The translations under genes were made by a program, and so were the position numbers. A stretch of 37,071 nucleotides of DNA from NCBI RefSeq assembly GCF_002067035.1, contig NZ_MVQB01000042.1:1-37071 (forward strand), read 5' to 3'. Positions 1 through 37,071 of the stretch are shown piece by piece (the stretch's first letter is position 1; each line of letters begins with the position of its first letter). This DNA is from Methanoregula sp. PtaB.Bin085 (GTDB taxonomy: Archaea > Halobacteriota > Methanomicrobia > Methanomicrobiales > Methanospirillaceae). The notes beneath the pieces were generated by a model that saw only the letters and a program-made list of their open reading frames with translations, searched no databases and was not told where the DNA came from.

Positions 1-21
1 CAGCACCAGAGAACTCAGCAA

Positions 22-104
22 TGCGAGAAGCAGGAGTTGAACCTGCGAACCCCTTCGGGAACAGATCTTGAGTCTGCCTCTGTTGGCCACTTAGATATTC
101 TCGC
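22..104 (-). tRNA. tRNA-Leu (anticodon CAA)
   Basis: The minus strand folds as a complete class II tRNA. There is a 7-bp acceptor stem (GCGAGAA with TTCTCGC, discriminator A), a 5-bp anticodon stem with the loop CTCAAGA, and a T-arm GCAGG/CCTGC with the loop TTCAACT. A long variable arm (TCCCGAAGGGG) is typical of leucine and serine tRNAs. The anticodon CAA is the complement of positions 68-70 and reads UUG. No intron is visible and CCA is not encoded. Confidence 0.95.
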
Positions 105-205
105 TCAGTATACTGTTGGCATTGGGATGTAAAAGCGTTAACATGGAGGGATCACCAGCTGCCCGCACCATACATCTTTGTATCCGCTGCTTCCATGATC
201 ATACG

Positions 206-1363
206 ATGTTTACCGGGATCCAGAACAGCAGGTACCGGGATTTCTTTGTCATCCTCCCCCTTATCATCGGGTTTTTGTCCCTGCTCGTGCTTGCGATCAG
301 CGGGATGCTCTCGGGAAGCGTTGAAGAGTTAGTCGTTGCCGGGGCCATGGTTGCCCCCTTCGTCATCCTCGCCCTGCTTGCATACACCGGCGAACAGAAC
401 AGCATGGCCCGTTATCTGGCCGTTCTCTGGCTTCTCGGGCTGCTCTTCTGCATCGCAACCATGAGTTTCATATTCAGCCTCGACCCGGCTGCTGCATGGT
501 CGGATGATCCGGATGCCCTTGACCGGTACCTTGAATCCCTGTCTGCAGAAAAAGCAACCGGGCTCCTGCTGGTCCCGTTCGGAACAGCGTTCATCTGCCT
601 GATTGGATTCTCCCGGGCGTTCCGCGGGCTGCTCGCGCGGGTGCTGCCTTTCGACCCGGACTCCTTCATCCACATGGCCGGTCTTGTCTGTATCCTTGCC
701 CTCGTCATGATACCCGTCATTCCGCTCATCATCACCGGCAATGCCCCGTTCCTCAACCCCGCGATGCAGAGAACGCTCGGGATCGGGCTTGAGGAACCGG
801 GATCAACGGTCAGGCTGGATGCATTCATGCTGATCTGGACGGTCATCGGCTCGTTCTTCATGGTGGGTCTCTGGCTGCGCAGGGACCTTTCGTCAACATT
901 CGAACGGCTCGGGCTTGTTTATCCCACGGCGGGACAGGTTGCCACGGGCATCGTCACCGGTATCGTCCTTGTTGCGGTATTCTGGGTTTTCGATGACGCC
1001 GTAACAGCCCTCTTTTCAGCATACGGGATCCCGACAACCGACGATACGCTGGTCAACAATCTCTTCCTGGCATCCTTCACCCCGCTTGCCGCAGTCATGG
1101 CCTCCGTCTCGGCAGGGCTTGGCGAAGAGCTCTCGATCCGGGGGGTCATCCAGCCGAGATTTGGGATCGTCCTGTCGGCACTTGTCTTTGCATCGCTGCA
1201 CGCATACCAGTATGCATGGGACGGGCTGCTCGGCGTCTTTCTTGTCGGTATCTGTTTTGGCATACTCCGGAAGCGTACCAACACGACAACGAGCGCCATC
1301 TCCCACGGGATCTACGATCTGACCCTGTTCGCGCTGATCATGGCGGGGATTACGACATTGTGA
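206..1363 (+). CDS. CPBP family intramembrane metalloprotease (CAAX prenyl protease-like)
   Basis: A multi-pass membrane protein of 385 residues whose C-terminal part carries the three CPBP (Abi/CAAX protease) motifs: EExxxR at E307-E308-R312, FxxxH ending at H332, and HxxxD at H367-D371. These residues form the metal-binding active site in the family. The N-terminal two thirds is several hydrophobic helices. The frame is open from a TTG at 116 and also contains an ATG at 143, but the stretch before 206 is polar and unlike the family. I chose the ATG at 206 (MFTGIQN), which is followed directly by the first membrane helix. None of the three starts has a good ribosome binding site. The substrate is unknown; family members process prenylated proteins or act in immunity to peptides. 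It converges on the PolD gene. Confidence 0.82.
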   Translation: MFTGIQNSRYRDFFVILPLIIGFLSLLVLAISGMLSGSVEELVVAGAMVAPFVILALLAYTGEQNSMARYLAVLWLLGLLFCIATMSFIFSLDPAAAWSDDPDALDRYLESLSAEKATGLLLVPFGTAFICLIGFSRAFRGLLARVLPFDPDSFIHMAGLVCILALVMIPVIPLIITGNAPFLNPAMQRTLGIGLEEPGSTVRLDAFMLIWTVIGSFFMVGLWLRRDLSSTFERLGLVYPTAGQVATGIVTGIVLVAVFWVFDDAVTALFSAYGIPTTDDTLVNNLFLASFTPLAAVMASVSAGLGEELSIRGVIQPRFGIVLSALVFASLHAYQYAWDGLLGVFLVGICFGILRKRTNTTTSAISHGIYDLTLFALIMAGITTL

Positions 1364-1427
1364 TTTCTTCAGAATTTTTCACTGCTTATCTCATGATTTC
1401 AGCAGAAAATCTTCAACCCCGCATGTC

Positions 1428-1450
1428 GAAGAATTGCTGCGCAATTCTTC
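1428..1450. terminator. Stem-loop between convergent genes
   Basis: A perfect 10-bp inverted repeat (GAAGAATTGC / GCAATTCTTC) with a TGC loop lies in the 115-bp gap between the convergent CPBP protease and PolD genes. Its position suggests a bidirectional transcription end or RNA-stability element. There is no long T-run directly after it, so terminator function is an inference. Confidence 0.45.
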
Positions 1451-1478
1451 TCCAACCCCTGGTCTGACAATCTTCGGT

Positions 1479-4400
1479 TTACATAAAATCCGCAAGCCCC
1501 AGCTGCTCCTGCTTCTCTTCACCGAATGTGGAGGTGATGGCAAGGTCGAGCACCTCCATCCGCTGCTTCGTGTACTCGGAGATGTTGTACTTCCGGCACA
1601 TCTCCCGCGACATCTCGAGGTATTTCTTGACCGAGCCCTCGTGGACGGTGGGGATGATGTTGCCGTTGCAGATGCCCCGGCCTTTGAACTTCGTGCATTT
1701 GCCGGCAAGGGGCATCCGGCGGTAACTCGTGTTGCATTTCGTGCACCGGAACTTCTGCTTGGAGAAGGCTGATAGGTTACCCATGAGGTCGCGGAGGAAG
1801 TGCGTGGTGAGGACCCGTTCCGCAACGTCATCGGCATCGACGGCCCTGATCATGCCGGCAAGCGTCAGCTCCGCCTCGAGCTTGTCGGTCATTGTCTTCA
1901 TCTGGGTGTACATGGACTCGAGCGGTCCCGCAGAGATATCCGAGGTATCGTGCGTGAACTGGAATCCCTCGACCGAGGCCTCCGTCCCCACCCTGCTCTC
2001 GACCCGATCGATCAGCTTGACGATCGACTTGGGCTCCGCGTATGCAAGGGCGCCGGTATAGACCTCAAGGGGATAATGATCGCAGACATCGACGTTCAGG
2101 GCTTCCTTGTCGATCTCGGAGGGATCGATACGGCTGGTCAGGACAAGCGGGGCGTCCATCGACCCTCCCCGGTTCTGGGGCAGGAACGAGCGCGAGAAGT
2201 TGATCAGTCCGTCGAGGAGGAGCATGATGCAGTCCTCGTCGCCATCGCACTGGCCGGTGAAGATTCCGTTTGCCACGAGTGTGTGGTCGGTGTCGACCGT
2301 CAGGCAATAGACCCTTTCCTCGGGCGCCGGCACGGGCTCAACGGCGGCAACGCGGTCGGACATCACGCAGGTTCCCTCAAAGACAGGGACGGCATCCCCG
2401 GCCTTCAGCTCCATAGCACGGAGTTTGCGGAGGTAACTGGTGTCCCAGACCAGCATCGCGTGGTCTGGCGTGACGACCAGTTCCCGGCCCCTGCCCGTCA
2501 TGATCCGGAGCAGGTGGGCGGGCGAGCGGTGGATGGAGACCGAAGTAACCTTCCGGATGTGGATCATACCGTTCGTGTCAACGGTCCTGACAGCGAATGG
2601 TCGTGCGGGGTCCGAGTAGTACGTGCCGAGCCGGTCAATGCCCGGGCGGGAGAGGTCGAAGTTCTCCATCACGAACTTCCGGATCGGGATCTTTGTCCAA
2701 CGGCGGCCTTCCATGACCTCGATCTCGGTATCGCCAAAGAAGCAGTTCCGCCGTTTCGCGGCATGGAAGAACGGGTGGGCATATCCAACGTTCGCCCGGG
2801 TGAACCCGACGATCCGGGCAAGGACGCCGGCGCTCGTGTGCGGGGCCAGGCCGATGACGAGGTGGCCGACCAGGTCGTCAGGGCACTTCACGTTGTAGAA
2901 CGATTCGAGGCCATAGCATTTGACCAGCAGGTCGTCTATGAACTGTGCAACGCTGACCATATACTCGGCGCAGGAGTCCGAGACAAGAATGTCCTGCGGG
3001 TGGAGCTCAACCACCTGCGAGGAATTCTGCAGATCGTAGCCCCGGGTATCCTTCGTATACCCGAGTTCACGAAGCTTCTCCACGGGAACCCGGACCTCCC
3101 CGGGGCGGATGTGCGTCAGCGGGAGATCGATCATGTCGAACCGCGTTGTCCCGTCCTTGAAAACCCAGATATTCCGGGTCGCCCGAAGGATCCCCTTCTC
3201 CATCGCCTCGACTGTCTTCTCCTTCGAGATGACACCCTTGACGCCCTTGACCAGGGCAACACTGTCCGTCTTCAGCCCGAGGCGTTCCATGACCTTTGCA
3301 TACTCGGTTTTCACATCGAGGGTCAGCCGCTGGCTGCAGGTTGCCGGGGCATCGCAGCCGGGGCAGCGGGGGAACGTTGTCTCCCGGCCGCACTTCGTGC
3401 AGGTAAAGACCGCATCGGTATGCCCCCCGCATTTTTCGCACCGGTTGAGATACCCTGTCTCACCGCACTGCGAGCACCGGCGACGCCCGACCTCAATCTC
3501 GATGATCCCCCCCGCCTTCTGGAAATCGAGATCGGTGTTGTCCTGGTCAGTCTCTGCGGTATGAGCGGACGCCGACTGGAACGAGCGCCGGGCACCGCCC
3601 GAGTCTCCGAGAGGGAAGAGGACGTGCGGCGGCGGATTCATCTTCCGGGGTTTCGACTTGCCCGGCCGGCCCATGCGCCCGCCGATCCGCGTACCCGACC
3701 GGGACCGCATCTTCAGGCCGCTCACGTGCATCACGAGGTCAAGCGGGGCGGCATCCGTTGGGACGCTGTTCCATGCATCGCGTTTCTTCAGGCTATCGTC
3801 AAGGCCAAGGCAGGCAGCAAAAGCATGCCAGGTCCGGATTTCGATGCTGCCATTGTCGAGCACAGTGTGAGGGATGAGGAGCAGCTCGAGCGATGCCTTG
3901 ACAGCGGGATCGGGGGGGATGCGGAGCACGCCGTCAGTGATCGATCCACCGGAAGCAACCGAATCCGCCAGCGCCCGGATCTGGCCGGAGGTAATATCGT
4001 CCCAGAACCAGGTATACTCCGGGTAAAGGTATCCGCCGGCGCGGGCCATCGCGAGAGCCTCCTCCTCGTCTTTCGGGGGTTTGACCCCGTCGCCGGCATC
4101 CAGCTGCCACCATTCAGCGCAGTATCCCGCGGGGACGAGCGGGTGGTTGTTCTCCAAAAATTCCCCGTACGAGATGAGGATCTCGCCGACGTCAAGGATC
4201 TTCTCGATCTTCCCGTTCAGCCGTTTCGCGGTTGCCTCGTCACTGATGCGGAGCACATCCCCGTTCTTCAGCCTCACGGTCGGCCCCTCGATGGAATCGA
4301 CCGGCACCACGCCGCAGGCCTTGCCCGGGCGCTCGGTCTTCATCTGGGTGCCGGTAGCAAGGAATTCCCCGAGCACGTAGAGCGTTGCCGGGTGGATGCC

Positions 4401-5399
4401 GGCGGCCGCAAAGCCGGTGTTCCGGCTTCTCCCGTACCGGAGCCGGAACCCGCCCTTGCGCATCGGGTACGAGAAGACCGGCCGGCCTCCGATTAGATCG
4501 CGGAGGTACTTGTCGAGCGGTTTGATCCCTGCCGCTTTCTCCCCGTCACCTCCCTTTGCCGCACCGGCGATCAGCTTGTCCAGCCAGTCCCAGCCGGACA
4601 TCTTCATCTTCTCGACCCGGCCCTTGAGCTTCCGGGCTTTCCCGGCAATCCCTTCGCCGATGACGAGCGCCATGCCGCCACGGACCACGTTCGTTTCCAC
4701 GCGCTCGAGGTTGCGGTGGCCGGAGACCTCCTCCTGCTCGGTGGCCTCGCCGTCGATACAGACCGGGCAGTTCTCGATGATAAGCCGGATCTCGGCCTCG
4801 CTCGGGAGGTACTGGAGGTTCATGATGTTGTTGTACTGCCGGATCTCCTCCACGTACCGTTCGACCTCCTCCTGCCTCGGGATGTAGCGGTTGATCCCCA
4901 GTTTCTGGCGCACGTAGTCGCCCACGAGCACCGACATTGCCTGAGCCGTTCCGCCGGCGCTCCGGATCGGGCCCGCGTAGAAGATCATCAGGTACTGGGT
5001 GCCGTCGTCGTTCTTTCCGAGGGAAACCTTCGCGATCCCTTCTGTCGGCGCCGAGACAACCCCCTCGGTCAGGAGCGCCATGGCAACGCGGATCGCGTGG
5101 TCGAGGACCTCCATAGTGTCCTTCTCGCCGAACTTCCGGGCAACGAAGTCGTCGCCGATGCGGAGCGCCGCTTCCTCGCGGGACATCGTTGCCTCGAGCT
5201 CGCGGATCCGGGCGGCCACTCCTTTCACCCCGATCAGGACTTCGACGCGGTCGGCAAGGTCGCTTGCGATCGGGATCTCTACATCGAGCGACGGGTCGAG
5301 GCCCTTTTTCCGGGCCTCCTTCGCTATCGCAATGGCGCGGTGCAGTTCGTCGAGCAGAGACTTCTCATAGGCCTGCATCGCGGGCGAGAGCCTGAGCAT
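1479..5399 (-). CDS. polC: DNA polymerase D large subunit (DP2), with intein
   Basis: Catalytic subunit of the archaeal replicative polymerase PolD, which pairs with the exonuclease subunit DP1 (not in this window). The precursor is 1306 residues; removal of a 165-residue intein leaves 1141, a usual DP2 length. Family signatures seen are the N-terminal segment with [13 protein letters not shown], several zinc-ribbon CxxC pairs in the middle, the catalytic acidic motif CDGDED (residues 1051-1056), the following FLPQNRGG segment, and C-terminal zinc cysteines (FRCTKC). The very C-terminus, QLGLADFM, fits a PCNA-interacting (PIP) box. The ATG start at 5399 begins [12 protein letters not shown], as in DP2 proteins. 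It lies downstream of a HEAT-repeat gene on the same strand, 114 bp away, and may be co-transcribed with it. Confidence 0.97.
2250..2744 (-). other. Mini-intein in PolD DP2, 165 residues, C-terminal Gln
   Basis: In-frame insertion between KRRN (residues 882-885) and CDGDED of DP2, splitting the catalytic motif. Splicing blocks are readable: block A starts with Cys1 ([10 protein letters not shown]), block B has SPAH with His77, and block F/G is [10 protein letters not shown] followed by [11 protein letters not shown], with Cys as the +1 extein residue. The last intein residue is Gln165 and the penultimate is Gly, instead of the usual His-Asn. C-terminal Gln is known for a Pyrococcus PolII intein, so splicing is still plausible. 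There is no room for a homing endonuclease domain (no LAGLIDADG motif), so it is a mini-intein. Confidence 0.93.
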
Positions 5400-5513
5400 A
5401 CCGGTAAATTCTGCGGGGTGGGATTTATGGCTTGGGATTACGGCCGGCAGATGACGGAGGAGTTCGTATGAAAAACAGGAAGGGATTTTCCAGTCAGGCC
5501 AGCGGGGTTGCTG

Positions 5514-6056
5514 TCACGAAGTTTTTTCTTCCTGCACCTTCCTCACCACCTCCGCAAGACCGTTCTCGCCCATCTGCCAGAGGGTGAGGGTGACGCACTG
5601 CCGGATTATCTCGTCCGGGTCATCGAGCCGGCGCGTAAGCTGCTCCACTGCAGACTTTCCGATCCGGCAGAGCGCCTGCGCCAGGAATCCCCGGAGCTCG
5701 CGGTCGTCACTTGCCATGCCGTCGATTAAATTGTCAACGGCGGGTTCACCGATCTCGCCGAGCGCTGCAGCGGCGTACTTCCTGAACTCACGGTCTGCAT
5801 TCTTCTCCATTGCCATGATGAGCGGGATAATGGCAGGTTCGCCGATGCGGGAGAGCGCGATCGCAATGTACCAGCGCTCGTCATTGTTCCCGGCATTCGC
5901 GAGTGCTTCAACAAGCGGCCGGGCGGCAGGTTCACCGCACTGTTTCAGCGCTGAGACTGCACCGTGACGCCGTTCAATCGCAGGATCTTTCAGGGCTGCT
6001 ATCTGGCGCTGGATCTCATCGCTCCCTTCCTCCCCGTTGTCGCTATCACAGGACAT
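5514..6056 (-). CDS. HEAT-repeat (PBS-lyase type) protein
   Basis: A soluble 180-residue protein made of about five HEAT-like helical repeats of roughly 30 residues. Each has the pattern ALGxIGEPAVxxLI, clearest at RIGEPAIIPLI, EIGEPAVDNLI and RIGKSAVEQL. Such repeats are protein-interaction scaffolds; no catalytic residues are visible and the partner cannot be told. The acidic N-terminus (MSCDSDNGEEGSDE) follows an ATG at 6056. A TATA-like GATTATAGTT on the minus strand (6111-6120) would place the transcript start near 6090. The gene lies 114 bp upstream of the PolD gene on the same strand. A longer relative with the same repeat type is at 29244-30452. Confidence 0.85.
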   Translation of the reverse strand: MSCDSDNGEEGSDEIQRQIAALKDPAIERRHGAVSALKQCGEPAARPLVEALANAGNNDERWYIAIALSRIGEPAIIPLIMAMEKNADREFRKYAAAALGEIGEPAVDNLIDGMASDDRELRGFLAQALCRIGKSAVEQLTRRLDDPDEIIRQCVTLTLWQMGENGLAEVVRKVQEEKTS

Positions 6057-6255
6057 ATGTATTACTGAGATGGGTGCCTGAAGGTGATGGTTGTTTGCGT
6101 GTCAGTAAAAAACTATAATCAGGGGAGAGGGCATGAATTTGTTCATTTCGTACCAGGATAAAAAAATGAAAAAGATGCTCTGCAGAACCTGGTGTGAATG
6201 GAGAGTCATACCCGACCGATAAAAATCATGTGAAAATCGGAAATTTATGAGGGTT

Positions 6256-6407
6256 CCCCGCCTCAGGGCCCCTCGCGGGGCACGGCGGGGCCAGAGCAGA
6301 TTCCAAGAAAACGCTTATTGTAAGCCGCCGCGGGAGCGTCCCCGTGGGGGCGGCGGCACCCATCCCAACAGGGGGTTAGGGGGCATCAGCCCCATCATCA
6401 TTTTTTT
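6256..6407 (+). other. Structured intergenic element: three GC-rich hairpins then T7
   Basis: The 444-bp gap 6057-6500 has no convincing gene. It holds three hairpins: 6256-6290 (outer stem CCCCGCC/GGCGGGG, inner GCCCC/GGGGC with loop TCGC), 6324-6357 (8-bp stem GCCGCCGC/GCGGCGGC) and 6380-6393 (GGGGC ATCA GCCCC). These are followed on the plus strand by seven T at 6401-6407. Between the first two, the DNA is AT-richer. No plus-strand gene precedes it, so it is either a small RNA with its own terminator or a dispersed intergenic repeat. The hairpins are seen directly; the role is not known. Confidence 0.5.
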
Positions 6408-6500
6408 CATGCGACAACCATGTGAATCATCATCTCTGCCTGTATCATTTATCGATGCCATTTTCTGGATCTTTCATCAGGATTTGTGAAGAAACCCTGG

Positions 6501-7631
6501 TTATCCAATCCCCATCCACGCCGGCACGAACAGAATGACGAAGAAGACCGCCATCAGTGCGAGGCCGAGCGGGACACCGACCTCCGCCCATTCCCGGCTC
6601 GTGATCTCCAGCTTGCAGGCCGCGATGATGTTGGGGATGTTGCCCGGGATCAGCATGCCTCCGGCGATGAGGAGCCCCATCAGGGCGCTCACGATCTGCT
6701 GGAGGGAGAGCGTGGGCCCGATCTCTGCTGCCGCAAGCGTTGCATTGTCGAGCACAGCCGAGACAATATTCACCCAGTAGAGCCCCGCAGACGGGATGTG
6801 GATGATGTAGGCGAGGATGAGCGGCTTGAATCCCTCGCCAAGGAAGATGAGCGCCATGATGAAGAGGTACACCTTTGCAGCCCGGATAACGATGTCACGC
6901 AGGGACTCCCGCTCGATGATGCACTCGAGTTTTGTATCGCCGGTGTGGCTCCGCCGGAAGAGGAAGACACCGACGAAACCCAGGGCAATGACCGCGGGGA
7001 TGATATAGATGGCGAGGTTGTCGAAGAGGAACGTGAAGCCGGCGTTGAACGGCTCCCCCTTGAGTTTCGAGACCACGATGGTTGTCAGGGGTTCTCCAAG
7101 AGGGGTGAGGCCGGCGCCGAGGCCAATGGCAAAGCAGGCGACCACGGCAATCTCCACCTTCGCCTTCTTCACCACCGGGAGGGCGTTGACGATCTCGACA
7201 AGGATGATAGAGGCGAGGATGGCGGAGATGATACTCGAGACGAGGCCGAGGATGACGATGAGGAAGAAGACGATTGCCGTGAGCGGGAAGCGATCGACGA
7301 TGCCGATGATCACAGATTCCAGCCTGTGATGGAACCAGTAGATGAGGAGCCCGACAAGGAGAACGATCTGGACAATGCCAACCGGTATGCCAGAAACGGT
7401 GGTGATCTTCAGCGGGGCAAGGAGCGCCTCTTCAAGGATCGCAAGGCTCCAGCCGGTTGTCTCGCCGGGGATGGAGGCAAGGCCGGCAATGGTCAGTGCC
7501 GCGACCCCGCAGGCGAAGAGGAAGGCCTCGAGGTTGTGCTCGATACATTTCACCCGGAACGGCAGGATGAGGACGACAAGAAAGATGACCAGAAGGCCGC
7601 CGTTCACGAGGAGTTCCACGCCGTCCACCAC
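6501..7631 (-). CDS. DUF1646 family membrane transporter (ion transporter superfamily)
   Basis: A 376-residue integral membrane protein with about ten to eleven hydrophobic helices. The central GLGAGLTPLGEPLTT segment and the later NIPNIIAACKLEI segment are hallmark conserved loops of the DUF1646 family. That family belongs to the ion transporter superfamily with the NhaD and CitM/ArsB-like carriers. Two half-repeats, each ending in a Gly/Pro-rich re-entrant loop, suggest a secondary carrier, probably of a cation or an anion coupled to one; the substrate cannot be told. The start is GTG at 7631 (a second GTG follows at 7628); the only nearby ATG upstream is out of frame. It is divergent from the ATP synthase H-I operon. 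Confidence 0.82.
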   Translation of the reverse strand: MVDGVELLVNGGLLVIFLVVLILPFRVKCIEHNLEAFLFACGVAALTIAGLASIPGETTGWSLAILEEALLAPLKITTVSGIPVGIVQIVLLVGLLIYWFHHRLESVIIGIVDRFPLTAIVFFLIVILGLVSSIISAILASIILVEIVNALPVVKKAKVEIAVVACFAIGLGAGLTPLGEPLTTIVVSKLKGEPFNAGFTFLFDNLAIYIIPAVIALGFVGVFLFRRSHTGDTKLECIIERESLRDIVIRAAKVYLFIMALIFLGEGFKPLILAYIIHIPSAGLYWVNIVSAVLDNATLAAAEIGPTLSLQQIVSALMGLLIAGGMLIPGNIPNIIAACKLEITSREWAEVGVPLGLALMAVFFVILFVPAWMGIG

Positions 7632-7734
7632 CGTCCCGGCATGCAGAGTGCAGCCGGATTCTTACCAGTTTTTCGCATCCGGGACATTTAATGGGTTTCT
7701 TTCCGCCGGTTCCGGACGTGCACCAGTATGAAGG

Positions 7735-7742
7735 TATAAATA
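7735..7742 (+). promoter_or_regulatory. TATA box of the ATP synthase H-I operon
   Basis: TATAAATA at 7735-7742 is an archaeal TATA consensus. The expected start of transcription is near 7762, giving a leader of about 40 nt before the first gene at 7805. The purine-rich BRE position upstream (GAAGG) is weak. Confidence 0.6.
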
Positions 7743-7804
7743 CTTCATCGATGGTATAGACCAATTGATCACAAAGGGTCAGGCCAAGAGGTGTGGTGTG
7801 GATC

Positions 7805-8002
7805 GTGGCAAAGGATCTTACGAAAGTTATCAGGTCGTTGCAGACCACGGCCGTTGCCCGGTGCAGGGAACGGCTTGACGAGGCTGCCGCGAGGGCAAAG
7901 GACCTGATCAGCAGGAGTGAAGACGACAACGGGAAAACCCCGGCGAACGGGAAACCTGAGTACGGTGTCACGTCGGTACTGAAGCGGAGACACGGCCTGT
8001 AG
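7805..8002 (+). CDS. Small protein of unknown function heading the ATP synthase H-I operon
   Basis: A 65-residue charged, mostly helical protein (MAKDLTKVIRSLQ...) that I do not recognise. GTG codons are in frame at 7793, 7796 and 7805. The GTG at 7805 is preferred because GAGGTG lies about 11 bases upstream, and because it is the last possible start before the amphipathic helix. The first 40 residues look like one long helix rich in Arg, Ala and Glu; the tail is polar (DDNGKTPANG) and ends KRRHGL. It is 17 bp before the subunit H gene and the first gene after the TATA box, so it is co-transcribed with H and I. A role in stalk assembly or regulation is only a guess from position. Real coding status is likely but not certain. 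Confidence 0.6.
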   Translation: MAKDLTKVIRSLQTTAVARCRERLDEAAARAKDLISRSEDDNGKTPANGKPEYGVTSVLKRRHGL

Positions 8003-8019
8003 GAGGGAGGAGATGAGGT

Positions 8020-8343
8020 ATGGATGAGACAGAGAAAACGCTGCTGCAGCAGATACGGGAGAAAGAGGAGGAGTACTTAAAGAAGCTGGAGGGGATAAAA
8101 AAGGAGACCGACGCGGCGATTGCATCGGCTCAGGCGGAAGCCGAAAGCCTGCTCTGTACTGCCGACAGCGCTGCCAAAACCGAGGCCGAACAGTTCTACT
8201 TGCAGGAGAAGGCAAAGATCGAGGCTGAGATCGCAGATCTGAAGCGCACTGCAGCAGCGGAACGCGAATCGGCTGCAGCCAGGGGGGCAAAAAACCTGCC
8301 AAAAGCTGTTGAAGCCATTGCCGGTTACGTGATCAGGGAATAA
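8020..8343 (+). CDS. ahaH: A-type ATP synthase subunit H (peripheral stalk)
   Basis: A 107-residue, almost wholly helical and charged protein (heptad-like Glu/Lys/Ala pattern throughout residues 5-95), as expected for the stalk subunit H/G. In A-type ATP synthases this pairs with subunit E to form the peripheral stator linking the catalytic head to subunit I. A strong purine-rich ribosome binding region (AGGAGGGAGGAG) precedes the ATG at 8020. The neighbour 22 bp downstream is subunit I, which is the H-I order of the Methanosarcina operon. Sequence alone would allow other coiled-coil proteins; the context makes the call firm. Confidence 0.88.
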   Translation: MDETEKTLLQQIREKEEEYLKKLEGIKKETDAAIASAQAEAESLLCTADSAAKTEAEQFYLQEKAKIEAEIADLKRTAAAERESAAARGAKNLPKAVEAIAGYVIRE

Positions 8344-8365
8344 GTGCATCCAGGGGGGAGTTACC

Positions 8366-10303
8366 ATGCTCCAGTCGATGAAACGGATCCAGGTTATCGG
8401 GCCAAGAAAAGAGCTGGACCGGGTAGTCGATCTCATGTACCGGACAGGAACGGTCCACCTTGAGAATGCAAGCGAGGAGGTTCGCCCGCAGGAGATCTGC
8501 CTGACACCGGTGAAACTGGAGGCGGCGCAGAATATTTCTGATGTGCTGTCCAAGATCCAGGCGATCTTCTCAACGCTCCCCCCGATCGCCGAAGACCAGG
8601 AACGCCAGGCCGCCTTCCGCACATCCCTTGCCGAGAAGAGTTACGATCAGATCATCAAACGGGCCCGCGAGGTCATTCAGGAACTCGAAACCACGACCCG
8701 GGATCTCTTTGCAAGGAAAAGCGACCTGACCCTTGCCATCACCGCCCTTGACCGGTACGCGAAGGTTCTTGCTATCATCCAGCCGGTGGAGAAGGAGCTG
8801 CCGACGCTGGAGGGATTCGAGGTCACGATCCTGCTTATCCAGAAGGAGCATGCCGGGGTAATCGATATCATCAAAAAGGAGATTGCCGCGATCACGCACA
8901 ACCACTTCGAAATGACCTCGACGAAGGTGGACGAGGAAACCCTTGCAACCATCATGGTCTTTTCAAAGAAGCACTCGGAGGAGGTCCATGCCTTCATCTA
9001 CTCGGTGAACGTCAACGAGGTCCGGCTGCCCAAAGAGTACACGGGGAAGCCGTTCTTCGAGATGTTCGCCCTGATCGAGGAGCAGAAGCAGAAGAATAAA
9101 AAGGAGATCGAGGATATCGACGCCCGCCTCAGTTCCCTGTCATCGGTCTGGTTCCAGGAGCTCGCGGTGCTGAAACGGCAACTGGAGGACATCTATAACG
9201 AAGTGGGGGCGTACGCGAACTTCGGGCTCTCTGAATATACATTCGTCATCATGGGATGGATCCCCAAAAAGCACCTCAGGGCCACGAAGAAGGCGCTGGA
9301 CAACGCGTTTGGTAACCGGGTCGTGATCTGCGAGATACCTGTGACCGAGGAGGACATGAAACACGCCCCTGTCTGGTACGATAACCCGGCCTGGATCAAG
9401 CCCTTCGAGTTCATCATGGGTCTTGTCGCGCTCCCGAAATATCACGAGTTCGATCCCTCGCCCATCCTCGCTATCTTCTTCCCGCTCTTCTTCGGGATCA
9501 TGGTTGGAGATATCGGGTATGGCCTTGTCATCCTTGCCATCGGGTTGTACGTCCGGAAGAAGGCTGAGCCGGGCACGTTCTTTGCGAACATGTCCCGTGT
9601 GCTGATCGTTTCATCGATCCCAACCATTGTCTTCGGGTATTTGTTCGGGGAATTCTTCGGGAACTTCGGGGAGCACATGCACTGGATCGAACCGGTGCAC
9701 CTCCTTGGCATCAGCTGGAACCGGGCGGAAGCAATCATACCGATGCTGATCCTCGCGGTCACGATCGGGGTCATCCACGTCTTCCTCGGTTTATCCATCG
9801 GCATGCGGAATGCGTACATAACCAGGAGCAGAAAGCACTTTGCGGAGCGCTCAGGCATGATGCTTGCTATTTCGGGTATCATCCTGCTGCTTGCAGCCGC
9901 AGCGAAGGTCATCCCCTCCTATGCCCTGTACATCGGGGCGGGCGTCCTCATCATCGGTTTTATCCTGATTATTTATGGCGCCGGCGCATTCGGCGCCATG
10001 GAAGTGATGGGTACGGTGGGCAACATCCTTTCCTATGCCCGCCTTATGGCAATCGGGATGGCGTCGGTGATCCTCGCGATCGTGGCAAACGAAATGGCAG
10101 GGGCGTTCGGGATCGCAATCGTCGGCATCGCCATGGCAGTCCTGCTCCACGCGCTCAACGTGGTGCTTGCCATGTTCTCCCCCTCTATCCACTCCATCCG
10201 TCTCCATCTCGTGGAATTCTTTTCCAAGTTCTACGAGGGCGGCGGGGTGCCGTACAAGCCGTTTGCCCGCATGCCTCCTGGCGGGGCGGGAAAGAGCGGC
10301 TAG
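8366..10303 (+). CDS. ahaI: A-type ATP synthase subunit I (membrane stator, a-subunit)
   Basis: The 645-residue stator subunit carries the ion half-channels next to the rotor ring. The N-terminal half (about residues 1-340) is a soluble domain with coiled-coil arms that bind the peripheral stalks. The C-terminal half has about seven to eight membrane helices, starting at FDPSPILAIFFPLFFGIMVG. The motif LSYARLMAIGMASV contains the arginine thought to be essential for ion passage. The length matches the family. The start ATG at 8366 (MLQSMKRIQVIG) follows GGGGGAG. It lies directly after subunit H. Subunit K, its usual downstream neighbour, is instead at 19443-19661 on the other strand. Confidence 0.96.
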   Translation: MLQSMKRIQVIGPRKELDRVVDLMYRTGTVHLENASEEVRPQEICLTPVKLEAAQNISDVLSKIQAIFSTLPPIAEDQERQAAFRTSLAEKSYDQIIKRAREVIQELETTTRDLFARKSDLTLAITALDRYAKVLAIIQPVEKELPTLEGFEVTILLIQKEHAGVIDIIKKEIAAITHNHFEMTSTKVDEETLATIMVFSKKHSEEVHAFIYSVNVNEVRLPKEYTGKPFFEMFALIEEQKQKNKKEIEDIDARLSSLSSVWFQELAVLKRQLEDIYNEVGAYANFGLSEYTFVIMGWIPKKHLRATKKALDNAFGNRVVICEIPVTEEDMKHAPVWYDNPAWIKPFEFIMGLVALPKYHEFDPSPILAIFFPLFFGIMVGDIGYGLVILAIGLYVRKKAEPGTFFANMSRVLIVSSIPTIVFGYLFGEFFGNFGEHMHWIEPVHLLGISWNRAEAIIPMLILAVTIGVIHVFLGLSIGMRNAYITRSRKHFAERSGMMLAISGIILLLAAAAKVIPSYALYIGAGVLIIGFILIIYGAGAFGAMEVMGTVGNILSYARLMAIGMASVILAIVANEMAGAFGIAIVGIAMAVLLHALNVVLAMFSPSIHSIRLHLVEFFSKFYEGGGVPYKPFARMPPGGAGKSG

Positions 10304-10312
10304 TGGATTTCC

Positions 10313-10318
10313 TTTTTT
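10313..10318 (+). terminator. T-run after subunit I
   Basis: A run of six T starts 10 bases after the subunit I stop codon. Oligo-T tracts of this kind end transcription in archaea; there is no clear hairpin. Confidence 0.45.
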
Positions 10319-10393
10319 AAGTTGCTGACTGATCTCAACCAATGCGCTGTACATGGGATGCCGGCCGTACCATAGCCCTGGACCTCAAGGCAA

Positions 10394-10403
10394 TATTATA
10401 TAT
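10394..10403 (+). promoter_or_regulatory. TATA box of cooS
   Basis: ATTATATATA at 10394-10403 is a strong archaeal TATA element in an AT-rich island. A start near 10424 would leave a leader of about 20 nt containing GGAG before the ATG at 10446, so cooS probably has its own promoter. Confidence 0.65.
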
Positions 10404-10445
10404 ACTGCATCAGGGAATTTCCAAGTGCCGATGGAGTGATGGACG

Positions 10446-12404
10446 ATGGCTGAGGAACCAAAACCTGTTCTTGTCCGGGAACGGCTGGAAGTCTGCGAGC
10501 TGGATCGCGCCCGGATGTCGCTTCTGAACCCTGCGCTGATAGCGCAGAAGATCGAGGCACGGACGACCGATGAGAATGCCAAACCCCTGCTTGAGATGAC
10601 GATGAAGGAGGGACTCGAGACGGTATGGGACCGGTTCGAGATGCAGCAGCCACCGTGCAAGTACTGCGAGACGGGGAGCACCTGTTCCCGCTGCACCATG
10701 GGCCCGTGCAGGATCATCCCGCCCCACCGCATCCGCGGTGTCTGCGGTGCCGACGCCGACCTGATGGTGGCAAGAAACCTGCTCGATACGATCGCTACCG
10801 GTGCGGCTGCCCATTCCGACCATGGCCGGGATATTGTTGAGACCCTGTACCTGGTCGGGTCCGGCAAGACAAAGGACTATGGAATCGCCGACCCGGAGAA
10901 GCTGAAGCGGCTCTGCGGGGAGTACGGGATCGATACGGCAAAGAAGAAGCCCGAGAAGCTCGCAGCGGAGCTGGGCCGGGCCATGCTCGAGGAGTACGGG
11001 ATGGTGAAAAACACCCTGACGCTCCTCAACCGGGCACCGAAGGGCACCCGGGAGGTCTGGACAAAACTCGGGATCGCCCCGCGGGGGATCGACCGCGAGG
11101 TGGTGGACGCTATGCACCGGATCCAGATGGGGGTCGGCGCCGATTATGTCAATATCCTCCTGCAGGGGCTCCGCTGCGGTCTCTCGGACGGCTGGGGCGG
11201 GTCCATGCTCGGGACGGACGTCTCGGATATCCTGTTCGGGACGCCGGCGCCCCTGAAATCCACGGTCAACCTTGCCGTGCTCCGGGAGGACCATGTCAAT
11301 ATCGCCGTCCACGGCCATAACCCGGTTCTCTCGGAGATGGTCGTGAACGCAGTGAGGGATCCCGAACTCGTTGCGGTTGCACAGAAAAACGGTGCCAAAG
11401 GGATCAACCTGGTCGGGCTCTGCTGCACGGGAAGCGAGCTCCTGATGCGCAAGGGTGTGCCGATGTCGGGCAACCACCTGAACCAGGAGCTGGTCATCGC
11501 AACCGGGGCACTCGAGGCGATGATCGTCGACTACCAGTGCATCTTCCCGTCGCTCCCGCGGATGGCGAGCTGTTATCACACGCTCATCATCTCCACGAGC
11601 CCGAAAGCAAAAATCCCGGGGTCGTACTACTTCGACTTCTCACCGGACAAGGGCTACCTGACCGCGAAGGCGATCGTGCGGATGGCAGTCGAGAATTATA
11701 AGAACCGCAATCCCAACCGGGTGCAGATTCCCGGAGAACCCGTTCCGCTCATGTCCGGGTTCTCCAACGAGGCAATCCGGGGAGCACTCGGGGGAACGTT
11801 CAAGCCGATCATCGACCTGATCGCGGCCGGGAAGATCCGGGGCGCTGCTGGCATTGTCGGCTGCAACAATCCGCACGTGAAGCACGATTACGGCCACGTG
11901 ACGCTTGCAAAGGAGCTCATCAAAAGGAACATTCTCTGCGTAGAAACAGGCTGTGCGGCAATTGCGAACGGGAAGGCGGGGCTCCTGCAGCCGGAAGCGG
12001 CAGCACTTGCAGGGGATGACCTGCGGGCAGTCTGCGAGTCGCTGAAGATCCCGCCCGTGCTCCACATGGGCTCCTGCGTTGACAACTCCCGCATCCTCGT
12101 GCTTGCTGCGGAACTGGGCAATGCCCTCAATGTCCCGATCCACAAGCTCCCGATCGCGGGTGCAGCCCCGGAGTGGTATTCCCAGAAGGCGGTCTCGATC
12201 GGGTGCTACTTCGTTGCTTCCGGGGTCTATACTGTGCTCGGTGTGATGCCGCACATTGCCGGCAGCCCGGCTGTGGTCTCGCTTCTGACCGAGGGCCTGA
12301 AGGGCGCGGTGAACGCGAGCTTTGCCGTGGAGCCGGACCCGTTGAAGGCGGCGGACCTCATCGCGGCCCACATCGAGCGGCAGCGGACGGGGCTCGGGAT
12401 CTGA
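10446..12404 (+). CDS. cooS: Anaerobic Ni-Fe carbon monoxide dehydrogenase, catalytic subunit
   Basis: A 652-residue monofunctional CODH that interconverts CO and CO2 at the Ni-Fe C-cluster. C-cluster ligand motifs are all present: HGHNP, GLCCTGSE, DYQCIF, GCNNP, ETGCAA and GSCVDNSR. The N-terminal cluster region has Cys71, Cys74, Cys80, Cys83, Cys88 and Cys100. Cys80/83/88/100 fit the B-cluster. The second D-cluster Cys of the CxxxxxxxC type is Thr79 here, while Cys71 and Cys74 form a CxxC, the pattern reported for [2Fe-2S] D-clusters. No cooC, cooF or acetyl-CoA synthase gene is in the window, so the electron partner (ferredoxin, or a hydrogenase) is unknown. The start ATG at 10446 follows GGAG. 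It sits between the two blocks of ATP synthase genes. Confidence 0.96.
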   Translation: MAEEPKPVLVRERLEVCELDRARMSLLNPALIAQKIEARTTDENAKPLLEMTMKEGLETVWDRFEMQQPPCKYCETGSTCSRCTMGPCRIIPPHRIRGVCGADADLMVARNLLDTIATGAAAHSDHGRDIVETLYLVGSGKTKDYGIADPEKLKRLCGEYGIDTAKKKPEKLAAELGRAMLEEYGMVKNTLTLLNRAPKGTREVWTKLGIAPRGIDREVVDAMHRIQMGVGADYVNILLQGLRCGLSDGWGGSMLGTDVSDILFGTPAPLKSTVNLAVLREDHVNIAVHGHNPVLSEMVVNAVRDPELVAVAQKNGAKGINLVGLCCTGSELLMRKGVPMSGNHLNQELVIATGALEAMIVDYQCIFPSLPRMASCYHTLIISTSPKAKIPGSYYFDFSPDKGYLTAKAIVRMAVENYKNRNPNRVQIPGEPVPLMSGFSNEAIRGALGGTFKPIIDLIAAGKIRGAAGIVGCNNPHVKHDYGHVTLAKELIKRNILCVETGCAAIANGKAGLLQPEAAALAGDDLRAVCESLKIPPVLHMGSCVDNSRILVLAAELGNALNVPIHKLPIAGAAPEWYSQKAVSIGCYFVASGVYTVLGVMPHIAGSPAVVSLLTEGLKGAVNASFAVEPDPLKAADLIAAHIERQRTGLGI

Positions 12405-12413
12405 GGTATCCTC

Positions 12414-12419
12414 TTTTTT
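12414..12419 (+). terminator. T-run after cooS
   Basis: Six T (CTCTTTTTTC) lie about 10 bases after the cooS stop codon, a typical archaeal oligo-T end signal. Confidence 0.45.
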
Positions 12420-12481
12420 CCTGATGCCGGAAGTACTTCCCGGACAGACTGCTTTTTGGGGATTCTTGGAACGTATCTTGT

Positions 12482-12930
12482 ACATGAAAACCGCGACCCG
12501 ATTTTGATCTGAAATTCGGATCGCGATTTTTCCGGAACGGTTTTTGATCGCGATCGTGATCGCGATTGCAGTTTCAAAATCGTGATCCGATTTTACAATG
12601 AAAACCGGGGATCGAGTATGATCTCAAAATTGCTGATCGTTTTTCGTACGAAAATCGGGATCCGATTTTTATGTTCCGTCTGTACTTTTTGTCTGAAAAC
12701 TGGTTTTCAATCGCGGATCGATTTGCAAATGAAAAACGGGGATCGATTTTGATCTGAAAATCGCAGATCGATTTCTGTACAAAAATCGGATCGCGATTTT
12801 TCCGGAAGGGTTTTTGATCGTGATCGCGATTGCGATCTCAAAACCGGGATCCGATTTCAAAATGTACATCGCGGATCAATTCTGAGATCAAAATCGCTGA
12901 TCGATTTTCGTACAAAACTCGCGAACCTAT
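12482..12930. repeat. GATC-dense, palindrome-rich degenerate repeat tract
   Basis: This 540-bp gap between cooS and a small membrane protein gene holds no credible gene. From 12506 to 12902 there are 22 GATC sites in 397 bp, about one per 18 bp. Two diverged copies of a unit of about 140 bp are recognisable at 12512-12655 and 12782-12918, each starting TCGGATCGCGATTTTTCCGG. Near-palindromes recur, such as AAAATCGG-GATC-CGATTTT around 12653-12670 and CGCGATC-GT-GATCGCG around 12550-12565. The tract is clearly AT-richer than the genes around it. Its function is unknown. Confidence 0.85.
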
Positions 12931-12944
12931 TGCGAAAAAAATCC

Positions 12945-13187
12945 TCACCCGTTGTCGATCTTCCCCTTCTGCCATGCAAAGTACAGCCCGGTCGCCATCG
13001 ATATCCCGAGCAGCGGGATGAGCGCGAGCGTCGGATCCCAGCCTATCCCAAGAACGAGCCAGAAATATGCGGCGATGACAAGGAAATCGATCGCAATAAC
13101 GACCAGCAGCAGGTTGAGGACGGCTTTCTTCTTCTCTTTGTCCGGAAGCCCCTTTTGTTTCTCAACCTCAGTATTCGGCAGCGCCAT
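12945..13187 (-). CDS. Small two-helix membrane protein (paralogue of the next gene)
   Basis: An 80-residue protein with a charged N-terminus (about 24 residues, KEKKK before the first helix) and two hydrophobic helices joined by the short loop WLVLGIGWDPTL. The tail is basic. The loop closely matches the loop LTLVLGWDPRI of the neighbouring 93-residue protein at 13252-13533, so the two look like a tandem duplicate. The ATG at 13187 has no ribosome binding site; a TATA-like TTATCTATA near 13211-13220 on the minus strand would give an almost leaderless message. No family is recognised. It lies downstream of ATP synthase subunit D. Confidence 0.7.
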   Translation of the reverse strand: MALPNTEVEKQKGLPDKEKKKAVLNLLLVVIAIDFLVIAAYFWLVLGIGWDPTLALIPLLGISMATGLYFAWQKGKIDNG

Positions 13188-13251
13188 GATGAGAGATGCG
13201 ATGCGGTACTATAGATAATAACCGGAATCACGGAAAATTGTGGAGGGGACC

Positions 13252-13533
13252 TCACAGGAACGGTGGAGCAGAAGTGTATTTACTGTATTTTTCTGATTCC
13301 GCGGTGATCTTCTTCAGTTTCCATCTGAGGAATAATGAGACTGATATCAATACTACGATAACCGGGATGATCGTAATTCTCGGATCCCAGCCAAGAACAA
13401 GAGTGAGGTAAAAATATGCAACAGAGCAGACTACAACAATTATCGCCTCGACTATAAACAGATTCACGATTGCGTTTGCATTCTCCCCGTCACTCATTTT
13501 CTTTGGCCCATCGTCGACAAACACCTGTGCCAT
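13252..13533 (-). CDS. Small two-helix membrane protein after ATP synthase subunit D
   Basis: A 93-residue protein with a polar N-terminal 20 residues, two hydrophobic helices separated by the loop LTLVLGWDPRI, and a polar, basic C-terminus. It shares the GWDP loop and general plan with the 80-residue protein at 12945-13187, which suggests duplication. The start ATG at 13533 is 57 bp after the end of the subunit D gene, on the same strand. In Methanosarcina the A-ATPase operon ends with the small hydrophobic protein AhaG at this position. I cannot show homology to AhaG, so a link to the ATP synthase is positional only. Confidence 0.68.
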   Translation of the reverse strand: MAQVFVDDGPKKMSDGENANAIVNLFIVEAIIVVVCSVAYFYLTLVLGWDPRITIIPVIVVLISVSLFLRWKLKKITAESEKYSKYTSAPPFL

Positions 13534-13590
13534 GGAGAGATATTTGCAACAGGATCCCAGAGAAAAAATGCGATTTATTCCGGACGGGGC

Positions 13591-14256
13591 TCACTTCCTC
13601 GCCGCCGCCTTCTTCTCCTTCACGAGCTTCTTCTTCCGCTCGAGGATACTCTTCACTTTCTTCAGCCGGAACAGGTCCTCCCGTTCCCGCTCCTCGATGG
13701 CGTTCTTGATGAACTTGGCCTGCGCCTTCAGCTCGGGGATCATGATCTGCTCGAGAGCGTTTACCCGCCGGCGGTTCATCTGGATCTCGGCCCCCAGACG
13801 GCGCATCGCAGTTTCGGTCTCTGCGAGTTTCATCAAAAGGTCGATCTCCGCTTCGTAACGCTCGGCCGTCTCGTCGATGCGGGCAGTCGTGGAGATGACC
13901 CCGTAACCCCGCTCGAGCATGCTCTTGGAGATCCGCTTCTTCTCGATGACCGGCACCGGGACACCCATGATGTTCTTGCCGGTGATCCCCACCTGGATCG
14001 AGCGCCGGGTGGCAAGCCCGGCGGATTTCAGGGTAACGATATCGTCGGTTGCCTGCGCCACGAGGAGGGCCTGGTCGGCGGCCTGCGATACGGCCTCGAG
14101 CTCGTCCCGCGATTCGGAGACCGTGGAGAGGATCTTGAAGAACTCCTGGATCAGGGCGTCCATCTTCTCCCGCAGGAGATCGCGGCCCTGCTCGGCGAGG
14201 CGAATCTGCGCCTTCTTCTTCATCAGCTCCATCCGTGTGGGCTTGACCTGCTCCAT
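13591..14256 (-). CDS. atpD: A-type ATP synthase subunit D (central stalk)
   Basis: A 221-residue, mainly coiled-coil protein that forms the rotating central shaft with subunit F. The typical N-terminus (MEQVKPTRMELMKKKAQIRLAEQG with the family's KxxLxxAxxG character) and the C-terminal RRVNALEQIMIPELKAQAKFI segment are family hallmarks. The C-terminus is very basic (Lys/Arg rich). The stop of subunit B overlaps or abuts closely (1-bp gap), so translation is coupled. It is the last recognised synthase gene of the K-E-C-F-A-B-D block. Confidence 0.96.
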   Translation of the reverse strand: MEQVKPTRMELMKKKAQIRLAEQGRDLLREKMDALIQEFFKILSTVSESRDELEAVSQAADQALLVAQATDDIVTLKSAGLATRRSIQVGITGKNIMGVPVPVIEKKRISKSMLERGYGVISTTARIDETAERYEAEIDLLMKLAETETAMRRLGAEIQMNRRRVNALEQIMIPELKAQAKFIKNAIEEREREDLFRLKKVKSILERKKKLVKEKKAAARK

Positions 14257-14257
14257 G

Positions 14258-15660
14258 TCACTCTCCGGCGGGCCTCGCGTGGGCCGGGTGGTATTTCGCG
14301 ATGTGCTCCCGCTTGATCCGCTTCAGCTCGTCCACGGGCAGGAGCGAGAAGAGGTCCCATGCTATGGCAAACGTCCGCTCGATCGAGCGGTCTTCGTCAC
14401 CCTGCGTGATGAACTCCTTCTCGAACCGGTCCGCGAACTTCAGGTACTTCTTGTCAAGCTCAGTCAGGGCTTCCTCGCCAACGATGGCGACAAGCCGGCG
14501 GAGGTCGCGGCCGTAGGCGTAGGAAGCGTAGAGCTGGTCCGCAACCCCGCGGTGGTCCTCCCGGGTCTTCCCGGGCCCGATCCCGAGGTTCATCAGCCGG
14601 GAGAGGCAGGGCAGGGCATCGACCGGCGGGTCGGCACCCCTCCGGAAGAGGTCGCGGGAGAGCACGATCTGCCCCTCGGTGATGTAACCCGTCAGGTCGG
14701 GAACCGGGTGGGTGATGTCGTCGTCGGGCATCGTCAGGATCGGGATCTGGGTGATCGAACCCTTCTTTCCCTTCAGCCGCCCGGCCCGCTCGTAGATGGT
14801 CGAGAGGTCGGTGTACATGTAGCCGGGGTAACCGCGCCGGCCGGGCACCTCCTCCCGGGCTGTCGAGATCTCGCGGAGAGCCTCGGCATAATTGATCATG
14901 TCGGTCAGGATGACCAGCACATGGAGATCGTGGGTGAAGGCCAGGAACTCGGCTACCGCAAGACCGCACCGCGGTGCGGCGAGACGCTCGACCGTCGGGT
15001 CGTCGGCAAGGTTCATGAAGAAGACCACGCGATCAAGGGCTCCCGTCCGCTCGAAGTCGCGCTGGAAAAAGGAGGCTTCCTTGTGGGTGATGCCCATGGC
15101 AACAAAGACCACGGCGAACTGCTCGCCCTCGCCCAGTACCTTCGCCTGCCGGGCGATCTGGGCGGCGAGCTTGCTTGCAGGCAGCCCTGCACCGGAGAAT
15201 ATCGGGAGCTTCTGGCCCCGGACCAGCGTGTCGAGCCCGTCGATGGCCGACATCCCGGTCTGGATGAAGTCGGCAGGCTTGTCACGGGCCGATGGATTGA
15301 TCGGCATTCCCGCAATGTCCAGCACCGCTTCAGGGATGATGTCCGGGCGGCCGTCCCGCGCTTTACCGACACCGGTGAAGACCCGGCCCAGCATATCCAG
15401 CGATACATTGATCCGGGCCGGCTCGCCAAGGAAGCGGACGGTTGTCTCGTGCGTATCGATGCCCCGGGTGCCCTCGAAGACCTGGACGACTGCGTGCTCC
15501 TCCGAGATATCGAGCACCTGCCCGGTCCGCTCCTCGCCGCTGCGGAGCCTGATCTTCACCATCTCGCCGTACGAGGCGCCCCGCACGTTCTCGACAAAGA
15601 TAAGCGGACCGGAAACATAATCGACCGTCCGGTACTCCCGGGTGACGAGCGATGCCTGCT

Positions 15661-15664
<4 letters not shown>
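14258..15664 (-). CDS. atpB: A-type ATP synthase subunit B (regulatory, non-catalytic)
   Basis: The 468-residue B subunit alternates with catalytic A subunits in the A3B3 head. As expected for B, it lacks a classic P-loop (the place reads [14 protein letters not shown]) but keeps the family's [31 protein letters not shown] and [15 protein letters not shown] segments. It starts with ATG at 15664, overlapping the stop of subunit A by 4 bp, so the two are translationally coupled. The length matches the family. Confidence 0.97.
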
Positions 15665-17400
<1,736 letters not shown>

Positions 17401-17404
17401 GTGC

Positions 17405-17725
17405 CTACCTCTTCAACACGATATTATACCCGATTGCCTTTTTCAGGAGCCGTTCGATATACGTCCGCCGGTCGATCTCCTTCGATTTCGAAGGGAGCGG
17501 GATGATCAGCGGGCGGTGCATCTTCTCGATACGGTCCATCACCTTCTCGTCAAGCGAGAGCATGTACTCCTCGTTGACGGCGACGATCCCGATGTCGTCC
17601 TTGTACAGGAGCGGTGGGATCAGGGCCCGCGCCTGCCCCGCATCCGCCGCCTCGATAACCTCGGCACCGGTCAGGCGGAACCCGGCTGCCCGGTCGCTGT
17701 CGGTGACAACCACGAACTTATACAT
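17405..17725 (-). CDS. atpF: A-type ATP synthase subunit F (central stalk)
   Basis: The 106-residue subunit F has a small alpha/beta fold beginning [23 protein letters not shown], followed by the conserved [13 protein letters not shown] and PLIIPLPSK segments. It binds subunit D in the rotor shaft. Its ATG at 17725 overlaps the end of the subunit C gene by 8 bp. Confidence 0.96.
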
Positions 17726-18776
17726 ACACCAGCTCCTCTTTGAGGTTCTCGACCGGGAAATCCGCAGTCTTGCACCGGGAGATGATTCGGATATTCGTTA
17801 TCTCGTTGTACTTGGCCCAGAAGTACCCGATCACCGATGCCACGCTGAGGGGATCAAGCAGGAATGCTCCGACACCTTCCCGTATGAGATACCGCTCAAG
17901 TTCCTTCTCTATCACAGAGATCTTCTGGGTCCGGATCGCGGCCTCGGGAATCCGGGAGAGGAACCGGTACCGGGTCGCAACCAGGGCCCTGACCACGTCA
18001 TCAATTGCCGGGAGCGTGAGCAGGTGGCGGAGTTTCCGGAGGTCGAACTCCTTCCCGCCGGGGATGATATATCGTTCGGCATCAGCCGGATCTACGCTGT
18101 CCCGCACCATCCGGAGGACCGTGCGCAGGTTCACCACGTCGATTTCGAGCGCCAGAAGGTCCCGTATCAGGTTGTTGTTGTACGTCGGGGCTTTCACTGC
18201 TGCGAGGGCGTCAGTGTAATAATAGCGGTCGAGCGCGCACTCGAGGATGGCAAGATCCCTGGACTTCCAGAATTCAGCAAAAGATTCCGTCAGGGGCTTT
18301 GCATACCGGATCTTCCAGGTCGCGAGAAGGTCGATAACCGACCTGACGTCAGGTTGCTTCAGGAGCTCTTTTAAGGTAACCTCGTCGAGTTCTCCTGCGG
18401 GTACCAGGCATTCGAGGATCTCCTCGTTTGTCGTGTGGATATTCTTTCCGCGGAGGATGGTCTTGATGTTCTGGACATCCCAGCGGTGGAGGAAGATTGC
18501 GATATACTCCCCGGCCTCCGGTTCCTGCTTCGAGAAGTTCTGGATCTTCCGGAAGGTTCTGATGAAGTTCTGCCGGAGGGCGTTCTCGATGCAGGCTATG
18601 CCCGTCGATCTGCCCTTCGCCTCGATGATATCCTCCCGGTAAGGACTGTTCTCGAGATCCGCAATCAGGGACTCGAGGTCGGGTTTCATGATCAGGTCAT
18701 CAAGGGACCGGCGGGAGAGCAGACGGCTCTTCATGCCCCGCATCCGTGCATTGATGTACCCGTAGTCCATGGTCAC
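17718..18776 (-). CDS. atpC: A-type ATP synthase subunit C (rotor-shaft connector)
   Basis: The 352-residue subunit C (V-type d homologue) caps the membrane rotor ring and holds the D-F shaft. It is all-helical, and internal three-fold character is visible in repeated segments such as LLALEIDVVNLRTVLR and FLHRWDVQNIKTILRGK, which are diagnostic of this family. It overlaps both neighbours (E by 4 bp, F by 8 bp). Confidence 0.95.
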   Translation of the reverse strand: MTMDYGYINARMRGMKSRLLSRRSLDDLIMKPDLESLIADLENSPYREDIIEAKGRSTGIACIENALRQNFIRTFRKIQNFSKQEPEAGEYIAIFLHRWDVQNIKTILRGKNIHTTNEEILECLVPAGELDEVTLKELLKQPDVRSVIDLLATWKIRYAKPLTESFAEFWKSRDLAILECALDRYYYTDALAAVKAPTYNNNLIRDLLALEIDVVNLRTVLRMVRDSVDPADAERYIIPGGKEFDLRKLRHLLTLPAIDDVVRALVATRYRFLSRIPEAAIRTQKISVIEKELERYLIREGVGAFLLDPLSVASVIGYFWAKYNEITNIRIISRCKTADFPVENLKEELVYV

Positions 18777-19357
18777 TCCCCAAAAAGGATGGCATGGATC
18801 TCCTTTCTCTTGAGCTCGCGTACCCGTTCCAGACGGGACTCAACCGTGTTGGAGATCACGATCGAGTTGTCAGGCAGCGCCGCAACCAGACCCCCCGATG
18901 TTGAGATATCGGCCCGGATCCCGGGGGATATACGCTGTGCCAGAAGGGTCTGTTTGCACAGCGCCTCGTCCCGCGGGTCGATATGCACAACAAACGCCCC
19001 GTTACCCATGGCAGCGGCTGCTTCACGGAGAAGCTTATCAAATACTGCCGGATATTCCGGGTCAGCCCGCAGGGTCTTCAGCCGCGTTACGGATTCGGCA
19101 AATGCCTGTTCGAACGCTGATTCCCGGACCCTGATGAGCATCTCCTTCTTTTCTGCTTTTGCGAGGTACAGCAGCTTGTTCCGTTCTGCCGATATAGACC
19201 GTGCAGCTTCGTCAAGGTGACCCTGCCGGACCGCGCCGGCCTGCTTCCTTGCACGGGCCCTGATCTCGTCGACAACTGCGGTCTGCCTGTTCCTGAGCTC
19301 CTGCTCCTTCTCGTGAGCGCTCTCTTCAACCGATTTCAGCAGGTCTTCGTACGCCAC
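18773..19357 (-). CDS. atpE: A-type ATP synthase subunit E (peripheral stalk)
   Basis: The 194-residue peripheral stalk subunit E has a long charged N-terminal helix (residues 1-100, coiled coil with subunit H) and a globular C-terminus with the family segment SGGLVAALPDNSIVISNTVESRLE. The start is GTG at 19357 preceded by GGTGAT. There are 85 bp between subunit K and this gene, the largest gap in the block. Its stalk partner, subunit H, is encoded 10 kb away on the other strand. Confidence 0.94.
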   Translation of the reverse strand: MAYEDLLKSVEESAHEKEQELRNRQTAVVDEIRARARKQAGAVRQGHLDEAARSISAERNKLLYLAKAEKKEMLIRVRESAFEQAFAESVTRLKTLRADPEYPAVFDKLLREAAAAMGNGAFVVHIDPRDEALCKQTLLAQRISPGIRADISTSGGLVAALPDNSIVISNTVESRLERVRELKRKEIHAILFGE

Positions 19358-19442
19358 GTTGAATCACCATCCCGGGATACCCGGCACCGCCCAGCCACCC
19401 GCACGCTGCAGGGGATCCGGCAGTGCCCGGGGGGTTACCCGG

Positions 19443-19661
19443 CTATCCCGTCATCAGGAGAATCATCGCCGCAACGACGAACCCCAGGATGACGAGCGTT
19501 TCGGGAATGGCTTCAAGGATGATGATCGAACCGGAGGTCTCCGGGCGCTCGGCGATTGCACCTGCACCTGCTGCACCGATTCGTGACTGTGCCCAGCCTG
19601 TACCAATGGCACCACCGGCAAACGCGATGGCTGCCCCGATGGGAACTTCCCAACCAACCAT
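19443..19661 (-). CDS. atpK: A-type ATP synthase subunit K (rotor ring c-subunit)
   Basis: A 72-residue hairpin of two membrane helices joined by the polar loop AERPE, with Gly/Ala-rich helix 1. In helix 2 the ion-binding carboxylate is most likely Glu54 in AIPETLVIL; Glu50 is a second acidic residue. Gln25 in helix 1 and Thr55 beside Glu54 resemble the extra ligands of Na+-binding rings, but the ion cannot be settled by sequence alone. One hairpin with one carboxylate is the eight-kilodalton form, not the duplicated V-type form. GGAGGGTG precedes the ATG at 19661. It is the first gene of the K-E-C-F-A-B-D block. Confidence 0.95.
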   Translation of the reverse strand: MVGWEVPIGAAIAFAGGAIGTGWAQSRIGAAGAGAIAERPETSGSIIILEAIPETLVILGFVVAAMILLMTG

Positions 19662-19701
19662 GTGCTACACCCTCCTAATGATAGAACCTAACGGGATTCC
19701 C

Positions 19702-19711
19702 ATATATTAAT
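19702..19711 (-). promoter_or_regulatory. TATA box of the ATP synthase K-D operon
   Basis: On the minus strand TTAATATATG (19702-19711) is a TATA-like element about 45 bases before the subunit K start. A transcript start near 19682 would leave a leader of about 20 nt with a strong GGAGGG ribosome binding site. Its presence means the K-D block is now expressed on its own, apart from H-I. Confidence 0.55.
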
Positions 19712-19751
19712 GTATGGAGTGGTGCAGGAGTGGTGCAGCCACGGCGCCGGG

Positions 19752-20099
19752 TTATTCTGCGCGGGGGCCCAGGCCACAGGAAAGGAGGATGGCCTCGGCT
19801 GCTGCAAGGGCCCTGTCAGAGAGATGATGCAGGGTTTTTATCTCGTCCCCCAGTGCGATCAGCCGCAGGATATCTGCCCGGGTGAGCGTGGAGAAACAGA
19901 ACTGCTTCCAGCGGCTGCGTTCGGAGGTGTCCCAGACCTCGGTTATCACAGAGCGGAGCATGGCGCGGTCAGCCGACGTGAGCGTTCCCCATTCTGAATC
20001 CGGGGCGCGCCGGACCTTTTCCAGCGCCTCCTCAACTGCCTTGTCCCGCTCCAGCAGGTAGCGGCGTCTTCCCAGGTTGTCTTCGGTGGATGGAGACAT
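19752..20099 (-). CDS. Small helical protein of unknown function (paralogue of divergent neighbour)
   Basis: A 115-residue soluble, mostly helical protein. The frame is open further upstream (to 20198), but the Cys/Arg-rich leader is unlike the rest; I chose the ATG at 20099 (MSPSTEDNLGRRRYLL), which aligns with the start of the divergent protein at 20263-20592. Shared positions include GRR-x-Y, LT--D---L---V, W-T-----W, and ILRLI-LG near the C-terminus. No family is recognised and no catalytic motif is seen. It lies just beyond the ATP synthase promoter on the same strand, about 90 bp upstream of the subunit K start. Confidence 0.68.
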   Translation of the reverse strand: MSPSTEDNLGRRRYLLERDKAVEEALEKVRRAPDSEWGTLTSADRAMLRSVITEVWDTSERSRWKQFCFSTLTRADILRLIALGDEIKTLHHLSDRALAAAEAILLSCGLGPRAE

Positions 20100-20262
20100 G
20101 TCTCGCGTGAATCTATTCCGGTGCCGGATGATAAACTTAGTCCCGCCGTCCCGTCCGTAACACGGCACAGAAGAAGGCCTGCAGGAAGACCGCCACAAAC
20201 TATATGGGGCTGCAGAGGGACTGACTCTTCATTCCTGCAGGAGACAACAGGAGGGAGAACAG

Positions 20263-20592
20263 ATGACGGATGTGTCGCAGGCAGAGATAGGAAGGAGGAT
20301 GTATCACGTCCACCGGGAGAAGATGGTGGAGAAAGCTGTGAAAATGATCCGGGACGCACTGGGCCCGGAACGGCGGTTACTGACGGAGACGGATATATCC
20401 GTTCTCGGGCATGTGCTGCAGTGCACGTGGAACACGATCGACCAGAAACAGTGGGATGCAATCCCCTTCGGCAGGATGAATCTGGACAGTGTCCGCAGGA
20501 TCCTGTCCCTGGGGGAGGGTGTCGGGCCGGGCCATAACCCGTCGCCGGAAGCGGTGGCTGAGATCCGGAAGATCCTGCTGGCAGCGAAGTGA
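20263..20592 (+). CDS. Small helical protein of unknown function (paralogue of divergent neighbour)
   Basis: A 109-residue helical, soluble protein with a very good ribosome binding site (GGAGGG, 8 bases before the ATG at 20263), so it is surely expressed. It is homologous over its length to the protein encoded head-to-head at 19752-20099: both read GRR-x-Y, a Glu/Lys-rich helix, LT-x-x-D, W-x-T-x(5)-W and an ILxLGE/D segment. The two genes share a 163-bp control region (20100-20262) that has a TATA-like CTATATGG near 20203-20210. Function is unknown; the pairing suggests the products may form a complex or opposing regulators. Confidence 0.75.
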   Translation: MTDVSQAEIGRRMYHVHREKMVEKAVKMIRDALGPERRLLTETDISVLGHVLQCTWNTIDQKQWDAIPFGRMNLDSVRRILSLGEGVGPGHNPSPEAVAEIRKILLAAK

Positions 20593-20630
20593 GCTTCCCG
20601 CCTTTTTTCGGGGCGTGGGCGCTGAGACGG

Positions 20631-20710
20631 TTATTCCGTTGCAACCCGCACGCACTCTTCGGTGGTGCCGATCCGGGCTGCCCCCCCGCACATGTCAGGG
20701 ACGTACGCGA
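20631..20710 (-). pseudogene. Displaced 3' end of the aconitase-X gene
   Basis: On the minus strand this 80-bp stretch encodes the last 25 residues of aconitase X (AYVPDMCGGAARIG then TTEECVRVATE) and its TAA stop. It matches the end of the intact gene (21835-21914) at 71 of 80 bases. All nine differences are in third codon positions and none changes an amino acid. The match ends abruptly near 20712, inside the codon pair that reads AF here and AL in the intact gene. It has no start and cannot make a protein by itself. Confidence 0.9.
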
Positions 20711-20768
20711 AAGCACTCTCTTTTTCAATGATTTTGTAGAAAAATGATGAAAAAAGGATGCCCTGACA

Positions 20769-20803
20769 TTTTTATACAAAATCACCAAATAATAAGTATA
20801 TTC
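20769..20803 (+). promoter_or_regulatory. AT-rich promoter region of the exported-protein gene
   Basis: Two TATA-like elements, TTTTTATAC near 20769-20777 and AAGTATATTC near 20794-20803, precede the gene at 20841. The second would give a start near 20825 and a leader of about 15 nt; the first a leader of about 45 nt. Which one works cannot be told. Confidence 0.35.
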
Positions 20804-20840
20804 GCAGTGAATACTGAAGTATCACCGTTGTGATGTTACC

Positions 20841-21746
20841 ATGAAAAGGAGTATGTTTGTTTTCAGAATCGCTCTCCTCACCATCCTGGTTACAGTATGC
20901 ATGTACCCGGTGCTGGCAGATTTCGGAGAAATTCCGGTCCGGGGTGTGATATCGAAAATAGATAAGCCGAATAACACGATTTCAATCAACACTTCAACCG
21001 GAGAGCTGACGGGAGAAGTGCCGGATCGTGTTGCACTTGATGTTTTTTTCCTCCTGGAGGATGTCGAGGCGGTATGGAGCAACAGTTCCGGCGGGAAATG
21101 GGTCACGATTGCAATCTCAGCCCCCTATTCGCGCAACCCGGCCACTCCATATTTTATCGGCGATCCAACGAAAATCACAATTCCGCTCAGCGGAGATTTT
21201 TCCCTCAATATTACCCGGTTCCCCGATTGTTCCCGTTGCAATGGTTCGATCTGTCAGGTCGCCTACGCAAACATCTCGTTGTTCAAAGAGGGGAATATGA
21301 TATCCGAGATAAGGCATTATCCGAAAGAGAACGCATCCCGTCGGTTTGAGCATAATTTTTCTTATTATGGCCGTTATTCTCATGATGCAGTCTATATCTC
21401 GTATGTATATGGCGATATGAGTTCTGAATCGTGCACAGGTGTCCCAAATACGGGTGATTGCCAGCCAAAAGAGGTTGTGGAATACTGGCATTTTACGAAT
21501 GATACTAGCTTTGCAGTCATGCATCCTGATCCGGCAACCCGGCAATGGTGGGCACTGGAATCTGAACTGGCGCCGAAGGCTGTTAATGGCAGAACCGTCG
21601 GTGCAGTAGAATACCATTTTGATCGTGTTGGCCATGATCCCGGTTTGCTCCTGACTCCCGGATACAGGTGGATGGTGATACTTCTCTGTCTTACCGGATT
21701 GGGATTACTCGCCCTCGCCATACTTGTTCGGAAGGGGAGAAAATAA
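20841..21746 (+). CDS. Exported, membrane-anchored protein of unknown function, probably acquired
   Basis: A 301-residue protein with an N-terminal signal peptide (MKRSMFVFRIALLTILVTVC, cleavage likely after VLA at about residue 27), an outside domain of about 240 residues, and one C-terminal membrane helix (about 275-297) followed by the basic stop-transfer RKGRK. Several NxT/NxS sites (NTS, NIT, NIS, NFS, NDT) suit N-glycosylation outside the cell. There are four cysteines in the middle (CSRCNGSIC, SC, DC). No known fold is recognised. Base composition is clearly AT-richer than its neighbours, and the gene lies between the intact 3' end of aconitase X and a displaced duplicate of that end, which suggests acquisition. 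Confidence 0.8.
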   Translation: MKRSMFVFRIALLTILVTVCMYPVLADFGEIPVRGVISKIDKPNNTISINTSTGELTGEVPDRVALDVFFLLEDVEAVWSNSSGGKWVTIAISAPYSRNPATPYFIGDPTKITIPLSGDFSLNITRFPDCSRCNGSICQVAYANISLFKEGNMISEIRHYPKENASRRFEHNFSYYGRYSHDAVYISYVYGDMSSESCTGVPNTGDCQPKEVVEYWHFTNDTSFAVMHPDPATRQWWALESELAPKAVNGRTVGAVEYHFDRVGHDPGLLLTPGYRWMVILLCLTGLGLLALAILVRKGRK

Positions 21747-21834
21747 TAAACGGCATGCTTTCACAGCCCGTAGCCATTTCCGGACTCTGAAAGCAGGGGG
21801 AAGGATAGTATCGCAATCCGGAATGGGATATTTT

Positions 21835-21914
21835 TTATTCCGTCGCTACCCGTACGCACTCTTCGGTCGTCCCGATCCGGGCAGCCCCCCCGCACATGTC
21901 CGGCACATACGCGA
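21835..21914 (-). repeat. Direct-repeat partner of 20631-20710 (3' end of aconitase X)
   Basis: The last 80 bp of the intact aconitase-X gene. It is repeated in the same orientation at 20631-20710 with 71 of 80 identical bases. The two copies border a 1124-bp segment (20711-21834) holding one AT-rich gene, an arrangement like the flanking repeats left when DNA integrates at the 3' end of a gene. Confidence 0.88.
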
Positions 21915-22998
21915 GCGCCTTGCCGCTGTTCACCATGATACCCTTATACCGCTCCATGACCGGCGAGACCACCATGCAGGTATCGGCATAGACCTTTGCC
22001 CCGCTTTTCTCGATCGCCTCCACGGTCTTCCGGTTACGGTCGATGACTCCCTGCGATGCAAAGACATAGAGGGGCATCTTCACCCGTTTCCCTTTGAGGA
22101 GGCGGGCGATGGCGGTGAGTTCTTCGGGCGAGCAGTGCGGGCAGCCGACGGCAACGGCCTCGACCGGCACATCTTTGAAGAGTTTTTTGATCTCCGCTCC
22201 TTCAACGGTGATCGTCTCGAGGCCCGCAATATCGTACTTGTTCTTCTTCGCTTCCGGGGTGACTCCATCAACGTGATAGAGGGCGACCGCGCCGGTCGCT
22301 GCCATCGCGGCCCCCAGCGCCTTCAGCCCGTCCCGGTCCGGCCGGATACCGGTGAAGAACGGGATGCGGTTCCCGACCAGTTTCCCGGCATGGTACCCGA
22401 GCGCCCCGTAATCCGCGATCGTCCATCCTGCGGTATCGGCTCCGACGGCAATGACCACCTGCGGCTTCCGGTTCGCCGGCAGGTGCAGGCCGTAACAGGG
22501 GGTCTTCCCTGCGAGAGCCGCGGCAAGCGCACCCGGCCCGCCCTCGCGGTTGGTCCGGGCGCCGATAACCGAATTTGCGTAACTGACCGCAGAGGACTCC
22601 GACCATGCGATATGGTCACCGAACGAGGTCTCCCGCAGGTAGTACGGCGTGCAGGTGCACTCGAGCGCGATCCCGAGCCGTGAATAGGCGGCGACAACCG
22701 CCTGCTGCTTTTCCGCAAAGTCCGGGTCAACGCCCATCTCCCGCCAGCGCCCGCGGGGCATGCCGATGGGGTTCAGTACGGCAGGTATAACCGCTTTTGC
22801 ATCGAGGCTGGAGAGCCATTCGAGGCCGTATTTCCCGATCGTCTTGTAAGACGCCCCGCTCACCTGGGCGCTCTTAATCGGAACGAGCCGTTCCGCGCCG
22901 AAGACCTTGCCGAGCGCCACGAGAAGCTCAAGCATCTTCTGCTTCGTCTCGCCCTGTTCACCGGCAAGGATCCGCTCATCATCTGGTTCGAGCTGCAT
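21835..22998 (-). CDS. Aconitase X large subunit; probable phosphomevalonate dehydratase large subunit
   Basis: A 387-residue member of the aconitase-X (DUF521) family. In archaea the large and small (DUF126) chains form phosphomevalonate dehydratase, which converts 5-phosphomevalonate to trans-anhydromevalonate 5-phosphate in the archaeal mevalonate route. Cys residues likely to hold the Fe-S cluster are in GCPHCSPEEL, DTCMVVSPV and PDMCGGAARIG; the SAQVSGASYKTIG N-terminal segment is family-typical. The assignment is strengthened by UbiD and UbiX genes directly upstream on the same strand (3-bp gap to UbiD). The small DUF126 chain is not in this window. The gene's 3' end is duplicated nearby. 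Confidence 0.88.
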   Translation of the reverse strand: MQLEPDDERILAGEQGETKQKMLELLVALGKVFGAERLVPIKSAQVSGASYKTIGKYGLEWLSSLDAKAVIPAVLNPIGMPRGRWREMGVDPDFAEKQQAVVAAYSRLGIALECTCTPYYLRETSFGDHIAWSESSAVSYANSVIGARTNREGGPGALAAALAGKTPCYGLHLPANRKPQVVIAVGADTAGWTIADYGALGYHAGKLVGNRIPFFTGIRPDRDGLKALGAAMAATGAVALYHVDGVTPEAKKNKYDIAGLETITVEGAEIKKLFKDVPVEAVAVGCPHCSPEELTAIARLLKGKRVKMPLYVFASQGVIDRNRKTVEAIEKSGAKVYADTCMVVSPVMERYKGIMVNSGKALAYVPDMCGGAARIGTTEECVRVATE

Positions 22999-23001
22999 CG
23001 T

Positions 23002-24240
23002 TCACCACGTTGCCCGGGTGAACTCCGCCTCGCGACCGAGCACCATCGTTGCATCGACCCCGATTTTGACATTGGTCCCGTCCTCGAGCTGGCATGGGTC
23101 GAGCGAGGATCCCCGTACACCGGTGATGACCATGACGTCCCGGTCGCCGCTGACGCGGGTCGCGATCGCGTATTCCACATCGTACGGGTCTTCAGGATTG
23201 ATATCCTCGTCCACCACGACCACGTGCTTGAGCGAGGTGTGGGCGGCGAAGGCCGCCATGATCGCGTTTTTGGCATCGCCCTGCGTGCTTTTCCGGATCT
23301 GGATCACGGCGTGGAGGTACCCGCAGCCACCCTTCGTGAGAACGACGTTCCGGACTTCGGTAACACCGGCCACGGCCTTGTAAATTTTCGGCTCATACGG
23401 ACAGCCCATCAGGATCTTGTGCTCGTCCCCCCCTGGCAGGATCCCGTGGTAGATGAAGTCCGGCTTCGTGTACATGCCCGTGAACTCGATGATATGCTGC
23501 ATACGGACCGGGTCGTAGGTACCGGTGATGTCCACGAACGGCCCTTCGCCGGTCGTTTCAGCGGTGATGTAGCCCTCGAGCACGATCTCGGCATCGGGAA
23601 CGCGGACGCCGTTCCGGCACCTCTTCACTTTCAGTTTCCCGCCCGTCAGCTCGGCGGCAAACGGCAGCTCCATCCCCGCGGGAACCCGGGTACAGCTCGC
23701 GAAGGTCACGGCAGGGTGCGTCCCTATCGTCACCGCGATGGGGAGTTTCTTCCCCTGAGCAAGCGCTTTCTTCAGCATCACGTGCGTGTGCCGGCCCTCA
23801 ACGAGCCGGGCCACTACACGATGATCGTCCAGCACCTGCATCCGGTGGATCGAGGCGTTCTCCACGCCGTCCCAGCAGGAGAAGACAATGCCGGAAGTGA
23901 AGTATCGGCCTGCATCCTTCGGGAAATGGTGGAGGATCGGGAGCTTCGACAGGTCAGGCTTCGTCATCTTCAGCGTACCATCGTCGATGATCTTCCCGTC
24001 ATACTTTGCGTCGGCAAGGGTCTTCACGAGCTTCTTCTCGTCAATACCGAGGGCAAGAGAGAGGGCCCTGCGGCTTGCGGTCATGTTCATGACCGCCCGG
24101 TGGCCGTCCAGGTTGTGGAAGAAGAGAAGCCTGTCCGTCCCCGCGGCCATTTTCGCTGCCTTCATGTCGTCCGAGGCCATCGCTTTCTTTACATCCGTGA
24201 CGAGCCCTGCCTTCCGCATCGATTCGATAAACTTACGCAT
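23002..24240 (-). CDS. UbiD family decarboxylase; probable anhydromevalonate phosphate decarboxylase
   Basis: A 412-residue UbiD-family enzyme that uses prenylated FMN. In the archaeal mevalonate route a UbiD homologue decarboxylates trans-anhydromevalonate phosphate to isopentenyl phosphate. Supportive segments are LAFAPKI-like metal/cofactor-loop EMPF, GPFVDITGTYDP, YHGILPGGDEHKILMG and VVVDEDINPEDPYDVEYAIATR, all typical of archaeal UbiD. The frame is open to 24276, but the ATG at 24240 (MRKFIESMRKAG) is preferred: it overlaps the UbiX stop by 8 bp and follows GGTGGTGAAG. Its position between UbiX and aconitase X supports this route over other UbiD substrates. Confidence 0.9.
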   Translation of the reverse strand: MRKFIESMRKAGLVTDVKKAMASDDMKAAKMAAGTDRLLFFHNLDGHRAVMNMTASRRALSLALGIDEKKLVKTLADAKYDGKIIDDGTLKMTKPDLSKLPILHHFPKDAGRYFTSGIVFSCWDGVENASIHRMQVLDDHRVVARLVEGRHTHVMLKKALAQGKKLPIAVTIGTHPAVTFASCTRVPAGMELPFAAELTGGKLKVKRCRNGVRVPDAEIVLEGYITAETTGEGPFVDITGTYDPVRMQHIIEFTGMYTKPDFIYHGILPGGDEHKILMGCPYEPKIYKAVAGVTEVRNVVLTKGGCGYLHAVIQIRKSTQGDAKNAIMAAFAAHTSLKHVVVVDEDINPEDPYDVEYAIATRVSGDRDVMVITGVRGSSLDPCQLEDGTNVKIGVDATMVLGREAEFTRATW

Positions 24241-24787
24241 CTTCACCACCCCATCGCTGCCCGAGATTGTGATCAACCCCGAGATGGTCGAGTACGCGGG
24301 CGACTACCATATTCACCAAGTCGTCAATTGTATCCGGCCGGTTGTAGAACCCGGGGCTTGCAGGCATGATCGTTGCCCCCGCCTCATGGGCGGCGAGCAT
24401 ATTCTTGAGGTGAATCTTCGAGAGCGGCATCTCGCGGGTGACGAGGATGCAGGTCCGGCCTTCCTTAAGGCAGACGTCCGCTGTGCGGGTGATGAGGTTG
24501 TCGGCATACCCGTTCGCGATCGCCGCGAGGGTCTTGGAACTGCACGGGATCACGACCATGCCGTCATACCGGTGCGACCCGCTCGCGATCGAAGCGAAGA
24601 GCTTGTCGTTCGCGTGGTACTCGGCTTTCAGGCCCCTGAACGAGACACCTTCGTGGGCAGCAATCTTTTCTGCCACCTCAGAGACAATGAGGTGGACCTT
24701 TACATTCTTACAGAGCACCTCGAGCAGGCGCCGGGCATAGATCGCCCCGCTTGCACCGGTCACCCCGACAACGATCTCTTTTTTCAT
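24233..24787 (-). CDS. ubiX: UbiX family flavin prenyltransferase
   Basis: A 184-residue flavoprotein that makes prenylated FMN, the cofactor required by UbiD. Family motifs are the N-terminal VGVTGASGAIYARRLLE, the middle VVIPCSSKTLAAIANGYADNLITRTADVCLKE, and the REMPLSKIHLKNMLAAHEAGATIMPASPGFY segment. It overlaps the downstream UbiD gene by 8 bp. It is the first gene of a UbiX-UbiD-aconitase X operon, so cofactor synthesis is coupled to its user. A weak TATA-like element about 110 bp upstream (near 24889-24899) could drive the operon with a long leader. Confidence 0.96.
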   Translation of the reverse strand: MKKEIVVGVTGASGAIYARRLLEVLCKNVKVHLIVSEVAEKIAAHEGVSFRGLKAEYHANDKLFASIASGSHRYDGMVVIPCSSKTLAAIANGYADNLITRTADVCLKEGRTCILVTREMPLSKIHLKNMLAAHEAGATIMPASPGFYNRPDTIDDLVNMVVARVLDHLGVDHNLGQRWGGEDA

Positions 24788-24904
24788 TTCTGCCGCTCTC
24801 CGGTCGTATGAATGTCGGAGCGCGGGGGAAAAAGAGTTTGTGTATCGGAGAGGTCCGTCAGGACATTGACGACGGGAAGAGACCAGGGGTTTATAAAAAT
24901 AATG

Positions 24905-25357
24905 TCATTTCCCTCTCGGGGGAGCGAAAAACCGGAACCGGATACGGGCATCCTCGACCTGGCGGGCGTGGGAGGGGTTGAGGTCACGGCGTGCCTCAAT
25001 GACGAGCGTGTTGAGGATATTATGGAGCCGCAGGGTGTCGAACTCCTTGTCCCGGTGTTCGTTGAGGAAATCGAGGAGATCGTTCGTGCTCCTGAGGACC
25101 CCGATGCTGCCGACGAGGTTCAGCCGGTTCAGGGTCAGGGCGAGGTTCTTCTTGGCGATATCCATCCTGTAGGAGTCTCCGCCGGAGAGGTTCAGGTCGG
25201 TGATCGCGTTCAGAAGGTCTGTGTACACCCGGAGCTTCTGGGCATTCTCGTACAGCCGGCGCTCGCTTCTGCGGAGCTCCAGCAGCGCAGCAGCGGCGAT
25301 AATGAGAACAACGACAACGCCGATGAGAACAGCAAGCCAGTCTTCAGCCATGGCCAC
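24905..25357 (-). CDS. Membrane-anchored coiled-coil protein of unknown function
   Basis: A 150-residue protein with one N-terminal membrane helix (about residues 8-26, LAVLIGVVVVLIIAAAALL) followed by a charged, helical soluble part rich in Leu/Arg/Asn heptads (RRSERRLYENAQKL, LLNAITDLNLSGGDSYRMDIAKKN). A second ATG two codons later (25351, MAEDW) is an equally good start. The C-terminus is basic and Phe-rich (RFRFFAPPRGK). The lipoprotein gene ends 12 bp upstream, so the two form an operon. No family is recognised. The 117-bp gap to UbiX shows no gene. Confidence 0.72.
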   Translation of the reverse strand: MAMAEDWLAVLIGVVVVLIIAAAALLELRRSERRLYENAQKLRVYTDLLNAITDLNLSGGDSYRMDIAKKNLALTLNRLNLVGSIGVLRSTNDLLDFLNEHRDKEFDTLRLHNILNTLVIEARRDLNPSHARQVEDARIRFRFFAPPRGK

Positions 25358-25369
25358 CCCTCGGGGAGA

Positions 25370-25846
25370 TCACGGGTTCCGCTTCGCTGCCGTTACATCG
25401 ACCTTGACCCGGTTGCCCCGTAATGTGAGCCTGTACGGGCCGGGATTATACATCGGGTACTGCTGGTAAAGCTCGAAGCTCTTGTCCCGCCCATATCCGA
25501 AGGTCTCATTCCGGTTCGTGTCCAGGTTCGTTATGGTCATCTCGAACCAGCAGCTTTGCAGGTCATCGCTGAGGGGCAGTACCTTAAAGCCGATGCCCCA
25601 TGACGGATTGTCAACCCGGAACTGCTCGGTCACTGCTTCGGTCTCGCTGTGGAGCGAGTATGATTTCTGGAGGTAGTGGTCGCCGAGGGTGAACGACGGG
25701 GGTGATGTCGTGGGAGGCAGCGTGGACATCCCGGGTGCTGCAGTGGCCGTGGGTACGGGGGTTGCCGGCGGCAACTGCTGGGTTCCCGTGCACCCGGCGA
25801 GGAGGACGCCCGCAATGACCAGTATGCTGACTGCTAGGTATTTCAT
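25370..25846 (-). CDS. Lipoprotein of unknown function
   Basis: A 158-residue exported protein with a signal peptide and lipobox (LLAG-C, Cys at residue 19), a Pro/Thr-rich linker (about 21-50), and a small beta-rich domain of about 100 residues. The domain fits a conserved archaeal secreted type but I do not recognise it (LHSETEAVTEQFRVDNPSWG). It would be held on the outside of the cell membrane by a lipid. A TATA-like ATATATCC element on the minus strand (25869-25877) is about 25-30 bases before the ATG, so the message is nearly leaderless. It is followed by the membrane protein gene at 24905-25357. Confidence 0.75.
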   Translation of the reverse strand: MKYLAVSILVIAGVLLAGCTGTQQLPPATPVPTATAAPGMSTLPPTTSPPSFTLGDHYLQKSYSLHSETEAVTEQFRVDNPSWGIGFKVLPLSDDLQSCWFEMTITNLDTNRNETFGYGRDKSFELYQQYPMYNPGPYRLTLRGNRVKVDVTAAKRNP

Positions 25847-25868
25847 GTGGGTGATGTTTGGGACCAGG

Positions 25869-25877
25869 GATATATTA
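25869..25877 (-). promoter_or_regulatory. TATA-like element of the lipoprotein gene
   Basis: AATATATCC on the minus strand about 25-30 bases upstream of the ATG at 25846 fits an archaeal TATA box for a short-leader or leaderless message. Confidence 0.45.
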
Positions 25878-25912
25878 TTGTTTATTTATGCCCCGGGAGG
25901 TCTGAAATACTT

Positions 25913-27121
25913 TCAGAAAAGCGTGTCCTGCCGGGTGGGCTTCCTGATGTGGAGCACGGCGCATCCCGCATCCGCCACAGCATCGCGATGCTCGGGAGGG
26001 GTATACACGCCAAGACGCCACTGTTCCCGCCGGGTGGCATTCAGGGTCCGGATGCGGGGGGAGAACTCCTCGAAGCTGACAACGTCGTGCTGGTTCCGGA
26101 CCCGGACGCCAAGCGTTAGCTCCCGTGGTACGGCGGGGATGTCAACCAGCACCTCGTGGGGCTCGATACCGGCAGCCCGGGCGATCTTCTCCGCGTAGTT
26201 CCGGCAGGTACTTATCGGGACCCCGTTATGGAATACCGGGGTGTTCACCTGATCGGTCGTGGCATACAGTGCACGCTTGTAGAGGCTACGGCAGTACAGG
26301 CGGTCCGCGAGCCCGCGGGTTACCGGATTTTCCGAGGTGCGGAGGGCGTGCATGCATTCGGCGTCGTCCATGGCCATGAGTCGTCGGATCGCCTCCTCCT
26401 TCCCTCCCCCGGTATGCTCCAGCACCGCGAGCTGGAACATGCTCTCGCCGATACGGCTGACATGGTGATAATAGACGCTCGGCCGCATGAGCGTCCGGGC
26501 AATAAGGAGCGATTCCGCAGCGTTCACCCCGTTCTCGTCAAGCACGGTGCTTCCATCGGGGGCCTGGATCAGGTGCCGGATCAGGCGCTGTGCATCCACC
26601 GTGCCGTAGGGGGCGCCGGTATAATACGCGTCCCGGAGGAGGTAGTCCATCCGGTCAACATCGAGATCCCCATGGATGATCCCCGAGAGGCGGTGGTTTC
26701 CCCTGACGATGCTGCAGAGCTCGGCCGGATCGATCCCGTACTCCTGCAGGATGTCCCGGGTCCCCCCGCCGAGCACCTGCCCGATATCATCGTGCGTGAC
26801 ATGGAGGAACTCCTCCATCAGGGGCTCGCTGGCATGCGAGAACGGGCCGTGCCCGATATCGTGGAGGAGCCCGGCGGCAACCACGAGCATCCGTTCCCTG
26901 TCGTTCAACGCGAACCGGCGGGCGGCGACATCCGCAAGGAACATAGTGCCGAGCGAGTGTTCGAACCGCGTGTGGTTAGCCCCGGGGTACACCAGGAACG
27001 AGAACCCGAGCTGGCGGATGTAGCGGAGTCGCTGCAGCTGCGGGGAGTCGAGGAGGGCAAGGGCAAAGTCCTCCACCTCGACATACCCGTGGACCGGGTC
27101 CTTGATGATCTTCAGGTTCAC
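25913..27121 (-). CDS. HD-domain phosphohydrolase (dNTPase/SAMHD1-like)
   Basis: A 402-residue HD-family protein. The N-terminus reads MNLKIIKDPVHGYVEV, then QLQRLRYIRQLG; metal ligands are His55 (RFEH), His87-Asp88 (LLHDIGHGPFSH) and a later Asp (DVDRMDYLLRDAYY). This is the pattern of archaeal and bacterial HD proteins related to dGTPases and SAMHD1, which hydrolyse dNTPs; the exact substrate is not shown. The frame runs much further upstream (to 27595) but that region overlaps divergent cofD. I chose the GTG at 27121, which starts the conserved N-terminus. The C-terminus is a separate alpha/beta part of about 150 residues. Confidence 0.88.
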   Translation of the reverse strand: MNLKIIKDPVHGYVEVEDFALALLDSPQLQRLRYIRQLGFSFLVYPGANHTRFEHSLGTMFLADVAARRFALNDRERMLVVAAGLLHDIGHGPFSHASEPLMEEFLHVTHDDIGQVLGGGTRDILQEYGIDPAELCSIVRGNHRLSGIIHGDLDVDRMDYLLRDAYYTGAPYGTVDAQRLIRHLIQAPDGSTVLDENGVNAAESLLIARTLMRPSVYYHHVSRIGESMFQLAVLEHTGGGKEEAIRRLMAMDDAECMHALRTSENPVTRGLADRLYCRSLYKRALYATTDQVNTPVFHNGVPISTCRNYAEKIARAAGIEPHEVLVDIPAVPRELTLGVRVRNQHDVVSFEEFSPRIRTLNATRREQWRLGVYTPPEHRDAVADAGCAVLHIRKPTRQDTLF

Positions 27122-27161
27122 TAAAGAATCTTCATATACATGGCATAAAAAGCATTGAGTA
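27122..27161. promoter_or_regulatory. Compact bidirectional promoter between HD gene and cofD
   Basis: Only 40 bp separate the two divergent start codons. Plus-strand CATATACA (27132-27139) is about 24 bp before the cofD ATG, and minus-strand TTTTTATGCC (27143-27152) is about 24-28 bp before the HD GTG. Both spacings predict transcripts that begin at or within a few bases of the start codon. No ribosome binding site is seen for either gene. Confidence 0.55.
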
Positions 27162-28064
27162 ATGATCACGTTTCTTTCGGGCGGGACGGGCACCCCGAAA
27201 CTGCTCCGGGGCATGCAGAAAGTGATGGACCGGCACGAGATCGCAGTCGTCGTCAATACGGCAGAGGACATCTGGATTTCGGGCAACCACATCTCGCCGG
27301 ATATCGACACGGTCATGTACCTCTTCGCCGGCATCCTCAACACCGACACGTGGTGGGGAGTCAGGAACGACACCTTTGCCTCCCACGAGGAGGCAACCCG
27401 CCTCGGGTATGATGAGTTCATCGCCATCGGTGACCGGGACCGGGCCGTCCACATCGTACGGGGCGACATGCTCCGGAACGGCATGCGGCTTACCAACGTG
27501 ACGAAAGTGCTCTGCGAGCGATTCGGGGTTCGCGAAACCGTCCTGCCGATGACCGACACCGAGGTGACCACCCAGGTGGAGACCGACCTCGGCATGATCC
27601 ATTTCCAGGAGTACTGGGTCCGGGGAAAAGGGAAGATCGATATCCGGAAGGTTGTCCGGAGTTACAACGAGCCCCCTGTTGCTACCGAGGAGGTGCTGGC
27701 GGTGATCGATGCCAGCGATGCCATCGTGATTGGCCCTTCGAACCCGATCACGAGCATCCTCCCGATCCTCACCTGCGAAGGGATGAAGCCCGCGCTGAAG
27801 GACAAGTTCGTCGTAGCCATCAGCCCGTTCATCGGCCACGCCCCGGTCAGCGGGCCGGCCGGCGCCCTGATGGAGGCGGCCGGGTACGAGCCGAGCGCGA
27901 TCGGGACATTCAACTGCTACAACGGGATCCCCGACGTGTTTGTGCAGGATGTCCGCGACGAGGTCGAGATAAGCCACTCCGTCCGTTTCGACACCCTGAT
28001 GACAGATGAGGACAAGAGCATCGCACTGGCCCGGGATATCCTCTCCCTGATCCGAACTGCCTGA
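27162..28064 (+). CDS. cofD: 2-phospho-L-lactate transferase (coenzyme F420 synthesis)
   Basis: The 300-residue CofD transfers the phospholactyl group from its guanylylated precursor to the deazaflavin Fo, giving F420-0. Motifs: the N-terminal [15 protein letters not shown] loop, [22 protein letters not shown], and [16 protein letters not shown]420 is the central hydride carrier of methanogens, so this is a core gene. The start ATG at 27162 has no ribosome binding site and the TATA spacing suggests a leaderless message. The other F420 genes (cofC, cofE, cofG/H) are not in the window. Confidence 0.97.
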
Positions 28065-28130
28065 CAGCCTCCCGCGGGAGCGGAAAACGGGCTGCAGGCC
28101 ACCCCATGCTCCCGGATACAATTTTGCAAA

Positions 28131-28139
28131 TCTATATAA
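28131..28139 (+). promoter_or_regulatory. TATA box of the PEGA lipoprotein gene
   Basis: TCTATATAA at 28131-28139 is a good archaeal TATA box. A start about 24 bp after its centre falls at the GTG at 28161, so a leaderless message is likely. Confidence 0.55.
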
Positions 28140-28160
28140 CGCTCCGGAATAACGGTTATC

Positions 28161-29087
28161 GTGAGAACTGCGTGGCTGACCATGATTCGCAACCTTCTTA
28201 TCATCATTTTCATCGCTGTCCTGATGGCCGGGTGCCTTTCCGGGGAGTCCGCTGAGAAAGGGACGCTCCACCTTTCCTCAACGCCAGCCGGTGCAGAGAT
28301 CTACCTCGACAACGAGTACCGGGGGACAGCTCCTGCCACGATCTCCGGCATAGATCCGGGGAGCCATACCCTCGAATTCCGGATGAAGGGATACAAGAGC
28401 TGGAAATCTGCCATTACGGTAGTGCCGGGAGATGCGAACTATGTCGCTGCCATGAGCGTCCTTGCGGCATCAGAACCAGAGACGGGCATCACTCCCGTTG
28501 CCACGGAAGAGCCCGTCGCCCTGACTCTCCAGGTGAGCAGGGACCAGTTGATCGTTGGTGATTCCGTTCTCTTCTCCGGGATTGCGACCGGGACCGGGAC
28601 CGTTTCCCTGACCCTGTTCGGGCCCGGCATATACGAGAAGGGTGTCGTCCTCGACCGCGTCAGGCCCGGTGCAGGCGGGATCTGGAGCTTCACGTGGAAC
28701 CCGGGTTCCAAAATCCGGCCGGGTACCTATACCATTCTTGCAGAGAGTGAACGGAAGACCGCCTCCGTCCGGAAGGAGTTTACGGCCATTGGCAACGGGA
28801 TTGTCAGTGTCAGCCCGAGCAGTTATGCCATTGCCAAGGGGGAGACGGTAATCCTCTCCGGCAGGTGCACCACGAACGCACCATCGGTAAGGGTCGTGCT
28901 TTTCGGTCCTGAACGGTTCGGCAGCGGGGTTGAGCTCGGTTCGTTCTCTGTAAAGGGCGACCAGACGTGGAGTTACCGGTTTGTCACGGACCTCACGATG
29001 CCGACAGGTATCTATACGGTGTACGTGAGCGATGTGCCCAAGACAACCTCCGGAACAGCTCAGTTCACGCTCGGTTTCGCTTCATAA
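28161..29087 (+). CDS. PEGA-domain surface lipoprotein
   Basis: A 308-residue exported protein. A signal peptide ends at the lipobox LMAG-C (Cys at about residue 25); a PEGA domain follows (GTLHLSSTPAGAEIYLDNEYRGTAPA, about residues 35-100). Then come two similar Ig-like beta domains, recognisable by repeated LTLFGPGIYEKGVVL and VRVVLFGPERFGSGVELG segments. It is likely lipid-anchored on the cell surface and binds other envelope parts. The GTG at 28161 fits a leaderless start from the TATA box; an ATG at 28182 (MIRNLLIII) is a possible alternative and gives a more usual signal peptide. Confidence 0.82.
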   Translation: MRTAWLTMIRNLLIIIFIAVLMAGCLSGESAEKGTLHLSSTPAGAEIYLDNEYRGTAPATISGIDPGSHTLEFRMKGYKSWKSAITVVPGDANYVAAMSVLAASEPETGITPVATEEPVALTLQVSRDQLIVGDSVLFSGIATGTGTVSLTLFGPGIYEKGVVLDRVRPGAGGIWSFTWNPGSKIRPGTYTILAESERKTASVRKEFTAIGNGIVSVSPSSYAIAKGETVILSGRCTTNAPSVRVVLFGPERFGSGVELGSFSVKGDQTWSYRFVTDLTMPTGIYTVYVSDVPKTTSGTAQFTLGFAS

Positions 29088-29243
29088 CACCTCCCTTTTC
29101 CTGCATTGCCGCCGGCATCAGCCGGTTTTTTGGCTGGTTTTGACAGCAGGCGCGAAAAAACAGCCGGAGCGGCAGAATCTGACAATCCGGGTATGCGATA
29201 CCTATTTGAATGATTTTATTCTAATATTCGTTCAGGAATCGTT

Positions 29244-30452
29244 ATGGGCATTATCAAAAAACTCGGCAATGTCCTTGGATCGGGAAAGGTCGAGCAGGAG
29301 AAGAGCCGCGAACGGGAGGAGGCACGCGTCCGTGCACAGAAGGAGCGCACGGACAACTTTCTCCGGGCCCTGACCGAAGGCGACCTTGACGCCCGCTGGG
29401 CGGCAGTCCGCTCGGTCGGCGACCTGGGAGAGCCCTTCATCGACCCCCTGATCCACGGGTTGCGGGACGAGAACTGGATCATCCGGCGCGGTTCTGCCGA
29501 TACGCTCGGCAAGATCGGCGCACCGGCGATCGGCCCGCTGATCGCGGCGCTGGATCAGCCCGGCGACGATGTCCGTCAGGAGACCATCCGGGCTCTCCAG
29601 CTGATCGGGGAGCCGGCGGTGGGTCCGCTCATCCAGTCGACCCGGCACAGCCACCCCCTGATCCGCCGTGGCGCCGTCCAGGCCCTGGGTATCATCGGCG
29701 AGATCCGGGCCGTTCCCCACATTGTTGAGTCTCTCAAGGACCCGGACCCGGGGGTCCGGCACGAGAGCGCTGTTGCGCTCGGCCACATCGGCGACCCGCG
29801 GGCGGTTTCGCCTCTGATCGAGTCCCTCAACGATGTCAAGGAGAACGTGCGCATGGCCGTAATGGCGACCCTGTGCTCGCTGGGCGAACATGCCATCGGG
29901 CCGCTGATCCGTGCACTGGTCGATCCCAACGAGGAAGTCTGCCGAAGGGCATCGCTCGCGCTTGTCACCATCGGGGAACCGGCCGTGGACGCCCTGATCT
30001 ATGCCCTTAACGACCAGAGTCCCGGTATCCGCAGGGGAGCTATCGAGGTACTGGGCCAGATCGGGAACACGAAAGCGATCGCTCCAATCATCGCGGAACT
30101 CAGCGATCCCGAACGACTGGTCCGGATCGAGGCGGTCCGGTCCCTTGCCGCCCTCGGAGTCCCGGCCATCGCCCCGCTCATGCAGATCTTCCGTGAGGGC
30201 GATATCCGCTCGAGGAACGGTGCGATGGAAGCGCTCTGGATGCTCGGTTCGCCGGCAACAACACCGCTCATCATGGTGCTCAAGGACGAGCAGGTCGATG
30301 TGCGGAAGCGTGCGGTCATGCTGCTGGGCGAGATCGGCGACCAGAAGGCCGTCGATCACATCACCCATATGCTCTCCGACGACAACCCCAGCGTGCGCAA
30401 GGAGGCCTTCGAGGCCCTTGAGATGATCAAGAAGCGCAACGCGGCCCAGTAA
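29244..30452 (+). CDS. HEAT-repeat (PBS-lyase type) scaffold protein
   Basis: A 402-residue soluble protein made almost entirely of about eleven HEAT-like repeats of 31 residues (ALGxIGxPxAVxPLIxxLxDxxxxVRxxA), after a charged N-terminal coiled coil (KVEQEKSREREEARVRAQKER, about residues 15-45). The N-terminus MGIIKKLGNVLG is amphipathic and may touch the membrane. Repeats of this class bind proteins or help attach cofactors (phycocyanin lyases); methanogens have many with unknown targets. The regular repeats give an elongated solenoid. It is related in type to the 180-residue protein at 5514-6056. AGGA lies about 8 bases before the ATG. Confidence 0.9.
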   Translation: MGIIKKLGNVLGSGKVEQEKSREREEARVRAQKERTDNFLRALTEGDLDARWAAVRSVGDLGEPFIDPLIHGLRDENWIIRRGSADTLGKIGAPAIGPLIAALDQPGDDVRQETIRALQLIGEPAVGPLIQSTRHSHPLIRRGAVQALGIIGEIRAVPHIVESLKDPDPGVRHESAVALGHIGDPRAVSPLIESLNDVKENVRMAVMATLCSLGEHAIGPLIRALVDPNEEVCRRASLALVTIGEPAVDALIYALNDQSPGIRRGAIEVLGQIGNTKAIAPIIAELSDPERLVRIEAVRSLAALGVPAIAPLMQIFREGDIRSRNGAMEALWMLGSPATTPLIMVLKDEQVDVRKRAVMLLGEIGDQKAVDHITHMLSDDNPSVRKEAFEALEMIKKRNAAQ

Positions 30453-30463
30453 CGACGACACGA

Positions 30464-30478
30464 TTTTTTTTCTTTTTT
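30464..30478 (+). terminator. T-rich tract after HEAT protein gene
   Basis: TTTTTTTTCTTTTTT follows the stop codon of the HEAT gene by about 12 bases, a strong archaeal oligo-T end signal. Confidence 0.55.
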
Positions 30479-30570
30479 CCAGTCAGATCGTTTTTCCGGG
30501 AATTCTCACGAGAGAAGCATTAATCTTCTCCGCAACCGAGAGCATCATTGAGCGAGAGGTGAACGGAACC

Positions 30571-31008
30571 ATGCGGCTTGTCATTACGAAACGAAACCGC
30601 GACACGGTACTCCTGGATGCTTCCGGCCGGGTTAACCGGGGTATCCCTGACGATTCCTACCGCGAGCGGCTGGTCAAGTACGTCCCGGTGGAGACCCTTG
30701 CGCTTTTTGTGGCGATCTACGGGACTACCTCCTATATTTCCGGATCCGAAACCTGGTATCCGCTGATGGCCCGCTGGATCATGGTTGCCGGTATTCTCGG
30801 AACGGTCCTGTATCTCTGGTATGCTGACGGTGTTACGGACATGGTGCAGCTTGCCATCTCCTGCATCGGTTTTATCATCTGGGTCTGTGCCCTCGGCGTG
30901 GTCACGGTTGCATCACTGCCGTACTACAACCAGATCGCGGCATCGGTGCTCCTGATCGTCTGGATTTTCGGGGCCCCGTTCATCGACGGAATCCCGGATC
31001 GGTGGTAA
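30571..31008 (+). CDS. Membrane protein of unknown function
   Basis: A 145-residue protein with a basic, polar N-terminal 40 residues and about four hydrophobic helices (VETLALFVAIYGTTSY, WIMVAGILGTVLYLWY, MVQLAISCIGFIIWV, IAASVLLIVWIFGAPF). GAGGTG nine bases before the ATG at 30571 decides the start; the GTG at 30559 would lie inside that ribosome binding site. One base separates its stop from the start of the deaminase gene, so they are co-transcribed. I do not recognise the family. Confidence 0.75.
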   Translation: MRLVITKRNRDTVLLDASGRVNRGIPDDSYRERLVKYVPVETLALFVAIYGTTSYISGSETWYPLMARWIMVAGILGTVLYLWYADGVTDMVQLAISCIGFIIWVCALGVVTVASLPYYNQIAASVLLIVWIFGAPFIDGIPDRW

Positions 31009-31009
31009 C

Positions 31010-31501
31010 ATGCGTCGGCCGAAAAGCACACCCCATACACCGGAACAGTCATTCCGAAATTCTCCTGCGGACCCGTACCTCCGGGAAGCAGTTGCCGAGG
31101 CAGAGAAAGGGCTTTCTGAAGGCGGGATTCCGATTGGATCGGTACTCGTGAAGGGGGACAGGATCATCGGCAGGGGACACAACCGGCGGGTGCAGGACGG
31201 GGACCCGGTCATCCATGCCGAGATTGACTGCCTCCGGAATGCCGGCCGGATCGGGACGTACCGGGACACCGTGCTGTACTCCACGCTTATGCCCTGCTTC
31301 CTCTGCGCGGGAGCAGCTGTCCAGTTCGGCATCCCGAAGGTTGTTGCCGGTGAATCGAAAAATTTCACCGGGGCACGTGTGTTTATGGAGGAGCACGGGA
31401 TAGAAGTGATCGATTGTGACGACCCCGTATGCACCCGCATGATGGCAGAGTTCATCCGGAAGAATCCCCGGCTCTGGAGCGAGGATATCGGGGATCTCTG
31501 A
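31010..31501 (+). CDS. Cytosine/nucleoside deaminase, fungal cytosine deaminase type
   Basis: A 163-residue zinc deaminase of the CDA superfamily. Zinc and catalytic residues are His69-Ala-Glu71 and Cys96-x-x-Cys99 (PCFLC). The sequence resembles yeast cytosine deaminase Fcy1 along its length: GIPIGSVLV, GRGHNRRVQ, HAEI, TLY-STL-PC--C-GA, GIPK-V-GE--NF, and the C-terminal RP/NP--W-EDIG that covers the active site in the yeast enzyme. It likely turns cytosine to uracil plus ammonia (salvage). tRNA adenosine deaminase (TadA) is less likely because the C-terminus is Fcy1-like. It is 1 bp after the membrane protein gene and 44 bp before threonine ammonia-lyase. Confidence 0.88.
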   Translation: MRRPKSTPHTPEQSFRNSPADPYLREAVAEAEKGLSEGGIPIGSVLVKGDRIIGRGHNRRVQDGDPVIHAEIDCLRNAGRIGTYRDTVLYSTLMPCFLCAGAAVQFGIPKVVAGESKNFTGARVFMEEHGIEVIDCDDPVCTRMMAEFIRKNPRLWSEDIGDL

Positions 31502-31545
31502 CTGCCGCCGTAACCCTCATAAGCCTGGACAACGGTTCTTCATTC

Positions 31546-32754
31546 ATGGTCTCGCTGGAGGATATCCGGGCTGCTGAAACACGGATCGCCGGGCATATCA
31601 TCCGGACACCACTCGTGTATTCACCCACGCTCTCCGAACGGACCGGCGCCCGCGTGTACCTGAAGCTGGAGATGCTCCAGAAGGCCGGCTCGTTCAAGGT
31701 ACGGGGGGCAACCAATACGATCCTGTCCCGGATTGACGCTGTCCGGGAGCACGGCGTTGTGGCTGCATCTGCCGGCAACCATGCACAGGGGGTGGCTGTT
31801 GCCGCCCACGCGGCCGGAGTCAGGGCAACCATCGTCATGCCGTCATGGGCATCGATAGCCAAGCAGGAGGCGACCCGGGGCTATGGCGCAGAGGTACTGC
31901 TGCACGGGTCCTCGCTCGAGGAGAGCATCGCGCGGGCCGGGGAGCTGGCCCGCGGGGGGATGCTGTTCATCCACCCGTATGACGACGACGAGGTCATTGC
32001 CGGGCAGGGTACTATCGGCACCGAGATCCTCGAAGACCTCCCGGGAACGGACCTGATCATCGTGCCGGTCGGGGGCGGCGGACTCATAGCCGGTATCGCA
32101 ACGGCAGCAAAAGCGCTCAGGCCGGGTATCCGTATCGTCGGCGTCCAGGCTGCTGCCTGCCCGTCGGCTCCTGAAGCTGTTTCGGCCGGGACACCGGTGC
32201 GGGTGAGCGCTCAGGCGACCATTGCGGACGGGATCCGGGTGGCGGAAACCGGCAGCAGGACATTTCCGGTCCTGCGGGATCTTGTCGACAGCATTGTACT
32301 TGTATCTGAAAACAACATTGCTGATGCGATGCTCCTCCTGCTCGAACGCAAACATATCGTTGCGGAGGGCGCGGGGGCTGCCCCGCTTGCGGCACTCCTT
32401 GGCGGATCGATCGCCATCCCGGCAGGGAGCACGGTCGTCCTCGTCATCAGCGGCGGGAACGTCGACTCAGCCCAACTCTTCCGGATTGTCCGGCAGGCCA
32501 TGGCACGCCAGGGCAGGATCCTCCGGTTTTCCGTCATGCTCAACGATTGCCCGGGAGCTCTTGCCGGCCTTCTTTCCGTAATCGCTACACAGGGGGGAAA
32601 CATCGTCCACATCGACCATACGGAGGGCGCAGGGGACGTGCCGGTGATGATGGCCCGTGTTGAGATCGAGGTCGAGACACGGGGGCGTGAACATGCCGAT
32701 GCTCTGCTGGATGCCATCACAAACGCCGGGTACCCGGTAACTACGGGCTCGTGA
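31546..32754 (+). CDS. ilvA: Threonine ammonia-lyase (threonine dehydratase) with C-terminal ACT domain
   Basis: The 402-residue PLP enzyme makes 2-oxobutanoate and ammonia from threonine, the first step to isoleucine. Lys51 in GSFKVRGA binds PLP, AGNHAQGVA follows, and GGGGLIAG holds the phosphate. The last 80 residues (RFSVMLNDCPGALAGLLSVIATQGGNIVHIDH) are an ACT regulatory domain, as in the short threonine dehydratases. The frame is open to 31429 across the end of the deaminase gene, but the ATG at 31546 (MVSLEDIRAAETRI) starts the conserved part. It is the last gene before a strong terminator. Confidence 0.95.
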   Translation: MVSLEDIRAAETRIAGHIIRTPLVYSPTLSERTGARVYLKLEMLQKAGSFKVRGATNTILSRIDAVREHGVVAASAGNHAQGVAVAAHAAGVRATIVMPSWASIAKQEATRGYGAEVLLHGSSLEESIARAGELARGGMLFIHPYDDDEVIAGQGTIGTEILEDLPGTDLIIVPVGGGGLIAGIATAAKALRPGIRIVGVQAAACPSAPEAVSAGTPVRVSAQATIADGIRVAETGSRTFPVLRDLVDSIVLVSENNIADAMLLLLERKHIVAEGAGAAPLAALLGGSIAIPAGSTVVLVISGGNVDSAQLFRIVRQAMARQGRILRFSVMLNDCPGALAGLLSVIATQGGNIVHIDHTEGAGDVPVMMARVEIEVETRGREHADALLDAITNAGYPVTTGS

Positions 32755-32822
32755 GATCCGGAAGGGACCCATCGGCTGAGATCATCCCGTTCCGAAAAGT
32801 GGTATGGCGGAGAACCGACTGC

Positions 32823-32870
32823 ATGGTGCAGTTCCCGTACGGGCACTTCCGGGACTGCACCATTTTTTTT
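32823..32870 (+). terminator. Hairpin-plus-T8 terminator after ilvA
   Basis: ATGGTGCAGTTCCCG (32823-32837) pairs with CGGGACTGCACCAT (32850-32863) with one bulged T, a stem of about 13-14 bp, followed by eight T. This is a bacterial-style intrinsic terminator, unusually strong for an archaeon. It also lies directly upstream of the promoter of the first Cys-rich surface protein. Confidence 0.75.
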
Positions 32871-32883
32871 GGGATCGCAACAT

Positions 32884-32890
32884 TCATATA
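32884..32890 (+). promoter_or_regulatory. TATA-like element of the first Cys-rich protein gene
   Basis: TCATATA at 32884-32890 would put the transcript start near 32912 and leave a leader of about 26 nt before the GTG at 32938. The corresponding place before the second gene reads AAATATT (34886-34892). Confidence 0.45.
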
Positions 32891-32900
32891 CTGCTTTTTA

Positions 32901-32956
32901 TTCACTGTTGCACATCACAGTGTGGGTGGTATGCCTTGTGAACCAACGTTTGTTAT
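32901..32956 (+). repeat. Leader/start module, copy 1
   Basis: A 56-bp stretch spanning the 5' leader, GGGTGGT ribosome binding site, GTG start and first six codons of the Cys-rich gene. It is repeated at 34900-34955 with only three differences. It contains the small inverted repeat CACA-G-TGTG and half of the palindrome TGTTG-CA-CAACA, complete in copy 2. Confidence 0.85.
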
Positions 32957-34815
32957 TTTCCGGAATGGGTATCCTGATTCTCGTATCGCTTCTTTCCGGT
33001 CCCGCCCTTGGGGCAGCGTTCTCATCGATTGAGACCTGTCCCTCGTCCTGCTCCTGCCTGTTACCGGCAGAAGCGGCAAAGATCAACGCCCCCGGCCTCT
33101 GTGGCGGTACGCAGATGGTCTGCGGGTCTGAAGGGAAGATTTCGAAATACTGTTATGCCAGATCGGTAAAGGTGACTGTGACCACAACCCTGCCGCAGCT
33201 GCGCGTAACCGGGGTCCGTCCCGTACCAACGACCGAGCCGGTTTACGTGAAGTGTTCGCCCGGCTGTTCCTGTTTATTTGAGCCGCTCGGTGAGATGGGA
33301 CATCTCAGTTTGTGCGGCGGGGTACAGAGCCTGTGCGGCATGGACCAGAACGGTGTGAAAAAATACTGCTATGTCACACCGCCGCAAACTCCTTCGGATG
33401 TGACAACGCTCATCACAAGGACATCTGGCATCCCGGCGGCCACGAGCGTTCCGACATCCGTTCCGCCGCCAACCGCGCCAAAATCCGCGCCTTCAGCAGC
33501 GATTAGGGCTGTACAAGTCGTCCCCCTGCAGAACCTGTCATCATGCGCTGCCGGCTGTGCCTGCCTCCTGCCGGCAGATGCTGGTGCAAAAGGCCTGAAG
33601 TACTGTAACGGTAAACAGACCCCGTGCACGGCCGCACCGGCAGAGGGAGCTCTTTTTGGGACCACTGAAGATAAGGTAACACGGTATTGCTACAGCATGC
33701 TGGCCGGGAACTCCAGCCCCGCCCCGGTCCTGATCCCGGCTGTTATTAAAACGACACCAATCCCGATTCCGCCCGGTCCAGGCATTGCTTCATCCGCTTC
33801 AGGAGGTAATGAGGACGCGGGTCTTCTCTCGATGGTCGGTGTTTTCTTCTCATCAGTTCTGGGAGGTCGCCCACAGGAATCGCCAATCAGGCAGGCCTCC
33901 CTTTCCATGTGCAGGATGCGTTTCGGTCTTGACACCTGTACTGACGGATGTGTCAACCTCTCAACAGATCCCGATAACTGTGGTTCCTGCGGGCACTGGT
34001 GCAGATCCGGTGAACGGTGTGTCGGGGGCCGGTGCAGTGACTTTATGTCAGATCCTGCCAACTGCGGCGGGACAGGAAATATCTGTCCTGCGGGTGCACC
34101 CTGCATCGAAGGGTACTGTTCGGCTCTTGGCTGTCTTGACTCTCTCCTGACTGATTGTAATAATACGTGTGTTGTGACCAGTCGCGACTCCCAAAACTGC
34201 GGTGCGTGCGGGAATGCCTGCCCTGCAGGACAGTACTGCTTCCGGGGAAACTGTACTTCCTGCGAGAATAGTGGCGAGATCTCCTGCACGGCGAGCGATG
34301 GTGATTACTCAGTATGCACAGATATCTCCACGGATCGGAATAACTGCGGCGAATGCCAGCACGCCTGTGGTTCTCATGAGGTTTGCAGTGGTGGTATCTG
34401 CGAAGAGTGCCCCGCAGGTACCGAATTCTGTCATGGGGAATGCGTGAACTTCAATACAAGCAGCTATAACTGTGGTGGATGCGGCCGTTCATGTGGATAC
34501 GCCCAGACTTGCCAAGATGGTGCCTGCCGGTGCGATCCTCCGTTAACCCTGTGCAGCGGGCAGTGCGTGGATTTGAATACCAGTGTGACCAGTTGTGGTA
34601 TTTGCAACAGACGCTGCCCTGGTACGACGATGTGCAGCGGGAGGAGATGCACGGACTGCCCGGTCGGATCGGATGGATATGCACTCTGTAGCATTGATGG
34701 CGTTATGACCTGCGTGAGCACAAATACCGACAGAATGAATTGCGGATATTGCGGGATACGATGCGGTTATGGAGCGGTCTGCATCGATGGTATGTGTCGT
34801 TTTCCCGGAGGATGA
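32938..34815 (+). CDS. Secreted Cys-rich repeat protein with three six-Cys modules
   Basis: A 625-residue secreted protein. The GTG start at 32938 is chosen because the same GTG, ribosome binding site (GGGTGGT) and signal peptide (NQRLLFSGMGILILVSLLSG) recur in the next gene; open frame upstream to 32869 is non-coding in the paralogue. Domains: signal peptide (1-28), then three modules of pattern CxxxCxCL...LCxGxQxxC...KYCY at residues 34-73, 106-145 and 203-252, joined by Thr/Pro-rich linkers; then about 300 residues of repeats (C-V-D/N-L-N/S-T--D-NCG-CG--C--G--C--G-C), as in Cys-rich surface proteins of other microbes. No membrane anchor or sorting tail is seen; it ends CRFPGG. Probably a disulfide-rich surface or extracellular protein of unknown role. 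Confidence 0.85.
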   Translation: MNQRLLFSGMGILILVSLLSGPALGAAFSSIETCPSSCSCLLPAEAAKINAPGLCGGTQMVCGSEGKISKYCYARSVKVTVTTTLPQLRVTGVRPVPTTEPVYVKCSPGCSCLFEPLGEMGHLSLCGGVQSLCGMDQNGVKKYCYVTPPQTPSDVTTLITRTSGIPAATSVPTSVPPPTAPKSAPSAAIRAVQVVPLQNLSSCAAGCACLLPADAGAKGLKYCNGKQTPCTAAPAEGALFGTTEDKVTRYCYSMLAGNSSPAPVLIPAVIKTTPIPIPPGPGIASSASGGNEDAGLLSMVGVFFSSVLGGRPQESPIRQASLSMCRMRFGLDTCTDGCVNLSTDPDNCGSCGHWCRSGERCVGGRCSDFMSDPANCGGTGNICPAGAPCIEGYCSALGCLDSLLTDCNNTCVVTSRDSQNCGACGNACPAGQYCFRGNCTSCENSGEISCTASDGDYSVCTDISTDRNNCGECQHACGSHEVCSGGICEECPAGTEFCHGECVNFNTSSYNCGGCGRSCGYAQTCQDGACRCDPPLTLCSGQCVDLNTSVTSCGICNRRCPGTTMCSGRRCTDCPVGSDGYALCSIDGVMTCVSTNTDRMNCGYCGIRCGYGAVCIDGMCRFPGG

Positions 34816-34839
34816 TCCGGTTCCATTTTTTTTCTGGTG

Positions 34840-34867
34840 CGGTCTCTTAGGGACACTGTACCTTTTT
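34840..34867 (+). terminator. Hairpin and T5 upstream of second Cys-rich gene
   Basis: GGTGC and GTCTC pair with GGGAC and GTACC around a TTA loop, followed by five T (34863-34867). It is a weaker counterpart of the strong hairpin at 32823-32870 and stands at the same place relative to the promoter, so the duplication seems to include it. Confidence 0.4.
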
Positions 34868-34899
34868 CCGGAACCGAAATGCTGAAATATTCCTTTCAA

Positions 34900-34955
34900 T
34901 TCATTGTTGCACAACACAGTGTGGGTGGTATGCCTTGTGAGCCAACGTTTGTTAT
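34900..34955 (+). repeat. Leader/start module, copy 2
   Basis: 53 of 56 bases are identical to 32901-32956. It includes the palindrome TGTTGCACAACA, the CACAGTGTG inverted repeat, the GGGTGGT ribosome binding site and the GTG start of the second Cys-rich gene. Confidence 0.88.
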
Positions 34956-37071
34956 GCTATGGAGTATCGATTCTGATCCTTATATCGCTCCTCGCTGTTC
35001 CCGCATCTGCCGCCACCATCCTTTGTCCCTCGTCCTGTTCCTGCCTTCTCCCTGCCGAGGCACAGAAGATGGGATACAATGATCTTTGCGGTGGAAAGCA
35101 GACAATCTGCGCATCTGACGGGAAAACTGCGAAGTACTGCTATGCAATACCGGTAACGGTCACGACAACAGCTGCGATCCCGGTCTCCTGCTCCCGGGGC
35201 TGTTCCTGTTATACGCTTGAAAGCGGGAAGCAGCTGGGTGTCGGCCTGTGCAATAACCAGCTGACCCTCTGCGGGTACAGCCAGACCCGGCAGCCCATGT
35301 ACTGCCACAAGAGCCCGGAGACAGTAACCACGACGACACCGGTTCCCGTGACCGGAACCCCTGACCTTATCATCAGTGATGTGTATACCGAGGCCTGGCC
35401 CACGTACCGGATCTTCCGGTATATGATTCAGAACCGTGGCAGCGGCGTTGCCGGTCCGAGCACTACCCGGCTCTTTATCGACGGGGTTCAGGTCGGGGAG
35501 GACTCCGTTGCCTCGCTGAACCCCGGGGAATACCGGGTTGAGGAGTTCTCCTACAGCGGGACCTGTTCTGGCAGCTCCGATCTCTTCGGTGCCGTTGCAG
35601 ATATCGGGGGGGCCGTGGCCGAATCCGATGAAACGAACAATGTGCGGCAGCGCGAGTATACCTGCCCTGCCGTGACCATCGTGCCCGATCTCGAACTGCT
35701 GGACATCTGGCATGCTGGAGAGAGCAACTTCACGTACGGGACCCGTACGTATACGCCGCTCGAGAATATCCGGTTCCACATGAGGAGCCGCAATACCTCC
35801 GGGGCGCTCTCGGCGGACGCCCGGCTCTATATCGATGGAACCTGGGTTTCCACAACAACAGCTACGGCATCAACATCCCGTGACTCCGGATGGGAAGGGC
35901 AGTTCGGGTACCGCGGCATCTGCTCGGGCACGTCGGACACTATCCGTGTTGTCATCGATTATGCAGACACGCTGATCGAGCAGAACGAATCCAACAACGA
36001 GCTGACCGTAACCTGGAACTGCTCGGTCATGCCTACATCTGGACAGCAGCCGGACCTTGTCATCCGCCGGTACTGGACGTCCCCCCTCGCAAATTACACC
36101 CGGAAGATAGGGTACGAGATAAAGAACCAGGGGAAAGAGTACAGCCCGTTCACCGAGACCGGGCTTTTCATTGAAGGAGTTTTCCAGATCCAGGATGGTG
36201 TCAATCCGCTTGCACCGGGCGAATCCCGGGAGGAAGAGTTCTGGCAGAACTACTCCTACCGGACCTGCACGGGCGCGTCCGACACCATCCGCATTGTTGC
36301 CGACCATGACAACCGGGTAACGGAGATGGACGAGACCAACAATGCCGATTCTTTCGACCTGACCTGCATGGATATCCCGGCACCGGTTACCCCGAAACCC
36401 GACCTCATCATCAGTAACGTCTTCTACGAGTGCACGCCCCCGTGCCGCGATTATGTTATCAGATATACGATCCGGAACCAGGGAACCTCCCCCGCCGGGA
36501 TCTCGGTGACCGGCCTGAACATCAACTACCGCAATATCGGGACAGGCAATGCCCCCCTCCTGGAACCCGGGACGTCGCAGACGCTGACCTTCCCCGGCAC
36601 GTGGAGGCCGGCATATCCCGAGAACCGTGTCGAGGTCTGTGCTGATCGCAACAATGACGTGGACGAGATCACCCCCGCACCGAGCCGGGAGCTGAACAAC
36701 TGCCTTAACACGACCTGGAGTTTCAATTTCACCTGTGACAACAATGTTCAGGACCGCGACGAGACCGGCATCGACTGCGGCGGGAGTTACTGCCCGCCCT
36801 GCGCAGCGTGCTCGACAGGTGCAAAGTGGGCTCCTGCGGATACCCCCTGCTCCCACGCCTGGCCCACCGATGACGGGCCGACCATCGGCATGAACACCGA
36901 GTCGGACTCCTGCGATCTCATCGAGGTCTGCAACCCGTCACTGGACTACATTGTCCGCGATGCCATCATCTGCGCCGAGCATGCCGATTTCGAGAGCCGG
37001 TATACCGGGACACGATCTGCCGAACGGACATGTGCATGCCGCCTTGCGCGGGCTGAGTCCGGTATTGATAC
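34937..37071 (+). CDS. Large secreted protein: two six-Cys modules then CARDB repeats (partial, runs off the window)
   Basis: An open frame from GTG at 34937 to the window edge without a stop (711 codons seen). The start is fixed by the leader shared with the upstream paralogue. Order: signal peptide (VSILILISLLAVPASA, to about residue 26); two six-Cys modules at 30-69 (KYCY) and 85-124; a Thr/Pro linker; then four CARDB-like beta domains of about 100 residues each, beginning PDLIISDVY (from residue 142), PDLELLDIW, PDLVIRRYW and PDLIISNVF. Each of the first three ends with a D/ESDETNN- or ESNN-type segment and a Cys. Next is a Cys-rich part (ETGIDCGGSYCPPC) and the start of another domain (DSCDLIEVCNPSLDYIVRDA). 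CARDB domains are cell-adhesion related. It is a surface or secreted protein. Confidence 0.88.
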   Translation, partial: MSQRLLCYGVSILILISLLAVPASAATILCPSSCSCLLPAEAQKMGYNDLCGGKQTICASDGKTAKYCYAIPVTVTTTAAIPVSCSRGCSCYTLESGKQLGVGLCNNQLTLCGYSQTRQPMYCHKSPETVTTTTPVPVTGTPDLIISDVYTEAWPTYRIFRYMIQNRGSGVAGPSTTRLFIDGVQVGEDSVASLNPGEYRVEEFSYSGTCSGSSDLFGAVADIGGAVAESDETNNVRQREYTCPAVTIVPDLELLDIWHAGESNFTYGTRTYTPLENIRFHMRSRNTSGALSADARLYIDGTWVSTTTATASTSRDSGWEGQFGYRGICSGTSDTIRVVIDYADTLIEQNESNNELTVTWNCSVMPTSGQQPDLVIRRYWTSPLANYTRKIGYEIKNQGKEYSPFTETGLFIEGVFQIQDGVNPLAPGESREEEFWQNYSYRTCTGASDTIRIVADHDNRVTEMDETNNADSFDLTCMDIPAPVTPKPDLIISNVFYECTPPCRDYVIRYTIRNQGTSPAGISVTGLNINYRNIGTGNAPLLEPGTSQTLTFPGTWRPAYPENRVEVCADRNNDVDEITPAPSRELNNCLNTTWSFNFTCDNNVQDRDETGIDCGGSYCPPCAACSTGAKWAPADTPCSHAWPTDDGPTIGMNTESDSCDLIEVCNPSLDYIVRDAIICAEHADFESRYTGTRSAERTCACRLARAESGID

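Follow-up and report, generated by a model that had tools for sequence, protein, structure and literature searches.

In the genome of Methanoregula sp. PtaB.Bin085 the 3' end of the aconitase X gene (acnX) occurs twice in the same orientation, once on the working gene and once on its own beyond a short AT-rich segment. The question raised by this locus is which of the two ends is the original one, and how the locus came to hold both. The window analysed here is one complete 37-kb contig (37,071 nucleotides) of a 2.9-Mb genome in 63 contigs, which was taken to be metagenome-assembled. The features discussed are collected in Table 1.

Table 1. Features of the acnX locus in the window and of comparable spacers in relatives (positions with an L number refer to a relative's locus)
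Feature	Position	Strand	Description
P3	20263-20592	+	Conserved gene, 109 aa; ancestral tail-to-tail neighbour of acnX
Residual native spacer	20593-20630		38 bp, up to the old acnX end; the P3 stop is followed by a T-run, as in relatives
Copy 1	20631-20710	-	Displaced old acnX 3' end, 25 codons and stop; direct repeat with silent-only differences, adjacent to P3
AT-rich leader of P2	20711-20840	+	Assigned from sequence and GC profile
P2	20841-21746	+	Probably imported gene, 301 aa; predicted exported, C-terminally membrane-anchored
New spacer	21747-21834		From P2 to the present acnX end; no significant similarity to the spacers of 29 relatives
Copy 2	21835-21914	-	Present working acnX 3' end; putatively of sister-lineage origin
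acnX (aconitase X)	21835-22998	-	Intact, 387 aa; PF04412, E 2e-151
UbiD-family decarboxylase	23002-24276	-	PF01977; conserved upstream neighbour of acnX, order kept in relatives
UbiX-family flavin prenyltransferase	24233-24787	-	TIGR00421
Cargo-bearing acnX-P3 spacers of relatives	L152 3749-7411; L151 7962-9487; L064 7162-9538; L051 7165-8020
Replaced spacer and last ~24 acnX codons, G069/G070 (L149/L150)	L149 6942-7163

The repeated 3' end of acnX

A whole-genome search found full-length acnX as a single copy, and its nearest counterparts are Methanoregula genes with 83% protein identity. In the established archaeal mevalonate pathway acnX encodes the large subunit of phosphomevalonate dehydratase, and with the UbiD and UbiX genes it makes up the set for dehydration and decarboxylation of phosphomevalonate. 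The order archaeal ATPase subunits-P3-acnX-UbiD-UbiX recurs in several genomes of the genus that are complete or nearly so.

A repeat search of the window aligned the two ends over 80 nt without gaps, with 71 of the 80 positions identical, so that the repeat with nine synonymous differences claimed in a preliminary description of this DNA is confirmed to the nucleotide. Read on the minus strand, both copies give the same peptide, AYVPDMCGGAARIGTTEECVRVATE, followed by a TAA stop, and each of the nine differences changes a third codon position silently. One edge of the similarity falls exactly at the stop codon and the other at or just past a pair of Ala-Tyr codons. The degree of identity together with the silent-only changes rules out a chance repeat. 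A freely decaying duplicate is ruled out by the same pattern, as nine silent changes out of nine have a probability of about 1e-5 if both copies drifted freely after duplication and of about 6e-4 if the short copy 1 alone did so. Copy 1 lies in an open frame of 46 codons with no ATG, GTG or TTG upstream of the repeat, and is thus not an expressed ORF.

Since the window is a whole contig of a metagenome-assembled genome, two strains may in principle have been joined at this point. The longest exact run shared by the two copies is 17 nt, shorter than the usual assembly k-mers, there is no run of N, and synteny is continuous on both sides; an artefact of this kind is barely credible.

Self-comparison of the window and of about 80 loci from relatives, in search of the same pattern, gave only two other hits, of which one (L036) is a scaffold-gap artefact and the other (L102) a low-complexity-like tail that is not comparable. 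The window contains further repeats elsewhere. A non-coding repeat of about 132 bp, rich in GATCGCGAT, stands in three tandem copies at 12485-12931, and two neighbouring genes, probably paralogues, start with stretches that are 75-77% identical (32864-33083 and 34863-35070). The ORF at 32869-34815 matches a plant STIG1-like family in Pfam (E 1e-29), which is probably a match to a cysteine-rich repeat.

The ancestral junction and the inserted segment

An orthologue of P3, 56-68% identical, adjoins acnX in most loci of the genus; P3 itself has no match in Pfam or NCBIfam. Among relatives, 17 of 29 distinct acnX-P3 spacers measure 22-82 bp, and most of the relatives with a spacer of this size have a poly-A/T run beside P3. 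The window has 38 bp between P3 and copy 1 and 1.24 kb between P3 and the acnX stop now in use; old and new end are 1,204 bp apart. As copy 1 stands from P3 at the distance at which the acnX end stands in relatives, copy 1 marks the ancestral position of that end. P3 and a 148-aa minus-strand ORF at 19752-20198 are apparently distant, divergently transcribed paralogues, P3 being about 25-30% identical to the versions of the ORF in relatives.

Empty sites are common, as none of the 29 distinct spacers contains a tail duplication. In the 108 genomes of the family that were searched, acnX is present in 102, and a separate displaced acnX tail is found in this genome only; the few second acnX matches in family genomes are all contig-broken pieces or paralogues of about 32% identity. 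No counterpart of the 1.1-kb segment was found in the acnX-P3 spacer of any relative. The segment was inserted within the 3' end of acnX in this lineage only. The preliminary description had proposed that an imported, diverged end restored acnX and displaced the old one, and this is supported by the synteny with P3 and by the distribution of the tail, with empty sites all around and a displaced tail in one of the 102 acnX-bearing genomes. Its account of what lies between the copies, AT-richer DNA with one gene for an exported protein, also holds: the segment of 1,124 bp has 46.4% GC against 59.0% for the contig, which places it among the four lowest of 719 windows, and P2 is its single ORF. 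The GC3 of P2 is 0.50, against 0.57-0.88 in the 17 other ORFs of the window that were compared.

The product of P2 has a signal-like N-terminal helix and a C-terminal membrane helix. Fold prediction from the single sequence was poor (pLDDT 42) and suggests, at low confidence, a mostly beta protein. Reading by eye, we noted a TATA-like candidate stretch near 20770-20779 in the leader. Searches of PDB, Pfam, NCBIfam, phage and viral collections gave no match to P2, which is a divergent member of a family of exported proteins present in many genomes of the Methanomicrobiales; it is 22-27% identical to members of this family, which are mostly 35-90% identical among themselves. The usual family member of the genus has a conserved place beside a gene resembling the metallo-beta-lactamase fold, whose product looks, from its sequence, like an enzyme of that fold. 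In the present genome this place is empty (L153 12371-13122; G000:C60 about 112370-113121), and P2 is the sole family member found. Because the family's usual place is empty and its one member found here is divergent, P2 is probably foreign and not a moved copy. The empty place itself is filled with AT-rich repeated motifs.

The two tails differ from each other about as much as those of neighbouring species do. Between the two copies, nine of the 24 silently variable codons differ (0.375), as against 0.36 of such codons between acnX of the window and that of the nearest sampled species. Pairs of sister species have comparable tails, one pair (L037 and L044) with 11 silent and no amino-acid changes. 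The absence of any amino-acid change between copies 1 and 2 falls at the conserved end of the range seen in relatives. Both copies share a CGGAA motif that occurs in no relative, and this signature points to close lineages as the source of both; by sequence the tails resemble a pair of orthologues, each from a close lineage outside the sample. That copy 1 carries no sign of decay argues for a fairly recent event.

Synonymous-only divergence and a shared CGGAA motif would also follow if all or most of acnX had long ago been duplicated in tandem, with both copies at work for a while and one later cut to its last 80 bp as P2 arrived. Three events would be needed, and two near-identical acnX genes occur in no genome of the family; we regard such a history as very improbable.

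Variability of the acnX-P3 spacer and proposed origins of the segment

Across the genus, the spacer between acnX and P3 is hypervariable and serves as a cargo spot. Its length ranges from 22 to 841 bp and reaches 1.5 kb (G068) and 3.7 kb (G071), and its contents vary by species, with genes for PEGA-domain, response-regulator, MFS, PHO4, DUF5946 and lipoprotein-like proteins; the PHO4 gene is found in G067, where P3 is absent. These cargo ORFs are ordinary genes, and no acnX tail was found inside the cargo-bearing spacers of relatives.

A comparison of two sister complete genomes, G069 and G070, shows a spacer replaced together with the end of acnX. These genomes are about 95% identical across most of 15 kb, against only 38-61% in the acnX-P3 spacer and about 80-84% in the acnX 3' end. 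Of the last 24 acnX codons 11 differ, compared with 45 of the remaining 363, and no other window of the gene diverges as much as these 24 codons (scan p about 0.01). The replacement left no duplicate tail behind, which is what homologous recombination in a flanking gene would give. The divergent block begins at the same Tyr-Val codons as the repeat of the window; nowhere is the gene more conserved than in the codons just before the block, which may mask its edge. Comparison of these sequences is suggestive of a related, scarless tail exchange. One could go further and propose that cargo exchange in Methanoregula takes place preferentially and precisely at the 3' end of acnX, where cassettes carrying their own acnX tail swap at conserved Ala-Tyr-Val codons without a cassette integrase, but we think this quite improbable.

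We favour, at about an even chance, an account in which DNA of a sister lineage recombined through acnX homology and was joined without homology on its other side. Such DNA, from the same genus, would have entered the cell from a donor in which P2 already lay just downstream of acnX, and would have recombined with the resident chromosome through the homology of the two acnX genes. On the far side there would have been no crossover in P3, and a non-homologous join would have fallen inside the resident acnX, in its last ~80 bp. The product would be a working acnX with an imported 3' end, the cargo gene P2, and the old end stranded beside P3. The spot may be exchanged repeatedly in this manner, normally as a clean swap without a scar, as perhaps in G069 and G070, and the window would then preserve an aberrant product. 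Bacterial hotspots without mobile elements are known to renew their content by recombination in the core genes beside them (PMC5635113), and joining by homology on one side only has been described (PMC3240628). Against this account, a random join that left just the last 80 of the 1,164 bp of acnX would be somewhat lucky, and the raised tail divergence, clear in G069/G070, is weak or absent in the other sister pairs.

Attachment sites of about 80 bp are normal for integrative elements. A decayed element, which used the acnX 3' end as its attachment site, carried its own version of that end and later lost its integrase and most of its length by deletion, with both attachment sites and one cargo gene left over, would give the same size and a sharp edge at a conserved codon, and selection to restore the host protein would fit the absence of any amino-acid change. 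The anatomy is that of e14 in icd, where a 165-bp tail duplication with 12 differences leaves the reading frame intact (PMC11148124). Archaeal elements are also known in the 3' ends of protein genes, which hold 14 of 68 integrated elements in Thaumarchaeota (PMC6563490), and elements that have decayed but retain the two att sites form an accepted class (PMC5704250). The preliminary description had likened the locus to integrative elements while finding no integrase in the segment. The latter is correct, since neither an integrase nor a transposase gene is found there, and no integrase is encoded on the contig. The likeness itself is one of anatomy and is not supported as a mechanism. Direct repeats stand at both ends of the segment, one of them completing acnX, and empty sites exist; the integrase, viral tails and repeated use of the site are missing. 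The nearest tyrosine integrase found in the genus, where many contigs are short, lies about 36 kb from an acnX gene, and no related integrase or parent element for these ends was found in the genus or in viral collections. IMG/VR and phage records contain no acnX tail, and the only plasmid matches are ordinary bacterial aconitase X genes (Paracoccus and Sulfitobacter plasmids). The site is used in no second genome, with no other displaced tail in the 102 acnX-bearing genomes of the family, and P2 is of a protein family encoded on chromosomes, for which phage and viral collections gave no match. Taken together, a decayed element is a serious but unlikely source of the segment.

The direction of the exchange is not fixed by the sequence, and the same anatomy would result if acnX with copy 2 and P2 were resident and the P3 side with copy 1 had been imported from a lineage lacking P2 and joined inside the incoming acnX tail. 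Copy 2 is indeed slightly nearer to the relatives than copy 1 (mean 7.9 against 9.8 synonymous differences), a small difference that could come from codon bias. The compositional outlier, however, is P2, whereas P3 is ordinary for the genus, and we consider this mirror-image course improbable. A one-sided homologous exchange with copy 2 as the incoming end remains the account that we favour.

Meaning of the locus and comparison with known systems

Read as a one-sided exchange, the window would show cargo exchange in a methanogenic archaeon at an intermediate and still readable stage. Its scar would mean that the tracts exchanged reach into an essential isoprenoid gene, and that the cell tolerates this since the protein encoded by the incoming end is unchanged. 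The idea of integrase-free, recombination-driven cargo spots, as described in bacteria, would then apply to an archaeal genus too, and duplicated gene tails differing at silent sites may serve as a signature for finding further cases.

The e14 element of E. coli K-12 resembles the locus in its insertion into the 3' end of a core metabolic gene, with the frame restored and the old end displaced, and in ends that differ mostly at silent sites (12 changes over 165 bp in e14, nine over 80 bp here). It differs in that e14 has an integrase and prophage genes, whereas the segment of the window has one cargo gene and no recombinase. CIMEs, or cis-mobilizable elements (PMC5704250), likewise hold cargo between two related gene-end repeats with no integrase, but the window has no sign of a parent element or of a site-recognising integrase. 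The cargo hotspots described in bacteria in 2017 (PMC5635113) share with the acnX-P3 spacer variable cargo between conserved genes, the absence of a mobile element and perhaps a raised divergence of the flanking gene end, clear here in one sister pair and weak across the others; they are bacterial, and a clean double crossover leaves no duplicate of a gene tail, which is the special feature of the window. Homology-facilitated illegitimate recombination (PMC3240628), with one homologous and one non-homologous end, would yield exactly the structure of the window, although it was studied experimentally in bacteria and is here deduced from the end product. Against these systems the event looks unusual but of a known kind, a clear mark left by ordinary exchange of DNA where the genome is variable, and not a new kind of mobile element.
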